Positions 1 through 64,000 of a stretch of DNA of 64,000 nucleotides are shown here, piece after piece; position 1 is the stretch's first letter; every line of letters starts with the position of its first letter. The position numbers and the translations under genes are program-made. Below the pieces are notes generated by a model. The model did not search any database. It saw only the letters and a list, made by a program, of their open reading frames with translations, and was not told the DNA's origin. Location of the stretch: assembly GCF_028622115.1 (NCBI RefSeq), contig NZ_CP097263.1:434001-498000 (forward strand), in the 5' to 3' direction. This stretch comes from Kutzneria chonburiensis (GTDB lineage: Bacteria; Actinomycetota; Actinomycetes; Mycobacteriales; Pseudonocardiaceae).

Positions 1-1
1 G

Positions 2-358
2 GCCGGCGGCCCGTCGGTGCCGTGGTCGATCCTCAAGTCGTCCAAGAACCAGGCGGCCGCGCTGGATCTGGTCAAGTACCTGGTCAGCGACAAGGCCGCG
101 GTGACCGCCGAGCTGGCCGCCGAGGGCAACTTCCGTACCGGCTTCGACTACCCGGCTTCGGCGCTGAACAAGGAGGTCGGCGCGATCGTGGCCGCGGCCA
201 GGACGACCGTCGTCGCTTCGGCCGGGCAGGGCGACAACTCCGCGCCGACCGGGTTCGGCGACGAGGTCAACAAGCTGGTGCAGGGCTTGTACGTCGGGCA
301 GACGGCGCCGCAGGTGATCACCGCACTCGACGACTGGTACACCGCCAATGCGAAGTAG
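2..358 (+). CDS. Sugar ABC transporter substrate-binding protein, C-terminal fragment
   Basis: The frame is open from the first bases of the window, so the 5' end lies outside and only about 118 C-terminal residues are visible. They show the helical end of a family 1 extracellular solute-binding protein, including a stretch NQAAALDLVKYLVS of the kind that packs behind the sugar site, and a tail ending in DDWYTANAK. The stop codon overlaps the start of the first permease gene by 11 nt, so this is the lipoprotein component of the carbohydrate importer encoded next. The ligand cannot be read from this fragment. The neighbours (RraA-like protein, nucleoside hydrolase, toroid-like enzyme) hint at a sugar conjugate or ribosyl compound, but that is inference. 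Confidence 0.85.
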   Translation, partial: AGGPSVPWSILKSSKNQAAALDLVKYLVSDKAAVTAELAAEGNFRTGFDYPASALNKEVGAIVAAARTTVVASAGQGDNSAPTGFGDEVNKLVQGLYVGQTAPQVITALDDWYTANAK

Positions 359-1202
359 CGCGCAGCGGGCGCTGATGCTCGGGCCGGCGCTGGTGCTGCT
401 GGCGGTGTTCATGCTGGTGCCCATCGCCATCGCCGGCTACCTCAGCTTCACCGACTGGGACGGGCTCACGCCGAACCCGAATCCCGTGGGCTGGGCCAAC
501 TACCAGCGCCTGCTGTCCGATGTGGACGTACGGAACGCGGCCGTGGTGACGCTGGTGATCACGGTCGTCGGCACGATCGGCTGCAACGCCGCCGGGCTCG
601 GGCTGGCGCTGTTGCTCAACCGCCGCAACCGTTTCACCAGTCTGCTGCGGGCCGTGGTGTTCTATCCGTACGTGGTCGGGCCGATCATCATCGGCTTCCT
701 GTGGTCGGCCATCCTCGGCGCGGACGGCGTGATCGCCAACGCGGTGATCCCCGTGCCGTTCCTGTCCGACCCGGTGTGGGCGGTCGGCAGCATCACGTTC
801 GTCGTGGTGTGGTCCCAGTTCGGCGTGAACGTCGTGCTGTACCTGGCCGGGTTGCAGACCGTGCCACCGAGCCTGCTGGAAGCGGCCACTGTGGACGGTG
901 CCGGGCGGTGGCAGACGTTCCGGGCGGTGACGTGGCCGGTGTTGGCGCCCTCGGTGACCGTGAACATCGTGCTGGTGCTGGTCGGGTTGCTGCGGGTGTA
1001 CGAGATCGTGCTCGCCCTGACCGGCGGTGGCCCGGCCGGCCGGACCAGCACCTTCGCCTTCCTGATCCTGTCGAGTTCGTTCCGCAGCAACCAGTTGGGC
1101 TACGGGGCGGCGCAGGCGATCACGTTGATGGTGGTGATCGGCGCGCTGGCCCTTGGCGTGACGGCGTTGCGGCAGCGGGCCGAGAAGGCGGTGGCGGCAT
1201 GA
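348..1202 (+). CDS. Carbohydrate ABC transporter permease, MalF/UgpA type
   Basis: A 284-residue integral membrane subunit of a sugar importer. It has a hydrophobic first helix (about residues 9-31), a short extracytoplasmic loop with SFTDWDG, and further helices typical of the MalF/LacF family. The cytoplasmic coupling loop that touches the ATPase is visible as EAATVDGAG at about residues 178-186, followed by the usual phenylalanine and proline positions. The start ATG overlaps the binding-protein stop, and its own stop overlaps the next permease start as ATGA, so the three genes are translationally coupled. No ATP-binding subunit is encoded in the visible part; such importers commonly share an MsiK-type ATPase encoded elsewhere. 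Family assignment is firm, substrate unknown. Confidence 0.93.
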   Translation: MRSSAQRALMLGPALVLLAVFMLVPIAIAGYLSFTDWDGLTPNPNPVGWANYQRLLSDVDVRNAAVVTLVITVVGTIGCNAAGLGLALLLNRRNRFTSLLRAVVFYPYVVGPIIIGFLWSAILGADGVIANAVIPVPFLSDPVWAVGSITFVVVWSQFGVNVVLYLAGLQTVPPSLLEAATVDGAGRWQTFRAVTWPVLAPSVTVNIVLVLVGLLRVYEIVLALTGGGPAGRTSTFAFLILSSSFRSNQLGYGAAQAITLMVVIGALALGVTALRQRAEKAVAA

Positions 1203-2014
1203 TCCGACGCCTCATCCTGCTGCCGGTGGTGATCTTGATGGTGGTGCCGGCCTACCTGCTGGTCGTCAACTCCTTCAAGTCACAGCAGGACATCACCCAG
1301 GAGCCGTTCGGCATCCCGCTGCCGCGGCTGTCGGTCGACTACCTGCTCGGCGCGCTCAACTCGCCGGACTTCTCCTTGGTCAAGGCCTATATCGTGACGG
1401 CGTTGTTCGCCGTCGGGGTGAATGTGCTGTCATTGCTGGTCAGCGGCCCGGCGGCGTACGTGATCGCCCGCGGCACGCGGATCGGGCATCGGGCGCTGCT
1501 GGTGCTGTTCCTGGTGGGTATGTTCATCCCGAGCCAGGTTCTGGTGATCCCGGTGATCTACGTGCTCAAGACGCTGGGCCTGATGGGCACGGTGCCGGGA
1601 TTCCTGTTGTTCGAGACCACGCTGACCCTGCCGATCTCCATGTTCCTCTACGTCTCGTACATCAAGACGCTGCCGCGGGAGCTGGACGAGGCGGCGCGGA
1701 TGGACGGCGCGGGGCCGTTCACCACGTTCTGGCGGATCATCTTTCCGCTGATGAAGCCGGCGGTGGTGACGGCGATCGTGTTGCACACCATCGGGGTCTG
1801 GACCGACTTCGTCAACCCGCAGATCATCCTGGGGCCGGCGTCGAGCCTGTACACCGTGACGACCAGCGTGTACGCGGCGATCGGCAAGTACTCCACCGAC
1901 TTCACCGTGGTGTACCCGAACCTGCTGGTCGCGGTGGTGCCGGTGTTGGCGTTCTTCGTGTTCCTGCAACGGAACATCGTGTCCGGGCTGACGACGGGGG
2001 CGACGAAGGGATGA
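1199..2014 (+). CDS. Carbohydrate ABC transporter permease, MalG/UgpE type
   Basis: The second membrane subunit of the importer, 271 residues. The start chosen is the ATG overlapping the preceding TGA (ATGA); a longer upstream reading frame is only a shadow of the preceding gene. The N-terminus begins with a basic stretch and a hydrophobic helix ending in NSFKS, the hallmark of MalG-type permeases. The EAA loop is visible as ELDEAARMDGAG, followed by phenylalanine-rich sequence and proline. About six membrane segments can be traced. The stop overlaps the start of the next gene by 4 nt. It should pair with the MalF-type subunit in the inner membrane to form the sugar channel. Confidence 0.93.
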   Translation: MIRRLILLPVVILMVVPAYLLVVNSFKSQQDITQEPFGIPLPRLSVDYLLGALNSPDFSLVKAYIVTALFAVGVNVLSLLVSGPAAYVIARGTRIGHRALLVLFLVGMFIPSQVLVIPVIYVLKTLGLMGTVPGFLLFETTLTLPISMFLYVSYIKTLPRELDEAARMDGAGPFTTFWRIIFPLMKPAVVTAIVLHTIGVWTDFVNPQIILGPASSLYTVTTSVYAAIGKYSTDFTVVYPNLLVAVVPVLAFFVFLQRNIVSGLTTGATKG

Positions 2015-3846
2015 GCACCACCGCCTCCGCGACGACGCCGCTGGTCCAGCCGCCACGCTGGGCGCTGTTGCAGCGCGAGCTGTTCGCGTTGCTGGACCAG
2101 GGTTGGCGGCGGTTCGAGGAGCTGTACTGCGCCTCGGACGGCTCGCTGGTCTACGCCGGCCGCACCTTCGGCCGTGACGGCGTCGACGACTTCTACGAGC
2201 CGTTCTTCAACTGGCCCATGCTCTATCTGCTCGGCGGGGCCGATGACCTGCTCGACGCGTGCAAGCGGCACTGGCACGGCGTGACCGCGCAGCTGACCGA
2301 GCGCGGCCTGCTGACCAATGAGTTCGAGGACGGCTACGACTGGTTCCACCAGGGCGAGTCGCTGCTGTTCTTCTACACCCTCTGCGCGGCCGATCCTGAG
2401 TATTTCCGTGACAGGGCACTGAGATTCGCCGACCTGTTCCTGCCGGACTCGCCGGTGCACAACTACGACGGTCGGCGTCGGATGATGCGGGCACCGCACG
2501 TCGGCGCTCTCGGTCCGCGGCCGGGGCTCGGCGAGGACCAGCCGTTCTCGGCGTCCAACACCGGAATGCGGAAGTACGGCCTGCCGTTGCGGGACGTGCG
2601 GGGCATTCTCGACTGGGACGATCTCGCGCAACCGCTGCTGGCGCACCGCATGGCCGACGCGATGAACGCCCGTCTCGGCGTCGGCGACGTGCCGTTGAAC
2701 CTGGCCAGCACGTCGTTGGCGACCAATGCCTGGCTGTACGACCATGATCCCCGGTACTCCGGCTTCGTCAAGTCCTATGTGGACAAGTGGGCGGGCAGGA
2801 CCGTGGACGGTCTGCTGCCCGACAACGTGGGGCCACGGGGCGAGGTCGGCGAGATGCACGGCGGCCGGTGGTACGGCGGCCACTACGGCTGGACCTGGCC
2901 GCACGGGCTGTACAGCGTGCTGGCCCCGGCGTTGATCGGCGCTTCGAACGCGACCGTGGTCAGCGGCAAGGACCGGCCACTTTCCCTGCCACGGGACATG
3001 ATCAAGGCGATCTTGGGGTACGCGCGGCATGCGGCGATGGATCCCGACGACGCCACGTTCTTCGACCACTGGCAGGAGCGGCTGGGCGACGGCGTCCATG
3101 ACGAGCTGCTGCTGGTGCCGTATCGGCGTGACGAGAAGGGCTGGTTCGACTTCCAGCCGCTGCCGCCGGCCTACCTGGCCTGGCTGTGGTGGCTGACCCG
3201 CAGTGTCGAGGACCGCCGCCTGATCGAGCGTATCGCCGCCGGCTCCGGCTACGAATGGCCGACCGTCAGGGATTTCCGTGAGAAGGAGGAAGCCGGTCAC
3301 GAGCCGCCGTGGCTGACGTATCTGCTCGGCGACAACCCGGACTGGCCCGAGGAAGCTCTGGAGATGGCGATCCGCCAGGTGCGTGTGCGGCTGCGGCTGA
3401 TGGAGGAGCATCCGACACCGCCGCCGGACGACAACATCCACTGGTGGCAGGAGCTCAACCCGGTGGTCACCGAGGTGTTGACCCAGCTCATCGCCGGCGC
3501 GCCGCAGATGCTGTACAACGGCGGGCTGCCGTACAGCCAGCTCCGCTGGACCGACGCCCTGCGTAATCGGCCCGGCCTGCCCGAGGACGTTGCTGCCCTG
3601 GTCGAGCAGCTCGACGACTCGACCGTCACCGTGCAGGTGCTCAATCTCGGGGCCGCCCAACAACTTCTGCGCCTGACCGGCGGCGGCTACGGCGAACATC
3701 CGTTCACCGAGCTGACGGCCGACGGCGTGACCATGCCCGTCGACCAATCCCTGCTGGTGGACCTGCCGCCGCGCACCCGTATCCGCCTGCGGCTGCGGTT
3801 CCAGCGGTTCGGCCGGCGACCCGCCCATCAACCGAGAGGACTGTGA
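2011..3846 (+). CDS. Uncharacterised 611-residue protein, probable alpha/alpha toroid (glycosidase-like)
   Basis: I do not recognise a named family with confidence. The protein has no signal peptide and many evenly spaced aromatic helices (FYEPFFNWPMLYLLGG, GYDWFHQGESLLFFYTL, GGHYGWTWPHGLYSVL), the pattern of six-hairpin or alpha/alpha-toroid glycosidases and lyases. Acidic residues lie beside several tryptophans (DGYDWFHQGE), which could serve as catalytic or sugar-binding residues. The last ~90 residues are beta-rich, like the C-terminal sandwich of such enzymes. It sits between permeases and an RraA-like gene with overlapping or zero-gap junctions, so it probably acts in the cytoplasm on the imported compound. 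A glycoside hydrolase, isomerase or lyase are all possible. Confidence 0.6.
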   Translation: MSTTASATTPLVQPPRWALLQRELFALLDQGWRRFEELYCASDGSLVYAGRTFGRDGVDDFYEPFFNWPMLYLLGGADDLLDACKRHWHGVTAQLTERGLLTNEFEDGYDWFHQGESLLFFYTLCAADPEYFRDRALRFADLFLPDSPVHNYDGRRRMMRAPHVGALGPRPGLGEDQPFSASNTGMRKYGLPLRDVRGILDWDDLAQPLLAHRMADAMNARLGVGDVPLNLASTSLATNAWLYDHDPRYSGFVKSYVDKWAGRTVDGLLPDNVGPRGEVGEMHGGRWYGGHYGWTWPHGLYSVLAPALIGASNATVVSGKDRPLSLPRDMIKAILGYARHAAMDPDDATFFDHWQERLGDGVHDELLLVPYRRDEKGWFDFQPLPPAYLAWLWWLTRSVEDRRLIERIAAGSGYEWPTVRDFREKEEAGHEPPWLTYLLGDNPDWPEEALEMAIRQVRVRLRLMEEHPTPPPDDNIHWWQELNPVVTEVLTQLIAGAPQMLYNGGLPYSQLRWTDALRNRPGLPEDVAALVEQLDDSTVTVQVLNLGAAQQLLRLTGGGYGEHPFTELTADGVTMPVDQSLLVDLPPRTRIRLRLRFQRFGRRPAHQPRGL

Positions 3847-4611
3847 ATGAGCTGGCCCCTGCCGGTGCGCGGCCCGGCTTACACCCGCGCCGACGCCGAG
3901 ATCATGGCCGCGCTGCAACCGGTCAGTAGTGCCACGGCGTGCGCCCAGCTGCACAAGGACGGCATCACGCGCACGTTCATCGAGGGCCCGAAGCCGTTGA
4001 GCCTCGGGCAGCGGATCGTCGGCTCCAGCGTGACATTGCAGTTCATGCCGCAGCGGGAGGACATCGCCAGCGGCGTGGCCCAGGAGTACGTGGAGCGGAC
4101 CACCGCGCTGTGGGCCGTGCTGGAGACCGTGCAGCCGGGCGATGTCCTTGTCGTGCAGGCGTATGGCAGCGCCTATACGGGATGCCTCGGCGACATGCTC
4201 GTGCGCTACTTCAAGCGCCGCGGCGGGGCCGGGATCATCGTCGACGGCCGTATCCGCGATGCGCCTCGGGTGCGCAAGCTCGGCGTGCCCATCTGGTGCA
4301 CGGGATCGACGCCGCACTATGCCTCGCAGTCGGAGCTTTTCCCGTGGGCGTATGACGTTCCCGTCGCTGTCGGCGGTGTCCTGTGCCTGCCCGGTGACGT
4401 TGTCGTCGCCGATGACGACGGGGCCGTGGTGGTGCCCCAGCGCAGCGCGGCCGATCTCGCGCGCAGCGCCGGTGATCACGAGGAGTGGGAGGTGTTCAGC
4501 CGCATGAGGATCGACCAGGGGGCGACCCTCAGCGACTACTACCCGCTCACCTCCGACAGCCGCGCCGAATACGAGGCGTGGCGGGAGGCCCGTGACACCA
4601 TGGGGACATGA
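3847..4611 (+). CDS. RraA-like / HMG-CHA aldolase-family protein
   Basis: A 254-residue member of the RraA/4-carboxy-4-hydroxy-2-oxoadipate aldolase superfamily. The family core is visible: GDVLVVQAYG, then GDMLVRYFKRRGG, then IIVDGRIRDAP, whose Arg-Asp pair positions substrate and divalent metal in aldolase members, and finally a V-PGDVVVADDDGAVVVP segment. Classical RraA binds RNase E and is about 160 residues; this longer form with the metal-binding Asp fits the metabolic aldolase or decarboxylase branch better. It starts directly after the stop of the preceding gene and overlaps the nucleoside hydrolase start by 4 nt. A role in breaking down a carbon skeleton from the imported compound is inferred. 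Confidence 0.8.
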   Translation: MSWPLPVRGPAYTRADAEIMAALQPVSSATACAQLHKDGITRTFIEGPKPLSLGQRIVGSSVTLQFMPQREDIASGVAQEYVERTTALWAVLETVQPGDVLVVQAYGSAYTGCLGDMLVRYFKRRGGAGIIVDGRIRDAPRVRKLGVPIWCTGSTPHYASQSELFPWAYDVPVAVGGVLCLPGDVVVADDDGAVVVPQRSAADLARSAGDHEEWEVFSRMRIDQGATLSDYYPLTSDSRAEYEAWREARDTMGT

Positions 4612-5504
4612 CGACACGGGTGATCCTCGACTGCGATCCCGGGCATGACGACGCGTTGGCCATCCTGCTGGCCGCCCGGCGACTCGACCTGCGGGCGATC
4701 ACCACCGTGGCCGGCAACCAGACGCTGGCCAAGACCACGATGAACGCCCGTCGGATGTGCACGGTCGCTGGTATCACCGACGTGCCCATCGCGGCCGGCG
4801 CCGACCGGCCGTTGGTCCAGGAACCGTTGTACGCCGGGGAGATCCACGGCGACAGCGGCCTGGACGGGCCCAACTTCCCGCCGCCCACCGTGGACGTCGA
4901 CCCGCGCGGGGCGTATGAACTCGCCTCCGATGTACTCACCGAGCCCACCACGATCATCGCCACCGGCCCGCTGACCACTGTGGCCGGGTTGGTGGGGCAC
5001 AAGAACATCGAGCGCATCGTGCTCATGGGCGGCTCGACCGGCCGCGGCAACATGGCACCGTTGGCCGAGTTCAACATCCTGGCCGACCCGGAGGCGGCGG
5101 ACGTGGTCTTCCGGTCTGGAGTGCCGATCACCATGTGCGGGCTGGACGTCACCCACCAGGCCTTGGCCACGCCGGATGTGCTCGCCCGCATCGCCGCGAT
5201 CGGCACGCCGTTGGCCCAGGTGTGCCATGACCTGCTGACCTACTTCAGCGATACCTACCGGACGTATTTCGGCTTCGAGTCCCCGCCCGTCCACGACCCG
5301 GTGGCCGTGGCGGCGGTGATCGACCCGACGATCCTTGCGGTACGGCCGTTGAATGTGGAGATCGAGCTGACCGGCACCTACACGCGCGGCGCGACCGTCG
5401 TCGACGTGGACCGGGTCACCGGCCGCAAGCCCAACGCCATGGTCGCCACTGGATTGGACGCCGCGAGGTTCTGGGACCTGATGATCGGGGCGATGGGGGG
5501 ATAG
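4608..5504 (+). CDS. Nucleoside hydrolase, IunH/inosine-uridine family
   Basis: A 298-residue enzyme expected to hydrolyse the N-glycosidic bond of ribonucleosides, releasing base and ribose, in the cytoplasm. The calcium- and ribose-binding signature DCDPGHDDA is at residues 8-16, with Asp8, Asp10, Asp14 and Asp15 in the family pattern. A mid-protein segment EFNILADPEAA and the late motif VHDPVAVAAV supply the other conserved ligands. Length matches the family. The ATG overlaps the preceding stop (ATGA), so it is the last gene of the uptake operon. Its presence suggests that the imported ligand contains, or resembles, a ribosyl group. Base specificity cannot be read from sequence. Confidence 0.93.
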   Translation: MTTRVILDCDPGHDDALAILLAARRLDLRAITTVAGNQTLAKTTMNARRMCTVAGITDVPIAAGADRPLVQEPLYAGEIHGDSGLDGPNFPPPTVDVDPRGAYELASDVLTEPTTIIATGPLTTVAGLVGHKNIERIVLMGGSTGRGNMAPLAEFNILADPEAADVVFRSGVPITMCGLDVTHQALATPDVLARIAAIGTPLAQVCHDLLTYFSDTYRTYFGFESPPVHDPVAVAAVIDPTILAVRPLNVEIELTGTYTRGATVVDVDRVTGRKPNAMVATGLDAARFWDLMIGAMGG

Positions 5505-5555
5505 GTGAGGGTTGGGTGCGCGTGCCGCGCGGTTTCCCGGGGGTTCTTCGGTTTG

Positions 5556-5674
5556 TGGGTCGATTTGGTGTGGAGCCTCTGCGCGATGGCCCAAGGGCTA
5601 AAAGCGGGCAGGACGAGCCTGCCCTTGGCCTGTCAATTGTACGCCATCGCGCCCCTCCACACAAAATCGACCCA
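5556..5674 (+). repeat. Palindromic element, left copy, downstream of HNH gene
   Basis: A ~119-bp self-complementary element occupying most of the gap after the nucleoside hydrolase gene. The outer stem TGGGTCGATTT (5556-5566) pairs with AAATCGACCCA (5664-5674). After one mismatch, GTGTGGAG (5568-5575) pairs with CTCCACAC (5655-5662), and GCGCGATGGC (5581-5590) pairs with GCCATCGCGC (5643-5652). The 52-nt centre holds a smaller hairpin GGGCAGG-ACGAG-CCTGCCC (5606-5624). A second copy in opposite orientation lies at 7050-7173; the two centres are identical over 52 nt, while the outer stems differ by paired changes. There is no uridine run, so it is not a typical intrinsic terminator. The remaining 5675-5792 bases show no recognisable gene. 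Confidence 0.85.
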
Positions 5675-5792
5675 ATTCGCGGAGTTGGCGATCGGTGTGT
5701 GAAGGGAATGGCGGTGGCTGGGTTTTGACTCCCGCTGTGCACCCTTTTGGTGGTGGCTGTGGGAGGTCCTTTTCCCGGTGTCCGTTCCCCGG

Positions 5793-6935
5793 TTAGTGCC
5801 GCAGGGGGCGGGTGGTGTGGTGGCGGCCGGCCGGTGTGATCCAGTGGGTGGTGCCGTCTGAATCCTGGGTCACTGTGTAGTTGTCGTGTTTGCGGTGGTG
5901 GTGCCAGGTGCAGAGCCCTTGCAGGTTGGTCGCCTCTGTGGGGCCCTCTGGCCACGGGGTGATGTGGTCGTGCTCCTGGATGGGCAAGGTGCAGCCGGGT
6001 GCGGTGCAGGTCCCGCCGGCCCGAGCAACGGACGTCTCCTTCATCAGCGCCGTGGGTCGGTAGGTGTCGGTGCTGATCGCGGAGATCTGCTGGTACTCAT
6101 CCAGCAGCAGTCCCCGAAAGGGGCCATGCATGGCCAGTTCGCGGGCCGCCTCGGCCGCGATCGGCCCATAACCGGCAAGCTGACCGGGGTCGTTCGTGAG
6201 GCCGAGCAGGGTCTCCATGGAGATGGTGACGAAGGTGCGGACGTTCCAGTTGGTGTGCTTGCCCCGCAGGCGGTCCCACAGCACGTCCGAGCGTTTCTCG
6301 TCGGTGGTGCGCTCGTCCTTCGGCAGCGACTTCGCGTCGGCGCAGATCTGTTGGAACAGCTGGTGGGCCTCAGTGGCGGGGAGGATCCAGGTCAGTTGGG
6401 CCATGCCGTCGGGCAAGGGAGAGAGCCTGACCTGCCGATCGTTTTTGGCTTTGTGGCAGCGCTGCTCATAACCATCCGGATCGGCCTTCGCGACCAGCGC
6501 GGTGGCCTTGCGGCACACCTGCGTCCGAGTCATACCGGCGGCCTGTTCGGCCAGGGCCTGGTCGACTTCGGCGACCTGCGCCGGGTCCGAGAGGTGGCGG
6601 GTGCGTTCCCACACGGCGGCGAAGCGGGCGAGGTCGATCTCTCCCCGGCGGAACCGCTCGGCCAGCGCGGGATGGGTCTCCAGGGCGGCGGCGATCTCTT
6701 GTGAGCGGGCCAGGGCCGGCTCTGACACCTTCGTGGCCATCGCCAATTCGGTGAGGTCGTCGATGTGGTTGAGGGCCTCATGTTCGGCCCATTCACACAC
6801 GGCCCGCACCTTCCGGGCCACCCCCACGAAATTGACCAAATCTTCTTGGGTGAGGCTCGCTGGATCCACACCCACCACCAGATCGAACATGGCCCCGGTG
6901 GGTTCCATGCTCTCGATGTCGCGGGTGAGTTCCAT
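5793..6935 (-). CDS. DUF222 (13E12 repeat family) HNH endonuclease
   Basis: A 380-residue protein with the DUF222 domain in the N-terminal three quarters and an HNH nuclease module at about residues 310-350. The latter shows paired cysteines (CTAPGC), then EHDHITPW with the catalytic histidine, a conserved Asn in TNLQGLC, and the final WHHHRKH. Such proteins are abundant, multicopy and mobile-looking in mycobacteria and relatives; the DNA target is unknown. I chose the ATG at 6935 rather than the TTG at 6959, because the latter would lie inside a candidate SOS box (6950-6965). The gene stands alone, flanked at ~115 bp on both sides by inverted copies of a palindromic element, which suggests a mobile unit. 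Confidence 0.88.
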   Translation of the reverse strand: MELTRDIESMEPTGAMFDLVVGVDPASLTQEDLVNFVGVARKVRAVCEWAEHEALNHIDDLTELAMATKVSEPALARSQEIAAALETHPALAERFRRGEIDLARFAAVWERTRHLSDPAQVAEVDQALAEQAAGMTRTQVCRKATALVAKADPDGYEQRCHKAKNDRQVRLSPLPDGMAQLTWILPATEAHQLFQQICADAKSLPKDERTTDEKRSDVLWDRLRGKHTNWNVRTFVTISMETLLGLTNDPGQLAGYGPIAAEAARELAMHGPFRGLLLDEYQQISAISTDTYRPTALMKETSVARAGGTCTAPGCTLPIQEHDHITPWPEGPTEATNLQGLCTWHHHRKHDNYTVTQDSDGTTHWITPAGRHHTTRPLRH

Positions 6936-6949
6936 ACCTTTGAGAATAC

Positions 6950-6965
6950 TCGAACACAAGATCGA
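6950..6965 (-). promoter_or_regulatory. Candidate LexA/SOS box upstream of the HNH gene
   Basis: On the minus strand the sequence reads TCGATC-TTGT-GTTCGA, differing at one position from the mycobacterial-type SOS box TCGAAC-N4-GTTCGA. It ends 14 bp before the proposed ATG of the DUF222-HNH gene. Members of the 13E12 repeat family in Mycobacterium tuberculosis have been reported as LexA targets, so damage-inducible expression is plausible. A small hairpin with stem CCTAACGGG/CCCGTCAGG (one mismatch) lies just beyond, at 6975-6996. Confidence 0.6.
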
Positions 6966-7049
6966 ACACGAATCCCTAACGGGTGAATCCCGTCAGGCAG
7001 AAAGGCTTTTCTTTCCTCCCGCCACACCACAACACGGCAACTCGTACCA

Positions 7050-7173
7050 GTCGCGTGGATTTTGTGTGGAGGGGCGCGATGGCGTACAATTGACAGGCCA
7101 AGGGCAGGCTCGTCCTGCCCGCTTTTAGCCCTTGGGCCATCGCGCAGATGGCTCCACACCAAATCCACGCGAC
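7050..7173 (-). repeat. Palindromic element, right copy, upstream of HNH gene
   Basis: The second copy of the element at 5556-5674, in opposite orientation. The outer stem GTCGCGTGGATTT (7050-7062) pairs perfectly with AAATCCACGCGAC (7161-7173). The next stems, GTGTGGAG (7064-7071) with CTCCACAC (7152-7159) and GCGCGATGGC (7074-7083) with GCCATCGCGC (7136-7145), are identical to those of the left copy, as is the 52-nt centre. Only one internal-loop base is inserted relative to the left copy. The outer stem differs at three pairs, each change matched on the other side. The rest of 6966-7205 contains no recognisable gene. Confidence 0.85.
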
Positions 7174-7205
7174 CACACCGAATAAATCCCACCGACAAGC
7201 CGCAC

Positions 7206-7985
7206 CTATTCGCTGAGCAGGCCTTTTCGAAGGTCCACCAGCGTCCGGGCCAACAGCCGCGACACGTGCATCTGCGAGATGCCGATCCGGTCGGCGATCT
7301 GCGTCTGCGTGAGGTTGCCGAAGAACCGCAGCAGGATGATGGTCCGCTCCCGCTCCGGCAGCTGCTGCAACAGCGGTTGCAGGGCCTCCCGGTTCTCCAC
7401 GCCCATCAGCTCGGGGTCCTCGTCGCCGAGAGCGTCCCCGAGCGACACCGACTTGTCCGTGCCGACGAGCAGCTCGTCCAGCGACGAACTGCGGTAGGCG
7501 TTGGACGCCTCCAAGCCCTCGTACACCTCGTCCTTGGTGATACCGAGATGAGTGGCCAGCTCGCTGGGCGTCGGCGCGCGGCCGAGGTGCTGGGACAGCT
7601 CGTTGGTGGCGCCGGTGATGGCCAGGTGCAGCTCCTTGAGCCGCCGAGGCACCCGCACCGACCAACTGGTGTCCCGGAAGTGCCGGCGCACCTCGCCCAT
7701 GATGGTGGGCACGGCGAAGGACAGGAAGTCGCTGCCCCGCGTCGGGTCGAAGCGGTCGATGGCGCTGATCAGGCCGACCGTCGCCACCTGCACGAGGTCG
7801 TCGTGCGGCTCGCCGCGCTGCCCGAAGCGCCGCGCGATGTGCTGGGCCACCGGCAGGAACTCGGTCACCAGGCGGTCCCGCAGCTCGGTCCGGCGGGGAT
7901 CCGCAGCGTCCAGGCCGGCCAGCTCGGCCAGCACGGGATCCAGGTGCGCGTAGTCGTTGGTAGCGCGTTCAGAAGACTGTGTCAC
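7206..7985 (-). CDS. SigF/SigB-family alternative sigma factor
   Basis: A 259-residue group 3 sigma factor that directs RNA polymerase to stress promoters. Region 2 contains DDLVQVATVGLISAIDRFDP and the following segment GSDFLSFAVPTIMGEVRRHFRD; region 3 follows with APTPSELATHLGI; region 4 ends with the helix-turn-helix TQTQIADRIGISQMHVSRLL. The GTG start at 7985 was chosen because it overlaps the RsbW stop as GTGA and leaves the usual family length; the longer frame upstream is a shadow. It is the last gene of a four-gene module with its anti-sigma factor, an antagonist and an ANTAR protein. A promoter matching the SigF consensus precedes the module, suggesting autoregulation. Confidence 0.92.
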   Translation of the reverse strand: MTQSSERATNDYAHLDPVLAELAGLDAADPRRTELRDRLVTEFLPVAQHIARRFGQRGEPHDDLVQVATVGLISAIDRFDPTRGSDFLSFAVPTIMGEVRRHFRDTSWSVRVPRRLKELHLAITGATNELSQHLGRAPTPSELATHLGITKDEVYEGLEASNAYRSSSLDELLVGTDKSVSLGDALGDEDPELMGVENREALQPLLQQLPERERTIILLRFFGNLTQTQIADRIGISQMHVSRLLARTLVDLRKGLLSE

Positions 7986-8461
7986 AGGCCCACCACGTCG
8001 TCGGCCCGCTTCTTCACCAGGTCGAACCGCAGCACATGCCCGCCACCGGGGCCGGGGACGACCCACGTGTTCACCGAGTCGGTGAGCGCGGTCAGCACCC
8101 GCCAGCCGAAGCTCTCCCGGCTCGGCGGCACGACCGTGCTGGTCGCCGACTCGGCCGAGAAGTGGATCTGCTCGCCCTCCACGGAGAACCGGCACACCAG
8201 GTCCCCGTCGGGCACCGACCGGGAGATCAGCTCTGAGCAGGCCTCGTCAACGGCCATCTTCAGGTCGGAGATCGCGTCCAACGTGAAGTCGGCCCGCATC
8301 GCCAGGTCGGCGGCGACCGCCCGGACCACGGACAGGTGCGCGGGCGAGGCCGCGATGCGCACCTCCACGTCGGCCCCGGACGCGGGCTTGTCGCTGGTGG
8401 TGGTGCTGGGCTCGTGCTCGCTCACTGTCACCTCGGTGCCGTCGACGTCTACCTCGCCCAT
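7982..8461 (-). CDS. RsbW-type anti-sigma factor (serine kinase fold)
   Basis: A 159-residue GHKL ATPase-fold protein expected to bind and hold the SigF-type factor and to phosphorylate its STAS-domain antagonist. The fold is visible in residues ~35-155: a beta strand VRIAASPAHLSVVRAVAA, then the N-box helix ISDLKMAVDEACSELI with the Mg-coordinating residues, and a C-terminal strand before the end. The first ~35 residues are a low-complexity acidic/serine tail. Start ATG 8461 is preferred over an in-frame TTG 12 nt upstream because GGGGGGA lies just before it. Its stop overlaps the sigma gene start, and the antagonist gene lies 16 bp upstream, so stoichiometric expression is likely. Confidence 0.9.
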   Translation of the reverse strand: MGEVDVDGTEVTVSEHEPSTTTSDKPASGADVEVRIAASPAHLSVVRAVAADLAMRADFTLDAISDLKMAVDEACSELISRSVPDGDLVCRFSVEGEQIHFSAESATSTVVPPSRESFGWRVLTALTDSVNTWVVPGPGGGHVLRFDLVKKRADDVVGL

Positions 8462-8477
8462 TGTTCCCCCCAACCCC

Positions 8478-8960
8478 TCAGCCCGGCGCGCCGACCGCGT
8501 CGTCCCGGCTGGGAAACGTGGTCAACACCTCAGTGAGCCCGGTGATCTCCAACGGTCGCCGCACCGACCGGCCGGCCGCGACCAGGCGCAGCTCCACCTG
8601 CCGGCTCCGCGCCTCGTGCGAGGCCTCGACCAGCACGGCCAGCCCGGCCGAGCCGAGGAAATCGACCCCGGACAGGTCGATCACCAGCACCGTGCAGTCA
8701 TCCAGCTCGGCCAGCACCACGGCCCGCAGGGCCGGTGCGGTGAGCATGTCCACCTCGCCGGCGACGGTGGCCACGGCCACGCCGTCGGCGGGCCGGTCGA
8801 CCACCACGTCGATCGGGAGTGCACTGTTGTTCTCGGTCACGTTCAGGCCACTGTCCTCACGTCCACGGAAAGGGAACTGTCGGGAGTTCGACACCGACGA
8901 AGACGCGGCGGCTGGCTGCTCAACCACTGCGTCGAACACGTTACCCGAGCCGGTGATCAT
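8478..8960 (-). CDS. STAS-domain anti-sigma factor antagonist (RsbV/SpoIIAA-like)
   Basis: A STAS protein of 160 residues (or 120 with the alternative GTG start at 8840). The conserved loop carrying the phosphorylatable serine is visible as VIDLSGVDFLGSAGLAVLV, where DFLGSAG holds the target Ser. When dephosphorylated it would bind RsbW and release the sigma factor. The ATG at 8960 overlaps the stop of the ANTAR gene (ATGA), which argues for the longer form and translational coupling. The extra ~40 N-terminal residues, rich in Ser, Ala and Arg, are not part of the STAS fold. Cytoplasmic partner switch of the downstream RsbW. Confidence 0.85.
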   Translation of the reverse strand: MITGSGNVFDAVVEQPAAASSSVSNSRQFPFRGREDSGLNVTENNSALPIDVVVDRPADGVAVATVAGEVDMLTAPALRAVVLAELDDCTVLVIDLSGVDFLGSAGLAVLVEASHEARSRQVELRLVAAGRSVRRPLEITGLTEVLTTFPSRDDAVGAPG

Positions 8961-9634
8961 CCGAGTGCCTGCCAGGTCACCCGCGCGGCCTGCACGGCAG
9001 GCGGCGGCGGCACCGTGGTCGGACCGGTGTCCGGCTCCTGCTCGCCGACGGGCGCGCCGCCGACCACCTCGACCAGCGCGGCCGAGATGTCCCGCAGCTT
9101 GACGTTGAAGTGCTGGCTGGTCCGCACCAGCGTGCGGAACGCGGCCCCGGCGTCGCAGCCGACCCGGCCCATGACCAGGCCCTTGGCCTGCTCGATGAGC
9201 CTGCGGTTCTGCACCATCTCCACCATCTGGTCGGCCCGCAGCATCTCGTCCGCGCAGAACTCGATGACCGCGGTCGCCGTGGCCAGCAGCGGCTCGACCT
9301 GGTCGATCAGCCGGAGGTCGTCCTCCTTGGGCTCGTGGTCGGTGTACACCGACAGCACCGACGGGCCCTCCTGGGTCCAGCTGCCGGGCACGGCGGTGAG
9401 CCACGTCATGCCGTCGGGCAGGGCCTCGATCAGGGTCTCCTCGCCGGTCGCGGCGGCCACCACCGGGCCTTCGCCGCGCGCCCACTGCTCGGCGTCCCGC
9501 TTCGCGGCGGCGCCGATCGCGCGCAGGCTCCGCGAGTTCGTGCTCACCCCGGCTCCGTCGCAGCCGGGCACGCGCTCGACCAGGTGCCGCAGCAGCCGGT
9601 CCAGCAGTTCGGGGCCGAATCTCACCTCGTCCAC
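8957..9634 (-). CDS. GAF and ANTAR domain protein (RNA-binding antiterminator)
   Basis: A 225-residue protein with a GAF-like sensory domain (about residues 10-120) and an ANTAR domain (about 138-190) beginning NRRLIEQAKGLVMGR and continuing through a second amphipathic helix AAFRTLVRTSQHFNVKLRDI. ANTAR domains bind paired stem-loops in nascent RNA and prevent termination. The last ~30 residues are proline-rich and probably disordered. The GTG start at 9634 is 9 nt downstream of a SigF-type -10 box. It is the first gene of the operon and overlaps the STAS gene by 4 nt, so partner switching and antitermination appear to be co-expressed. The GAF ligand is unknown. Confidence 0.9.
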   Translation of the reverse strand: MDEVRFGPELLDRLLRHLVERVPGCDGAGVSTNSRSLRAIGAAAKRDAEQWARGEGPVVAAATGEETLIEALPDGMTWLTAVPGSWTQEGPSVLSVYTDHEPKEDDLRLIDQVEPLLATATAVIEFCADEMLRADQMVEMVQNRRLIEQAKGLVMGRVGCDAGAAFRTLVRTSQHFNVKLRDISAALVEVVGGAPVGEQEPDTGPTTVPPPPAVQAARVTWQALG

Positions 9635-9643
9635 GGGCCCCGG

Positions 9644-9671
9644 ATACCCGGTCGGGGGAGATCGTCAAACC
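9644..9671 (-). promoter_or_regulatory. SigF-type promoter of the ANTAR-STAS-RsbW-SigF operon
   Basis: On the minus strand, GGTTT (9671-9667) is followed after exactly 17 nt by GGGTAT (9649-9644), matching the actinobacterial SigF consensus GGTTT-N15-17-GGGTAT. The -10 box ends 9 nt before the GTG start of the first gene, so transcription would start within a few bases of it. The operon that encodes the sigma factor would thus be autoregulated. Confidence 0.7.
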
Positions 9672-9674
9672 CGA

Positions 9675-9700
9675 GGTTTGGGTACTTCGCGGACGGGTAC
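9675..9700 (+). promoter_or_regulatory. SigF-type promoter of whiB, divergent
   Basis: On the plus strand, GGTTT (9675-9679) is followed after 15 nt by GGGTAC (9695-9700), again the SigF pattern. The start codon of whiB is 36 nt further on, after a strong ribosome binding site. The two divergent -35 boxes are the arms of one perfect inverted repeat CAAACC-CGA-GGTTTG at 9666-9680. Confidence 0.6.
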
Positions 9701-9736
9701 CAGATGGCGGACGACGAGTACCTCAAGGAGGCGCAC

Positions 9737-10039
9737 ATGGCCGACGTGCACCGGCTACCCATCCCGGTCTCCGAGAACTGGGACTGGCAGCGCCTGGGCG
9801 CCTGCCGCGGCGCCAACAGCGCTGTCTTCTTCCACCCGGACAGCGAGCGGGGCTCCGCGCGGCAGGCCAGGGAGGCCAATGCCAAGCGTATCTGCCATTC
9901 CTGTCCGGTGCGCGCCGAGTGCCTCCGGCACGCGATCAACGTGCAGGAGCCGTACGGCATCTGGGGCGGCATGGGCGAGAACGAGCGCCGCGCGGTGATC
10001 TCGGCAACCCGCCGGCGGCTCAAGACCCACGCCAGCTAG
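9737..10039 (+). CDS. WhiB-family iron-sulfur transcription regulator
   Basis: A 100-residue WhiB-like protein. The four cluster-binding cysteines are visible: one in LGACRG, two in CHSC and one in RAEC, followed by the turn motif GIWGGMGENERR and a basic tail. Such proteins bind a 4Fe-4S cluster and the primary sigma factor and adjust transcription in response to redox state or nitric oxide. The sequence around FFHPDSERG is closest in style to the WhiB3 subgroup. The ATG at 9737 is set by a perfect AAGGAGG at 9725-9731. Its TAG stop shares CTAG with the convergent treZ stop. The SigF-type promoter upstream suggests stress-dependent expression. Confidence 0.92.
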   Translation: MADVHRLPIPVSENWDWQRLGACRGANSAVFFHPDSERGSARQAREANAKRICHSCPVRAECLRHAINVQEPYGIWGGMGENERRAVISATRRRLKTHAS

Positions 10040-11709
10040 GCCACGACCGTCACCGATTCGGGCGCACCCGGGGACTTCGAGCTGTACAGCACGGTTCCCG
10101 GGACATCGATCTGCGTGCCGCCGAGGTTGCAGACGACCCGCAGCCGGCCGCGGTGCAGCGTGACGACGCGACGGTCCTCGTCCAGGTCGACGGTGAACTG
10201 ATGCAGGCGGGGATCGGACAGCTCGGGGTGCTCGCGCCGCAGCGCGATCAGCGCGCGATAGGTGGCCAGCACCTCGCTGTTGTCGGCTTCTTCCCACCGC
10301 AGCTTGGACCGCTGGAACGTGGCCGGGTCCATGGGATCCGGCACGTCCTCGGCGGCCCAGCCGTGGTCGGCGAACTCCTTGCGGCGGCCGGTGCGCACGG
10401 CGTCGGCCAGCTTCGGGTCCGGGAAGGACGCGAAGAACTGCCACGGCGCCGACGCCGCCCACTCCTCGCCCATGAAGATCATCGGCGTGTAGGGGGAGCA
10501 CAGCACGATCGCCGCCCCGCAAGCCAGCAGGCCGGGGGACACGGTGGCGGACAGCCGGTCGCCGGTGGCGCGGTTGCCGATCTGGTCGTGGTTCTGGAGG
10601 TACGCCAGGAACCGGTGGCCCGGCGTGGTGAGCGTGTTCACCGGGCGGCCGTGGTGGCGGCCGCGGAACGAGGACCAGGTGCCGGCATGGAAGAACACCC
10701 CGGTCAGGGTGGCCGCAAGCGCTTGCAGCGAGCCGAAGTCGGCATAGTAGCCCTGGGTCTCGCCGGACAGTGTCGAATGTAGACAGTGGTGCAGGTCGTC
10801 GCTCCACTGCGCGTGCAGGCCGTAACCTCCAGCCTCGCGCGGGGTGACCAGCTTGGGGTCGTTCAGGTCCGACTCGGCGATCAGCGTGAGCGGCCGGCGC
10901 ACGTGGGCGGCCAGAGCGTCCACTTCGGACGAAAGCTCTTCCAGCAGGTGCGTGGCCCGGCGGTCGGACAGGGCGTGCACGGCGTCGAGGCGCAGGCCGT
11001 CGATGTGGAAGTCACGCAGCCAACTCAGGGCGTTGTCGATGACGTACCGGCGGACCTCGTCGGACTGCGGGCCGTCGAGGTTGAGCGTCGGGCCCCAGAT
11101 CGTCTCGCCGGCGAAGTACGGGCCGAAGCGGTCGAGGTAGGCGCCGGACGGCCCGAGGTGGTTGTAGACCACGTCGAGCAGCACGGCCAGACCCCGGTTG
11201 TGGCAGGCGTCGACGAAGCGCTTGAAGCCGTCCGGGCCGCCGTACGGGTCGTGCGCCGCGTACCACAGCACGCCGTCGTAGCCCCAGCCGTGCGGACCGT
11301 CGAAGGCGTTGACCGGCAACACTTCCACGAAGTCGATGCCGAGCTGGACCAAATGGTCCAGTTTGCCGATGGCCGCGTCGAAGGTGCCCTCGGCCGTGAA
11401 CGTGCCGATGTGCAGCTCGTACACCACGCCACCGGGTAACGGCCGCCCCGACCAGGCGGAATCCGTCCACTGGAAGGCATTGTGGTCGTACGTGCGGGAC
11501 CGCTGGTGCACGCCGTCGGGCTGCCAGCGGGAGCGGGGATCGGGCAGCTCGTCGGGCTCGTCGTCCAGCTGGAAGGCGTAGTCCGGCGCGGCAGCGGGCA
11601 CCTCGGCCCGCCACCAGCCGTCCGCGTCGCGGCTCATCTCGTGCACGGACAGTCCATTGTGGACCCGAACCCGGGATCGGTTCGGGGCCCACACGGAGAA
11701 CTCGGTCAC
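10036..11709 (-). CDS. treZ: Malto-oligosyltrehalose trehalohydrolase
   Basis: A 557-residue family 13 glycoside hydrolase that releases trehalose from maltooligosyl-trehalose. An N-terminal beta sandwich (about residues 1-90) precedes the barrel. The catalytic nucleophile is Asp242 in GLRLDAVHA, the acid Glu279 in LIAESDLND, and the late conserved region is NHDQIGNRA. The length is usual for TreZ. The gene is third in the glgX-treY-treZ operon and overlaps treY by 4 nt. Together the three enzymes convert glycogen or other alpha-1,4-glucan to trehalose, a stress protectant in actinobacteria. It converges on whiB with shared CTAG stops. Confidence 0.96.
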   Translation of the reverse strand: MTEFSVWAPNRSRVRVHNGLSVHEMSRDADGWWRAEVPAAAPDYAFQLDDEPDELPDPRSRWQPDGVHQRSRTYDHNAFQWTDSAWSGRPLPGGVVYELHIGTFTAEGTFDAAIGKLDHLVQLGIDFVEVLPVNAFDGPHGWGYDGVLWYAAHDPYGGPDGFKRFVDACHNRGLAVLLDVVYNHLGPSGAYLDRFGPYFAGETIWGPTLNLDGPQSDEVRRYVIDNALSWLRDFHIDGLRLDAVHALSDRRATHLLEELSSEVDALAAHVRRPLTLIAESDLNDPKLVTPREAGGYGLHAQWSDDLHHCLHSTLSGETQGYYADFGSLQALAATLTGVFFHAGTWSSFRGRHHGRPVNTLTTPGHRFLAYLQNHDQIGNRATGDRLSATVSPGLLACGAAIVLCSPYTPMIFMGEEWAASAPWQFFASFPDPKLADAVRTGRRKEFADHGWAAEDVPDPMDPATFQRSKLRWEEADNSEVLATYRALIALRREHPELSDPRLHQFTVDLDEDRRVVTLHRGRLRVVCNLGGTQIDVPGTVLYSSKSPGAPESVTVVA

Positions 11710-13909
11710 GAACGCACCACCAAGGCAACCGGATACGTGGACAACAGCTCGGACAGCAGGGGAGCTCCAAAGTTATCAGTGCTGCTCGTCGGTCGACCGG
11801 TGATCACGTCGGTCCACTCCCCGGCGGGCAACGGAAGCACGGTATCGCGCCAACCCCCGGCGGCCGCCAGGCCGATCGGCAATCTCGTGCACACTGCGAC
11901 AAGTCGGTCACCACGGCCGAACGCCAGCGCGTGCTCGGCCGCCGGGCCCTGTGCCGGCACGACGCGGTACCCGGTGAACAGCTCCGGCCGCTCCCGTCGC
12001 AGGCGCAACACGCGGCTGGTGACCAGGAGTTTCGCCGCGCCGGACGCGTCGATCTCGGGCAGCCAGCCGTCGTCGATGCGGGCCAGCAGCGCGGCCCGCT
12101 GCTCGAAGTCCACCGGCCGCCGGTTGTCCGGGTCGACCAGCGAGAAGTCCCACAGCTCGGTGCCCTGGTACACGTCCGGCACACCCGGGCCGGCCAGCTG
12201 CACCAGCTTCTGCCCCAACGAGTTCGACCAGCCGGCCGGCGTGATCCGGTCGACCAGCTCGGTCACCTCGGCCATCAGCGCCGCATCGCCGAACACGTCA
12301 TCGGGCCAGGCGGCGATCGCCTTGTCCACCTCGGGATTGCCGTCCACCCACGAGGTGGCGGTCTTGGCTTCCTTGGCCGCTTTGGCCAGATAGTCCCGCA
12401 GCCGGTCGGCGCTGATCGGATACGCGCCGACCACGGTCTGCCAGCCCAGCCGCGTCAAAGACCGCTCGGGCAACGGCTTGCGCTCGCTCCAGCGGGCGAA
12501 CGCCGTCTCGAACTCCACTTCGGACAGTACGGCCAGTCGGGCCCGGACGTCCTCGGCCCGCTTGGTGTCGTGAGTGGACAGTGCCGTCATCGTCTCCGGC
12601 GACCCGGACTCGCGGGCCTGCATGGCGACGTGGAACTCGGTCGGCGACACGCCGAACCGGGACGGGTCGCTGCCGACCTCGTTCAGCGCCACGAACCGGT
12701 TGTAGCGGTAGAAAGCCGTGTCCTCGACGCCCTTGGCCATCACCATGCCGGACGTCTGCTGCACGCGCGTGGCCAACTCACCGTGCGGATCGGCCAGCAT
12801 CAGCCGCGCGATCTCCGCGCACCGCGGGTTCGCCGAGGCCGCCTGCTCCAGCGAGTTCCGGCCCTCCGGCAGATAGCTGCGGTAGACCGGGAACATCGAC
12901 AGCAGCTCGATGACGGCTTCTTCGTCGTCGAAGGGCAGCAACGCGTTGATGCGCCGCACCTCCGCGCGCAGCAACGTCCGGGCCGCCGTCTCCTTGCAAC
13001 GATTTTCCAGGAACTGCAACGATCCCGCGTTCGGCGGCTCGCCGTTGGGGTCGATGAACAGCCCGCAGATCTCACGCATCGCGTCGTAGCCGGTGGTGCC
13101 GGCGACCGGCCACGACACCGGCAGCGACTCGCCGACGGCCAGGATCTTCTCGGCCACGATCCACATCTCCGGCGCGGCATCGCGCAGCCGGCGCAGGTAG
13201 CCGCCCGGGTCGGACAGGCCGTCCGGATGGTCGATGCGCAGGCCGTCCACGCCCCAGCTCAGCACGTGGGCATGCGTCGCCTCGAACACCTCCGGGTCTT
13301 CCACCCGTACCGCGGCCAAGGTGTTGATGTCGAAGAACCGCCGGTAGTTCAGCTCGGTGTTGGCCGTCCGCCAGTGCACGAGCCGATAGTGCTGCCGCTC
13401 ATGGACTTCCTGCGGCGCGCCACCGTCCGTGCCCGGCGCGACGGGGAACATCTGCTCGTAGTAGACGAGACGGTCCCCGTCCAGCTGCAACTCCTCGAGG
13501 CCGTGCTCGTCGCCGAGGATCGGCACCATGATCGGCCCGCGCGACCAGTCGATGTCGAACTTGCTGGCGTGCAAGGACTCCTGGCCGTAGCGCAGGACGT
13601 CCCACCACCACGGGTTGGCCTGCGGCACCGAGATGCCGACGTGGTTGGGCACGATGTCGACGACGAAGCCGAGGCCCAGCTCACGCAGCCGGGCGTGCAG
13701 CGCCTGCCGGCCGACCTCGCCGCCCAGCCCGGCCGACGTCGCCGTCGGATCGGTGACGTCGTAGCCGTGCGTGGAACCGGGCGTGGCCTGCAACAGCGGC
13801 GACGCGTACAGCGCGCCGACGCCCAGCCGGTCCAGGTAGGTCGCGATCTGCTTGGCCCGCGCGAAACCCATGCCGGGCCCGAACTGGATCCGGTACGTGG
13901 ACGAGGGAA

Positions 13910-13913
<4 letters not shown>
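11706..13913 (-). CDS. treY: Malto-oligosyltrehalose synthase
   Basis: A 735-residue family 13 enzyme that rearranges the reducing-end alpha-1,4 bond of maltodextrins to the alpha,alpha-1,1 bond of trehalose. The start STYRIQFGPGMGF and the early GSTHGYDVTDP segment are typical of TreY. Asp228 in GLRIDHPDG is the nucleophile and Glu255 in WIVAEKIL the acid/base. The middle of the protein contains the family-specific insertions, and the length is normal. It overlaps both neighbours by 4 nt, so glgX, treY and treZ form a tightly coupled operon. It acts in the cytoplasm on glycogen-derived chains trimmed by the debranching enzyme. Confidence 0.96.
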
Positions 13914-16024
<2,111 letters not shown>

Positions 16025-16109
16025 TGCCGCTCCTTCCAGCGTTGGTGCCGAACGATCAAATCATCCAGCCGGTCACCGGGCCACTGAACCATGAAAGTGA
16101 CAGCCTGGT

Positions 16110-16796
16110 GTGGTGGGCGAAGAGTTCGACCGGTTCGCCGGTCAGTGGTGGCGGCCCGACGGTCCGTTCGCGATGCTGCACTGGCTCGCCGCCGCCCGGG
16201 GAGCACTTGTGCCACTCGCGGAGCGACCTGGGGCGTTGCTCGTCGATCTCGGCTGTGGCGGCGGGCTGCTCGCACCCCATGTCGCCGGCCTCGGCTACCG
16301 CCATGTCGGCGTGGATCTGGTCGACAGCGCGTTGTGGGAGGCCCGCGCACACGGTGTCGTGCCGATCAAGGGTGATGTGCTTCACGTGCCATTGGGTGAC
16401 GGGTGTGCCGATGTTGTCGTCGCGGGCGAGATCCTGGAGCACGTGGCCGACCTCGACACGGCGGTCAGCGAGGCCTGCCGGCTGCTGCGGCCGGGCGGTC
16501 GGCTGGTGCTGGACACCCTGGCCGACACGTACCTGGCCCGGTTGCTGGCCGTCACGCTGGCCGAGCGGGTGCCGGGAGTGCCGCGGGGCCTGCACGACCC
16601 GGCGCTGTTCGTGAACCGCGAGCGGCTGGTCCGGTTGTGCGCGGCGGCCGGTGTGCCACTGTCGCTACGGGGTATTCGACCGTCCGTGCCCCAGCTCATC
16701 CGGTGGCTGCCGCGCCGAACGGGCAGGGTGGAGCTGGTGCCGTCGGCGTCGACGGCCGTTCTGTTCCAGGGCCGGGGGATTAAGGAGGCGGGATGA
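16110..16796 (+). CDS. Class I SAM-dependent methyltransferase, UbiG-like
   Basis: A 228-residue methyltransferase. The SAM-binding motif I is LLVDLGCGGGLLAP at about residues 43-56; the acidic motif II follows in HVGVDLVDSA, and motif post-I/III is seen in ADVVVAGEILEHV and LLRPGGRLVLDTL. The fold resembles UbiG-type O-methyltransferases. The GTG start at 16110 is followed by a second GTG, and the ribosome site is weak. Its stop overlaps the type III polyketide synthase start as ATGA, so it probably methylates the polyketide product (an alkylresorcinol or quinone-like phenol). That substrate is inferred from the pairing, as in known phenolic-lipid operons. A deazaflavin or flavin hydroxylase is not present nearby. 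Confidence 0.85.
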   Translation: MVGEEFDRFAGQWWRPDGPFAMLHWLAAARGALVPLAERPGALLVDLGCGGGLLAPHVAGLGYRHVGVDLVDSALWEARAHGVVPIKGDVLHVPLGDGCADVVVAGEILEHVADLDTAVSEACRLLRPGGRLVLDTLADTYLARLLAVTLAERVPGVPRGLHDPALFVNRERLVRLCAAAGVPLSLRGIRPSVPQLIRWLPRRTGRVELVPSASTAVLFQGRGIKEAG

Positions 16797-17806
16797 CCGC
16801 CGTGAGCATCGCCGGCATGGGGCGGGCGCTGCCGGCCGCCGTGTCGCAGCACGAGCTGTGGGACGGCTACTTCCGGCAGCGCGTGGACTCACCCGGCTTC
16901 GGCGAGCGGATCTTCGCCAACTCCGGCGTCGTCCGCCGGCATGCCGCGGTGAATCCGCTGGTCGAGGACGTGTCGCGATGGTCGACCGGGCAGCGGATGA
17001 GTCGCTACCTGGCCGAGGCCGTGCCGTTGGGGTCCGGCGCGGTGTCGTCGGCGCTGGCGGAGGCTGGGATTGCCGCGTCGGAGGTCGGGCTGTTCGCCGT
17101 CGCCTCGTGCACCGGGTACGTCAGTCCTGGCGTGGACGTGCACGTGGCGGCGGAGCTCGGGATGCCGGTTGACCTGCGGCGACTGGTGTTCGGGCACATG
17201 GGCTGCTACGCCGCGATTCCCGCGTTGGGGGCGGTGTCGGACTACGTTGCCGCGCGCGGTCGGCCGGCCGTGCTGCTCAACGTGGAGATCACGTCGCTGC
17301 ACGTGCAGCCCTCGTTGTCGCGGGACCAGGTCGTGGCTCACGCCCTGTTCAGCGACGCCGCCGTCGCCACCGTGCTCACGCCCGGTAGTGGTCTGGAGGT
17401 CGTGGACCTGGTGGCGCTGACCGATCCCGGCACGCCCGACCACATGACCTGGGACGTCACCGACCTGGGGTTTCGTATGGGCCTGTCACCCAAGGTGCCC
17501 GACGTGCTGGCCGTGCATCTGCGGCCGGCGGTCTCGGAGCTTCTTCGGCGCAACGGCGTCGACTCCGTCGCCGGCTGGGCCGTGCATCCCGGTGGGCCGC
17601 GGATCCTGGAGACCGTGGAGGACGTGCTGGGGCTGCCGCCGGACGCGCTGGACGCCTCCCGGGCCGTGCTGGCCGAGCACGGCAACTGCTCCTCGGCCAC
17701 GGTTCTGCTTGTGTTGCAACGGCTTCTGGCCGTGGACGGGCCGATCGTGCTGCTGGCCTTCGGGCCAGGGCTGACCCTCTACGCCTTGCTGCTGCGCCAC
17801 CAATGA
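16793..17806 (+). CDS. Type III polyketide synthase
   Basis: A 337-residue chalcone/stilbene-synthase-fold enzyme. The catalytic triad is complete: Cys138 in GHMGCYAAIPAL, His265 in AVHPGGPRIL and Asn298 in EHGNCSSAT, which distinguishes it from the FabH family. Such enzymes extend an acyl-CoA starter with malonyl-CoA and cyclise the chain to pyrones, resorcinols or naphthols. It overlaps the methyltransferase by 4 nt. The protein diverges from RppA (tetrahydroxynaphthalene synthase) in the region before the active Cys, so an alkylresorcinol or alkylpyrone synthase is more likely, but the product cannot be set. The 3' end overlaps the convergent kinase-like gene by 28 nt. Confidence 0.88.
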   Translation: MTAVSIAGMGRALPAAVSQHELWDGYFRQRVDSPGFGERIFANSGVVRRHAAVNPLVEDVSRWSTGQRMSRYLAEAVPLGSGAVSSALAEAGIAASEVGLFAVASCTGYVSPGVDVHVAAELGMPVDLRRLVFGHMGCYAAIPALGAVSDYVAARGRPAVLLNVEITSLHVQPSLSRDQVVAHALFSDAAVATVLTPGSGLEVVDLVALTDPGTPDHMTWDVTDLGFRMGLSPKVPDVLAVHLRPAVSELLRRNGVDSVAGWAVHPGGPRILETVEDVLGLPPDALDASRAVLAEHGNCSSATVLLVLQRLLAVDGPIVLLAFGPGLTLYALLLRHQ

Positions 17807-18627
17807 CGGCCGACGATCAGCTCCTCCAGGCCGCTGAGCCGCTCCGCCGTCAGGTCGGGTTCGTGGTTGAGGTCGTAGGCCACGAAGTACGCCTCACGGG
17901 CTTCGCACTCCGTGCGCAGCACGTCCTTGTGCGTGGCCGTCGCCTCGGCGACCAGGTCGAGCACGTCGGCCTCGTGCCGGCCGCTGAAGCGGATCAGGAA
18001 GAACCAGTCGTCCATCGGCTCGCCGAAGCGGGCCCACTCGAAGTCCAGCAGGGCAGTAACGGTCTCACCGTTACTCAGCCAGTTGTCCCAGAAGCAGTCG
18101 GCGTGCACCGGGACGGTGGTCTTGGCCCGCTCGGGCGCGTTCCCGGCGATCGCCTTCAGGCCGTCGACCAGGTGTTGCGGCACGTCCTTGAGACGGTCGA
18201 TCTCCAGCTGGAGCGCGTCCTTGCTGGTGAAGCCGCCGTGGTCGAAGTCCGCACGCAGCGTCGGCAGGGCCTCGGCCGGCGGCGTCCAGTCATGCAGGCG
18301 TTCGAGCGTGTCGATCGCCTGCACGGCCAGGGTTCGCGCGGTCTTGGCGTCGATGTCGTCCATGCGGGGTGGTGAGCCGGGCAGGCGGGTGTAGCAGGCG
18401 TAGTTGACGCCGTCCTGTTGGCCGCTGGCCAGCAGCGGGGCCGTGATGCCGGCCGGCAGGTACGGCGTGAGCGCGATCTCCCGGCTCAGCCTGGTGTGGC
18501 GGTCGTTCAGCTTCACCACGATGTCCGTGCCCAGGTAGACCTGGTTGGACCGGCTGGCGGCCTTGGTCAGCGGGCCGGGGTCGCGGCCCAGCGCGGCGGC
18601 CGCGATGCCGCGGGGGTCGAGGTTCAT
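17779..18627 (-). CDS. Aminoglycoside phosphotransferase-fold kinase
   Basis: A 282-residue APH/choline-kinase-fold protein expected to transfer phosphate from ATP to a small molecule. Visible features are an N-lobe lysine in DIVVKLNDRHTRLSREI with the helix Glu following, the catalytic loop HADCFWDNW (Asp as base, Asn for metal) and the metal Asp in LLDFEWARFG. It overlaps the upstream PARG-like gene by 4 nt (ATGA), so the two are co-translated. The substrate is unknown; an antibiotic, a sugar or an ADP-ribose-related compound are possible. Its 3' end overlaps the convergent polyketide synthase gene by 28 nt, so this C-terminus is read on both strands. Confidence 0.87.
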   Translation of the reverse strand: MNLDPRGIAAAALGRDPGPLTKAASRSNQVYLGTDIVVKLNDRHTRLSREIALTPYLPAGITAPLLASGQQDGVNYACYTRLPGSPPRMDDIDAKTARTLAVQAIDTLERLHDWTPPAEALPTLRADFDHGGFTSKDALQLEIDRLKDVPQHLVDGLKAIAGNAPERAKTTVPVHADCFWDNWLSNGETVTALLDFEWARFGEPMDDWFFLIRFSGRHEADVLDLVAEATATHKDVLRTECEAREAYFVAYDLNHEPDLTAERLSGLEELIVGRHWWRSSKA

Positions 18628-19388
18628 CGCAGGCTTTCGGTGAAGGCGGCCAGGTTCTGCGTCCCCAGTACCGCGAAGACGACGTGCTCGAAGAACCTAT
18701 TCTCGTCGATCGCCGCCCGGAACGCCCGCGAAACGGTGATCGGGTCGTTGCCGAAAACGCCGCATCCCCAGGCGCCCAGGACAAGTCGCGTGTGGCCATG
18801 CGCCGCCGCGACCTGGAGCACGCGGGCCGCACGCCGGCGCAGGATCGCCGGGATGTGGTGGGTCCGTTCGGGTTGGTTGCGCTCGACCGCGCCTCGGTTC
18901 GGCGCCGCGGCCGTCAGAAAGCTCACCGTGTACGGCTGGTTGAGCAGGCCGCCCCGGTCGTCGCGGAACACCGGCACGTCGGGGGAGTAGATCACCCGGT
19001 CGCTGTAGGTGAGGTCCTCGTGCGCGCGGTGGTGCGCGTAGAAGTCGCCGGCCTTCAGCTGATACGGGTACAGCGCCGAGCTGCGGGCGATGCTTTCCTC
19101 CTGGGCCTGCGCCCCGTTCAGGAAGCCGCCGCCCGGATTCCGGGCCGAGGCGAAGACCAGGGCCGCCGCGTTCGGCAGCCGCCGGGCCGCCTGGAGCGTC
19201 GACTCGTTCGTCACGTCGATCACGGGCAGCGATTGCCGCTCCGGCCGGTCCAGGGGCTCATCCGGCCGGTACAGCCGGGTGCGGTCCGGCTCGACGGTGA
19301 TCTCGGCCCGGCCGGTCGCCGTCTCGTACCAGCCCCGATCACAGATCGCCACGGTCTCGGCGGCGGTCGCTCGCAGTTTCTCTCTCAT
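18624..19388 (-). CDS. Bacterial-type poly(ADP-ribose) glycohydrolase (TIGR02452 family)
   Basis: A 254-residue macrodomain-fold protein of the microbial PARG group. The PARG signature is visible as GGG at residues 86-88 and QEE at 96-98 (NPGGGFLNGAQAQEESI), with the second Glu as the catalytic residue; the macrodomain ribose loop LGAWGCGVFGND follows. The enzyme should hydrolyse ribose-ribose bonds of poly(ADP-ribose) or remove ADP-ribose tags. The family is scattered among bacteria, often near ADP-ribosylation or NAD genes. It forms an overlapping pair with the APH-fold kinase downstream. No ADP-ribosyltransferase gene was recognised nearby; a NADAR gene lies ~18 kb away at 37955. Confidence 0.88.
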   Translation of the reverse strand: MREKLRATAAETVAICDRGWYETATGRAEITVEPDRTRLYRPDEPLDRPERQSLPVIDVTNESTLQAARRLPNAAALVFASARNPGGGFLNGAQAQEESIARSSALYPYQLKAGDFYAHHRAHEDLTYSDRVIYSPDVPVFRDDRGGLLNQPYTVSFLTAAAPNRGAVERNQPERTHHIPAILRRRAARVLQVAAAHGHTRLVLGAWGCGVFGNDPITVSRAFRAAIDENRFFEHVVFAVLGTQNLAAFTESLR

Positions 19389-19442
19389 CTCCCGGCCATT
19401 GTCCGGGCCCGGCGCAACCGGTTTCCGGGCCCGGACCCGGCG

Positions 19443-20318
19443 TCAGCCGACGACCTGCCAGTGGTTGTACTTGTTGATCATCTGGTAGGTGCGGCTCGAG
19501 CAGTGGTAGGCCGCGTCACCGGAGTCGAAGCGGGTGTCCGAGTTGGCCGTGCTGGCCGCCGTCCAGGTGGTGCCCAGCCGCACCTGGATGTTGTTGGCCG
19601 AGAACGTCTTGTTGGCCATGTCCGTGCAGGCGTAGCTCTGGCCGTTGCTCTGCAGCTCCGAGTACAGCTCGTTCACGTCCCAGCCGGTGGTGCCGGCCTG
19701 GGTGCTGCCCGAGGACGTGTAGAGCTTGTCGTAGGCCTTGGTGCTGTAGTTGTAGAGGTAGGCCACCCAGGTGCTGCCCGTCGTCTTCACGATCTGCGTC
19801 GTGTACGCGCCGCCGCTGGTGTACTTGCTGACGAAGGTCGCGTTGATCGCCACCGACGCCTCGAAGTCGATGTGGTTGCACCAGTCCCACGCCTCGACCG
19901 CCTGCGTGGTGTTCGTGTACACCGTCGTCACCTCGATGCACGAGCCGCCCGCCGGGTACAGCGTCGGCGTGTAGATCGTCGTGCCGCCGTTCTTAGGCTT
20001 CAACGCAGTGGTCACGCTCTGCGCCGCCGACGCGCCCGTGTTGTTGCCCGTGTTGATGAACGCCGTGCCGGCCGACGGGTGGATCGTCGCCGGCGCCGCC
20101 ACCGCGTGGCCGCTCAGCCGCCGCCCCAGCAGGCCCTCGTGCGCCGTCAGGAACGACTCCTTCTGCTGCGCCGTCGCCTGCCGCACCGCGTCACCGCGCT
20201 GCACGCCCGCCACGTCCTGGCCCATCGGGTCGGTCGCATTCGCCGGCGCCGCCATCAGCACCACCGCCGCGCACGCCACCACCCCGGCGCCCATGCGCCG
20301 TAAAATGCTCGCTCGCAT
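19443..20318 (-). CDS. Secreted protein of unknown function
   Basis: A 291-residue protein with a clear Sec signal peptide (basic MRASILRRMG, hydrophobic core, cleavage after about ANA at residue 28). The mature part has a helical propeptide-like region to residue ~75, then a beta- and Thr/Ser/Asn-rich domain with four cysteines (in SCIEV, DWCNH, YACTD and YHCSS), which would form two disulfides. I recognise no catalytic motif. It may be an extracellular binding or structural protein. It is alone, read away from the PARG pair with a 54-bp gap, and 99 bp separate its start from the next gene; I see nothing recognisable in that space. Confidence 0.75.
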   Translation of the reverse strand: MRASILRRMGAGVVACAAVVLMAAPANATDPMGQDVAGVQRGDAVRQATAQQKESFLTAHEGLLGRRLSGHAVAAPATIHPSAGTAFINTGNNTGASAAQSVTTALKPKNGGTTIYTPTLYPAGGSCIEVTTVYTNTTQAVEAWDWCNHIDFEASVAINATFVSKYTSGGAYTTQIVKTTGSTWVAYLYNYSTKAYDKLYTSSGSTQAGTTGWDVNELYSELQSNGQSYACTDMANKTFSANNIQVRLGTTWTAASTANSDTRFDSGDAAYHCSSRTYQMINKYNHWQVVG

Positions 20319-20417
20319 TGATTTGTCCGCTCGTCGCAGGGTTACGAGTGGCCCTCGACGCTACCGACGCCGCCGCGCCCGCGAACCGTCCGGAAGTCCT
20401 GTCCGCCGGCCAGGAAA

Positions 20418-21311
20418 TCAACAGTGAACGGGTCGTCCGGGCTCGTCCAGCCACAGCGTCCACCCGTTCCCGCCGACCGTCAGCCCGAACCGTTCCCATC
20501 CCGGATCGCCGTGGTCCCGCCACCACTCGTAGGCCCGCTCGACTGCCGCCCACAGCGGGGTCGGTCCGCCTTCTCGTACGACGCCTTCGCTTACGTGGCA
20601 CCAAGAGCCGTCCGGCGACCGCAGCATCGACGCTGTCGGCTGCCGGGTGGCCGGATCCAGTGTGTAGCCGTAGCGCAGACCGGTCGGGAGTGCTCGGGCC
20701 GCCAGGAACCACACCTCCCGGTGGTCGTCCCATGGCCGCGCCGGCGCCGTCGTCCTCCGGTGGCCGTGTCCCTCCGCCTTCGGCGCCTCGGCCAGATCGA
20801 CGTCGCCGTCGTGCCGCATCGCCATGAACGCTGCCCACCGCTTCGTGAAGCGCCCCTCGAGACAGTCTTCGTGCTTGGTCAGCAGCACCAGATTGCCCGC
20901 GCCGGTGTTGACCTTGACGTCCACCAGCACCTTGCCGCCGTCAGTCACCTGGCCGAGCCAGGCCGTCGGCACGTTCGGCACCGCGCAGGTGGCGATGATT
21001 CGGTCGTACGGGCCGTGCTCCGGCCAGCCGCCGACGCCGTCCACCTCCGCCAGCCTCGGCCGCCGCCCGATCTCCGCCAGCCGCTTGCGGGCCATCCGCA
21101 CCAGCTCAGGAGCCACGTCCACCGAGTACACGTTCTCGTCCCCGAGCCGATGGGCCAGCAGCGCCGCGTTGTATCCCGTCCCCGTGCCGATCTCCAGCAC
21201 CCTCGGCGTCTCCGCCACCGCCGCCGCCCACGCCGGATCCGCCAGGTCACCGCTGTCCCGCAACCGCTCCGCCAGCGCCGCCGCGCTCACCGCCCAGCCC
21301 TCGCCCGTCAC
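20418..21311 (-). CDS. PIMT-like methyltransferase with internal deletion and C-terminal extension
   Basis: A 297-residue relative of protein-L-isoaspartate O-methyltransferase. The SAM motif VLEIGTGTGYNAALLAHRLG follows almost directly after AWAAAVAETPR, whereas intact relatives have ~65-75 residues between these points, carrying the substrate-binding HRFVP and SQP-type segments. That part is missing in frame, so isoaspartyl substrate recognition is probably lost or altered. The C-terminal ~110 residues (Trp-rich, WERFGLTVGGNGWTLWLD) match the extension of PIMT-like enzymes of RiPP clusters, but no ATP-grasp or lanthipeptide synthetase is nearby. The GTG start at 21311 overlaps the stop of an open frame whose last residues read GAPLTAQLADLLTGVPA, perhaps the end of a lost upstream gene. 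Confidence 0.75.
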   Translation of the reverse strand: MTGEGWAVSAAALAERLRDSGDLADPAWAAAVAETPRVLEIGTGTGYNAALLAHRLGDENVYSVDVAPELVRMARKRLAEIGRRPRLAEVDGVGGWPEHGPYDRIIATCAVPNVPTAWLGQVTDGGKVLVDVKVNTGAGNLVLLTKHEDCLEGRFTKRWAAFMAMRHDGDVDLAEAPKAEGHGHRRTTAPARPWDDHREVWFLAARALPTGLRYGYTLDPATRQPTASMLRSPDGSWCHVSEGVVREGGPTPLWAAVERAYEWWRDHGDPGWERFGLTVGGNGWTLWLDEPGRPVHC

Positions 21312-21514
21312 GCGGGCACCCCCGTCAGCAGGTCGGCGAGCTGGGCCGTCAACGGTGCACCGGTGGCGTTCTCCACGAACCCATACTGGCCGGAAGTACG
21401 AGGAGTAACCCGATTGAGGGGTACAAGCTGTCGCGGCCTGCCGGAGTGAATTCCCGGGCCCACCGGGAACGTGCTCCCTGGCGGTCGGGACGAGCCCGGT
21501 CGAATACTCGGGCA

Positions 21515-21955
21515 ATGGTCACATTCACGGGAAAGGCGCTGCTCACGGTCGGTGTGGCGGCGGTGCTGGGGTTGGGGCTGGCGGCCCCGGCGCAGGCGGC
21601 GAACGGGCTGATCTACAACAACGGCACGGGGCAGTGCATGGCGGTGGATCCGAACCGGATCTACGTGGGAGCGCCGGTGGTGCAGGCGAGCTGCAACGCC
21701 TACGAGGCGCACTGGAACTGGGGGCCGCTGGGCCTGTTGAGCAACCAGCGGGCGGGGTTGTGCCTTGAGGTCCCGAACGGCGGCGGCTACGCGTATCTGA
21801 ACAACTGCGGCGGCCCGTACCAGCAGATGGACCTGACGCCGTCGACCGGCCTGATCGGGGTGCACAACGACAACCGCCGGATGCTGGGCATCGACGGGAC
21901 GGGGCGGGTGCTGTCGTCCCTTTACGGCGCGTCGAACCAGTACTGGTCCTGGTGA
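21515..21955 (+). CDS. Secreted ricin-type beta-trefoil (lectin-like) protein
   Basis: A 146-residue secreted protein. The signal peptide runs to about residue 28 (hydrophobic core, AAPAQA cleavage). The mature part is one beta-trefoil domain with CMAVDPN, CLEVPNG and a final NQYWSW, the repeated strand pattern of RICIN domains, and four cysteines that could form two disulfides. No catalytic domain is attached, so it may bind polysaccharide or act as a small lectin. The ATG at 21515 gives the ideal signal-peptide length; the longer frame upstream has no such feature. An inverted repeat follows at 21965-21981 and belongs more likely to the next promoter. Confidence 0.8.
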   Translation: MVTFTGKALLTVGVAAVLGLGLAAPAQAANGLIYNNGTGQCMAVDPNRIYVGAPVVQASCNAYEAHWNWGPLGLLSNQRAGLCLEVPNGGGYAYLNNCGGPYQQMDLTPSTGLIGVHNDNRRMLGIDGTGRVLSSLYGASNQYWSW

Positions 21956-21964
21956 GCTAAAACC

Positions 21965-21981
21965 CTGACTCTTCGAGTCAG
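21965..21981. promoter_or_regulatory. Inverted repeat, candidate operator of the TIGR01777 gene
   Basis: CTGACTC-TTC-GAGTCAG is a perfect 7-bp inverted repeat. A TAGTCT -10-like box lies at 21990-21995, six nt before the GTG at 22002, so the repeat covers the expected -35 region. This arrangement suggests a repressor site of the MarR/HxlR or TetR kind. There is no uridine run, which argues against an intrinsic terminator for the lectin gene. Confidence 0.5.
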
Positions 21982-22001
21982 AACTAGAGTAGTCTGGGTT
22001 C

Positions 22002-22922
22002 GTGAAGATCGTGCTGCCGGGCGGGACGGGACATATCGGCGAGCTGCTGGCCGGGGCGTTGCGGGACGAGGGCCACGAGGTGGTGGTGCTGAGCCGAGGC
22101 CCGGGCCACGTGTGGTGGGACGGGCGCACCCAGGGCGCATGGACCAGGGAGATCGACGGCGCGGATGCCGTGGTCAACCTGGCCGGACGCAGCGTGAACT
22201 GCCGTTACACCCCGGCCAACCTCCGGGAGATGATGGCCTCCCGGGTCGACTCGACGCGGGCGGTGGGGGAGGCGATCGCCAACGCGAGCCGGCCGCCGGC
22301 CGTGTGGCTCCAGATGAGCACGGCGACGATCTACGCCCACACCTTCGGCCCGCCGAACGACGATGTCACGGGGGTGATCGGCGGCAGTGAGCCGGACGCG
22401 CCGGGCTACTGGGAGTACAGCGTCCGCATCGCCAAGGCGTGGGAGGAAGAGCAGCGCAAGGCGGTCACGCCGACCACCCGCAAGGTGGCGCTGCGGACGG
22501 CGATCGTGATGTCGCCGGGCCGCGGCGGAGCCTTCGACATGCTGCGCCGCATGGCCCGGCTCGGCCTGGGCGGACCGATCGCCGGCGGCCGGCAGTTCGT
22601 GTCCTGGATCCACGAGCAGGACTTCGTCCGGGCCATCGATTTCCTGCTGGCCGGCGACATCGACGGCCCGGTGAACATCGCGGCCCCGAACCCGTTGCCG
22701 CAGCGGGACTTCAACCGCATCCTGCGCACGGCCAACGGCCGCCTGATCGGCCTGCCGGCGACGAAGTGGATGGCCGAGATCGGGGCCTTCGCGCTGCGTT
22801 CGGACACGGAGCTGCTGCTCAAGAGCCGCCACGTCGTCCCGGCGCGGTTACGGCAGGCCGGCTTCGAGTTCGAGTTCCCGACCTGGTCGGAAGCGGCCTA
22901 CGACCTGACGGCCCGAACCTAG
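22002..22922 (+). CDS. TIGR01777-family NAD(P)-binding epimerase-like protein
   Basis: A 306-residue extended short-chain dehydrogenase fold protein. The N-terminus carries the dinucleotide motif GGTGHIGELLAGAL, and the C-terminal third corresponds to the DUF1731 helix-rich end (LPATKWMAEIGAFALRSDTELLLKS in part). The substrate of this widespread family (E. coli YfcH relatives) is unknown. The usual catalytic Tyr-x-x-x-Lys is visible in outline as YSVRIAKAWE. The GTG start is six nt after a TAGTCT -10-like box, so the mRNA may be leaderless. Its TAG stop shares CTAG with the convergent pyruvyltransferase-like gene. Confidence 0.85.
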   Translation: MKIVLPGGTGHIGELLAGALRDEGHEVVVLSRGPGHVWWDGRTQGAWTREIDGADAVVNLAGRSVNCRYTPANLREMMASRVDSTRAVGEAIANASRPPAVWLQMSTATIYAHTFGPPNDDVTGVIGGSEPDAPGYWEYSVRIAKAWEEEQRKAVTPTTRKVALRTAIVMSPGRGGAFDMLRRMARLGLGGPIAGGRQFVSWIHEQDFVRAIDFLLAGDIDGPVNIAAPNPLPQRDFNRILRTANGRLIGLPATKWMAEIGAFALRSDTELLLKSRHVVPARLRQAGFEFEFPTWSEAAYDLTART

Positions 22923-23689
22923 AGCAGCTCCAGCGCCAGCTCACGCGCCGAGTCGACGTCCCCGGCCACCCGGACGAGGGAACTCTCGGTCACCCCGCCG
23001 GCCGGATCACCGACGACGACGTGCGGGATGCCGGCCAGCAAGGCCAGGAGATGCCCGTGCAGGTCGTCGGTCACGAGCACCCGCCCGCCGCCCAGCACGG
23101 TCAGCGCGTACTGCACGTGGGCCTTGGACAGCGGCACGAAGGTGGCGGACAGCGCCCGCCAGGTGCGACGGGCGAACTCGGGGTCGCGGAACGCTCGTGA
23201 GCGCAGCTCGGCGTTGGCCCGCGCGGTCACGCGCTGACGCGGCGTGTAGGCCGGTTCCGGCGACTCCCAGGACACGACCCGGCTGCTCACGCCCTCGGGC
23301 GGCGCGCCGTCGGCGCAGTGCCACAGCACGTCGACCTCGACGCTGCCCAGCCGCGGTAACGCCCCCAGGGCCAGCGCCAGCGGCGGCGCCTTCAGGTCGG
23401 CGAGGGACACAACCGGCAGGTCAGACCCCACGGAGACACCGCCGGCCAGCAGCAGCGGCCCGTCAACGGCCTCCGGGCACAGCGTCTCCGACAGGCACTG
23501 GTACGCCACCCGCACGCCCAGCCGCCGCAGCGCGATCCGGGTGCCCAGCCACGCGGCGGGCTCACCGGGGGAGTCGGGGTCGGGAAAGTGCACCAGGGAG
23601 ACCCGGCGGGCCTCGCCGAGCACGGCGCGCAGGCCGTCGTCGACAGCCGTGTTCAGCGACCGGAGCAGCGTGCAGTCGGGATGCGGCAC
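22919..23689 (-). CDS. Polysaccharide pyruvyl transferase-like protein
   Basis: A 256-residue protein related to the WcaK/EpsO pyruvyl transferase superfamily. It has an N-terminal segment with a conserved LHF-type region (VSLVHFPDPDSPGEPAAWLG), a central GGVSVGSDLP and the C-terminal signature VLVTDDLHGHLLALLAGIPHV that recalls the S/T-D-R-x-H-G family motif, here with Leu in place of Arg. It is shorter than typical members (~300-400) and the N-terminal domain looks reduced, so enzyme activity is uncertain. It reads from a GTG start and is divergent from hrpA, with the promoter region at 23690-23798 shared. Cell-surface glycan modification is the family role. Confidence 0.65.
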   Translation of the reverse strand: MPHPDCTLLRSLNTAVDDGLRAVLGEARRVSLVHFPDPDSPGEPAAWLGTRIALRRLGVRVAYQCLSETLCPEAVDGPLLLAGGVSVGSDLPVVSLADLKAPPLALALGALPRLGSVEVDVLWHCADGAPPEGVSSRVVSWESPEPAYTPRQRVTARANAELRSRAFRDPEFARRTWRALSATFVPLSKAHVQYALTVLGGGRVLVTDDLHGHLLALLAGIPHVVVGDPAGGVTESSLVRVAGDVDSARELALELL

Positions 23690-23798
23690 CAGCAGATCAT
23701 GGCAGGCTCGGCTGTCACCTAGACTGGGAGGGGAGAGAAAACCACGCGCGTGTCCGAACCGCGGGTGGCTACGCTGATCGAATCAACTTGCGAATCAA

Positions 23799-26700
23799 AT
23801 GGGATCGCCACCGGTGACTGCTGCCCACATCGAACTGCCCCAGCTGATGCTGCGCGACGAGCATCGGCTGCGTCGGCGTATCGACGGCACGCGCAAGATC
23901 CGTGACGAGGCGAAACGCCGCGCCGCGCTGGCTCAGATCGACGACGAGGTGCTGGCCGCGCAGGCCAAGCTGGCCGCCCGGGTCGCCGCGGTGCCGCGGA
24001 TCGATTACCCGGCAGAGCTGCCGGTCAGCCAGCGCCGCCAGGACATCCTGGACGTGATCCGGGACAACCAGGTGGTCATCGTGGCCGGCGAGACCGGCTC
24101 GGGCAAGACCACCCAGCTGCCCAAGATCTGCCTCGAGCTGGGCCGGGGCCTGCGCGGCGTGATCGGCCACACCCAGCCGCGCCGGATCGCCGCCCGCACG
24201 GTGGCCGAGCGGGTGGCCGAGGAGCTGCGCACCGAGTTGGGCAAGGTGGTCGGCTACAAGGTCCGCTTCACCGACCAGGTCGGCGACGACACGCTGGTCA
24301 AGCTGATGACCGACGGCATCCTGCTGGCCGAGATCCAGAACGACCGGCTGCTGTCCCGCTACGACACGCTGATCATCGACGAGGCCCACGAGCGCAGCCT
24401 CAACATCGACTTCATCCTGGGCTACCTCAGGCAGCTGCTGCCGCGCCGCCCCGACCTGAAGGTGATCATCACGTCGGCGACGATCGACCCGGAGCGGTTC
24501 TCCCGGCACTTCGGCGACGCCCCGATCGTCGAGGTCTCCGGCCGCACCTACCCGGTGGAGACCCGGTACCGGCCGGTGATCGACCCGGAGGATCCGGACG
24601 CCGACCCGGACCGTGACCAGGTGCAGGCCATTCTCGACGCGGTGGACGAGCTCCAGGCCGAGGGCCCCGGCGACATCCTGGTGTTCCTGTCCGGCGAGAG
24701 GGAGATCCGCGACACCGCCGACGCACTGTCCAAACAGGACCTGCGCAACACCGAGATCCTGCCGCTGTACGCGCGACTATCCGTGGGCGAGCAGCATCGG
24801 GTGTTCCAACGCCATACCGGCCGCCGGGTCGTGCTGGCCACCAACGTGGCCGAGACCTCGCTCACGGTCCCCGGCATCAAGTACGTGATCGACCCGGGCA
24901 ACGCCCGCATCTCCCGCTACAGCCACCGGCTCAAGGTGCAGCGGCTGCCCATCGAACCCATCTCGCAGGCGTCGGCCAACCAGCGCAAAGGCCGCTGCGG
25001 CCGAGTGTCCGAGGGCATCTGCATCCGGCTGTACTCCGAGGAGGACTTCGAGTCCCGCCCCGAGTTCACCGACGCCGAGATCCTGCGCACCAACCTCGCC
25101 TCCGTGATCCTCCAGATGATCGCCGCCGGCCTCGGCGACATTGCCGCCTTCCCGTTCATCGACCCGCCGGACCGCCGCAACATCAACGACGGCATCGGCC
25201 TGCTCCAGGAACTGGGCGCGCTGGACAAGGACAAGCTGACGCCGATCGGCCGCCGGCTGTCCCAGCTGCCCGTCGACCCCCGGCTGGCCCGCATGGTCGT
25301 GGCCGCCGAGGAGAACGGCTGCGTGCGCGAGGTCATGGTGATCGCCGCCGCACTGTCCATTCAGGACCCCCGCGAGCGGCCGACCGAGCAGCAGGAGCAG
25401 GCCCAGCAGCAGCACGCCCGGTTCCGGGACAACGACAGCGACTTCATCAGCTTCCTCAACCTGTGGAACTACCTGCGGGAGCAGCAGAAGGAGCTGTCCT
25501 CCAACCAGTTCCGCAAGATGTGCCGGGCCGAGTTCCTGAACTACCTGCGGGTCCGCGAGTGGCAGGACATCTACGCCCAGCTGCGCCAGGTGGTCAAGGG
25601 TCAGGGCGTGTCGGTCAACGGCGGCGACATCGACACCAAGGGCATCCACCTGTCCCTGCTGGCCGGGCTGCTCTCGCACCTGGGCATGAAGGACGTCGTC
25701 ACGAAGGGCGTGCCGCGCAAGGGACCCACCGAGTATCTCGGGGCCCGTGGGGCCAAGTTCGCGATCTTCCCGGGCTCGGCCCTGTCCCGCCAGCAGCCGC
25801 AGTGGGTGATGGCCGCCGAACTCGTCGAGACGTCCCGGCTGTGGGCCAGGACCGTGGCCAAGATCGAACCGGAGTGGGCCGAGAAACTCGGCGCGCACCT
25901 GGTCAAGCGCAACTACAGCGAGCCGCACTGGGAAGCCAAGCAGGGCGCGGTGATCGCCGTCGAGAAGGTCACCCTGTACGGCCTGCCGATCGTGGCCGCA
26001 CGCCGGATCAACTACGGCCGTATCGACCCCGAGGTGAGCCGCGAGCTGTTCATCCGGCACGCGCTGGTGGACGGCGAGTGGCGCACCAGCCACCAGTTCT
26101 TCCACCACAACCGCAAGCTGCTCGACGACGTCGAGCAGCTGGAGGACCGGGTCCGCCGCCGGGACATCAAGGTCGACGACGAGACCCTGTTCGACTTCTA
26201 CGACAAGCGGGTCGGCGCCGAGGTGGTGTCGGTGCGGCACTTCGACACGTGGTGGAAGAAAACCCGGCGCGAGCAGCCCGACCTGCTCACCTTCGATCCG
26301 GACATGCTGATCAACGACAGCGCCGACGGCGTCACGCCGGCCGACTACCCGGACCACTGGACGCAGGGTGGCGTGGAGCTGCCGCTGACGTACCGGTTCG
26401 AGCCCGGCCGTCGCGACGACGGCGTCACGGTCCGAGTGCCGCTGCCGGTGCTCGGCCAGGTCGACGGCGACGGCCTGGCCTGGCAGATCCCCGGCCTGCG
26501 GCTGGAGCTGGTGACGGCGCTGATCAAGTCGCTGCCCAAGCAGATCCGCCGCAACTTCGTGCCCGCACCGACCTTCGCCAAGGCCGTGGTCGACCGGCTC
26601 GGCCCGAACGACCAGCACGTGCTGGAGTCCGTCGAACGCGAGCTGCGCACGCTGTCCGGCGTGACCATCCCGCGCGAGGCGTGGCAGCTGGACCAGGTGC

Positions 26701-27695
26701 CGGATCACCTCAAGACCACCTTCCACGTGGTCGACGAGCAGGACAAGACGCTGGCCGAGGGCAAGGACCTGGCGGCGATCAAGGAAGACCTGCGGGCCAC
26801 CATGCGCGCCGCGCTGTCGGCCGCGCCCAACGACATCGAGCGCACCAACGTCACGACCTGGGATTTCGGCACCCTGCCGCGCACCCATCGCCAGGCCGTC
26901 ACCGGCTACGAGGTCACCACGTACCCGTCGCTGGTCGACCGCGGCGACCACGTGGACGTGAAGCTGCTGGACAGCGCCGCCCAGCAGCGTGCGGCCATGG
27001 CCCTCGGCACGCGGCGCCTGCTGCTGCTCCAGCTGCCGTCGCCGGTGAAGCTGATAGTCCGCAGCCTCAGCAACGACGCCAAGCTCACCCTGAGCCGCAA
27101 CCCGCACGGCGGCGTGCCGGCGCTGCTCGACGACTGCATCGCCACCGCCGTGGACAAGCTCGTGGCCGACGGCGGCGGTGTCGTGTTCGACCAGGCCGGC
27201 TTCGAGAAACTGCTGGTCCGGGCCCGTTCCGGGCTGAACGAGACCGTGCTGGACGTGGTGAACCGGGTGCGCCGGGTGCTCAACGCCGCGCACGCCGTGG
27301 AACGTCAGCTGCCGGCGGCCAAGTTCGCCCCGGACGCCTCCGTCGCCGACATCCGGGCGCAGCTGCGCAGCCTGGTCCACGCCGGTTTCGCCGCCGAGAC
27401 CGGCTACCAGCGGCTGCCCGACGTCGAGCGCTACCTCAAGGCGATCGAGCGCCGGCTGGAGAAGCTGCCGGAGAACCCGCAGCGGGACGTGCAGCGCACC
27501 GAGGAGATCGCCGAGATCACCGGCGAGTACCGGGCGCTGCTGGCCGCCGTGCCCAAGGGCGAGCCGGTGGACAAGGCGCTGCGGGCCATCGGCTGGATGA
27601 TCGAGGAGCTGCGGGTCAGCTACTTCGCGCAGACCCTCGGCACCGCCTACCCGGTGTCCGAGAAGCGGATCTACAAGGCGATGGACGAGCTGTGA
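23799..27695 (+). CDS. hrpA: ATP-dependent RNA helicase HrpA
   Basis: A 1298-residue DEAH-box helicase of the HrpA group. The P-loop GETGSGKT is at residues 97-104 and the DEAH box at about 194-197 (IIDEAHERS); motif III SAT follows in VIITSATIDPERF, and motif VI is QRKGRCGRVSEG. The helicase core is followed by the HA2/winged-helix region and the long C-terminal DUF3418 domain characteristic of full-length HrpA. It remodels RNA or stalled ribosome complexes in the cytoplasm. The ATG at 23799 lacks a clear ribosome site; a GTG at 23814 is an alternative start. It is a single gene; the ECF sigma gene begins 48 bp after its stop. Confidence 0.95.
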   Translation: MGSPPVTAAHIELPQLMLRDEHRLRRRIDGTRKIRDEAKRRAALAQIDDEVLAAQAKLAARVAAVPRIDYPAELPVSQRRQDILDVIRDNQVVIVAGETGSGKTTQLPKICLELGRGLRGVIGHTQPRRIAARTVAERVAEELRTELGKVVGYKVRFTDQVGDDTLVKLMTDGILLAEIQNDRLLSRYDTLIIDEAHERSLNIDFILGYLRQLLPRRPDLKVIITSATIDPERFSRHFGDAPIVEVSGRTYPVETRYRPVIDPEDPDADPDRDQVQAILDAVDELQAEGPGDILVFLSGEREIRDTADALSKQDLRNTEILPLYARLSVGEQHRVFQRHTGRRVVLATNVAETSLTVPGIKYVIDPGNARISRYSHRLKVQRLPIEPISQASANQRKGRCGRVSEGICIRLYSEEDFESRPEFTDAEILRTNLASVILQMIAAGLGDIAAFPFIDPPDRRNINDGIGLLQELGALDKDKLTPIGRRLSQLPVDPRLARMVVAAEENGCVREVMVIAAALSIQDPRERPTEQQEQAQQQHARFRDNDSDFISFLNLWNYLREQQKELSSNQFRKMCRAEFLNYLRVREWQDIYAQLRQVVKGQGVSVNGGDIDTKGIHLSLLAGLLSHLGMKDVVTKGVPRKGPTEYLGARGAKFAIFPGSALSRQQPQWVMAAELVETSRLWARTVAKIEPEWAEKLGAHLVKRNYSEPHWEAKQGAVIAVEKVTLYGLPIVAARRINYGRIDPEVSRELFIRHALVDGEWRTSHQFFHHNRKLLDDVEQLEDRVRRRDIKVDDETLFDFYDKRVGAEVVSVRHFDTWWKKTRREQPDLLTFDPDMLINDSADGVTPADYPDHWTQGGVELPLTYRFEPGRRDDGVTVRVPLPVLGQVDGDGLAWQIPGLRLELVTALIKSLPKQIRRNFVPAPTFAKAVVDRLGPNDQHVLESVERELRTLSGVTIPREAWQLDQVPDHLKTTFHVVDEQDKTLAEGKDLAAIKEDLRATMRAALSAAPNDIERTNVTTWDFGTLPRTHRQAVTGYEVTTYPSLVDRGDHVDVKLLDSAAQQRAAMALGTRRLLLLQLPSPVKLIVRSLSNDAKLTLSRNPHGGVPALLDDCIATAVDKLVADGGGVVFDQAGFEKLLVRARSGLNETVLDVVNRVRRVLNAAHAVERQLPAAKFAPDASVADIRAQLRSLVHAGFAAETGYQRLPDVERYLKAIERRLEKLPENPQRDVQRTEEIAEITGEYRALLAAVPKGEPVDKALRAIGWMIEELRVSYFAQTLGTAYPVSEKRIYKAMDEL

Positions 27696-27743
27696 GCGAG
27701 CTTGCGAGCAACTTCGGCCCGGGCCGCGGCGTCTAGCCTGTCG

Positions 27744-28241
27744 ATGTCCTTCGACGAGTTCGTGCACGAGCACCAGCAGGCGCTGGTCCGCTATGCCACG
27801 CTGCTGTGTGGCGGGCAGGGCGACGCCGAGGACCTGGTGCAGGAGGTGCTGATCCGCGTGTACCCGCGGTGGGACGCCCTGGAGGGCTCCCGCTACGCCT
27901 ACGTGCGGCGGGCCGTGACCAACGAGTTCCTGTCGTGGCGGCGACGGTGGAGCACCCGGCACATCTTCACCACCGCCGAGGTGCCCGAGGAACGGGTCGA
28001 GTTCGGCTGGGACGAGCCCGACCAGCGCCTGGCCCGTGAGCTGCGGAAACTGCCCCGGCAGCAACGGGCGGCGGTCGTGCTGCGTTATTACGAGGACCTG
28101 ACCGATCCGGAGATCGCCGCCTTGCTCGGCTGCCGCGAGGGCACCGTGCGGGCCCACATCAGCCGCGGACTGGCGGCGCTGCGGTCGGTGCTGGGATCGG
28201 AACGCGTCCAGGAGGATGTCGGAGGGTGGGGCCATGAGTGA
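27744..28241 (+). CDS. SigE-family ECF RNA polymerase sigma factor
   Basis: A 165-residue ECF sigma factor. Region 2 is visible as ALVRYATLLCGGQGDAEDLVQEVLIRVYPRW, of which the DAEDLVQEV part contacts core polymerase and the -10; region 4 contains LPRQQRAAVVLRYYEDLTDPEIA and the helix-turn-helix CREGTVRAHISRGL. The ATG at 27744 lies four nt after a TAGCCT box, so a leaderless mRNA is possible. The stop overlaps the anti-sigma-like gene by 8 nt. It most likely responds to a cell-envelope or extracytoplasmic signal passed by the membrane protein encoded next. Its target promoters are unknown, but the repeat protein following is a good candidate. Confidence 0.9.
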   Translation: MSFDEFVHEHQQALVRYATLLCGGQGDAEDLVQEVLIRVYPRWDALEGSRYAYVRRAVTNEFLSWRRRWSTRHIFTTAEVPEERVEFGWDEPDQRLARELRKLPRQQRAAVVLRYYEDLTDPEIAALLGCREGTVRAHISRGLAALRSVLGSERVQEDVGGWGHE

Positions 28242-28602
28242 CGAGGAGGACGAGCTGCGGCGGCTGTTGGCGGCTCGGGCCGACCGGGTGCACTCCAGCC
28301 TGTCCGGCCCGGCCATTCGGGCCCGCGCTTCGGTCCGCTCACCGCTGCGGCGCTTCGCACCGGTTCTGACGGCCGCGGCCGTGCTGGCGGTCGTCGTGGT
28401 CAGCCTGGTGTTGTTGCAGCGTGGCGGCGGTGCGCCGGTGCCTCAGGTGCCGCCGGCCGCGCCCGTGACCACGTCGCAAACGGTCACCGTCTCGCCGACC
28501 ACGGCCGTGGAGACGACCACCAAGCATTCGTCGGACAGCACCACCTCGCCGACGAACACGACCAGGACGACCACCGAGACGACCACCACGAAGACGCACT
28601 GA
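28234..28602 (+). CDS. Single-pass membrane protein, putative anti-sigma factor with Thr-rich tail
   Basis: A 122-residue protein with a ~45-residue cytoplasmic N-terminus (acidic start SDEEDELRRLLAARADRV), one membrane helix (about residues 44-61) and an extracytoplasmic tail of Thr, Ser, Pro and Val ending ETTTTKTH. The size and gene overlap with the ECF sigma gene fit the short anti-sigma proteins paired with SigE-type factors, though no zinc-binding HxxxCxxC motif is present. The ATG at 28234 follows GGAGGGTGGGG. The tail resembles the repeat tail of the next gene (both end in ETTTTK-x-H), which suggests a shared origin or assembly in the same wall layer. Confidence 0.7.
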   Translation: MSDEEDELRRLLAARADRVHSSLSGPAIRARASVRSPLRRFAPVLTAAAVLAVVVVSLVLLQRGGGAPVPQVPPAAPVTTSQTVTVSPTTAVETTTKHSSDSTTSPTNTTRTTTETTTTKTH

Positions 28603-28688
28603 AACTTTTTCCCGGCCGCTGCAACAGATCCGGCCCGGGCCGCATGGAAGTGGTGTCAGACCCTCAGAACCGAGAGGACACCCCTCCA

Positions 28689-29066
28689 ATGCGTATCCCC
28701 GCTGTGCTGCGCTCCCGTAAGGCCATCGTGGCGGCGGCGGTCACCGTCGGCGTGCTGGGGGCCGGCACGGTCGCCATGGCGGCGACCTCGGCGTCCGGCG
28801 GCTCGCCATCGCCGACCGTGACCACCAGCCCCGCCGCGTCGGCGCCCGTGACCACGTCGCCGATCGAGACGACCAGGACCACGGAGCCGACCTCGTCGCC
28901 GATCGAGACCACCAAGGTCGCCTCGCCCACCGAGACGACCAAGGTCGCCGGGCCGACCGAGACCACGCGGACCGCGTACCCGACGGAGACGACCAACAAG
29001 TACCCGACGGAGACGACCAGGACCACGACCTACCCGACGGAGACCACGACCACCAAGCACCACTGA
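28689..29066 (+). CDS. Secreted threonine-rich repeat protein with P-x-E-T-T units
   Basis: A 125-residue exported protein. The signal-type N-terminus has RSRK, a hydrophobic core and an AMAA cleavage region at about residue 31. The rest is low-complexity with about eight degenerate units of the type P-T/I-E-T-T-x (SPIETT, SPTETT, GPTETT, YPTETT), ending ETTTTKHH. Such Thr/Pro-rich stalks are often glycosylated and wall-associated. No catalytic domain is visible. It follows the sigma/anti-sigma pair by 86 bp in the same direction, so it is probably part of the response. Its TGA abuts the TCA of the convergent carboxylesterase with no gap. Confidence 0.7.
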   Translation: MRIPAVLRSRKAIVAAAVTVGVLGAGTVAMAATSASGGSPSPTVTTSPAASAPVTTSPIETTRTTEPTSSPIETTKVASPTETTKVAGPTETTRTAYPTETTNKYPTETTRTTTYPTETTTTKHH

Positions 29067-30449
29067 TCAGCCGAAGCTCCGGACGACCCCGGCCGCCCAG
29101 CCGGGGTCGCCGGTCTCGGCGAACCGCACCCAGGCCGCGTTCATCTCACTGGCCAGCTCCCGCGGCGGCTCCGACCCGACCAGCCCTTCGGCACTGGCCA
29201 AGGTGTCGAAGACGAACGGCAGCTCCAGGCCGTGGCAGGCGCCGAGCCGGCCGTCGAACAGCGGCGACCGCCAGTCGAAGCGGTACCGGTAGGCGCGGCC
29301 GGGATGCTCCTCGGCCAGCCGCCGGGCGCCGTCGGCGAACACCAGGTCGGTCATCGCCTCCAGGAACATCTCGCCGGTCGGCCGCTCGCCGAGGCCGTAG
29401 CGTTTGAGGATCTCGGCCGCGTCCGGCCTCGAGTTGGCCAGGAGCGCCACCGCCTGCTCGTCGGTGATCACGTCGAGCAGACCGCTCGGCACGAAGTAGA
29501 GCCGCATCTCCTCGGCGTTGCTGCCGGCGATCAGGTCGACGTCGGCGTCCATGTTCTCGCGCGGATGGGTCGGCAGCACGTCGTCGCCGAGCACCGGCTG
29601 GAACGGCGCCAGCCCGACGCCCGTGTCGACACCGTTGGCATCACGCATGTCCAGCGTCTGGCCGGGCGTGATGATCTCCGTCTGCACCGCTTGCAGCTGC
29701 GCGGTGGACAGCGTCCGGAACGCCGCCGCGGTCGCCGGCACGCCCAGTTTCGCGGCCAGCCCGTCGACCAGCACCCGGGCGTTGTCCGGGGTGCGGACCA
29801 TGTCCGGGTGGCCGGACTCCACGATGGCCCGCCGGAACAGTCCACGGGCCAGCGGCGAGCCCAGCAGGCAGGAGATGCTCATCCCGCCGGCCGACTCGCC
29901 GAACACCGTGAGGTTGTCCGGGTCGCCGCCGAACGCCGCCGCGTTGTCCCGCACCCAGTGCAGGGCCGCGATCTGGTCGCGCAGGCCGAGGTTGGTGTCA
30001 CCGCCGTCGAGCGGCAGGAAGCCGTCGATGCCCAGGCGGTAGTTGATCGTCACGAGGACCACGCCGCGGCGGGCGAACGCCATGCCGTCGTACACCGCGG
30101 CCGACCCGGTGCCGTAGACGAACGCGCCGCCGTGGATGAACACCATCACCGGCAGCCCGCCGGCCGACGGGTCGGGCGTGTGGACGTCGACGGTCAGAAA
30201 GTCGCCGCCCTGCCGGTGATCGCCGCCGAGAATGGAGCCGAGGTCAAGGCCCGGCAGCTTGCGCACGGTCTGCGGCGCGATCGGTCCCGGCCTCGTCGCG
30301 TCCCGCTCACCGTCCCATGTGGACGGTTGCGGCTTGGCGAAGCGCAGCTCACCCTCCGGCGCCGCCGCGTACGGGACGGAGCGGAACCGGTGGATGCCGT
30401 CGACGACCTCGCCGCGGATCCGGCCGGAGCCGGTGCTGATCACGGTCAC
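29067..30449 (-). CDS. Type B carboxylesterase/lipase family protein
   Basis: A 460-residue alpha/beta hydrolase of the carboxylesterase (cholinesterase-like) family. The oxyanion segment is VFIHGGAFVYG, and the nucleophile is Ser186 in FGESAGGMS. The acidic residue is in GSNAEEMRL, and the catalytic His in GACHGLELPF. No signal peptide is evident, so it is likely cytoplasmic. It overlaps the upstream FAD oxidase gene by 4 nt, and the next two genes also lie on the same strand with gaps or overlaps of at most 10 bp, so four genes from 34480 to 29067 may form one transcript. Its natural ester substrate is unknown. Confidence 0.92.
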   Translation of the reverse strand: MTVISTGSGRIRGEVVDGIHRFRSVPYAAAPEGELRFAKPQPSTWDGERDATRPGPIAPQTVRKLPGLDLGSILGGDHRQGGDFLTVDVHTPDPSAGGLPVMVFIHGGAFVYGTGSAAVYDGMAFARRGVVLVTINYRLGIDGFLPLDGGDTNLGLRDQIAALHWVRDNAAAFGGDPDNLTVFGESAGGMSISCLLGSPLARGLFRRAIVESGHPDMVRTPDNARVLVDGLAAKLGVPATAAAFRTLSTAQLQAVQTEIITPGQTLDMRDANGVDTGVGLAPFQPVLGDDVLPTHPRENMDADVDLIAGSNAEEMRLYFVPSGLLDVITDEQAVALLANSRPDAAEILKRYGLGERPTGEMFLEAMTDLVFADGARRLAEEHPGRAYRYRFDWRSPLFDGRLGACHGLELPFVFDTLASAEGLVGSEPPRELASEMNAAWVRFAETGDPGWAAGVVRSFG

Positions 30450-31804
30450 GCGAACACCTTCCCTGGGTTGAGAATCCCGTGCGGGTCAAGGGCTTTCTTG
30501 ACCGCGCGGTGCATGTCCAGCACCGCCGGACTGAGCTCCTTGACCAGGCCCGGACGCTTGAGCAGACCCACCCCGTGCTCGCCGGTCACCGTGCCGCCGA
30601 GCCGGAGCGCGTCGTTGATGATGTCCTCGAACGCCGCCTGCGCCCGTCGTCGGGCACCGTCGTCGTCCAGCGGCGTGATCAGCAGCGGGTGCAGGTTGCC
30701 GTCGCCGACGTGCGCCACGTTCGCGATCACCGTGTCGTGCCGGCGGGCCGCCGCCTCGATCCGGCCCAGCATCTCGGCGATCTTGTTCGTCGGCACGCAC
30801 ACGTCCTCGGTCAGCACCGGGCCCAGCCGCTCCAGCGCCGGGTAGGCCAGTCGGCGGGCCGAGAACAGGGCGTCGGCCTCCTCCTGGTCGGTCGACATCG
30901 CCGCCCAGGTCGCACCGGCCTGCTCGAAGCACTTGAGCATGGCCGCGGCCTCGTCCTCGCCGGGCGTGTCGGTGCGGCCCAGCAGCACCACCTCGGCCTC
31001 GGCCGACAGTCCCATGTTCTTCCAGGCGTCCACCGCCTTCAGGCAGTGCTTGTCCACCAGCTCCAGCGCCGACGGCACCACACCCGCGGCGACCACCGCC
31101 GCCGCGGCCTCACCGGCCGCGACGATCGAGTCGAAGTAGCCGGCCACGGTCCGTTCCGCCGCCCGCTTCGCCTTCAGCCGCACGGTGATCTCCGTGATCA
31201 CGCCCAGCGTGCCTTCGCTGCCGACCATCAGGCCGGCCAGGTCGTAGCCGGCCACCCCCTTGGCCGTGCGGCGGCCCAGCCGGACGATCTCGCCCGTGCC
31301 GGTCACGACCTCCAGGCCCAGCACGTAGTCCCGGGTGACGCCGTACTTCACACAGCACACCCCACCGGCGTTGGTGGCCACGTTGCCGCCGATCGTCGAC
31401 CAGGGCGAACTGGCCGGATCCGGCGGGTACCAGAGGTTGTGCCCGGCGCACGCGGCCCGTAGGTCGTCGTTCACCACGCCCGGCTCGACCACCGCCAGCC
31501 GCTCCACCGCATCGATCTCGGTGATCCGGTTCAGCTGGTCCATGGCGACGACCACACAGCCGTCGACCGCATTCGCCCCACCGGACAGCCCCGTGCCGGC
31601 GCCCCTGGTCACCAGCGGCGTCCCGTGCTCGATGCAGGTTTTCACCACTGCCTGCACGTCCTCCGCACCACGCGGCCGCACCACGGCCGCCGGCAGCGCC
31701 CACGGCGCCCATTCGGCTTCGTCGTGCGCGTAGCTCCGGAGCACGTCCGGATCCGTCACCACGCGATCCTCGGGCAGCACCGCTCGCAGGTCGTCGATCA
31801 GCAC
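30446..31804 (-). CDS. FAD-linked 2-hydroxyacid oxidase (GlcD/D-lactate dehydrogenase type)
   Basis: A 452-residue flavoprotein of the FAD-binding PCMH/oxidase C-terminal family. The FAD-binding segment is LVTRGAGTGLSGGANAV, followed by NVATNAGGVCCVKYGVTRDYV, both typical of GlcD. The C-terminal domain ends with the conserved GEHGVGLLKR and DPHGILNPGKVF. It would oxidise glycolate, D-lactate or a related 2-hydroxyacid and pass electrons to the respiratory chain or oxygen. GlcE and GlcF partners are absent, so it acts alone. It overlaps the carboxylesterase gene and lies 10 bp after the FMN-type hydroxyacid oxidase gene, suggesting a joint role in hydroxyacid use. Confidence 0.92.
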   Translation of the reverse strand: MLIDDLRAVLPEDRVVTDPDVLRSYAHDEAEWAPWALPAAVVRPRGAEDVQAVVKTCIEHGTPLVTRGAGTGLSGGANAVDGCVVVAMDQLNRITEIDAVERLAVVEPGVVNDDLRAACAGHNLWYPPDPASSPWSTIGGNVATNAGGVCCVKYGVTRDYVLGLEVVTGTGEIVRLGRRTAKGVAGYDLAGLMVGSEGTLGVITEITVRLKAKRAAERTVAGYFDSIVAAGEAAAAVVAAGVVPSALELVDKHCLKAVDAWKNMGLSAEAEVVLLGRTDTPGEDEAAAMLKCFEQAGATWAAMSTDQEEADALFSARRLAYPALERLGPVLTEDVCVPTNKIAEMLGRIEAAARRHDTVIANVAHVGDGNLHPLLITPLDDDGARRRAQAAFEDIINDALRLGGTVTGEHGVGLLKRPGLVKELSPAVLDMHRAVKKALDPHGILNPGKVFA

Positions 31805-31814
31805 GCCGTCCAGG

Positions 31815-33002
31815 CTAAGCCCGCAACCTCACTTTCTCCCGGTCAAGATCGGTGATGGAGTTGGCCCCCACCAGCCTCATCGTGCGTTCCAGCTCCTCTC
31901 GCAGGATGGCGATCGCCCTGGCCACGCCCCGTTCCCCGCCGGCCATCAGGCCGTACAGGTAGGGCCGCCCGATCAGGCAGGCTTTCGCCCCCAGTCCCAC
32001 CGCGGCCGCGATGTCGCCGCCGGTGCGGACGCCCCCGTCGACGTAGATCTCCAGCCGGTCGCCGACCTCGTCGGCCACCGGTGCGACCAGTTCCAGCGGC
32101 GCCGGGCCCCGATCCAGCTGCCGGCCGCCGTGATTGGACAGCACCACCGCGTCCGCGCCGGCCTCCGCCGCCCGCTTCGCGTCGTGCCGGCTCTGGATGC
32201 CCTTGACCACCAGCGGTCCGCCCCAGGTCTCCCGGAGCCAGGACACGTCGGCCCACGTCACGTTGCGGTCGAACATCTTGGTCCCGATGTCCGACGGGGC
32301 CAGCGAGCCGTCGCCGTCGAACGTCGCGAACCGGAGCGGCTCCGTGGTCAGCAGGTGCCACCACCAGCGGGGCTTGCTCGCCCCGTCCAGCAGGGTCTTG
32401 ATGCCCAGCCGCGGCGGCAGCGTCAGGCCGTTGCGGACGTCCCGGACCCGGTTGCCCGGCACCGGCGTGTCGACCGTCAGCACCAGCGCCGTGTATCCCG
32501 CGCCGCGGGCCCGTTCGATCAGGTCGGTCGTGAAGCCCCGATCACGCCAGACGTAGAGCTGGAACCAGAGATCGGTGCCCTTGAGGTCCTCCGGAGCGGT
32601 CGTGCCCATTGTGGACAGTGTGTAGGGGACACCGGCTTGCGTTGCCGCGCCGGCCACTGCCGGCTCGCCGAGGTGGTGCATCATCCGCGTGTAGCCCGTC
32701 GGCGCCAGCACCAGCGGCAGCGCCGCCGGCCGGCCCAGGATCGTCGTCCCCGTGCTCACCTCGCCGCCGACCAGCACCCGCGGGCTGAACTCCACCCGTT
32801 CGAACGCGGATCGGTTGCGCCGCAAGCTGATCTCGTCGTCGGCCCCTCCTTCCACGTAGTCGAACACCGACCGCGGCACCCTTTTCGCCGCCGCCGCACG
32901 GAGATCTCTCAGCGTGTGGGCCCTCTTGACGGGATCCAGCTCCGGTGCTCGGGGCTGCAACAGCGGTCGAAGATCCCGCCAGCGGGGCACACGTCGGCTC
33001 AT
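31815..33002 (-). CDS. FMN-dependent alpha-hydroxyacid oxidase/dehydrogenase (LldD-like)
   Basis: A 395-residue TIM-barrel flavoprotein. Visible family motifs are the N-terminal FDYVEGGADDE, the LAPTGYTRMMH segment, the active-site histidine in SNHGGRQLDRGPAPLE, and the phosphate-binding DGGVRTGGDIAAAVGLGA. The enzyme oxidises L-lactate or a similar 2-hydroxyacid. Substrates overlap in this family, and mandelate or glycolate cannot be excluded. It overlaps the FAD monooxygenase gene by 4 nt and is 10 bp from the GlcD-type gene. An operon with oxidases for both stereo-types of hydroxyacid is thus visible. Confidence 0.92.
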   Translation of the reverse strand: MSRRVPRWRDLRPLLQPRAPELDPVKRAHTLRDLRAAAAKRVPRSVFDYVEGGADDEISLRRNRSAFERVEFSPRVLVGGEVSTGTTILGRPAALPLVLAPTGYTRMMHHLGEPAVAGAATQAGVPYTLSTMGTTAPEDLKGTDLWFQLYVWRDRGFTTDLIERARGAGYTALVLTVDTPVPGNRVRDVRNGLTLPPRLGIKTLLDGASKPRWWWHLLTTEPLRFATFDGDGSLAPSDIGTKMFDRNVTWADVSWLRETWGGPLVVKGIQSRHDAKRAAEAGADAVVLSNHGGRQLDRGPAPLELVAPVADEVGDRLEIYVDGGVRTGGDIAAAVGLGAKACLIGRPYLYGLMAGGERGVARAIAILREELERTMRLVGANSITDLDREKVRLRA

Positions 33003-34480
33003 GCCGGCCAGTCAAGCACTGTGCGCCAGGCGCTTTCCACCTCCTCCGGGGTCGTCGCGCCGACACTGCGCCAGGCGATGACGAAGTCCGGTCGTACCAG
33101 CGTGGCCCCCTCGGGCGTGATGCCGTACTTGGCGAAGAACTCCGGCTCCTCGATCACGTGCACGTCGATCGGCAGGCCCTTGAGCGCCGGATTTCCCGTG
33201 AGCACGACAAATCCGTGCCCCAGCCGGTCGGTGGTCGAGCCGTCGGTCAGCCTCACGAACGGGGCCCGGACGCCCGGCCGGCCCGTCGGCCGCTCCGGGT
33301 TCTCCCACAGGTCGTCGCCCGGCTCGGCCACGATCGCCCCGCCCAGTTGGCGGTAACCGAAGAACAGCGCGCTCACCGGCTCCACCGGCGCGGGCAGCGT
33401 CGGGTCGTCGGCCAGATCCGGCCGGCCGCGCTGGGTGTAGAGCAGGTACTGCTGGTCGGCCAGGATCGTCGAGTACGGCCGGCGTTCCGGGTCGTGGCCG
33501 GCCAGCAGGCCCGGGCCGGCCTCGCCCCTGGTCACCATGGCCAGCTTCCAGGCAAGGCTGAAGCCGTCCATGATCGCTGTGTTGCCGCCGAAGGCGCCCG
33601 TCGGCGGCATCATCCTGGCCGCGTCGCCGACCAGGAACACCCGGCCGTCGGTGAACCGCTCGGCCACGCCGTGCCTGGTCTGCGACCGGCCGTGCGGCAG
33701 GTCCAGGATCTTCGGCTCCAGATCCGGAATCCCCGTGGCCGTGCGGATGATCTGCTTCCAGTCCTTGTCGCCGACGGTGTTCGACACCCCGACCGCGTAG
33801 CGGCCCGGGACGTCCGTGCTCACCAGCACGCCCGCGCCGCCCGGCAGGTCCGGGTTCAGCAGGTAGGCCAGGAACTGTTGCTGGCCTTGGAGATCGGCCT
33901 CGAAGAGCGCCCCCGTCCCCTCTCCGAGCACGCCCCTCCCCACGAGTTCGATGCCCAGCGTCTGCCGGATCGGGCTCCGGTGGCCGTCGGCCGCCACCAG
34001 GTAATCGACCTCGACCGTTTCTTCCGTCCCGGTGTCGAGGTTCCTGAGCACCGCCGTGACCCCGTTGTCGTGCTGCCGCCACGACACCAGTTCCGTACTG
34101 AACCGCAGGTCCGCGCCCAGTTCGCGGGCCCGGTCGGCCAGGATCGGCTCCATCCGCTCCTGGCTCACGTCGGCCCAGGGCGCCTGCGACAGGTGCGTGA
34201 AGTCCGGGGATTCGGTCAGGATCTCCTGCAGCACCGGGCCGTTCAGGCTCACCGCCCGGATGATGCGGAACTTGCCGTCCTTCGGCGAGGCGTCGAGCAC
34301 CCGTTCGTCCACCCCGGCCACCCGCAGCGCCTCCATGACGTGCGGAAACTGCCCCCTGGCCTTGGGATGCACCGATGTTGTCGGGTGCTTCTCCACCAGT
34401 AACGGCGGCGCCCCGTGCAGTGCCATGAACATCGCCGTCGACAGCCCGGACAGGCCGCCGCCCACCACCAGCACACTCAT
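32999..34480 (-). CDS. FAD-dependent aromatic monooxygenase (PheA/TfdB class)
   Basis: A 493-residue flavoprotein hydroxylase. The ADP-binding motif is VLVVGGGLSGLSTAMFMA near the N-terminus, the DG motif DYLVAADGHRSPIR is central, and the FAD ribityl-binding motif is VFLVGDAARMMPPTGAFGGN. Such enzymes hydroxylate phenols, polyketides or antibiotics with NADPH and oxygen. The ATG at 34480 follows GGTGGAG. It is divergent from a TetR gene, with palindromic sites between, so ligand-induced expression is likely. Detoxification of an aromatic compound or tailoring of a polyketide are the main alternatives. It leads a short operon with the two hydroxyacid oxidases. Confidence 0.88.
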   Translation of the reverse strand: MSVLVVGGGLSGLSTAMFMALHGAPPLLVEKHPTTSVHPKARGQFPHVMEALRVAGVDERVLDASPKDGKFRIIRAVSLNGPVLQEILTESPDFTHLSQAPWADVSQERMEPILADRARELGADLRFSTELVSWRQHDNGVTAVLRNLDTGTEETVEVDYLVAADGHRSPIRQTLGIELVGRGVLGEGTGALFEADLQGQQQFLAYLLNPDLPGGAGVLVSTDVPGRYAVGVSNTVGDKDWKQIIRTATGIPDLEPKILDLPHGRSQTRHGVAERFTDGRVFLVGDAARMMPPTGAFGGNTAIMDGFSLAWKLAMVTRGEAGPGLLAGHDPERRPYSTILADQQYLLYTQRGRPDLADDPTLPAPVEPVSALFFGYRQLGGAIVAEPGDDLWENPERPTGRPGVRAPFVRLTDGSTTDRLGHGFVVLTGNPALKGLPIDVHVIEEPEFFAKYGITPEGATLVRPDFVIAWRSVGATTPEEVESAWRTVLDWPA

Positions 34481-34502
34481 CTTCTCCACCCCTTCGAACC
34501 CC

Positions 34503-34545
34503 GTTCGTTTCTCCGAACACCGTTTCTAGTCGCGAACGGCGTTCG
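34503..34545. promoter_or_regulatory. Two palindromic sites between FAD monooxygenase and TetR genes
   Basis: GTTCG-tttctc-CGAAC at 34503-34518 and the perfect palindrome CGAACG-G-CGTTCG at 34533-34545 lie in the divergent promoter region and share the half-site CGAAC. They are likely operators for the TetR-family protein encoded to the right, controlling both directions. A TAGGGT -10-like box for the TetR gene follows at 34553-34558. Confidence 0.55.
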
Positions 34546-34564
34546 TGTCAACTAGGGTGTGGGG

Positions 34565-35265
34565 GTGTCACTTCCCGAACCGCCGTGGCGGCAGCCCAGG
34601 CGTCGTCAGCTCAGCCGCGAGTTGATCGTCGACGTCGCCTACCGGCTGCTCGACCAGGTCGGCATGGACGGCGTGAGCATGCGGCGGATCGCCGTCGAGC
34701 TCGACACCGGGCCCGCTTCGCTGTACGCGCACGTCAGCAACAAGGACGAGCTCCAGGAGCTGCTGCTCGAGCGCGTCCTTTCCGAGGTTCCGCGCGAGGC
34801 CCCCGACCCCGCTCGCTGGGCCGACCAGCTTCGCGAGCTCTGCCGGCACACCCTCGACGCCTTGATCACGTACAACGGCATCGCCCAGGTCGCGCTGGCC
34901 ACCATCGTGCCCGCCGGCGAGGCCTCTTCTCCCAGGCCGAGGCCATGCTCGGCCTCCTTCGCGCCTCCGGCCTCCCCGACCCCCAGGTCGCCGTCGCCTT
35001 CGACGTGCTCAGCCTCTACGTCACCGCCTACGCCGTCGAGGCCAACGCCGTGCGCTCCGGGCAGTTCAGCGAGGCCGAGATCGCCGAACGCACCCGCCAG
35101 CTCGGCCAGTACATGGCCGCCCTGCCGCCCGACCGCTTCCCCGCCCTCCTCGCCCTCGGCCCCTTGTTGGGCTCCGGCGACCGCTTCGCGGCGGCGCTGG
35201 ACCTGATCATCGCCGGCATCGAAGCCCTGGCGGCGCGAGCGTCAGAGATCAGCCAGAGCCAGTAG
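34565..35265 (+). pseudogene. TetR-family transcriptional regulator, single-base frameshift
   Basis: The N-terminal helix-turn-helix is clear: ELIVDVAYRLLDQVG, then SMRRIAVELDTGPASLYAHV with the usual recognition helix. Reading is in one frame to about 34917 (ATIVPAGE) and then the family-like C-terminal ligand domain continues in a different frame (LFSQAEAMLGLLRASGLPDP and on to 35265). One missing base in GGCGAGGCCTCTTC, probably a G of GAGGGCC, explains it. Unless it is a sequencing error, the encoded protein would lose its dimerisation/ligand domain and stop at 35206. The start GTG at 34565 is six nt after TAGGGT, consistent with leaderless mRNA. It would repress the divergent monooxygenase operon. 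The repaired end overlaps the convergent gene by 24 nt. Confidence 0.75.
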
Positions 35266-36699
35266 GCGGTCCATCTCCTCGACCGGCAGGACAGGCGAGC
35301 CGGCCGCCGCCTGCGCCACCCATTCCGTCTCGTCGGCCAGGAGGGCGACCAGCGCCGATGCCGGCAGGTTCGGGTGACCGGCGACGGCGAGGCGCACCTG
35401 GTTGCTGGGATCCCTGGCCAACTGCTCGGCCAGCTCGGCCGGCAGATCGGGATCGCGGGGCGCCAGTTGGCGCATCCAGCTGTCCGGGTCGGTCGCGAAG
35501 CGCCGCAACGTCTCCGGGGAGAAGTCGAACATGTCGGCCGGTCGCCACCGGGTTTTGCCGACCGGCGCGAACTCCCGGTCAATGCGCTCCATCGTCGTCG
35601 CGTCGACCTGATCCGGCGCGTGTCCGGCCATGGTCGTCCGCACCCTGCTGTCCGGATCGTCGAGCAGCCGCGCGACGACATCCGGCGCGAGTTCCCGGTT
35701 CGCCGCCGCGGCCGCCCGGAAGCACGGGTAGGGCGAGTCCACATAAGGCAGCGGATCGGCCTTGACCCAGGACAGCCGGACGGTCGCCAGCTCCAAGTTG
35801 GCCCAGTGGTCGGCAATTGCCTTCCCGCGTACCGCTTTGTCGACGTCACGGGCGAACATCGTCAGCACCGGGTCGGGGCCACTGCGGAGCTGGGCGTAGA
35901 TCGCCGACCGCAGCTCCTCGGGGGTGTCCGGGCGGGTGAACACGCTGACCCTGACCCGGTTGTCGGGATCGGCGGCGAGCACGTCACGCAGCTCCGTGGG
36001 CAGCTGGGGATGCTTCGCGAGTTCTTGACGGACCGTGTGATCCGGATCTTCGACCAGGCGGGCGGCCGTCTCGTGGTCCAGGTCCACATGTCGGAGCACC
36101 CCGGTGCGGGTGGCCGGGTCGGCGAGCAGGGCCGGGATCAGGTCGGCCGGCGGCACCGGGTGCGGGCCCCGGGCGTAGTACGTCGAACAGGCCGCCGCTC
36201 GAACCTTGGCGTCCCGGTCGGTCAGCAGGGCCCGTCGAACCTCGACCGGCGCCTCCGGCCACCACCGCGCCAGCGTCGCCCTGACCTCGGGGTCCGGATC
36301 GGCCGCGAGCCTGCGGCGCTGCGCCACCGTCAACCGGTCGGACTGGGCCAGCAACTCTCGGGCGAAGCGGTCGGGGTCGTCGATCAGCGGCTCGAACAGC
36401 TCGGGCGGAGCACCTTCGCCACCGATCACCAGCGCAGACCGGATCATGTGGTCCGGATGCCGCGCCAGCCGCTGCCGGAACTCGTTGGGCAGCTGTTGGT
36501 TCAGTGCCAGCATGTGGACCAGGTCGGGCCGGTCGTCGTCGAGGATCTCGGTGATCATGTCCGCCGTGAGGTCAGGCCGCTTCGCCACCCGGCCCATGCC
36601 TCTGCCGCCCTTCAGCAGCCGCCGGACCATGTCGGCCGGCAGCGCCGGGTTCAGCCCGAGGGCGTCGAGCACCTTCACCAAATGGACGGGGACCGACAT
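35242..36699 (-). CDS. Leucine-rich repeat variant (LRV/HEAT-like) protein
   Basis: A 485-residue all-helical repeat protein. Units of about 24 residues recur through the whole length, with the pattern LADPDPEVRATLARW, LVEDPDHTVRQELAKHPQLP, LLDDPDSRVRTTMAGH and LARDPSNQVRLAVAGHPNLP, matching LRV or HEAT-like solenoids. No enzyme domain, membrane helix or signal peptide is visible, and the lack of the Fe-S cysteine cluster separates it from the nitrogenase-linked LRV protein. Solenoids of this type bind proteins. The ATG at 36699 begins the repeat region closely; the frame upstream is a shadow. It is divergent from the unknown gene at 36844, with a 144-bp region between. Confidence 0.8.
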   Translation of the reverse strand: MSVPVHLVKVLDALGLNPALPADMVRRLLKGGRGMGRVAKRPDLTADMITEILDDDRPDLVHMLALNQQLPNEFRQRLARHPDHMIRSALVIGGEGAPPELFEPLIDDPDRFARELLAQSDRLTVAQRRRLAADPDPEVRATLARWWPEAPVEVRRALLTDRDAKVRAAACSTYYARGPHPVPPADLIPALLADPATRTGVLRHVDLDHETAARLVEDPDHTVRQELAKHPQLPTELRDVLAADPDNRVRVSVFTRPDTPEELRSAIYAQLRSGPDPVLTMFARDVDKAVRGKAIADHWANLELATVRLSWVKADPLPYVDSPYPCFRAAAAANRELAPDVVARLLDDPDSRVRTTMAGHAPDQVDATTMERIDREFAPVGKTRWRPADMFDFSPETLRRFATDPDSWMRQLAPRDPDLPAELAEQLARDPSNQVRLAVAGHPNLPASALVALLADETEWVAQAAAGSPVLPVEEMDRLLALADL

Positions 36700-36843
36700 C
36701 GGCGTGCTCCCAGGGCTCCGCGCGTTCGCTACGCCGTCGATTCTGGGGTGTGGCCGATGCAGCCCGGGCAACCTTCCCCTTGGAGCGTAATCCAGCACGA
36801 CAAAGCGGTCTGCCGCCGTGTCGTGATGTGCGATCCTCGCGGC

Positions 36844-37944
36844 GTGATGGAAGCGGCGAGACAAGAGCTGGCCAAGGTGCGGGCACGGGCGGAGTGGCCG
36901 GAGCTGGGGTACGAAGAGGGCAAGGATGCGGAAGGGCTCACGTACGACCGGAACGCGGTGCGCCGGGCGAAGGTGTTGTGGGCCCTGCAGTACGACCATG
37001 GGCCGGAAGATCTGCCGCTGGTGCGGTGGATTGCGGAGCAGGAGGCGCGCTGCCGGCACGAGGCGCCGTTTCAAGGGATGACGGAAGAGACGGAGCTGGC
37101 GGGGTTTCTGCTGGCGGAGCACGGAGAGCTCCAGGACGTCTGGCGGCACTGGCAGATCAAGCGGGCCAACTTCGACACGTGGTGCGGCTACGACCTGCAA
37201 TACCTGGTGGCGGCGGGGGTGCGTGCGACGGTGGACTTCGTGCGGGCCAGTGATGATGCCGAACGGGACGGCGTGCTGGAACGGCTGCTCGACGGTGCAG
37301 GGGAGCCGCACGTGTCCGAAGAGGAGCTGGACGAGTGGCGGCAGCACATCCGCCAACGTTTCTCCACCGACCCGAACGACGAGGATCCGCTCACGTGGGT
37401 CGAACGGGCGAAGCTGGCCGGGGAATTCGAGCTGGCGCGAGGGGACTTGACCGACTGGGCCGCCGGGCGGCCGCGGGACAAGGCGACGTTGAGTGTGCTG
37501 AGCTACGAATGGGCCGACCTCGGCGATTTCGCGGCGGCGGCGGAGGCTCAACGCGAGAGTGTGGCTTTTGCCGACACGGCATGGGATTCGGCCTCGGCGT
37601 GGCAGCGGCTGGCCGGCCTTGAACGCCAGGCGGGCGATGCTGAAGCGGCGTGGCAGGCGCTGGTCGAATGCCGCAAAGCCCTGGCCGATGTCGCCGACTG
37701 GCAGGGAGTTGGGCTCGGTCGCATGTACGTGGAGGAGCTGTTCCTGCTGACCGCCACGGCCCCGGCCGACCTGGCCCCGACCGTCTTCGCCGAGGCTGAC
37801 CGCCAGGCCCGAGAAGTCCCCGGTCTGCCCCTGGTCGTGCTGCGCGCAGCGGTCGACGCCGCCGAAAGCGTCAACGACCAGGCCAGCGCGGAACGGTATC
37901 GCGACCTCCGCGATGCCGAAGAAGAACGCATCCGGAAGCCGTAG
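36844..37944 (+). CDS. Uncharacterised helical protein, TPR-like C-terminus
   Basis: A 366-residue soluble protein that I do not recognise. The C-terminal half contains repeated helix pairs with TPR-like spacing (SYEWADLGDFAAAAEAQRE, AWQRLAGLERQAGDAEAAW, YRDLRDAEEERIRKP). The N-terminal half is charged and includes WALQYDHGPEDLPLVRWI and FDTWCGYDLQYLV. The start GTG 36844, followed immediately by an ATG, is six nt after the -10-like GATCCT, so a leaderless mRNA is plausible. The NADAR gene starts 10 bp after its stop, and that gene's TAGGGT box overlaps this gene's stop codon. Co-occurrence with the NADAR gene suggests a common function, perhaps in ADP-ribose-related defence, but this is only context. 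Confidence 0.7.
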   Translation: MMEAARQELAKVRARAEWPELGYEEGKDAEGLTYDRNAVRRAKVLWALQYDHGPEDLPLVRWIAEQEARCRHEAPFQGMTEETELAGFLLAEHGELQDVWRHWQIKRANFDTWCGYDLQYLVAAGVRATVDFVRASDDAERDGVLERLLDGAGEPHVSEEELDEWRQHIRQRFSTDPNDEDPLTWVERAKLAGEFELARGDLTDWAAGRPRDKATLSVLSYEWADLGDFAAAAEAQRESVAFADTAWDSASAWQRLAGLERQAGDAEAAWQALVECRKALADVADWQGVGLGRMYVEELFLLTATAPADLAPTVFAEADRQAREVPGLPLVVLRAAVDAAESVNDQASAERYRDLRDAEEERIRKP

Positions 37945-37954
37945 GGTCGGCGGC

Positions 37955-39046
37955 GTGGGGAGCTTCGACAAGACGTACCGGGTTGTGGACGGCCAGCGGA
38001 TCGAGGGGGTGATGCGGCCGGCGTTCATCAACAACGGCGGCCGCTACTTCCTGACCAACCTGAGGATCTACGCGGACGGCATGGTCGACTGCTGGGGCCA
38101 CTGCACCCTGGAGGAGTTCGCGGACAAGGTCCGCAAGGGCTGGGTGGCGACGGTGCTGCCGGACGGCGCGCAGGCCTCGGCCCTGCACGTCGGGCACTGG
38201 ACGATGTCCGAACCCGGCGGCTGGGTGGACGCGGACGGGCTGATCGGCGAGGTGGCGGACGAGATCGACACGCTGGCGGGTCGGCCGGACTCGACGAAAC
38301 GCTGCCTGGCCACGGTGGACGAGTACCTGGCCGAGCCGACGGAGGAGAACCGGAAGCGGATAACCGAGGCGTACCAAGCGATCCCGGAGCACCTGAGGAT
38401 GTACGCCCTGGGGGACATGGACCGCAAGGACCGGCCGCTGCAAGCGCTGGCCTTCGATCAAGGTGAAGAGGCACGGCAGCACGCCATCGCCTACTTCGCC
38501 CAACAGCGCCAGATCAAGGAGACGTACGAGACCAAGGTGCCGGCGGATGGTCCGGACACCTCGGAACGGTCGACGATCACGATCCGCGGCACGGTCTACC
38601 CGAAGGGATGGCCCACAGATCCGGGATTCGAGGTGCTGCAGAACAAGTTCCCCGCGCCGATCACGGTCGGCGACGCCACCTATCCGACCGTGATCCACGC
38701 GTACTGGGCGCTGAGCACCTCTGACGACGAGCAGCGCCAGCTGATCGCGGAAGCCGAAAACCCTTACCAGGCGCAGAAGCTGGCCGAAGCCGTGCCTCGG
38801 CGCCCAGGCTGGGCCGACGCTCGGCTGGCGGTGATGACCGGCCTGCTGCGGGCGAAGTACCGACAACACCCGCAGCTGGCCAAGGTCCTACTGTCCACAG
38901 GGGACGCCACCCTGGTGTCGAACGAATACGCATTCTCCGGATTCTGGGGCCCGAACGGCCGGCACTGGGTGGCGCGCCTGCTGGAGGTCGTCCGGTCGGA
39001 ACTGGCGGCCGAACGCATCACACCGATGCCACCCACTCCTCGATGA
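37955..39046 (+). CDS. NADAR-family protein (ADP-ribose N-glycosidase-like) with extra N-terminal domain
   Basis: A 363-residue protein whose C-terminal ~150 residues show the YbiA/NADAR fold: a YPTVIHAYWALS segment, NPYQAQKLAEAV, an ADARLAVMTGLLRAKY helix, LAKVLLSTGDATLV and the final SGFWGPNGRHW. Members hydrolyse N-glycosidic bonds of ADP-ribosyl compounds, including ADP-ribosyl-guanine in DNA, or riboflavin intermediates. The N-terminal ~110 residues, with FLTNLRIYADGMVDCWG, form a separate domain of unknown role. The GTG start at 37955 follows TAGGGT by seven nt, giving a likely leaderless mRNA; a longer start at 37913 would overlap the previous gene. The last 29 nt overlap the convergent DUF885 gene. 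Confidence 0.8.
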   Translation: MGSFDKTYRVVDGQRIEGVMRPAFINNGGRYFLTNLRIYADGMVDCWGHCTLEEFADKVRKGWVATVLPDGAQASALHVGHWTMSEPGGWVDADGLIGEVADEIDTLAGRPDSTKRCLATVDEYLAEPTEENRKRITEAYQAIPEHLRMYALGDMDRKDRPLQALAFDQGEEARQHAIAYFAQQRQIKETYETKVPADGPDTSERSTITIRGTVYPKGWPTDPGFEVLQNKFPAPITVGDATYPTVIHAYWALSTSDDEQRQLIAEAENPYQAQKLAEAVPRRPGWADARLAVMTGLLRAKYRQHPQLAKVLLSTGDATLVSNEYAFSGFWGPNGRHWVARLLEVVRSELAAERITPMPPTPR

Positions 39047-40619
39047 GCTCGGCCAGCACGGACAGCGGCACCGGGCCCTCGCCGAGCACGGCCTCGTGGA
39101 AGTCACGGATGTCGAACCTCGAGCCGAGCCGGGCCTCGGCGTCCCGGCGCAGCCGCTGGATCTCCAAGCGCCCCACCATGTACGCCAACGCCTGCCCGGG
39201 AGCGGCCAGGTAACGGTCCACTTCGGACACCACGTGGTGGGGTGCCATCGGGGTGTTGGCCAGCAGGTAGTCCATGGCCTGCTGCCGCGACCAGCCCTTG
39301 GCGTGCAGGCCGGTGTCGGCGACGAGCCGGCCGGCCCGGGTGGAGTCCATCATCAGCATGCCGAGCCGGGACAGGTCGTCGGAGTACAGGCCCATCTCGT
39401 CGGCCAGCCGCTCCGAGTACAGCGCCCAACCCTCGCGGTACGCGGTGACGGAGCCGGTGCGCCGCAGCATGGGCAGCTCGGTGCGCGACTCGGCGTTGGT
39501 CACCTCGAAGTGGTGCCCGGGCACGGCTTCGTGGAACGAAGTGACCTCGTTCTTGTATCGCACGGACTCCTCGGGCACCGCGGTGTTGACGTAGTACGTG
39601 CCGGGCCGCGAGCCGTCGAGGGAGCCGTGCCGGTAGGCCGGCGGCGTCGAAGCCGGCACGGACGGCGGATACGGCATCACGGCGCACGCCGTGGCCGGCA
39701 GCCGCCGGAACCAAGCTGGTGCGGCGGCCTCGGCCCGATGCACGGCGACCTCGGCGGCGGCGACCATCTCCTCCGCCGTGGACCACCGCAGCGACGGGTC
39801 GTCCCGCAGCCGACGGAAGATCTCCTGGAGGTCGCCAACCCCGAACACAGCCGTCCCCAGGTCGACGTATTCACGGGCGAGCCCGTCGATCACGTCCAGC
39901 CCGATCTGGTGCAGCTCGTCGGGCGTCAACGCGGTGGTGGTGTGCTGACGGGCGAGGGCCGCGTAGCGCTCGTCGCCACCGGGCAGCCAACACAGCCCGG
40001 CGTTCGAGGTGTCGCGGCCGCGCGGCAGCATCTCGGCGGCGAGGAAATCCCGGTACGCCTTGATCGCCGGCGCCACCTGCTCCATGACGACCACGCGGCA
40101 CGCTTCCGACCGGATGAAAGCGTCCATAGAGGTCTGATCGAGGTAGTCGATGGCCTGCTGCACGAGATGCGCCACCGGGGTCAGCCCGTCGGCCAGCCCG
40201 GCCCGCTGCCGCTGCGCGATGGTCTCCAGCACGGACGGCACCGCGGCCAGCCGCCGCGGGAAGTCCTCGCTCAGCGGCACGTCGAGCAGCGACGTGAGCA
40301 TTCCGGCCACCGGCGTCAGCATCAGGTTGCTGACCGTGAACTCGACGTAGCGGCCCTCGATCTGGGCCGCCATCCCCGAGGCCTCGTGCACGATGGTCCG
40401 CTTGGTGAGCCGGTCGGACGGGCTCAGCCCCTCGTCCGGCACGGCCCGGGCCTGGTCGGCGATGGCCGTGACGGCGGCGAGGAAGCGCTGCTCGGCGGCC
40501 GTGCCGAAGTCGGTGAGCCGGTCGTCGTGTCCGGGTATGCCCATGAAGCTCGCGGCGAACGGGAACCGCTCGATCAGCAGGTCGAAGAGGTTGTCGGCGA
40601 GGTCGGTGACTGCTGACAT
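39018..40619 (-). CDS. DUF885-family protein (metallopeptidase-like)
   Basis: A 533-residue DUF885 protein. The family metal-binding signature is visible as SFHEAVPGHHFE, similar to HExxH-type zinc peptidases, with a later conserved RTGSVTAYREGWALYSERLADEMG. The middle contains CAVMPYPPSVPASTPPAYRH, typical of the family. There is no signal peptide, so it is cytoplasmic. The biochemical function is mostly unknown; peptidase activity is inferred from the motif. The ATG at 40619 follows GGGGGA with proper spacing, and an upstream start is not supported. The 3' end overlaps the convergent NADAR gene by 29 nt. No operon partner is seen. Confidence 0.9.
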   Translation of the reverse strand: MSAVTDLADNLFDLLIERFPFAASFMGIPGHDDRLTDFGTAAEQRFLAAVTAIADQARAVPDEGLSPSDRLTKRTIVHEASGMAAQIEGRYVEFTVSNLMLTPVAGMLTSLLDVPLSEDFPRRLAAVPSVLETIAQRQRAGLADGLTPVAHLVQQAIDYLDQTSMDAFIRSEACRVVVMEQVAPAIKAYRDFLAAEMLPRGRDTSNAGLCWLPGGDERYAALARQHTTTALTPDELHQIGLDVIDGLAREYVDLGTAVFGVGDLQEIFRRLRDDPSLRWSTAEEMVAAAEVAVHRAEAAAPAWFRRLPATACAVMPYPPSVPASTPPAYRHGSLDGSRPGTYYVNTAVPEESVRYKNEVTSFHEAVPGHHFEVTNAESRTELPMLRRTGSVTAYREGWALYSERLADEMGLYSDDLSRLGMLMMDSTRAGRLVADTGLHAKGWSRQQAMDYLLANTPMAPHHVVSEVDRYLAAPGQALAYMVGRLEIQRLRRDAEARLGSRFDIRDFHEAVLGEGPVPLSVLAELIEEWVASV

Positions 40620-40683
40620 GCATCCCCCAGGCACTAGATGTCAGTGGGGGAGGACACGACACGGCGGAAAACTGCCGTTATGC

Positions 40684-40899
40684 TTGCGTGCCTCGGTTCC
40701 CCCTGGCGGCGACCCTACCGGGATCGCCCTTCCGCCGGTCGGCGCCGACGAGCACGCCGATCGCCGCGCCCACCCCTACTCGCGGCTCGGGCGCAAGCAC
40801 CTCTGGATCGGTCCCACCTCGGCGACTGACCGACTGGTTGAGACGTACGTCCGACTGATCCGCGGTCTTCGCCCGGCGAGCCCGGATGTAACCGTGTGA
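40684..40899 (+). CDS. Small hypothetical protein
   Basis: An open frame of 71 residues with strongly GC-biased third codon positions, unlike the two other frames, and a natural-looking C-terminus (HPYSRLGRKHLWIGP, then TDRLVETYVRLIRGLRP). This supports a real gene. The start is uncertain: a TTG at 40684 is the best in-frame candidate and lacks a good ribosome site; an ATG at 40638 is in another frame and would require a frameshift. I do not recognise a family. It is divergent from the DUF885 gene and precedes two further very small genes. Confidence 0.4.
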   Translation: MRASVPPGGDPTGIALPPVGADEHADRRAHPYSRLGRKHLWIGPTSATDRLVETYVRLIRGLRPASPDVTV

Positions 40900-40993
40900 C
40901 CTGCGGATTCGATATGTCACATGACCGCGCCGTCACTCCGATACACCAAGATCTGGCGGAGCGGCGGGACTGTCACCTGAACGGAGGTTAGGT

Positions 40994-41128
40994 ATGGCTA
41001 ACCTCCTAGAGAACCCCTATAAACCGAACGTAAGATCCCTAAACTTGGTTGAGTCCAAGGTTGCGCTCAGGCAGAGTGATATTGGCCACAGCGAAGTGGA
41101 GACACTGAGGGAAGCCGGAACGACATGA
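40994..41128 (+). CDS. Micro-ORF, 44 residues
   Basis: This short frame begins with ATG six nt after a perfect GGAGG (40983-40987), one of the best ribosome sites in the window. It encodes MANLLENPYKPN and then a polar tail ending EAGTT. Codon third positions are much less GC-rich than in neighbouring genes, so it may be recently acquired or a regulatory leader peptide. I recognise no family. The next micro-ORF starts 20 bp after its stop, with its own ribosome site, suggesting a two-gene unit. Confidence 0.5.
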   Translation: MANLLENPYKPNVRSLNLVESKVALRQSDIGHSEVETLREAGTT

Positions 41129-41148
41129 GATCTGGGGAGTGAGAACCC

Positions 41149-41304
41149 ATGGGACGACTGGACATCGACGACAGCCCTCGCACCTGGAGCTGGAACTGGG
41201 GCGAGGAGGAAGGCGACGGTCAGGAGCTGCCGCAGCAGAGCCTGGTCTGGGACGCCGACCGTGAGGACGGCTACGAGCCACTCATCATGCGCGGCTTCGA
41301 GTAA
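41149..41304 (+). CDS. Micro-ORF, 51-residue acidic peptide
   Basis: Starts with ATG nine nt after GGGGAG and encodes a strongly acidic, Trp-rich 51-residue peptide (MGRLDIDDSPRTWSWNWGEE, later DREDGYEPLIMRGFE). Codon use is of the host type, and the frame has the expected third-position bias, so it is likely translated. No membrane segment, cysteine or known precursor-peptide motif is visible and no RiPP enzyme is nearby. The function is unknown. It could be a small regulatory or protein-binding peptide co-expressed with the preceding micro-ORF. Confidence 0.55.
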   Translation: MGRLDIDDSPRTWSWNWGEEEGDGQELPQQSLVWDADREDGYEPLIMRGFE

Positions 41305-41310
41305 CCGAAC

Positions 41311-41770
41311 CGCCAGCCGACCTTCCCCGGCCACCAGCTCGGGGCGGGACGCCACGTGATGACGGACGTGCTCCCGCGCGAAAGTGAGGGGCACTGCGGC
41401 TACCGCCGCCATGTCGATGTCGTCGCACCCGACGGCACCGAGTCCTCCGGGCCCAGTGCCCGGAGCGCGCCGAACGCGAGCAGGTCGCCGGCCAACCGCC
41501 CGACCGGCCTGCGCGTTCCGGCCAACACCCGCTCTCCGGTCACCGGAGACCACGTTCATCGCGCCCACCTCGACGGCCCGTAGCCCGCCGGGACCGCGCC
41601 CGGTAGCCACAAGCACCGCGCGCCCCCGATTCCGGTGCTGCCGGCCCCGCGCGATGGACAGCGGGAGCCCTTCAAGGGTCCCGCAAGCCGCGCGCCCGCG
41701 GCCATCGCATCGGCTCGGGCGCGGCGTCCTTCGACGTGATCACGCCGTCGAACCGGTCGAACGCCCCGCC
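41311..41770 (-). pseudogene. Remnant of a LacI-family regulator
   Basis: No intact gene lies between 41305 and 41805, but the minus strand holds pieces of a LacI-type C-terminal domain in different frames. DLLAFGALRALGPEDS (about 41490-41440) matches the usual segment before the effector-domain end, and after a frame change GCDDIDMAAVAAVPLT (about 41430-41380) matches the family G-x-DDI-x-x-A...PLT motif, followed by AREHVRHH. Upstream, FDRFDGVITSKDAAP may be another fragment. The whole is too short (~460 bp against ~1000) and broken, so the gene has suffered deletion and frameshifts. Its divergent position beside the rhamnose operon and its LacI-type operators suggests it was the local rhamnose repressor. 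Confidence 0.5.
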
Positions 41771-41805
41771 CTCGCGAAAAGGCAGCGTTCTCTCCTGATC
41801 GGGTA

Positions 41806-41819
41806 CTAAATCGTTTCAA
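41806..41819. promoter_or_regulatory. LacI-type operator, distal copy
   Basis: CTAAATCGTTTCAA is the exact reverse complement of the second site at 41895-41908 and has the central CG and flanking AT-rich half-sites typical of LacI-family operators. It lies 98 bp upstream of the rhamnose transporter start, between that gene and the regulator remnant. Two sites 75 bp apart could allow looping. Confidence 0.65.
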
Positions 41820-41894
41820 ACAGCAGATTGCCTGGTCGCGATGGTGATACTTGACACCATCGGGTGGAAACGGCACGCTCCACGGGGCGGCAAA

Positions 41895-41908
41895 TTGAAA
41901 CGATTTAG
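41895..41908. promoter_or_regulatory. LacI-type operator overlapping the rhaT ribosome site
   Basis: TTGAAACGATTTAG, the inverse of the distal copy, ends two bases into the AGGAGG (41907-41912) that serves the GTG start at 41918. A possible -35 TTGACA lies at 41851-41856. A bound repressor here would block transcription just after initiation. Confidence 0.65.
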
Positions 41909-41917
41909 GAGGCGTGG

Positions 41918-43401
<1,484 letters not shown>

Positions 43402-43405
<4 letters not shown>

Positions 43406-44358
43406 TCCGTGAGCTCGGCATTCTCATCGCGCTGGCCGTTGTCGTCGCCGTGACCGCTCTCGTGAACACGCTGTTCCTGAGCGGGCAGGGGATTCGGGAC
43501 CTGCTGCTGAACGCCTGCCTGGTCGCGCTGCTGACCGTCGGCCAGACGATGGTCGTGATCACCCGCAACGTGGACCTGTCGGTCGGCTCGGTGCTCGGGC
43601 TGTCGGCCTTCGTCACGGCCGACACGTTCGCGGTCAACCCGGTGCTGGCCATCGTGGTGGGCCTGGTGGTCGGCGCGCTGTGTGGGCTGCTCAACGGGGT
43701 TCTGGTCGGACTGGGCCGGGTGCCGAGCCTGGTCGTCACGCTGGGCACGCTGAGCGTGTTCCGCGGGCTGGACTTCATGTGGGCGCAGGGCCGGCAGATC
43801 AACGCGGCCAACCTGCCGGACGGGTTCCTGGCGCTGGGCAGCGGCAGCGTGCTCGGCCTGCCGTACCTGGTGATCATCACGGTGCTCGTGCTGGCCGTCG
43901 CCGCGCTGCACCTGGGCAGTTACCGCAGCGGCCGCGAGCTGTACGCCATCGGCTCCAACCCGGAGGCGGCGGTGTTGGTCGGCATTCCCGTGGGGCGCAG
44001 GGTGTTCACGACTTTCCTGATGTCCGGCACGGTCGCCGGGCTGGCCGGCGTGTTGGCAGTGGCCCGTTACGGCACGGTCGACGCGACGGTCGGCACCGGC
44101 CTGGAGTTGCAGGTGATCTCCGCGGTCGTGGTCGGCGGCGTCGCGATCTTCGGCGGCAGCGGCACGGTCGTCGGGGCGGCGCTCGGGGCCTTGTTGTTGT
44201 CCACCATCGGAAGCGCGCTGGAGGTCGTGCACATCGCGCAGTTCTGGCAGCAGGCGATCACCGGCGCTCTGCTGATCGCCGCGATCGCGCTGGACCGGTC
44301 GGTCGCGCTGCGCGTGGCCGCGCGGCTGCGCCGGCAGTCGAGGGGAGTCAGCGCGTGA
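43402..44358 (+). CDS. rhaP: Rhamnose ABC transporter permease
   Basis: A 318-residue permease of the RbsC/CUT2 family. About eight to ten hydrophobic segments can be traced; family landmarks are MVVITRNVDLSVGSVLGLSAF, the VTLGTLSVFRGLDF turn and the glycine-rich late motif SAVVVGGVAIFGGSGTVVGA. It forms half of the membrane channel, with the second permease encoded next. ATG overlaps the ATPase stop and its stop overlaps the next GTG, so both subunits are made in equal amounts. The rhamnose assignment is by context. Confidence 0.92.
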
Positions 44359-45305
44359 AGACCTTGCTGCGCTGGGAAAGCGCCCTCTTCGTGCTGCTGG
44401 TGCTGGTGGTCGTCGGCGGTTCGGCCGCGACGGGCGGCAGCTTCCTCACCGATCGCGGCGCGTTCAACGTGGGCAGCGACCTCGCGGTGATGGCGCTGAT
44501 CGCGCTGCCGTTGACGCTGGTGATCGTGGCGGCCGAGATCGACCTGTCGGTGGCGTCGGTGCTGGGGCTGTCCAGCGCCCTGATCGGCGTGCTGTGGAAC
44601 GACGGCTGGCCGCTGGAGGCGATCCTGCCGTTCGTGATCGTCGTCGGCGCGGTGTGCGGTGCGGTCAACGGGTTTCTGGTGACCAAGCTCGGCCTGCCGT
44701 CGCTGGCCGTGACCATCGGGTCGCTGGCCCTGTACCGGGGTCTGGCCTTCGTGGTGTTGGGGGACAAGGCCGTCGCCGATTTCCCCGACAGCTACACACA
44801 GTTCGGCACCACACCGGTGCCGGGAACCTGGATTCCGTACCCCATAGTGCTTTTTGTCGTGCTGGCCGTGGTCTTCGGACTGCTGTTGCACGCCACCACC
44901 TTCGGCCGCGCGGTGTTCGCCATCGGCGCCAACGAGGAAGCGGCGCGGTTCTCCGGCATCCGGGTCAAGCGGACCAAGTTCATCCTGTTCGTGCTGACGG
45001 GCGCGGTCGCCGCGCTCGCCGGCATCGTCTACACGCTGCGGTTCGCCAGTGCCCGGGCCGACAACGGCACCGGGCTGGAGCTGGAGGTGGTGACCGCGGT
45101 GCTGCTCGGCGGCGTGTCCATCTTCGGCGGCCGCGGCACGATCGGCGGTGTCGTGCTGGCCACGCTCGTGCTCGGCGGCCTGACCGACGCGCTCATCCTC
45201 GACGACGTCGCCACCGAGGTCGTCACGCTCGTGACCGGAATCCTGTTGCTGGCCAGCGTGTTCGCGCCGGCCGTCACCCATCGCCCGACGAGAGGCACAC
45301 CATGA
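44355..45305 (+). CDS. rhaQ: Rhamnose ABC transporter permease, second subunit
   Basis: A 316-residue RbsC-type permease homologous to the preceding gene. Landmarks are LTLVIVAAEIDLSVASVLGLSS, LAVTIGSLALYRGLAF, the cytoplasmic FAIGANEEAARFSGI loop and VTAVLLGGVSIFGGRGT. The duplicate permease arrangement (P and Q) is typical of rhamnose transporters, whereas ribose systems use one. It overlaps the binding-protein gene by 4 nt. The FAIGANEEAARFSGIRV segment is the CUT2 equivalent of the EAA coupling loop. Confidence 0.92.
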   Translation: MKTLLRWESALFVLLVLVVVGGSAATGGSFLTDRGAFNVGSDLAVMALIALPLTLVIVAAEIDLSVASVLGLSSALIGVLWNDGWPLEAILPFVIVVGAVCGAVNGFLVTKLGLPSLAVTIGSLALYRGLAFVVLGDKAVADFPDSYTQFGTTPVPGTWIPYPIVLFVVLAVVFGLLLHATTFGRAVFAIGANEEAARFSGIRVKRTKFILFVLTGAVAALAGIVYTLRFASARADNGTGLELEVVTAVLLGGVSIFGGRGTIGGVVLATLVLGGLTDALILDDVATEVVTLVTGILLLASVFAPAVTHRPTRGTP

Positions 45306-46354
45306 AGCGGATGATCGCCATCGTCGCCGCCGCACTGCTGCTGGCCGGCTGCGGCGGCACCACCAAGAACAACTCGGGCGGCGACAGCGGCGCCGGGCCG
45401 ACCTCCGGCGCCGCCGATCCGAATGCGCCGACGGCCAAGGATCTGAAGATCACGTTCCTGCCCAAGCAGGTCAACAATCCCTACTTCACGGTCGCGCAGG
45501 GCGGCGCCGAGAAGGCCGCGGCCGCGCTGGGCGAGCAGCTCAAGGCCACCGGGCCGTCCAGCGCCGACGCGTCTTCCCAGGTCACCTACATCAACACCGC
45601 CGCGCAACAGGGCCAGAACGCGCTTCTGTTGGCCGCCAACGACAGCAATGCCGTCGCGCCGGCACTCAAGGCTGCCCGCAAGCAGGGCATGAAGGTCGTG
45701 ACCTTCGACTCGGACGCCGCCCCCGACGCCCGTGACGTGTTCATCAACCAGGCCTCGTCCCAGGAGATCGCCGCCGGCCAGGTGAAGCTGATCTCCGACG
45801 CGATCGGCGGCGCCGGCGAGATCGCCATCCTGTCGGCCACGGCCAACGCGACCAACCAGAACGCCTGGATCGCGATCATGAAGCAGGAGCTGGCCAAGCC
45901 GGCGTACGCCAAGATCACGCTGGACGAGATCGCCTACGGCAACGACGACGACCAGACCTCGTTCCAGAAGACGCAGGGTCTCCTCCAGGCCCACCCCGAC
46001 CTCAAGGGCATCATCTCGCCGACCACGGTCGGCGTGGCCGCGGCCGCGCGCTACCTGGACTCCTCGTCGTACAAGGGAAAGGTCGCGCTGACCGGGCTCG
46101 GCACGCCCAACCAGATGCGCAAGTTCCTCCAGGACGGCACGGTCGGCTCGATCGCGCTGTGGGACCCGGCGCAGCTGGGCGCGCTGGCCACCTATGCCGC
46201 GGTCGCGCTGGCCTCCGGCCAGATCACCGGCAAGCAGGGCGAGAAGTTCAAGGCCGGTGAGCTCGGGGAGTACACCGTCGGGGCGAACGGCGAGGTGGTG
46301 CTGGGCCCGCCGCTGACGTTCACCAAGGACAACGTGGACAAGTACAACTTCTGA
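45302..46354 (+). CDS. rhaS: Rhamnose ABC transporter substrate-binding lipoprotein
   Basis: A 350-residue periplasmic-binding-protein-1-fold protein anchored as a lipoprotein: the lipobox LLAGC puts the modified Cys at residue 17, followed by a Gly/Asn/Ser/Thr linker. The sugar-binding fold is seen in LKITFLPKQVNNPYFTVAQGGAE, ANDSNAVAPALKAARKQG and VTFDSDAAPDARDVFINQAS. It captures rhamnose outside the membrane and delivers it to the RhaP/RhaQ channel. The start overlaps rhaQ by 4 nt and the isomerase gene follows after 25 bp, preceded by AAGGAG. The name follows rhizobial usage; it is unrelated to the E. coli regulator RhaS. Confidence 0.9.
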   Translation: MKRMIAIVAAALLLAGCGGTTKNNSGGDSGAGPTSGAADPNAPTAKDLKITFLPKQVNNPYFTVAQGGAEKAAAALGEQLKATGPSSADASSQVTYINTAAQQGQNALLLAANDSNAVAPALKAARKQGMKVVTFDSDAAPDARDVFINQASSQEIAAGQVKLISDAIGGAGEIAILSATANATNQNAWIAIMKQELAKPAYAKITLDEIAYGNDDDQTSFQKTQGLLQAHPDLKGIISPTTVGVAAAARYLDSSSYKGKVALTGLGTPNQMRKFLQDGTVGSIALWDPAQLGALATYAAVALASGQITGKQGEKFKAGELGEYTVGANGEVVLGPPLTFTKDNVDKYNF

Positions 46355-46379
46355 CCCGCTCAGCTGAAGGAGACCGGCC

Positions 46380-47537
46380 GTGGAAGGCGTGAAGGCGCAG
46401 CTGCGCAGGCACCGGATCGAGACGCCGTCGTGGGCGTACGGCAACTCGGGCACCCGGTTCAAGGTCTACGCCCAGGCGGGCGTGCCGCGCACGCCGCAGG
46501 AGAAGATCGCCGACGCGGCCAAGGTGCACGAGCTGACCGGCGTCGCGCCGAGCATCGCCCTGCACATCCCATGGGACCGCGTCGACGACTATCCGGCGCT
46601 GGCCCGGTTCGCCACCGATCACGGCATTGCTGTCGGGGCCATCAACCCCAACGTGTTCCAGGAGGACGACTACCGGCTGGGCAGCGTCTGCAACCCCGAT
46701 CCCAAGATCCGCCGCAAGGCGATCGACCATCTCCTGGAGTGCGTCGACATCGGCATTCGGACGGGGTCGTCGATCCTCTCGCTGTGGTTCGCCGACGGCA
46801 CCAACTATCCCGGCCAGGACTCGATCCGGGCCCGGCAGGACCGGCTGGCCGACGCACTGTCCGAAGTGTACGGTCAGCTGCCCGGCGACATGCGGATGCT
46901 GGTGGAGTACAAGCTGTTCGAGCCCAGCTTCTACACCATGGACCTGCCGGACTGGGGCACCTCGTTCGCGCACTGCGTGAACCTGGGGCCCCAGGCGCAG
47001 GTTCTGGTGGACACCGGACACCACGCGCCCGGCACCAACATCGAGTTCATCGTGGCGGTGCTGCGGCGGGCCGGCAAGCTCGGCGGTTTCCACTTCAACA
47101 GCCGGTTCTACGCCGACGACGACCTGATGGTCGGGGCGGCGGATCCGTTCCAGCTGTTCCGGATCATGCACGAGATCGTGGCCGCGGACGCGTTGGCGCC
47201 CGAGGCCGGGGTGGCGTTCATGCTCGACCAGTGCCACAACATCGAGGCCAAGGTGCCGGCGATGATCCGGTCCGTGCTCAACGTGCAGGAGGCCACGGCC
47301 AAGGCGCTGCTGGTCGACCAGGAGGCGTTGGCTGCCGCGCAGGCGGCCGGCGATGTGTTGGCGGCCAACGCGGTGCTGATGGACGCCTACAACACCGACG
47401 TCCGGCCGCTGCTGGCCGAGCTTCGGGCCGAGGACGGGCTCGACCCGGATCCGATCGGGGCCTATCGCCGGTCGGGCTATCAGGAGAAGATCGAGGCCGA
47501 GCGGGTGGGCGGCTCGGCGATGGGATGGGGCGCGTGA
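46380..47537 (+). CDS. rhaI: L-rhamnose isomerase
   Basis: A 385-residue TIM-barrel isomerase that converts L-rhamnose to L-rhamnulose. It belongs to the Pseudomonas-type RhaI group, seen in the N-terminal [16 protein letters not shown] and later in [50 protein letters not shown] and [18 protein letters not shown], where the Glu, Asp and His metal ligands lie. The GTG start is seven nt after AAGGAG. Its stop overlaps the next GTG. Length and motifs are intact. This is the most specific evidence for rhamnose as the operon's substrate. Confidence 0.94.
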
Positions 47538-49560
47538 ATCCCGCTGTTTCCTCGTTGCTGGACCGGGCGCACGCTCTCGGCGCGGACCGGCGGAATACGA
47601 ACTTCGCCGGTGGCAACGCGTCGTGCAAGGCGGTGGACCGGGATCCGGTGACCGGCGGCGACGTGGAACTGATGTGGGTCAAGGGTTCCGGCGGCGATCT
47701 GGGCACCCTGACCTCGTCGGGTTTGGCGGTGCTGCGGCTGGATCGGTTGCGTGCCTTGGTGGACGTGTATCCGGGGGTGGAGCGCGAGGACGAGATGGTC
47801 GCCGCGTTCGACTTCTGCCTGCACGGGCGTGGCGGGGCCGCGCCGTCCATCGACACCGCCATGCACGGGCTGGTCGACGCCGCCCATGTCGACCACCTGC
47901 ACCCCGATGCCGGGATCGCGTTGGCGACGGCCGCCGATGGGCCGGCGTTGACCCGGGAGTGCTTCGGCGACCGGGTGGCGTGGGTGGACTGGCGGCGGCC
48001 GGGTTTCCAGCTGGGCCTGGACATCGCCGCCATTCGACGGGCCCAGCCGGCGGCGATCGGCGTGATCCTCGGCGGGCACGGCATCACCGCCTGGGGTTCG
48101 ACCTCCGAGGAATGCCAGGCACATTCGTTGGAGATCATCCGCCGGGCGCAGGAGTTCCTCGACGCGCGAGGGTCTTCGGCGCCGTTCGGCGCGGTTGTCG
48201 AGGGCGGCGAGCGCTTGCGGATGGTGATCGGCGCGCTCGTGCGGCCGCGTTGGCCCCGGTGATCCGCGGGCTGGCGTCGACCGATCACCGTCAGGTCGGG
48301 CACTTCACCGATTCCCCTGAGGTGGTGGAGTTTCTTGTCGGGGCGAAGGCTCCGGCGCTGGCGGCACTGGGGACCTCGTGCCCGGATCACTTCCTGCGCA
48401 CCAAGGTTCGGCCGCTGTTCGTCGACACCGCGGCCGACGCTCCCATTGAGTCCGTTGTGGAGCGTCTGCGGATGCTGCACCACGAGTACCGTGAGGACTA
48501 CCGGGCCTATTACTCCCGGCACGCTGTCGAAGGCTCGCCGGCGATGCGCGGCGCCGACCCGGCGATCGTGTTGGTGCCTGGTGTTGGCATGTTCTCCTTC
48601 GGTGCCGACGAGCAGACTGCCCGGGTGGCCGGGGAGTTCTACGTCAACGCCATCAACGTGATGCGCGGGGCCGAGTCCGTGTCCCGGTATGCGCCGATTC
48701 CGGAGAGCGAGAAGTTCCGGATCGAGTATTGGGACCTGGAGGAGGCGAAGCTGCGTCGGCGGCCCAAGCCTCGGGCGTTGGCCGGGCGGGTCGCCATTGT
48801 CACCGGCGGCGGCTCGGGTATCGGCCGTGCAACCGCTTTGCGGTTGGCTGCTGAAGGCGCATGCGTCGCGGTCGCCGATCGCGACCTGGCCGCCGCCGAG
48901 TCCGTGGCCAAGGAGATCGGCTCCTCGGCCGTCGCCGTTGCCGTCGATGTGTCCTCTTCGGACGCTGTCGACTCCGCCATCTCCGCTGCCTGTCTGGCTT
49001 TCGGCGGCATCGACCTGGTGGTCAACAATGCCGGGCTGTCGGTGTCGAAGGCGTTGGTGGACACCACCGACGAGGATTGGGACCGTCAGCACGACGTGAT
49101 GGCCCGTGGCTCGTTCCTGGTGTCCCGCGCCGCCGCTCGCGTCATGATCGCCCAGGGCATCGGCGGCGACATCGTCTACGTGGTCAGCAAGAACGCCGTG
49201 TTCGCCGGGCCCAACAACGTTGCCTACGGCTCGGCCAAGGCCGACCAGGCGCATCAGGTCCGTCTGCTCGCCGCCGAACTCGCGGCGCACGGCATTCGCG
49301 TCAACGGCGTCAATCCCGATGCCGTCGTCCGTGGTTCCGGCATCTTCTCGTCTGGCTGGGGCGCGCAGCGGGCGGCCGTGTACGGGGTGCCCGAGGAGAA
49401 GCTGGGGGAGTATTACGCGCAGCGGACGCTGCTCAAGGCCGAGGTTCTGCCCGAGCACGTCGCCGCCGCTATCTTCGTGCTCACTGCCGGCGAGCTGTCC
49501 CGCACCACCGGTCTGCACGTGCCCGTGGACGCCGGCGTCGCCGCCGCCTTCCTGCGATGA
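47534..49560 (+). pseudogene. rhaD: Bifunctional rhamnulose-1-phosphate aldolase / short-chain dehydrogenase, frameshifted
   Basis: The gene begins in one frame (NTNFAGGNASCKAV, DHLHPDAGIAL, class II aldolase metal ligands) and ends that frame at a stop at 48262. The remaining protein continues in another frame from about 48217 (RRARAAALAPVIRGLAS, then the dehydrogenase part: VAIVTGGGSGIGRATAL, NNAGLSVSK and YGSAKADQAHQ with the catalytic Tyr and Lys). One missing base after TTG at about 48217 in GAGCGCTTGCGGATGG explains it. A full-length version would be ~675 residues and cleave rhamnulose-1-phosphate to dihydroxyacetone phosphate and lactaldehyde, then oxidise the latter. As read, the dehydrogenase domain would not be made. 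Sequencing error is possible. Confidence 0.8.
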
Positions 49561-50864
49561 CTTCCTACGCCGCCGTCGACCTCGGCGCGTCCAGCGGCCG
49601 TGTCATGCTCGGTCGCGTCGAGGCCGACACCTTGTCCTTGCAGGAGGTTTCCCGCTTCTCCTACCGTCCCACCGTCCGCGACGGCGCTCTGCGTTGGGAC
49701 GCTGCCCTGCTTCGTCGTTCCGTGGAGGATGGCTTGCGGGGCTTGGACGTTCGCAGCGTAGGCATCGATTCTTGGGCCGTCGACTACGGCCTGCTCGACT
49801 CTTCCGGCGAACTGCTCGCCGATCCCGTCTGCTACCGCGATTCCCGTACCGACGGCATTGTCGATCAGGTCCTTGGCGTTGTCCCGGCTCATGAGCTCTA
49901 CGGCCTCACCGGCATCCAGATCCTGCCCATCAACACCTTGTTCCAGCTCGTGGCCGATCCTTTGGCACAGCGGGCTTCCCACCTCCTGCTCATCCCCGAC
50001 CTCGTCGCCTACTGGCTCACCGGCGAGCTCGGGGCCGAGCACACCAATGCCTCCACCACCCAGCTGCTCGATGTCCACACCGGACAGTGGGCCACCGGTT
50101 TGCTCTCCCGCCTCGGTCTCCCCACCTCCATCTTTCCTCCGCTGCGCCAGCCGGGTTCTCCCATCGGCGGCAACCTCGTCACCGTCGGCTCCCACGACAC
50201 CGCCTCCGCCGTACACGCCATTCCCGCTTCGACCGACCGCTTCGGCTACATCTCCTGCGGCACTTGGTCTCTCGTCGGCGTCGAGCTGGACCGTCCCGTC
50301 CTCACCGCTGACAGTCTCGCCGCCAACTTCACCAACGAGGCCGGCGTCGGCGGCACCGTCCGTTTCCTCCGCAACGTCATGGGCCTGTGGCTCCTCGAGG
50401 AGTCCCTCCGCGTCTGGGGCGTCGACCGGGATCCTCTGCTCCGCGCTGCTGCCTCCCTGCCTCGCCGCTCGATCATCGACCCCAACGCCCCCGAGTTCCT
50501 TCCCCCCGGCGACATGCCCGCCCGCATCATCGCCGCCTGCCGCGATTCCGGTCAGCCGATACCCGTTGACCCGCCCGAGATCGTCCGCTGCATCCTCGAC
50601 AGTCTCGCCTCCGCCTACCGCTCCACCCTCCTCGACGCCCAGCGCCTCTCAGGCAAGGAGATCGACGTCGTCCACCTGGTTGGCGGCGGTTCCCGCAACT
50701 CCCTGCTCTGCCAGCTCACCGCCGACGCCTGCCGTCTCCCCGTCCTCGCCGGCCCCGTCGAGGCCACGGCCCTCGGCAACCTCCTCGTCCAGGCCGCCGT
50801 CCCCAACCCCCACCACCTCGTCGCCGCCACCCAGGAGATCCGCCGCTACGACCCGACCGGCTGA
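49557..50864 (+). CDS. Rhamnulokinase, shortened
   Basis: A 435-residue FGGY-family carbohydrate kinase that phosphorylates L-rhamnulose. The N-terminal phosphate-binding segment AAVDLGASSGRVMLG, SVGIDSWAVDYGLL, the adenosine-binding HLVGGGSRNSLLCQLTADA and GPVEATALGNLLVQA are clear. It is ~40-50 residues shorter than usual rhamnulokinases; one visible gap lies between QPGSPIGG and NLVTVGSHDTAS, where relatives carry ~15 more residues of the central hinge region. That in-frame loss could affect folding. The ATG overlaps the rhaD stop. It is the last gene of the operon; 4 bp separate its stop from the convergent methyltransferase gene. Confidence 0.88.
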   Translation: MTSYAAVDLGASSGRVMLGRVEADTLSLQEVSRFSYRPTVRDGALRWDAALLRRSVEDGLRGLDVRSVGIDSWAVDYGLLDSSGELLADPVCYRDSRTDGIVDQVLGVVPAHELYGLTGIQILPINTLFQLVADPLAQRASHLLLIPDLVAYWLTGELGAEHTNASTTQLLDVHTGQWATGLLSRLGLPTSIFPPLRQPGSPIGGNLVTVGSHDTASAVHAIPASTDRFGYISCGTWSLVGVELDRPVLTADSLAANFTNEAGVGGTVRFLRNVMGLWLLEESLRVWGVDRDPLLRAAASLPRRSIIDPNAPEFLPPGDMPARIIAACRDSGQPIPVDPPEIVRCILDSLASAYRSTLLDAQRLSGKEIDVVHLVGGGSRNSLLCQLTADACRLPVLAGPVEATALGNLLVQAAVPNPHHLVAATQEIRRYDPTG

Positions 50865-50868
50865 ATCC

Positions 50869-51672
50869 TCACGCCGTGGCGATCACCCAGCGGTTGCCGG
50901 CGAGGGGGTCGGCGGGCACGGGGAGGGGGCCGGCGCCGTAGCGGGTGGTGAAGTCGAAGCAGGTGTGTACGGAGACGGACCAGCCCAGCGAAGCGAGCAA
51001 GGCGGCGGAGTCGCGGGGGACGTGGTCGGCGAACAGGGCGAGGAGGTCGATGCCGGTCTCGGCCAAGGTCTCGGCGTAGAGGGGGCCGGCAACGGCGGGC
51101 GTCGCGACGATCTCGTGGAAGAGGCGGCTGCCGGGCTCGGAGAGGGTGCTGACGGTGCGTACGAGCGAAGGGGAGAGGGTGAGCAGCACACCCTCGGCAA
51201 CCCAGGTGGTGGGCAGACCGGGACGGAAGCCGGCGTCGACGAGGGCGGCGGACCAGTTGCCGCGGAGGTCCACGGGGATGGGGGTGCGCCGGACGACGGG
51301 GAGGGCCCCGACGGAGGCCAACACCTCGTGCTTGAAGTCGAGGACGGCCGGGCGGTCGACCTCGAAGACGTGGGAGTCGGCGGGCCAGCGCAGGCGGAAG
51401 GCGCGGGTGTCGAGGCCGGCGCCGAGCAGGACGGTCTGCGGAGTGCCGATGACGAAGTCATCGACCAAGCGGGTACGAAGGCCGAAGTAGCGGCCGAGCC
51501 GGCCCCACAGCGGGCGGGAGTCGAGGTCGTCGGACCAGACGGCGGGCCATGAAACGCCCGCCGCCCCGACGAAAAGGCGGGCGAACTGGTCCTGGGCCAA
51601 GGAATCGGGACGGGTGGCCTCCTGCGCCCGGGCGGCGGCGACCAGCAGGGAAGTCAGCCCGACATCGGCCAT
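50869..51672 (-). CDS. SAM-dependent methyltransferase, leucine carboxyl methyltransferase-like (TIGR00027)
   Basis: A 267-residue protein of the TIGR00027 family, abundant in actinobacteria. The SAM-binding segment is TVLLGAGLDTRAFRLRWPAD, followed by the acidic VFEVDRPAVLDFK and the late VAEGVLLTLSP motif. The N-terminus RPDSLAQDQFARLFVG is typical. The family resembles leucine carboxyl methyltransferases but bacterial substrates are largely unknown; O-methylation in natural product pathways has been shown for some members. The ATG at 51672 leaves a 189-bp gap to the dipZ 3' end at 51862. It is not visibly part of an operon. Confidence 0.9.
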   Translation of the reverse strand: MADVGLTSLLVAAARAQEATRPDSLAQDQFARLFVGAAGVSWPAVWSDDLDSRPLWGRLGRYFGLRTRLVDDFVIGTPQTVLLGAGLDTRAFRLRWPADSHVFEVDRPAVLDFKHEVLASVGALPVVRRTPIPVDLRGNWSAALVDAGFRPGLPTTWVAEGVLLTLSPSLVRTVSTLSEPGSRLFHEIVATPAVAGPLYAETLAETGIDLLALFADHVPRDSAALLASLGWSVSVHTCFDFTTRYGAGPLPVPADPLAGNRWVIATA

Positions 51673-51861
51673 GACATCTCCTCATCGGGGCAGCCGCCCC
51701 CATGCGGGATCGTCATGGGACGCGGTCCTCACGGCCCCAGTGTCGGGGCGGCGCGAGGCGAGCACAACAACCCGTCACCGGAAGGTGTGAGCGCGTTTTC
51801 CCAGGCGGGACAAGGCAATACGGCAAACGGGGGCGATAGTGCGGCGACCGGGGGACTCGCG

Positions 51862-53553
51862 CTACCCGAACGTGAAGTCGTAGGCCTCGACGCCCGGTGT
51901 GAAGGCCAGGGTCATTGTCGAGCGCTGGTACGGCCCGTTGTTCACGAGCGTGTACAGCTTCGGCACACCGGACACGTCGATGGTCTTGGTCGTCTTGCCG
52001 TCCATCTGCACGGTGACAGTGCCGGATCCGCCCAGCACGAGGTACACGTCCCGGGCCTGGTAGCTGAGTTGGAGCTGGGCGTCGGGGCCGGAGGTCAGGG
52101 ACTCGGGGCCGCCGCGCCACGCGCCGGCCAGCGCGAAGGTGTCCGGCTGCACGGCCGAAGGGAACTGGAACAGCTGATTGTTGTTGCCACCATTGGGAAT
52201 TGGGCCGCTGGCGTGCAGCGGGGCGTACTGCGAGCCGAGGTAGGTCTCGGGGGTCTGCTGCTCGGCCGGCGTGGTGTCGGCGACCTCGGTCTCGGCGGGA
52301 AGGTCCACAGTGGACGAAGCGCTGGTCAGCAGCTGGCGGATGAGCTGCTCGGTGCCGCTGTAGTCGCCCTCGCCGAAGTTCACGTGCCGAACCGTGCCGC
52401 CGGCGTCGATCAGGTACTCGGCCGGCCAGTACTGGTTGCTGTAGGCGTTCCAGGTGCCGTAACCGTTGTCGACGGCCACGGGGTACTTCACGCCGAGCGT
52501 CTTGGACTGCGCGGTGATGTTGGCGACGTCGTGCTCGAAGGCGAACTCCGGGGTGTGCACGCCGATGATCTCCAGACCGGCCTGGTGATAGGCCTGGTAC
52601 CAGGACTCGACGTGGGGCAGGGTGCGCAGGCAGTTGATACAGCTGTACGTCCAGAAGTCGATCAGCACCACCTTGCCGTGCAGCCCGGCCAGGGTGAGCG
52701 GCTTGGAGTTGATCCAGTCGCTGATGCCGGTCAGCTCGGGCGCCCTGCCGCAGTCCTTCAGGGTCTGGCCGCCGGGCTGGCAGTTCACGCCCGGCGCGGC
52801 GGTGGAGGGGGAGGTGTTGTCGGGGCTGCCGTTGAGCTTGTGCAGTTCACCCTGGGCCTGGGCGTCGCCCTCGACCGATTGCTGCAACGCGCTGGTATAT
52901 CCCGGGACGGCCGTCTGCAATCCGTCGGTGAGGTTGAATGCGATTGCCACGGCCACGACCAGCATCACGACGCCGCTGACGAGGCGAAATCCACGGGCTC
53001 GCGTCCGAATGGCCGACAGGCGCCGGGTGATGGCGTCACCGGCCACCGCGAGAACGAGCAGCGGCACACCGCAGCCGATGGCGAATGCGGCGGTCAGGGC
53101 CAGCGCGCCGGCACTGAACGTGTGATTCGCGCCGATCACGGCGATCGTCGCCAGCACCGGCCCGGCACACGGCACGAATAGCAGCCCGAGGCCGAGACCG
53201 AGCACGATTCCGTTGCCGTTCGGATTGACCGGACGGCCGCTGAGCCGGGCGAACGGGCGTTCCAGCAGATCGCCGAACCGCGGCCAGATCAGGCCGACGC
53301 CGATCAGCACGAGCACGGCGATGCCGGCGTCGCGCAGCAGCGTCTGGGGCAGCCCGAGCGCGCTCAACACCAGCGAGCCGAACAGCGTGGACAGCGCGAA
53401 ACTCAGCACCAGCCCGGCGATGACCAGGTACGGCCGCCCCTTGCGGCGCTGCGGCCCGCCCGAGGTGAGCACGACCGGCAGCACCGGCAGCACACAGGGG
53501 GAGAGGCTGGTGATCACCCCGGCCAGAAACCCGACGACGACCAACGTGACCAT
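51862..53553 (-). CDS. dipZ: DipZ-type CcdA/thioredoxin-like fusion protein
   Basis: A 563-residue protein that carries reducing equivalents across the membrane. The N-terminal CcdA domain has six hydrophobic helices with redox cysteines Cys20 (SPCVLP) and Cys129 (VPCAGP). A linker with two extra cysteines leads to an extracytoplasmic thioredoxin fold with the active pair Cys305/Cys308 in WTYSCINCLRTLP. The C-terminal ~130 residues form the beta sandwich seen in mycobacterial DipZ. It keeps exported thiol-disulfide proteins in a reduced form, for example for cytochrome c maturation. The gene is single, and converges on nothing close. Confidence 0.93.
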   Translation of the reverse strand: MVTLVVVGFLAGVITSLSPCVLPVLPVVLTSGGPQRRKGRPYLVIAGLVLSFALSTLFGSLVLSALGLPQTLLRDAGIAVLVLIGVGLIWPRFGDLLERPFARLSGRPVNPNGNGIVLGLGLGLLFVPCAGPVLATIAVIGANHTFSAGALALTAAFAIGCGVPLLVLAVAGDAITRRLSAIRTRARGFRLVSGVVMLVVAVAIAFNLTDGLQTAVPGYTSALQQSVEGDAQAQGELHKLNGSPDNTSPSTAAPGVNCQPGGQTLKDCGRAPELTGISDWINSKPLTLAGLHGKVVLIDFWTYSCINCLRTLPHVESWYQAYHQAGLEIIGVHTPEFAFEHDVANITAQSKTLGVKYPVAVDNGYGTWNAYSNQYWPAEYLIDAGGTVRHVNFGEGDYSGTEQLIRQLLTSASSTVDLPAETEVADTTPAEQQTPETYLGSQYAPLHASGPIPNGGNNNQLFQFPSAVQPDTFALAGAWRGGPESLTSGPDAQLQLSYQARDVYLVLGGSGTVTVQMDGKTTKTIDVSGVPKLYTLVNNGPYQRSTMTLAFTPGVEAYDFTFG

Positions 53554-53887
53554 GGGGCAAGGTTACTGCCCGCGCGCACCCGACCACGTTACCGATCTCT
53601 TACGCCCGCCGGCCCAAGGGAGTCCGACTGCCGTGCTACCGTACGCGTCTGAACGGTTCCCGTTGGTGATCGACGGCGGTTCATGCGGCTTTTACGCCGA
53701 TGCCGGCGTCAACTCCAGTCGCCAAGCGGGTGTATTCTGAGATTGCTGTTAACAGTTACAGTGGCGTTCTGTCCGGTAATTCGCATTAGTGCGAAAACTA
53801 GGGACGATCGGGCGTCCTGTGCTGGCGGGAAACGCGCATAGGCTCCGGCGGTCCGTTATGGAGTCGCCCGGAATGAGGTGTGCGCGG
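53554..53887. promoter_or_regulatory. Divergent promoter region dipZ / protease with palindrome
   Basis: This 334-bp region has no convincing gene. It contains an AT-richer stretch around 53735-53790 with the perfect palindrome CTGTTAACAG at 53746-53755, which partly repeats in the following TTACAG. The protease promoter probably lies here. Part of it (53789-53887) is open in the protease frame, so an earlier start of that gene is not excluded. Confidence 0.4.
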
Positions 53888-56800
53888 ATGGTCCGCCAAC
53901 AACGCCGAAGACTGGTGCTCGTCGTGGCCACGGTCACCGGCATGCTCGCCGCGACCGGCCCGAACGCGCTGGCCGCCACCGCGGCCGCCGCCGACCAGGC
54001 TTTGGCCCAGGGGAGCAAGCAGTCGGTGATCGTGGTGTTGAAGAACCAACATCCCGAGTTATCACCGAAGGCCCAGCGCAGCCAACGCCAGCAGACCGTC
54101 GGCCAGGAGCAGGCGCCGCTGGTCAACCAGGCCAAGCAGGTCGGCGCGCAGAACGTGAAGGCGTTCGACGTGCTCAACGGCTTCTCGGCCAAGGTGACCG
54201 ACGCCGAGTCGGCCAAGCTGGCCGCCGACCCGAACGTCGCCGCCGTCGTGCCTGACCGCACCCGGGCCGTGAAACCCCTGAGCACGGCCCAGAAGCAGCA
54301 GATCCAGGCCACGCCGCCGCCGGACCAGCCGCTCGCCGCGGGCGCGTGCCCGACCGACCCGGGCAAGCCGGTGTTGGAGCCCGAGGCGCTACAGACCACG
54401 CACACCGCCTTCACCAACCCGAGCGTGCCGCAGGCGCAGAACATCGTGGACGGCAAGGGCGTCAGCGTGGCGTGGATCGCCGACGGCATGGACCCGAACA
54501 ACCCCGACTTCATCCGGGCCGACGGCAGCCACGTCTTCACCGACTACCAGGACTTCTCCGGCACCGACCCGAACGGGCCGCAGAGCGGTGAGGAGGCGTT
54601 CGGTGACGCCAGCTCCATCGCCGCGCAGGGCCGCGTGACCTACGATCTGTCCACTGTGGTCGCCGCCGCGCACCCGCTGCCCAAGGGCTGCAACGTCACC
54701 GTGCGCGGCATCGCGCCCGGCGCCAGCCTGGTCGGCCTGAACATCTTCGGCAGCGCCGAGCTGGTCACCAACTCGATCGTGTTGCAGGCCATCGACTACG
54801 CCGTGAACAACGACAACGTCGACGTGATCAACGAGTCGCTTGGCGGCAACCCGTTCCCGGCCGACGGCGTGGACCCGGTCGCGCTGGCCAACGACGCCGC
54901 CGTCGCCGCGGGCGTCACCGTGGTCGCCTCCACCGGCGACGCCGGCCCCAGCGGCACCATCGGCACCCCGGCGGTCGACCCGCACGTGATCTCCGCCGGC
55001 TCCGTCACCAACTACCGGCTGTACGCCCAGACCGGCGAGCGGGGCGCCCGCACCTTCGCCAAGACCTGGGCCAACGACAACATGTCCTCGCTGTCCTCCG
55101 GCGGAATCGACGACCTCGGCCGCGTGCCGGACCTGGTCGCGCCGGGCGAGTCCGGCTGGTCGGTGTGCGACGCCGACCCGCGTTTCGCCGGCTGCACCAA
55201 TGAGCAGGGCCGCCCGTCCGCCATCCGCACGTTCGGCGGCACCAGCGAGGCCGCGCCGTTCATCGCCGGCGGCGCCGCGCTGGTCATCCAGGCGTACAAG
55301 AACACGCACAACGGCGCCAAGCCGAGCCCGCAGCTGGTCAAGCAGATCCTCACCAGCACCGCCACCGACCTCGGCCACCCGGCCGACGAGCAGGGCGCGG
55401 GCGAGATGAACACCTACGCCGCGGTGCGGGCCGCCATGTCCATCCAGGACGGCAACGGCAAGCCCTCGGCCCAGGGCGCGGGCCTGCTGGCCACCACGAC
55501 CGGCGGCGACACGCAGCTCACCGCCGTGGCCAAGCCGGGCAGCTCGGTCACCGAGCCGCTGACCATCACCAACACCAGCCCCAACACCCAGACCGTGTCC
55601 GCGCACGGCCGCGTGCTGGGCAAGACGCTGGCCGACACGACCAGCAGCATCGCCCTGGACGCCACCTCGGCCACCGCGCCGACGTTCATCGACGGCACCA
55701 GCGCCACCCGCGTGTACGCCAAGACGACGTTCCAGGTGCCGTTCGGCGCCGACCACCTCCAGGGCAGCCTGGCCTGGCCGGGCAACCCGTCGCAGAGCGC
55801 GACGGTCCGGATGGCGCTGATCGACCCCAACGGCGTCTACCAGTCCGACTCCCGCCCGCAGAACAGCGGCGCCCAGTCCAACCACGGCCGGGTCGACGTG
55901 CACTACCCGGCCCCGGGCACCTGGACCGCGGTGTTCTACGTGACCAAGGGCGCGACCGGGTTCAAGGGCAACGTGGCCTACCAGTTCACCAGCACCAAGT
56001 ACGTGGACTTCGGCTCGGTCAGCCCGAAGACGCTGACCCTCAAGCCCGGCCAGTCCGGCACCTTCCACGTCACCGCCAAGACGCCGGACCAGCCCGGCGA
56101 CCTGTCGGCCGCGGTCGAGCTGGACACCCCGCTCGGCGGCGTGTCCTCGGTGCCGTTCACGCTGCGCAGCCTGATCACGACGGCCAACGGCGGCGCGTTC
56201 AGCGGCACCATCGTCGGCGGCAACGGCCGTGACTTCGCGCCGGCGCAGACCCAGACGTACTGGTTCGACGTGCCGGCCGGCAAGAAGGACTTCGGCATCG
56301 ACGTCAGCCTCGGCGGCGACCCCAACCAGGTCGTCTACGCGGCGCTCAAGTCGCCCAGCGGCGAGGTCGTGTCGCTGTCGACGAACCAGCAGCAGGGCGC
56401 CGGTGGCGTGGTCCGCACCAAGTCCATGCAGGGCTACGTGCACGCCCCGGAGAAGGGCCGCTGGGAACTGGTGATCAACGTCAACCAGGGCGTCAGCGGC
56501 ACGGCGCTGTCCCAGCCGTTCACCGGGCACCTCAAGTTCAACGTGGTCGACGCGTCGGTCACCGGCCTGCCCAGCGGCAAGGTCGCGGCCGGCAAGCCGA
56601 TCACCGTGCAGGTGAAGGTGCGCAACAACGGCGTCGCCCCGGAGTCGGTGTTCGTCGACCCGCGCCTGACCACCGAGTCCGACCAGACGCTGGTCGTGCT
56701 GGGCGGCACCTCGGCCAACCAGACGTTCCCGCAGCCGGCCACGGCCACCGGGACGGCCTGGCTGGTGCCGACCGAGTCGCGCTCGCTGACCATCCAGCAG

Positions 56801-57250
56801 AACGCGACGCTGCCGGCCGACTTCGACGCGTCCGGCTTCAGCGGCGTGTCGGAGATCCGCGGCACGCCGCGGGGCAACTCGGCCACCGGCAGCACTGCCG
56901 CGCCGGAGGTCACCCAGGGCCAGTGGCTCGCCGTGGCCACCCCGGTCGGCCCGGAGAACGCCGAGGTCAGCGGCTCGGCGTCGCTGGCGGCGCAGGTGCA
57001 CGCGCAGGACTTCGACCGCACGGTCACCAGCACCACCGGCGACCTGTGGCGGTTCAGCGTGGACACCGACGGCAACTTCGCGCCGGTGCAGCTGGCCCCC
57101 GGTCAGAGCGCCACCATCAGCGTGACCATCACCCCGACCGGGGCGAAGGGCACGAAGGTGAGCGGCGTGCTGTACGTGGACAACTTCAACGGCGTGCTGC
57201 TCAGCGGTGACGAGCTGGCCGGCGTTCCGTACAGCTACACGATCGGTTAA
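53888..57250 (+). CDS. Large secreted S8-like serine peptidase with noncanonical active site
   Basis: A 1120-residue exported protein (start taken at 53888 to give a standard signal peptide ending near NALA; ATGs at 53858 and 53873 and a GTG at 53789 are alternatives). A propeptide-like inhibitor domain covers ~45-130. The subtilisin-like fold follows: VSVAWIADGMD (usual catalytic Asp position is Ala; the next residue is Asp199), EEAFGDASS with Glu236/Asp240 where the His motif is expected, STGDAG with Asp351 in place of the oxyanion Asn, and FGGTSEAAP with Ser453. This Glu-Asp-Asp-Ser pattern recalls sedolisins. The C-terminal ~600 residues are beta-rich repeats. A strong hairpin terminator follows. 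Confidence 0.85.
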   Translation: MVRQQRRRLVLVVATVTGMLAATGPNALAATAAAADQALAQGSKQSVIVVLKNQHPELSPKAQRSQRQQTVGQEQAPLVNQAKQVGAQNVKAFDVLNGFSAKVTDAESAKLAADPNVAAVVPDRTRAVKPLSTAQKQQIQATPPPDQPLAAGACPTDPGKPVLEPEALQTTHTAFTNPSVPQAQNIVDGKGVSVAWIADGMDPNNPDFIRADGSHVFTDYQDFSGTDPNGPQSGEEAFGDASSIAAQGRVTYDLSTVVAAAHPLPKGCNVTVRGIAPGASLVGLNIFGSAELVTNSIVLQAIDYAVNNDNVDVINESLGGNPFPADGVDPVALANDAAVAAGVTVVASTGDAGPSGTIGTPAVDPHVISAGSVTNYRLYAQTGERGARTFAKTWANDNMSSLSSGGIDDLGRVPDLVAPGESGWSVCDADPRFAGCTNEQGRPSAIRTFGGTSEAAPFIAGGAALVIQAYKNTHNGAKPSPQLVKQILTSTATDLGHPADEQGAGEMNTYAAVRAAMSIQDGNGKPSAQGAGLLATTTGGDTQLTAVAKPGSSVTEPLTITNTSPNTQTVSAHGRVLGKTLADTTSSIALDATSATAPTFIDGTSATRVYAKTTFQVPFGADHLQGSLAWPGNPSQSATVRMALIDPNGVYQSDSRPQNSGAQSNHGRVDVHYPAPGTWTAVFYVTKGATGFKGNVAYQFTSTKYVDFGSVSPKTLTLKPGQSGTFHVTAKTPDQPGDLSAAVELDTPLGGVSSVPFTLRSLITTANGGAFSGTIVGGNGRDFAPAQTQTYWFDVPAGKKDFGIDVSLGGDPNQVVYAALKSPSGEVVSLSTNQQQGAGGVVRTKSMQGYVHAPEKGRWELVINVNQGVSGTALSQPFTGHLKFNVVDASVTGLPSGKVAAGKPITVQVKVRNNGVAPESVFVDPRLTTESDQTLVVLGGTSANQTFPQPATATGTAWLVPTESRSLTIQQNATLPADFDASGFSGVSEIRGTPRGNSATGSTAAPEVTQGQWLAVATPVGPENAEVSGSASLAAQVHAQDFDRTVTSTTGDLWRFSVDTDGNFAPVQLAPGQSATISVTITPTGAKGTKVSGVLYVDNFNGVLLSGDELAGVPYSYTIG

Positions 57251-57264
57251 GCCTGTTGCGCTTC

Positions 57265-57303
57265 GGGGACCCCGTCGGACACTAGGTGTCTGACGGGGTC
57301 CCC
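57265..57303 (+). terminator. Strong hairpin after the protease gene
   Basis: An 18-bp stem with a 3-nt loop: GGGGACCCCGTCGGACAC (57265-57282), loop TAG, then the complement (57286-57303) with one G-U wobble. Its position 15 bp after the protease stop fits an intrinsic terminator of the actinobacterial type, which often lacks a uridine run. The AMP-ligase-like gene begins 18 bp later. Confidence 0.8.
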
Positions 57304-57320
57304 TCGCGTTTGGAGGAACC

Positions 57321-58928
57321 GTGCTCACCGACCACCTCGCCGCCTGGGCCGCGAGCAACTCCGACGACGCCGCCATCACCTACGTCGACCACAGCACCAG
57401 CCTCGACGGGCTGTCGGTCACCGCGACCTGGGGTTCGCTGCACCGCCGGGTCGCGTCCACCGCCGCCGCGCTGCGACGCGTCGCCGGCCCGGGCAGCCGC
57501 GTCGTGGTGCTCGCGCCGCAGGGCGTGGACGACGTCGTGGCCCTGCTGGCCGCCATGTGGGCCGGCGTGGTCGCCGTGCCCATCGACCTGGCCGACCTCG
57601 ACGACCAGCCGGCACACGTGAGCGCCGTGCTGTCCGACTGCCTGGCCACGGCCGTGCTCACGACGAGCGCCGCCAAGCCGCGGGTGCAGGCGGTCTTCGA
57701 CGCGCCCGTGGTCCTCGTGGACGCCATGCCCGACGACGAGCTGGCCCGCTACCCGGCCGTGCCGCGTGACATCGCGATGCTGCGCTACCCCGTCGACCCC
57801 GGCGCCGATCCGTACGGCACGCCGCTCAGCCACGGCGACCTGGCCGCCGCGGGGCAGCGCGCGGTGACGGCGTTCCGGGCCGTGACAGGCCGCTCGGTGA
57901 CCGTGAACTGGCTGCCCCTGTGCTACGACCTGGGCTTCGTGCTCGCCGTCGCCGCGCCGCTGGTCGGGCGGCTGCGGGCAGTGTTGCTGGAGCAGTCCTC
58001 GGTACTTGAGCAGCCGCGCCGCTGGTTGCAGGCGTTGGCGTCCGGGCAGGACGTCATCACCGCCGCCCCCGACTTCGCGCTGGCCTACTGCGCATCGCGT
58101 ACCACCGAGCAGGACCGCTCGTGGCTACGGTTGTCGCAGGTCAGCACCATGTTGGACGGTGGCGAGGCGATCAACGCCAGTACCGTGCGGGTGGCCATCG
58201 ACGTCTTCGGGCAGTGCGGGCTGCCGCCGCAGTCCCTGCGTACCTGCTACACCGCGCTCGGGGCCGTCGGTCCCGTGACCGTGACGCCGGCCGGCGCGCC
58301 GCCGCGGCGGATCACCGTCGACCGGGAGCAGTTGGCCGCCGGCAAGGCCGTGCTGCGTACCGACGGGCGGTCGTCGCTGCTGGTGTCCAGCGGCCTGCCC
58401 GTCGACTGCTCCGTGCTCGTCGTCGATCCCGGGGCCAGCTGGCCGCTGCCCGACGGCATGGTCGGCGAGATCTGGATTGCCGGGCCCGCCGTCGCCGTCC
58501 GGCAGCCACTGGTCTCTTTGGACGGTCGGTCGTGGTTGCGTACCGGCGATCTCGGCTTCCTGCACGAGGGCGAGCTGTTCGTGCTCGGGCGGCAGGAGGA
58601 CCTGCTCACCGTCGACGGCCGTCGCCTCGACCCCCATGAGGTCGAGCTCGTCGCCCGCGCCGCCCACCCCGCCGTCCGCCCCGACCGCGTGGTCGCACTG
58701 TCCTTCGGCGAGGCCGTCGTCATCGTCGCCGAACGCTCCCAGCACGTCCCGCCCACCGACCTCGACCTCACGGAGATCGTCTCCACCGTCCGCGCCGCCG
58801 TCGCCAAGCGCTTCAACGTAGGCGTCCGCGACGTCGTCCTCGTCGAGTCCGGCCGCATGCCCGCCGGCTGGTCCGGCCACCCCACCCGCGCCGCCATCAG
58901 GCGCCGCTACCTGGACGGCACCCTGTAG
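57321..58928 (+). CDS. Degenerate fatty acyl-AMP ligase (FAAL)-like protein
   Basis: A 535-residue protein with the fold of FAAL/acyl-CoA synthetases: an N-terminal region GSRVVVLAPQGVDDVVALLAAMWAG, the sub-domain switch WLRTGDLGFLHEGELFVLGRQEDLL and the C-terminal end RAAIRRRYLDGTL. Several catalytic parts are altered: the phosphate-binding P-loop (usually TSGSTG-P-G) reads YPVDPGADPYGTP; the Y-G-x-AE motif reads CYTALGAVGP; and the C-terminal SGK that carries the catalytic Lys reads SGH. So adenylation is unlikely, and it may be a pseudoenzyme or bind acyl chains. The start follows TTTGGAGG. It lies after a terminator, with no polyketide synthase nearby, and abuts the convergent gene at 58929. 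Confidence 0.7.
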   Translation: MLTDHLAAWAASNSDDAAITYVDHSTSLDGLSVTATWGSLHRRVASTAAALRRVAGPGSRVVVLAPQGVDDVVALLAAMWAGVVAVPIDLADLDDQPAHVSAVLSDCLATAVLTTSAAKPRVQAVFDAPVVLVDAMPDDELARYPAVPRDIAMLRYPVDPGADPYGTPLSHGDLAAAGQRAVTAFRAVTGRSVTVNWLPLCYDLGFVLAVAAPLVGRLRAVLLEQSSVLEQPRRWLQALASGQDVITAAPDFALAYCASRTTEQDRSWLRLSQVSTMLDGGEAINASTVRVAIDVFGQCGLPPQSLRTCYTALGAVGPVTVTPAGAPPRRITVDREQLAAGKAVLRTDGRSSLLVSSGLPVDCSVLVVDPGASWPLPDGMVGEIWIAGPAVAVRQPLVSLDGRSWLRTGDLGFLHEGELFVLGRQEDLLTVDGRRLDPHEVELVARAAHPAVRPDRVVALSFGEAVVIVAERSQHVPPTDLDLTEIVSTVRAAVAKRFNVGVRDVVLVESGRMPAGWSGHPTRAAIRRRYLDGTL

Positions 58929-59618
58929 TCAGCGGCGTCGGGCCCGGCGGCGCTCCTGTCGGCGGGTGCCGACCCGGTACGGCCAGCTGTGTTCCCAGCC
59001 GCCGCCGATGTGTGGTTGGTCCGCGCCCGCCGCCAGCGCGAAACCGCCGATCATGAGGAGTGCTCCGCCGAGCGCGATCGGCAGCGGCCCGACCCGGTCG
59101 ACCGCCGACAGCTCTTCGGTCGGCACCCGCCCCAGCGGATCCGCCACCACGCGCAGCGTGCTGCCCGCGACGATCGGCGAATCCGGGTTGTGGACGATCA
59201 TGGCTCGCTGGATGCCGTCGAACCGGACCGTGTAGACGTACTCGTTCTTGCCGTGGCTCACCTGCACGTCGGAGACCGTGGCCAGCACGGTGTGGCCCGC
59301 GGTGGCCAACACCTGGTCGTCGATGTAGTTCGGCCCGGCCAGGCCCAGCATCACCGCGCCGGCCACCACCGGGAAGGCGGACAGCTCGAGCGACCCCAGC
59401 CACCAGGCGGCCCCGACCGCGAGCAGCGCGCCGCACACGGCGACGAGGACCTGCGAGACGCCGTCCTTGTCCGATCCGAGGGTCAACCAGGTCATCCCGG
59501 CCTGGTAGCCCAACACCGCCACTGACGCCGCGGTCGTCCAGACCACAACCTGCCGCCGGCCCCAGGCCGGCCGGTTGCGACCGATGCCGCGCAACCGGAG
59601 TCTCTTGCGGCGAACCAT
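58929..59618 (-). CDS. Membrane protein of unknown function, DUF3592-like
   Basis: A 229-residue integral membrane protein. It has a basic N-terminus (RRKRLRLRGIGR), two or three hydrophobic segments (about residues 27-100) and an extracytoplasmic domain with LATVSDVQVSHGKNEYVYTV and ADPLGRVPTEE, the pattern of DUF3592 proteins, followed by a last membrane helix and a basic C-terminal tail (RRQERRRARRR). The start ATG 59618 follows GAGGGGGCAGTG; the longer frame is not supported. The function is unknown. It is separated from the next small membrane gene by 88 bp in the same direction, so they may be cotranscribed. Confidence 0.7.
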   Translation of the reverse strand: MVRRKRLRLRGIGRNRPAWGRRQVVVWTTAASVAVLGYQAGMTWLTLGSDKDGVSQVLVAVCGALLAVGAAWWLGSLELSAFPVVAGAVMLGLAGPNYIDDQVLATAGHTVLATVSDVQVSHGKNEYVYTVRFDGIQRAMIVHNPDSPIVAGSTLRVVADPLGRVPTEELSAVDRVGPLPIALGGALLMIGGFALAAGADQPHIGGGWEHSWPYRVGTRRQERRRARRR

Positions 59619-59706
59619 CACTGCCCCCTCGCGTCCCAAGCGGACGCTCGTCAAGGCGATGATCCTCCCGCCGGGTCAACCCGGCGGTGTCTGTCCGGAC
59701 ACAGTT

Positions 59707-60006
59707 TCAGGGGATGATGACGCCGAAGACCACCGTCAGTAGGTTCCAGGTGGCGAAGGCCAGGCCGAGCAGGATCAACGCCACCACCAGGGTCACCATC
59801 AACCGGCGGTGTCCCCTGGACCGGTTGGCCGACTCGGCGAAATCGGTGACACCGGCCAGATAGCCCTCCACGGTGTAGCCGTTGCGGACGCGTTCCATCC
59901 GGTCGAGATGCTCGGCGAAGGCCCTGGCCTCGGGATCGTCGCGGTCCAACCCGACAAGGTCGTCCTCGAAGCGGTCCTCAGGCCCCGGCGGCTGGTGCCC
60001 TTCCAT
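59707..60006 (-). CDS. Small membrane protein, 99 residues
   Basis: A short protein with an acidic N-terminal half (RFEDDLVGLDRDDPEARAFA), an EHLDRMERVRNGYTVEGY segment and one C-terminal membrane helix (about residues 73-96, VTLVVALILLGLAFATWNLL). This tail-anchored layout suggests a cytoplasmic domain tethered to the membrane. I recognise no family. The ATG at 60006 was preferred because the longer frame is basic and atypical. It is divergent from the catalase gene, sharing an 83-bp region with a TAGGCT box at 60048-60053. Confidence 0.65.
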   Translation of the reverse strand: MEGHQPPGPEDRFEDDLVGLDRDDPEARAFAEHLDRMERVRNGYTVEGYLAGVTDFAESANRSRGHRRLMVTLVVALILLGLAFATWNLLTVVFGVIIP

Positions 60007-60089
60007 GCCCGACACGGTACTCAGCTTGGCACCGAGACGGCCGCGCCTTAGGCTGGCGCTCCGACGCAGAGCCGAACAGGATCTCGCAC

Positions 60090-61037
60090 ATGTCCGTTCA
60101 GCCACCCGACGGCGCCCACCCCCAGTTGGCCGTAGACATCGTCGACCGGCTGGAATGGGTGTCCGGGCTCTACCCCGGCTACCGCCGGGCGCACGCGAAG
60201 GGCTCCTGCTACCGCGCGGTCTTCCTGCCGACGGGCGCGGCCGCCGAGTACACCACGGCGGCGCACCTGCAGGGCGACCCGGTGCCGGCGACCGTGCGGT
60301 TCTCCAACTTCTCGGGAAATCCCTACATCTGGGACCGGACGCGCTCGGCCCGCGGCCTGTCGGTGGCCTTCCACCTGCCCGGCGGCGTGGCCACCGATCT
60401 GGTGTCGGTCAGCCAGCCGGTGTTCGTGGCGGCGACCCCGCAGGCGTTCCGCAACTTCCTGGAGGCGGCCGAGCCGAACATGTTCACCGGCTCGCCCGAC
60501 CCGGAGGTGGTCCGCCGCTACGCCACCGAGCACGCGGAGGCGATGCGCGGCCTGCGCGCGGTGAAGAACACGCCGATCCCGGTGAGCTACGCCACGATTC
60601 GCTACTGGGCGGTACATGCCTTCATCTGGCTGGACAAGATGCGCCGCCGCACGGCGGTGCGCTACCGCTGGGAACCCGAGGCCGGCGTGCAGCAGCTGTC
60701 GGACGAGCGTGCCTCGGAGAAGTCGCCGACCTACCTGTCGGACGAGCTGGCCGACCGGTTGGCCTCGACCACGGTGGCGTTCCAGCTGAAGGTGCAGATC
60801 GCCGAGCCGGGCGACCCCACCGACGACTGCACGGTGCTGTGGCCCAACGACCGCGCCGAGATCACCGCCGGGCGGCTGCTGGTCACCGGGCCGGTGGAGG
60901 ACCAGGCCAAGTGGGACCGGCGGATGTTCGACCCGACCCGGCTGGTGCCGGGCATCGAGCTGTCCGACGACCCGGTGCTGCGGTTCCGTGGCCAGGTCTA
61001 TTCGGTGTCGCACGGCCGTAGGACGCAGGGGAAGTGA
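60090..61037 (+). CDS. Catalase-family heme peroxidase, small type
   Basis: A 315-residue member of the small catalase-related peroxidases. The distal His is in GYRRAHAKGSCYR, the Asn in VRFSNFSGNP, and the proximal heme-binding Tyr in VLRFRGQVYSVSHGRR, preceded by the conserved RLVPGIELSDDP. It lacks the C-terminal flavodoxin-like and long N-terminal arms of large catalases, as expected for this group. It would use hydrogen peroxide to oxidise organic donors or decompose it. There is no signal peptide. A carboxylesterase gene starts 2 bp after its stop, so both are likely cotranscribed. Confidence 0.9.
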   Translation: MSVQPPDGAHPQLAVDIVDRLEWVSGLYPGYRRAHAKGSCYRAVFLPTGAAAEYTTAAHLQGDPVPATVRFSNFSGNPYIWDRTRSARGLSVAFHLPGGVATDLVSVSQPVFVAATPQAFRNFLEAAEPNMFTGSPDPEVVRRYATEHAEAMRGLRAVKNTPIPVSYATIRYWAVHAFIWLDKMRRRTAVRYRWEPEAGVQQLSDERASEKSPTYLSDELADRLASTTVAFQLKVQIAEPGDPTDDCTVLWPNDRAEITAGRLLVTGPVEDQAKWDRRMFDPTRLVPGIELSDDPVLRFRGQVYSVSHGRRTQGK

Positions 61038-61039
61038 GC

Positions 61040-62431
61040 ATGGCGATCGTCGCCACCAGGAACGGGCGGGTCCGCGGCGTCGATCTCGGTGGGGCGGTGG
61101 CGTGGCGCGGCATCCCGTACGCGCAGCCGCCGACGGGGTCGCTCCGGCACCGGCCGCCGCTGCCGGCGGCGCCGTGGTTCGGCGTGCGGGACGCGACGAC
61201 GTTCGGCGCCCGGGCCATGCAGCCCGTGCTGCCGCCCGAGACCGTTCCCGGGCCGCGACCGTCCGCTGTGGACGATCCACGGCGGATGAGCGAGGATTGC
61301 CTGTACGTCAACGTATGCGCGCCTTCTCGCCCTTCGACGGCGCCGCGGCCGGTGTTCGTGTGGATCCACGGCGGCGGGTACCTGACCGGCGCCGGGCCGG
61401 ACGGCATCGGCGATGGCGAGATGTTCGTGCGCAACCACGATGTTGTCGTCGTCACCTTCAACTATCGGTTGGGGGCCTTCGGTTTTCTCGACGACACCAA
61501 CTGCGGGGTGCTGGACCAGATCGCCGCGCTGCGGTGGGTGCGGGACAACATCGTGGCCTTCGGTGGGGATCCGCGGCAGGTGACCGTCGGCGGCGTGTCG
61601 GCCGGGGCCAAGAGCGTCGCGACGTTGTTGGCCGTGCCGGCGGCGGCCGGGCTGTTCCAGCGGGCCATCTCGCAGAGCGGCGGCGGTGATCACGTCACGA
61701 CCGTTGACGTCGCGCGGGCCACCGTCGACCGGTTGGGCATCTCCCGTCGGCTGATTCCCGTTGTGCCGGCAGGGGAGTTGCTCGCCGCGCAGCAAGCCGT
61801 GTCGCCGCCTTTCTACGGCGTGTGGACGTGGCGGCCGGTCGTCGACGGCGCTCTGCTGTCCGACCTCCCCGTACGGCGGGTCGCCGCCGGCTCCGCCACG
61901 AAAGTCGCTTTGCTTGCATCCAGCGCCACGAACGAGTCCGGTGCCTTCGTCGGCTTGGATCCCCGAGCCGCCTCCCACGCGCCCCGCGTGCTCACCCAAG
62001 CTTTCGGCGAGGCCCGCGCCAAGGAGATCTTGGCTGTGTACGGCAATGATCTCGCCGCCGTCATGACCGACGAGCGCTACGGCATTCCCACCCTCCGCCT
62101 CGTCGACGCCCAGTCGTCCTTCGCCCCGACGTGGCGCTACCTCTTCGACGGCACCCTGCCCGGCGCCATTCCCGCCGCCCACGGCACCGACGTCGCTTTC
62201 GCTTGGGGCATCGGCGATTTCGGCGACCCCGCCGCCAACGAGCTCTCCCGCGCCATGCACACCGCGTGGGGCTCTTTCGTCCGCGACGGCAAGGTCCCTT
62301 GGACGCCGTACTCCACCGCCACCCGCCCCACCATGATCATGGCCACGCCGCCGCGGCTCGAGGACGACCCCGGCTCCACCCGCCGGCAGGCGTGGGGCGA
62401 TCTCACCTGGCCTTCCGGCACCTGGTTCTAG
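61040..62431 (+). CDS. Type B carboxylesterase family protein with GVSAG nucleophile motif
   Basis: A 463-residue alpha/beta hydrolase of the carboxylesterase family. The oxyanion region is VFVWIHGGGYLTGAG; the nucleophile motif reads GGVSAGAKS, with Val instead of the usual Glu before Ser. The acid is in SATNESGAF and the His in PAAHGTDVAF. Family features RGIPYAQPPTG and SEDCLYVNV are intact. The ATG at 61040 follows GGGGAAG; an upstream GTG overlaps the catalase stop but has no better site. It is cytoplasmic by lack of a signal peptide. It is paired with the small catalase, and a second carboxylesterase of the window lies at 29067. Confidence 0.9.
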   Translation: MAIVATRNGRVRGVDLGGAVAWRGIPYAQPPTGSLRHRPPLPAAPWFGVRDATTFGARAMQPVLPPETVPGPRPSAVDDPRRMSEDCLYVNVCAPSRPSTAPRPVFVWIHGGGYLTGAGPDGIGDGEMFVRNHDVVVVTFNYRLGAFGFLDDTNCGVLDQIAALRWVRDNIVAFGGDPRQVTVGGVSAGAKSVATLLAVPAAAGLFQRAISQSGGGDHVTTVDVARATVDRLGISRRLIPVVPAGELLAAQQAVSPPFYGVWTWRPVVDGALLSDLPVRRVAAGSATKVALLASSATNESGAFVGLDPRAASHAPRVLTQAFGEARAKEILAVYGNDLAAVMTDERYGIPTLRLVDAQSSFAPTWRYLFDGTLPGAIPAAHGTDVAFAWGIGDFGDPAANELSRAMHTAWGSFVRDGKVPWTPYSTATRPTMIMATPPRLEDDPGSTRRQAWGDLTWPSGTWF

Positions 62432-62570
62432 CTTCCCCCGAGTTGTGCGGTGGTTCCGTCGGCTGCCCGCGGTTGACGACTCCCTGCGCTCACCACGTCA
62501 TCGGCCTTCTCCGTCACCCATCCGTCGTCGCCTCCGCCCATCGCCACACCCCATCGCCTACCCTTCCTGG

Positions 62571-63299
62571 GTGAGCTCGGATCCCTCGCCGCAGCAGCGT
62601 GCGGTCGTCCACCCGCAGCCGCCTCGCGAGCGTCGCGCCCGGGTCTGGCTCGGTGGTCTCCTCCTGCTCAGCGGCGGGTTCTTCTTCGGCGACACCCTGC
62701 ATCGCCTCGACACCGTCTGGGTGATGCTTGCGCAGTGGTGGCCATGGGCGTTGATCGTGTTGGCCGTGGTCAACCTGGCGAGGTCGTTCCTCCGCGTGGA
62801 ATCCCTGCTTGCTCCCGGTCTCCTGGTGCTGGTCGCCGTGGTCTTCCTGGCCGTGCGTCAGGGGATCGAGGCCGGCATGGTCATCAACTTCGCCGTTCCG
62901 CTGGTTGCCATCCTGGGCGGCCTCACACTGCTCGTCTCCGTCGGCTCAGCTGCCGGCCGATCCTGGACCCGGATCCTGGTCACCGGCCGCGTGGAGGCCG
63001 TGGGGCCGGTCACCCGGACCTTGCGTCCCCGTGCCGTCCTCGGCGAGGTTCGGGTCGATCTTCGTGGTTGCCCGGGCCGCGCCGACGGTGGCCCGATCGT
63101 GGTGCATCCGACGGTGCTGTTCGGACACGTGCGGCTGGACGTACCCAAGCACTGGGTGCTGACGATGAAGCGGGACGGCGCGCTGCTCACTCAGATCCGG
63201 GATCCCGGAACGAATCCCTCCGAGGCCGACAGGACGGTAGAACTGGAGATATTCGCGCTCGGCTTTGCCGGTGTGATCAGTGTGGCGCGCGGGGACTAG
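62571..63299 (+). CDS. Membrane protein, DUF5668/LiaI-like helices with C-terminal domain
   Basis: A 242-residue protein with four hydrophobic segments (about residues 26-130, including GGLLLLSGGFFFGDTLHRLD and WWPWALIVLAVVNLARSF) like LiaF/DUF5668 transmembrane domains, and a soluble beta-rich C-terminal domain (TRTLRPRAVLGEVRVDL, VVHPTVLFGHVRLDV). The LiaF-like combination suggests a role in envelope stress sensing, but this is inference. The GTG at 62571 is six nt after TACCCT, which suggests a leaderless mRNA; the longer frame is basic and Pro-rich. Its TAG stop shares CTAG with the convergent gene. Confidence 0.65.
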   Translation: MSSDPSPQQRAVVHPQPPRERRARVWLGGLLLLSGGFFFGDTLHRLDTVWVMLAQWWPWALIVLAVVNLARSFLRVESLLAPGLLVLVAVVFLAVRQGIEAGMVINFAVPLVAILGGLTLLVSVGSAAGRSWTRILVTGRVEAVGPVTRTLRPRAVLGEVRVDLRGCPGRADGGPIVVHPTVLFGHVRLDVPKHWVLTMKRDGALLTQIRDPGTNPSEADRTVELEIFALGFAGVISVARGD

Positions 63300-64000
63300 T
63301 CGTGGTGGTAGCGGGGAGTGTCCCCGTTGGCGTCGGCAAGTCCGTGTGCCTCCCGGTCGGTTTCCCTTGGTGCCAACAGGAAGTCGGACAATGCTTCGAA
63401 CGTGGTGCTCTCCTCCTTCCGTGTCCTCGGGAGTTTGTAATGAAGTGCCTTGAGCATGTCGAATCGGTGTAGGTCGTAAGCGACGTGCAGACACGTGTTG
63501 AATCGGGTTGCGGCGGCGATGGAACCCGTGTAGCACAAGCACATCAGGATCAGTGCGAGTGCGGGAATCCAGTAATTGACCGGCTCGCGGTAGAGGCCTG
63601 CGACGCCGAGCACCGCGACCAGGAAGAAGCTGACGGTCAGGTTGGCGGCGGTGTCGACAGCGTCCCGAGCGGCGTCGCACACCTCCGCGAATTTCGGCGA
63701 GAGCTGTGGGTACAGCCTCGGCCAGGAAGCGATCGTGTTGAGCCGGTACCGCTCGCCGGCTGAGATTTCGCCGGTACGCAGGGCATTGCCCAATGCCGTC
63801 GGCAGCAGTGGTGTCGCGTTCGGTCGATCCCAGTCATCCGGATCCAGGCCAGAATCTTGATCGTGGATGCCCTCCACCGGCGCCTCCGGATAGCGAAGTA
63901 TCCGCTGTTTGACGCGGTCGAGTTCGGATCGGCGGCGGACGCTGTCGCGCAGCGCCGCCGCCTGCTCGGCCAGACCGCGCACCGGCGGCCCGGGTTCGAG
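63296..64000 (-). CDS. Membrane protein of unknown function, N-terminus outside window
   Basis: The frame is open to the window edge, so the start is outside; ~234 residues are visible. The N-terminal visible part is charged and possibly coiled (AEQAAALRDSVRRRSELDRVKQRI), followed by a soluble region with AGERYRLNTIASWPRLYPQL, two membrane helices (LTVSFFLVAVLGVAGLY and WIPALALILMCLCYTGSIAAA) and a cytoplasmic tail. The layout resembles proteins of the SLATT-like group or small effector-sensor proteins with paired helices, but no conserved motif settles it. The stop overlaps the convergent gene in CTAG. Confidence 0.6.
   Translation of the reverse strand, partial: LEPGPPVRGLAEQAAALRDSVRRRSELDRVKQRILRYPEAPVEGIHDQDSGLDPDDWDRPNATPLLPTALGNALRTGEISAGERYRLNTIASWPRLYPQLSPKFAEVCDAARDAVDTAANLTVSFFLVAVLGVAGLYREPVNYWIPALALILMCLCYTGSIAAATRFNTCLHVAYDLHRFDMLKALHYKLPRTRKEESTTFEALSDFLLAPRETDREAHGLADANGDTPRYHHD

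What the first reader, a model, noticed from the sequence alone, without database searches (positions are those of the whole stretch)
5556..7173. HNH endonuclease gene framed by inverted ~120-bp palindromes: candidate mobile unit
The sequence shows the DUF222-HNH gene about 115 bp from each of two large palindromic elements in opposite orientation (5556-5674 and 7050-7173). Their cores are identical over 52 nt and the inner stems match. The layout resembles a nuclease gene bounded by its own hairpin substrates, as RAYT transposases are by REP sequences, but the protein family is different and no such HNH-palindrome unit is known to me. It may be a composite mobile element or a self-recognised DNA hairpin system.
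Basis: partly seen in the sequence, partly recalled or inferred. Interest (0 to 1): 0.8.

Follow-up and report, generated by a model that had tools for sequence, protein, structure and literature searches.

The report
Nuclease gene between paired DNA hairpins
A gene for an uncharacterised DNA-cutting protein sits between two large facing hairpin sequences, and this whole unit is repeated many times in Kutzneria genomes, so it is probably a mobile DNA element whose only gene is this nuclease, built like the known REP-transposase units but with a different kind of enzyme.

Summary
Two ~120-nt palindromes face each other around a 388-aa DUF222/HNH gene. The unit is a dispersed repeat: 15 complete copies plus one diverged copy in this 10.4-Mb genome (genus Kutzneria). 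Related genes occur in five other genus genomes, paired palindromes in three. At the window locus it lies between convergent genes; five of five relatives with both genes lack it. In five Kutzneria genomes a model finds 121 strong palindromes: 117 lie within 900 bp of a gene of this family, and all 49 pairs face each other. Stems are kept by compensatory changes (13 of 39 pairs). The 15 gene copies are intact, under purifying selection (dN/dS 0.086), and recombine. In other genera the palindrome family was mostly alone in the loci taken (38 of 40), sometimes upstream of or around DUF222/HNH genes. This is the layout of RAYT transposases with REPs, but the protein is no RAYT. Best reading: an HNH-encoded mobile element with palindromic ends, plus REP-like solo copies. 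That the protein cuts or moves palindromes is inferred. No clear target duplication was found; exact ends are uncertain.

The parts
5538..7190 (.). Mobile unit, minimal estimate (about 1.65 kb): left terminal motif, left palindrome, DUF222/HNH gene, right palindrome, right terminal motif
   Evidence: 15 copies at 90-100% over about this span in the own genome; ends read by eye from flank alignments; uncertain by several bases, more on the left
5509..5537 (.). Left subterminal G-rich stretch shared by most copies of this genome
   Evidence: not seen in the same form beside the units of other genomes printed
5556..5674 (+). Left (3'-side) palindrome; outer stem GGGTCGATTT, inner stem GCGCGATGGC
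7050..7173 (-). Right (5'-side, upstream of the gene) palindrome, same family, facing the left one; outer stem GTCGCGTGGATTT
5793..6959 (-). DUF222/HNH endonuclease-like gene, 388 aa (TTG start at 6959; an ATG lies at 6935)
   Evidence: HNH residues kept in alignment A1
4608..5504 (+). Left flanking gene, nucleoside hydrolase; its end marks the empty site
7206..8195 (-). Right flanking gene, sigma-70 family factor, convergent with the left gene (open frame; start uncertain)

Best explanation
It is a transposable unit whose only gene is a DUF222/HNH protein and whose ends are facing ~120-nt palindromes, organised like a REPtron (a RAYT gene between inverted REPs). Shown: dispersal, empty site, linkage of strong palindromes to the gene in five Kutzneria genomes, compensated stems, purifying selection, recombination between copies. 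Inferred: the HNH protein recognises the palindrome (as duplex or extruded hairpin) and nicks or cuts at the ends; new copies enter intergenic sites without a clear target duplication; solo palindromes in other genera are non-autonomous derivatives; breaks made at occupied sites are repaired from sister copies, which would explain why copies within one genome stay alike.
For: Fifteen complete units plus one diverged copy in the own genome. Family gene matches at E 1e-40 in 6 of 7 genus genomes: G000 16, G001 8, G002 3, G003 19 (17 genes), G005 10, G006 27, G004 0. Window site empty in 5 of 5 relatives with both flanks. 121 palindromes above 110 bits in five genomes: 117 within 900 bp of a family gene; of the other four, one is at a contig edge and three lie beside gene fragments; 49 of 49 pairs face each other. 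97.2% of stem cells paired, 13 of 39 pairs compensated, slid controls 41-47%. Between the 15 copies the palindrome windows are 96-99.8% identical against about 91% for the gene and 80-87% for the left spacer (right spacer 94%); dN/dS 0.086 over 105 pairs; recombination signal, 0 of 500 permutations as low. Inverted repeats also bound 19 of 60 DUF222 loci of other genera.
Against: No target-site duplication at the stem tips; wider flanks show only a slight excess of shared words. Of 71 family genes in five genomes, 19 have one palindrome and 3 none, several with intact frames. In G005 copies have at most an upstream palindrome and homology ends at or near the stop codon, and one weaker G005 palindrome (C4:547255) is near none of its ten family genes. 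In other genera 38 of 40 palindrome loci taken lack the gene, and several of those genomes gave no relative of the protein at E 1e-45 (G035, which has one, was missed too). 41 of 60 DUF222 loci of other genera and 20 of 20 of two further families show no such inverted repeats. No transposition was observed.
Confidence: 0.58

Rival explanations
1. The palindromes are an older, independent repeat family moved by some other enzyme. The DUF222/HNH gene is a free-standing homing endonuclease that uses the palindromes as its site and spreads mainly by break-induced gene conversion, so the unit is a composite of repeat and nuclease.
For: Palindromes without the gene in several genera. Strong recombination between copies. 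Copies of one genome group together although 4 of 15 own-genome sites are also occupied in other species. DUF222 repeats of M. tuberculosis (REP13E12) are among the most converted loci, 87 events (PMC13061034, passages).
Against: No solo palindromes in the own genome; of 121 strong ones in five genomes only one contig-edge case and three beside gene fragments stand apart. Homing needs homology at the target, but flanks of the own copies are unrelated beyond the unit and the window site was empty. All 49 pairs face each other.
Confidence: 0.27
2. The gene family has a host function. The upstream palindrome is its operator or regulatory hairpin, and copies arose by ordinary duplication and conversion without self-mobility.
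For: Strong purifying selection. The upstream palindrome is kept more often than the downstream one, 17 against 1 among one-palindrome genes (some of the 17 are truncations). It lies upstream on the gene's strand in 6 of 6 G005 genes with a palindrome and 9 of 9 upstream-only loci of three other genomes.
Against: Does not explain the facing downstream copy in 49 genes, boundaries near the palindromes, dispersal to unrelated sites, or solo copies.
Confidence: 0.12
3. A local inverted duplication or a pair of transcription terminators.
For: The unit lies between two convergent genes.
Against: 15 dispersed copies, no Rfam match in the window, conservation across species.
Confidence: 0.02

Closest known systems
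RAYT / REPtron (REP-associated tyrosine transposase with REPs)
   Same: One gene between two facing palindromes; dispersed solo palindromes of the same family in some genomes; compensated stems
   Different: DUF222/HNH protein with no Y1/HUH family match; palindromes of about 120-150 nt instead of 20-40 (the latter from PMC3733652, abstract in the listing); 8-27 gene matches in five of seven Kutzneria genomes
TIRtron (RAYT-like gene between long terminal inverted repeats)
   Same: Long inverted repeats bound one gene; such repeats also occur as families (PMC3733652, passages)
   Different: Different protein family; repeats here are themselves large palindromes
REP13E12 / '13E12 repeat family' of mycobacteria
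   Same: Multi-copy DUF222/HNH genes (PMC10589994, passages); hot spot of gene conversion (PMC13061034, passages)
   Different: 20 DUF222 loci of two other families examined here had no bounding inverted repeats of 45 bits; REP13E12 itself was not examined; no palindromic ends mentioned in the passages read
IS200/IS605 elements
   Same: Hairpin ends; no clear target duplication (IS200/IS605 features recalled)
   Different: No Y1 transposase match; ends are inverted copies of each other
Free-standing HNH homing endonucleases (recalled)
   Same: HNH nuclease, recombination between copies
   Different: Copies sit at unrelated sites and carry their own palindromic ends

Membership tests
DUF222 (PF02720) / HNH proteins | Profile match over the cut-off | tested here: met
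   76.5 bits, cut-off 24.4; HNH PHROGs at residues about 306-367
RAYT / REPtron | Gene flanked by two inverted palindromes | tested here: met
   Met by the window unit and by 49 of 71 family genes in five genomes, all facing; definition from PMC2817692 passages
RAYT / REPtron | Y1 (HUH) tyrosine transposase | tested here: not met
   Only DUF222 in Pfam and only HNH in PHROGs
RAYT / REPtron | Cognate palindromes dispersed in the same genome | tested here: inconclusive
   None solo in the own genome; 38 of 40 loci taken in other genera lack the gene; G171 and G035 hold both forms
RAYT / REPtron | GTAG tag beside the palindrome | not tested
   Feature from PMC3733652 passages; flanks printed were not scored for it
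Classical insertion sequence | Terminal inverted repeats and dispersed copies | tested here: met
Classical insertion sequence | Target-site duplication | tested here: inconclusive
   49 units: at the stem tip (offset up to 4) longest match 2 nt, below the shuffled mean; in 50-nt flanks longest shared word 4.14 on average against 3.95 shuffled, 1 of 40 shuffles as high, one unit with 9 nt; exact ends unknown
Classical insertion sequence | Known transposase | tested here: not met
Homing endonuclease element | Cuts a defined site in an allele lacking it | not testable with these tools
   needs biochemistry

The most novel reading that the evidence does not exclude
DUF222/HNH proteins are a new class of prokaryotic transposase or recombinase. 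They act on 120-150-nt palindromes as ends, move their own gene, and in trans spread solo palindromes as a REP-like family across Pseudonocardiaceae: an HNH counterpart of the RAYT/REP system.
Probability: 0.35. Interest if true: 0.92.

Novelty: new variant of a known kind. Interest (0 to 1): 0.78.

Why it matters
DUF222 is a common actinobacterial family named as a domain of unknown function (149 of 296 genomes of the class matched at E 1e-25); no solved structure matched the profile convincingly. A consistent unit of gene plus palindrome gives it a concrete substrate to test. If the HNH protein moves the palindromes, it would be a kind of mobile-element enzyme outside the DDE, HUH, tyrosine and serine classes (classes recalled), and it would offer a mechanism for the conversion hot spots of the related REP13E12 repeats. 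It also adds a palindromic repeat family, found here in 10 of 46 genera sampled; Rfam matched nothing in the window.

Tried and rejected
Rejected: local inverted duplication (15 dispersed copies); known structured RNA (no Rfam hit in the window at gathering thresholds); RAYT membership (no Y1 family match); scattered repeats unrelated to the gene, as far as the strong palindromes of five Kutzneria genomes go.

Tried without result: relatives in viral contigs (none); plasmids (7 records, all under 30% identity); solved structures (no convincing match); NCBIfam (none); orientation of neighbouring genes by a home-made codon score, which I judged too unreliable to count; an empty site in genus g8 for locus L230 (left flank not syntenic; the unit is shared by G205 and G261); precise boundaries from empty sites (flanking genes abut in G003, so no intergenic sequence is left to compare); whether shared sites between species are old insertions overwritten by conversion or repeated insertions at hot spots (intergenic stretches not alignable by eye); structure prediction (queue full; never run). 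Literature: PMC10589994, PMC13061034, PMC3733652 and PMC2817692 were seen only as passages found by terms; the rest only as search listings; Gordon 1999 is not held. No title or abstract describing DUF222 units with palindromic ends turned up in the listings; those searches cover open-licence papers only, and several listings were cut.

Full report
Observation. The two palindromes and the gene between them are real at the stated coordinates. Left: 5556-5674. Right: 7050-7173. They form an inverted repeat of 94 nt at 99% and each folds far better than shuffled sequence (z -7.6 and -8.7). The gene, 5793-6959 minus, encodes DUF222 and an HNH domain. Rfam has no match in the window at gathering thresholds.

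The unit is a dispersed repeat. Searching the own genome with the left palindrome gave 33 matches. Searching with 2 kb gave 15 units at 90-100% identity over about 1.63-1.7 kb, plus a diverged copy (79%) with only the right palindrome. Flanks of the copies are otherwise unrelated apart from G-rich subterminal sequence. All 15 proteins have open frames and are 93-100% identical to the window protein.

Relatives. The one named relative found is Kutzneria sp. CA-103260. Its contig has the length of G006, which is 'same genus'; the genus name of the window rests on that. NCBI places Kutzneria in Pseudonocardiaceae, and I use that name for the handles' family f1. Family gene matches at E 1e-40 or better: G000 16, G001 8, G002 3, G003 19 (17 genes, two in two pieces), G004 0, G005 10, G006 27. 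Inverted repeats of 45 bits or more join the two flanks in 15 of 16 family genes of G000, 16 of 17 of G003, 14 of 25 of G006 (25 of 27 fetched), 6 of 8 of G001, 0 of 3 of G002, 0 of 10 of G005 and 0 of 5 other DUF222 genes of G000. Control flanks further out reached at most 37.4 bits.

Empty site. In the window the unit lies between a nucleoside hydrolase ending at 5504 and a sigma factor ending at 7206, convergent. In all five other genomes where both genes were found together (G001, G002, G003, G005, G006) the unit is absent. The genes abut in G003, are 63 and 112 nt apart in G005 and G002, and 719 and 591 nt apart in G001 and G006, where other sequence lies between them. For G004 (2 matches) only a right-flank match is listed.

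Ends and target. Homology between copies stops near the outer tips of the palindromes, with a short conserved GGG[AT]TTnTT-like motif about 17-20 nt outside in many copies. A strict form of that motif was found within 32 nt of 46 of 115 palindromes, against 7 of 115 control windows further out; it was absent beside all 15 left ends of G000. No target duplication shows at the stem tips of 49 units. In 50-nt flanks the longest shared direct word averages 4.14 against 3.95 for shuffled partners (1 of 40 shuffles as high; one unit shares 9 nt), so a duplication at unknown exact ends is not excluded. In the copies of G000, G001 and G003 the left and right palindromes differ in their outer stems, each internally complementary.

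Structure is under constraint. I aligned 50 palindromes: 116 were found by pattern, 93 distinct, 52 kept after thinning, of which I left out two (L299 left, L302 right). 97.2% of stem cells pair and 13 of 39 pairs show changes on both sides (172 cells against 59 in shuffles). Sliding the partner by 1-3 columns drops pairing to 41-47%. One measure, further pair types, was not above the shuffles (28 against 28.7). In the two long stems changes are nearly always on both sides, with few G-T pairs; I read this as a DNA-level palindrome rather than an RNA structure, but a dimer-bound duplex or intrastrand correction would look the same (inference).

Linkage to the gene. A covariance model run on 7 genus genomes finds 121 palindromes above 110 bits in five of them (G000, G001, G002, G003, G006). 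117 lie within 900 bp of a family gene. Of the other four, one is at a contig edge and three lie beside gene fragments. Of 71 genes in these five genomes, 49 have two palindromes, 19 one and 3 none; all 49 pairs face each other. Among genes with one palindrome in the earlier pattern search, 17 keep the upstream one and 1 the downstream one. Some of the 17 are truncations: part of the left palindrome remains in L136 and L152. G005 is different: its palindromes match more weakly (17 matches at E 0.001, not listed), and one of those seen (C4:547255) lies near none of its ten family genes, so it may be a solo copy; I could not fetch it.

Evolution of copies. Across 15 own-genome copies dN is 0.027 and dS 0.315, ratio 0.086 (105 pairs). 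Site incompatibility is high and lower at short distance: statistic 0.648 against 0.681 permuted, 0 of 500 as low, 159 informative sites. I read this as conversion between copies; repeated mutation could add to it. The palindrome windows are more conserved (96-99.8%) than the gene (about 91%) or the left spacer (80-87%); the right spacer is at 94%. In the tree of 73 proteins (L150-L154, L174 and L187-L191 left out) the copies of G000, G001 and G005 form groups with full support, those of G006 one with weaker support (77/99), and those of G003 two. Yet four of the 15 own sites (L036, L038, L041, L044) are also occupied in other species, with flanks matching at 73-88%, on both sides for three and on the right side only for L038. 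Either units were overwritten by conversion or the same intergenic sites were hit again; I could not decide.

Beyond the genus. Of 60 DUF222 loci fetched from other genera of the family (one, L232, without a right flank), 19 are bounded by inverted repeats of 68 bits or more, in three further genera (g8, g27, g29). In G216 and G171 these ends are again strong palindromes, z -4.4 to -7.5; those of G205 and G261 range from -1.2 to -5.6; those of G034, G186 and G156 are mostly not. One search cut arms at 200 nt, which hid the palindromes of G093 that the model then found on both sides. The G171 palindrome repeats the Kutzneria layout: 10 pairs, one mismatch, 8 pairs, then an inner stem of at least 10 pairs. 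In G005, 6 of 10 genes have a related palindrome upstream only, on the gene's strand, and homology between copies ends at or near the stop codon, read by eye. The Kutzneria model also finds palindromes at 36 bits or more at 12 of 79 other DUF222 loci (L232 not given): both sides in three, upstream only and on the gene's strand in nine; two more loci have weaker matches (gene positions). None of 20 loci from two further families (f8, f32) had inverted repeats of 45 bits or model hits; the best was 35.9 bits.

Solo palindromes. The model hits 31 of 249 family genomes, 10 of 46 genera, with few candidates scored per genome. A fuller scan of eight gave 94, 30, 22, 17, 17, 11, 7 and 1 matches in G190, G171, G178, G035, G213, G084, G063 and G093 (matches on the opposite strand of the same palindrome may be counted in some). 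I took 40 such loci, chosen by me from ten genomes of six genera, with about 1.7-2 kb on each side; six are cut short by contig ends. 38 of 40 hold no DUF222 gene by a broad profile that recovered 30 of 30 control loci; the two that do are both in G035, of four taken there. So in the loci seen outside Kutzneria the palindrome is mostly a solo, REP- or MITE-like repeat.

Reading. [quoted passage not shown] REPtrons and TIRtrons in PMC3733652, passages). It works like that kind of system as far as anatomy goes, but it is not a member, because the protein is DUF222/HNH. I think the most likely mechanism is that the HNH protein acts on the palindromes as element ends, with frequent break-driven conversion between copies. 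The main rival is a homing nuclease living on an older palindrome family. DUF222 repeats are known to be multi-copy (REP13E12; PMC10589994, passages) and conversion-prone (PMC13061034, passages), so the multi-copy nature is not new. The palindromic ends, the tight linkage in five Kutzneria genomes and the solo family are new as far as my searches show.

Noticed in passing
L325-L364 (genomes G035, G084, G135, G106, G145, G190, G213, G178, G171, G033): A dispersed ~125-150-nt palindrome family in other Pseudonocardiaceae genera, mostly solo; in G106, G213 and G190 complementarity continues into the flanks. Not compared with Rfam; one literature search.
   Followed up: partly
G005:C4:547255-547378: A palindrome of the family in the diverged Kutzneria genome that lies near none of its ten listed family genes; possible solo copy within the genus.
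   Followed up: no
L136, L143, L155 (G003): Three units lie next to copies of one ~1.3-kb sequence that is 99.9-100% identical (inverted in L136), perhaps an insertion sequence at the unit's left end.
   Followed up: no
L142 (G003), left palindrome 3489-3614: A subfamily-a gene carries a left palindrome with the loop of subfamily b: ends appear to be exchangeable between subfamilies.
   Followed up: no
L305 and L307 (G360): Two DUF222 genes 97.7% identical over roughly the open frame only: dispersal or conversion of a bare gene.
   Followed up: no
L032, L034, L037-L042, L044, L045 (own genome), just left of the unit: A C-run stretch (CCCGCCCGCCC type) precedes the left end in these copies; possible extra subterminal part or hitch-hiking sequence.
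   Followed up: no
L187-L191 (own genome): Further DUF222 genes of another subfamily in this genome without bounding inverted repeats.
   Followed up: partly
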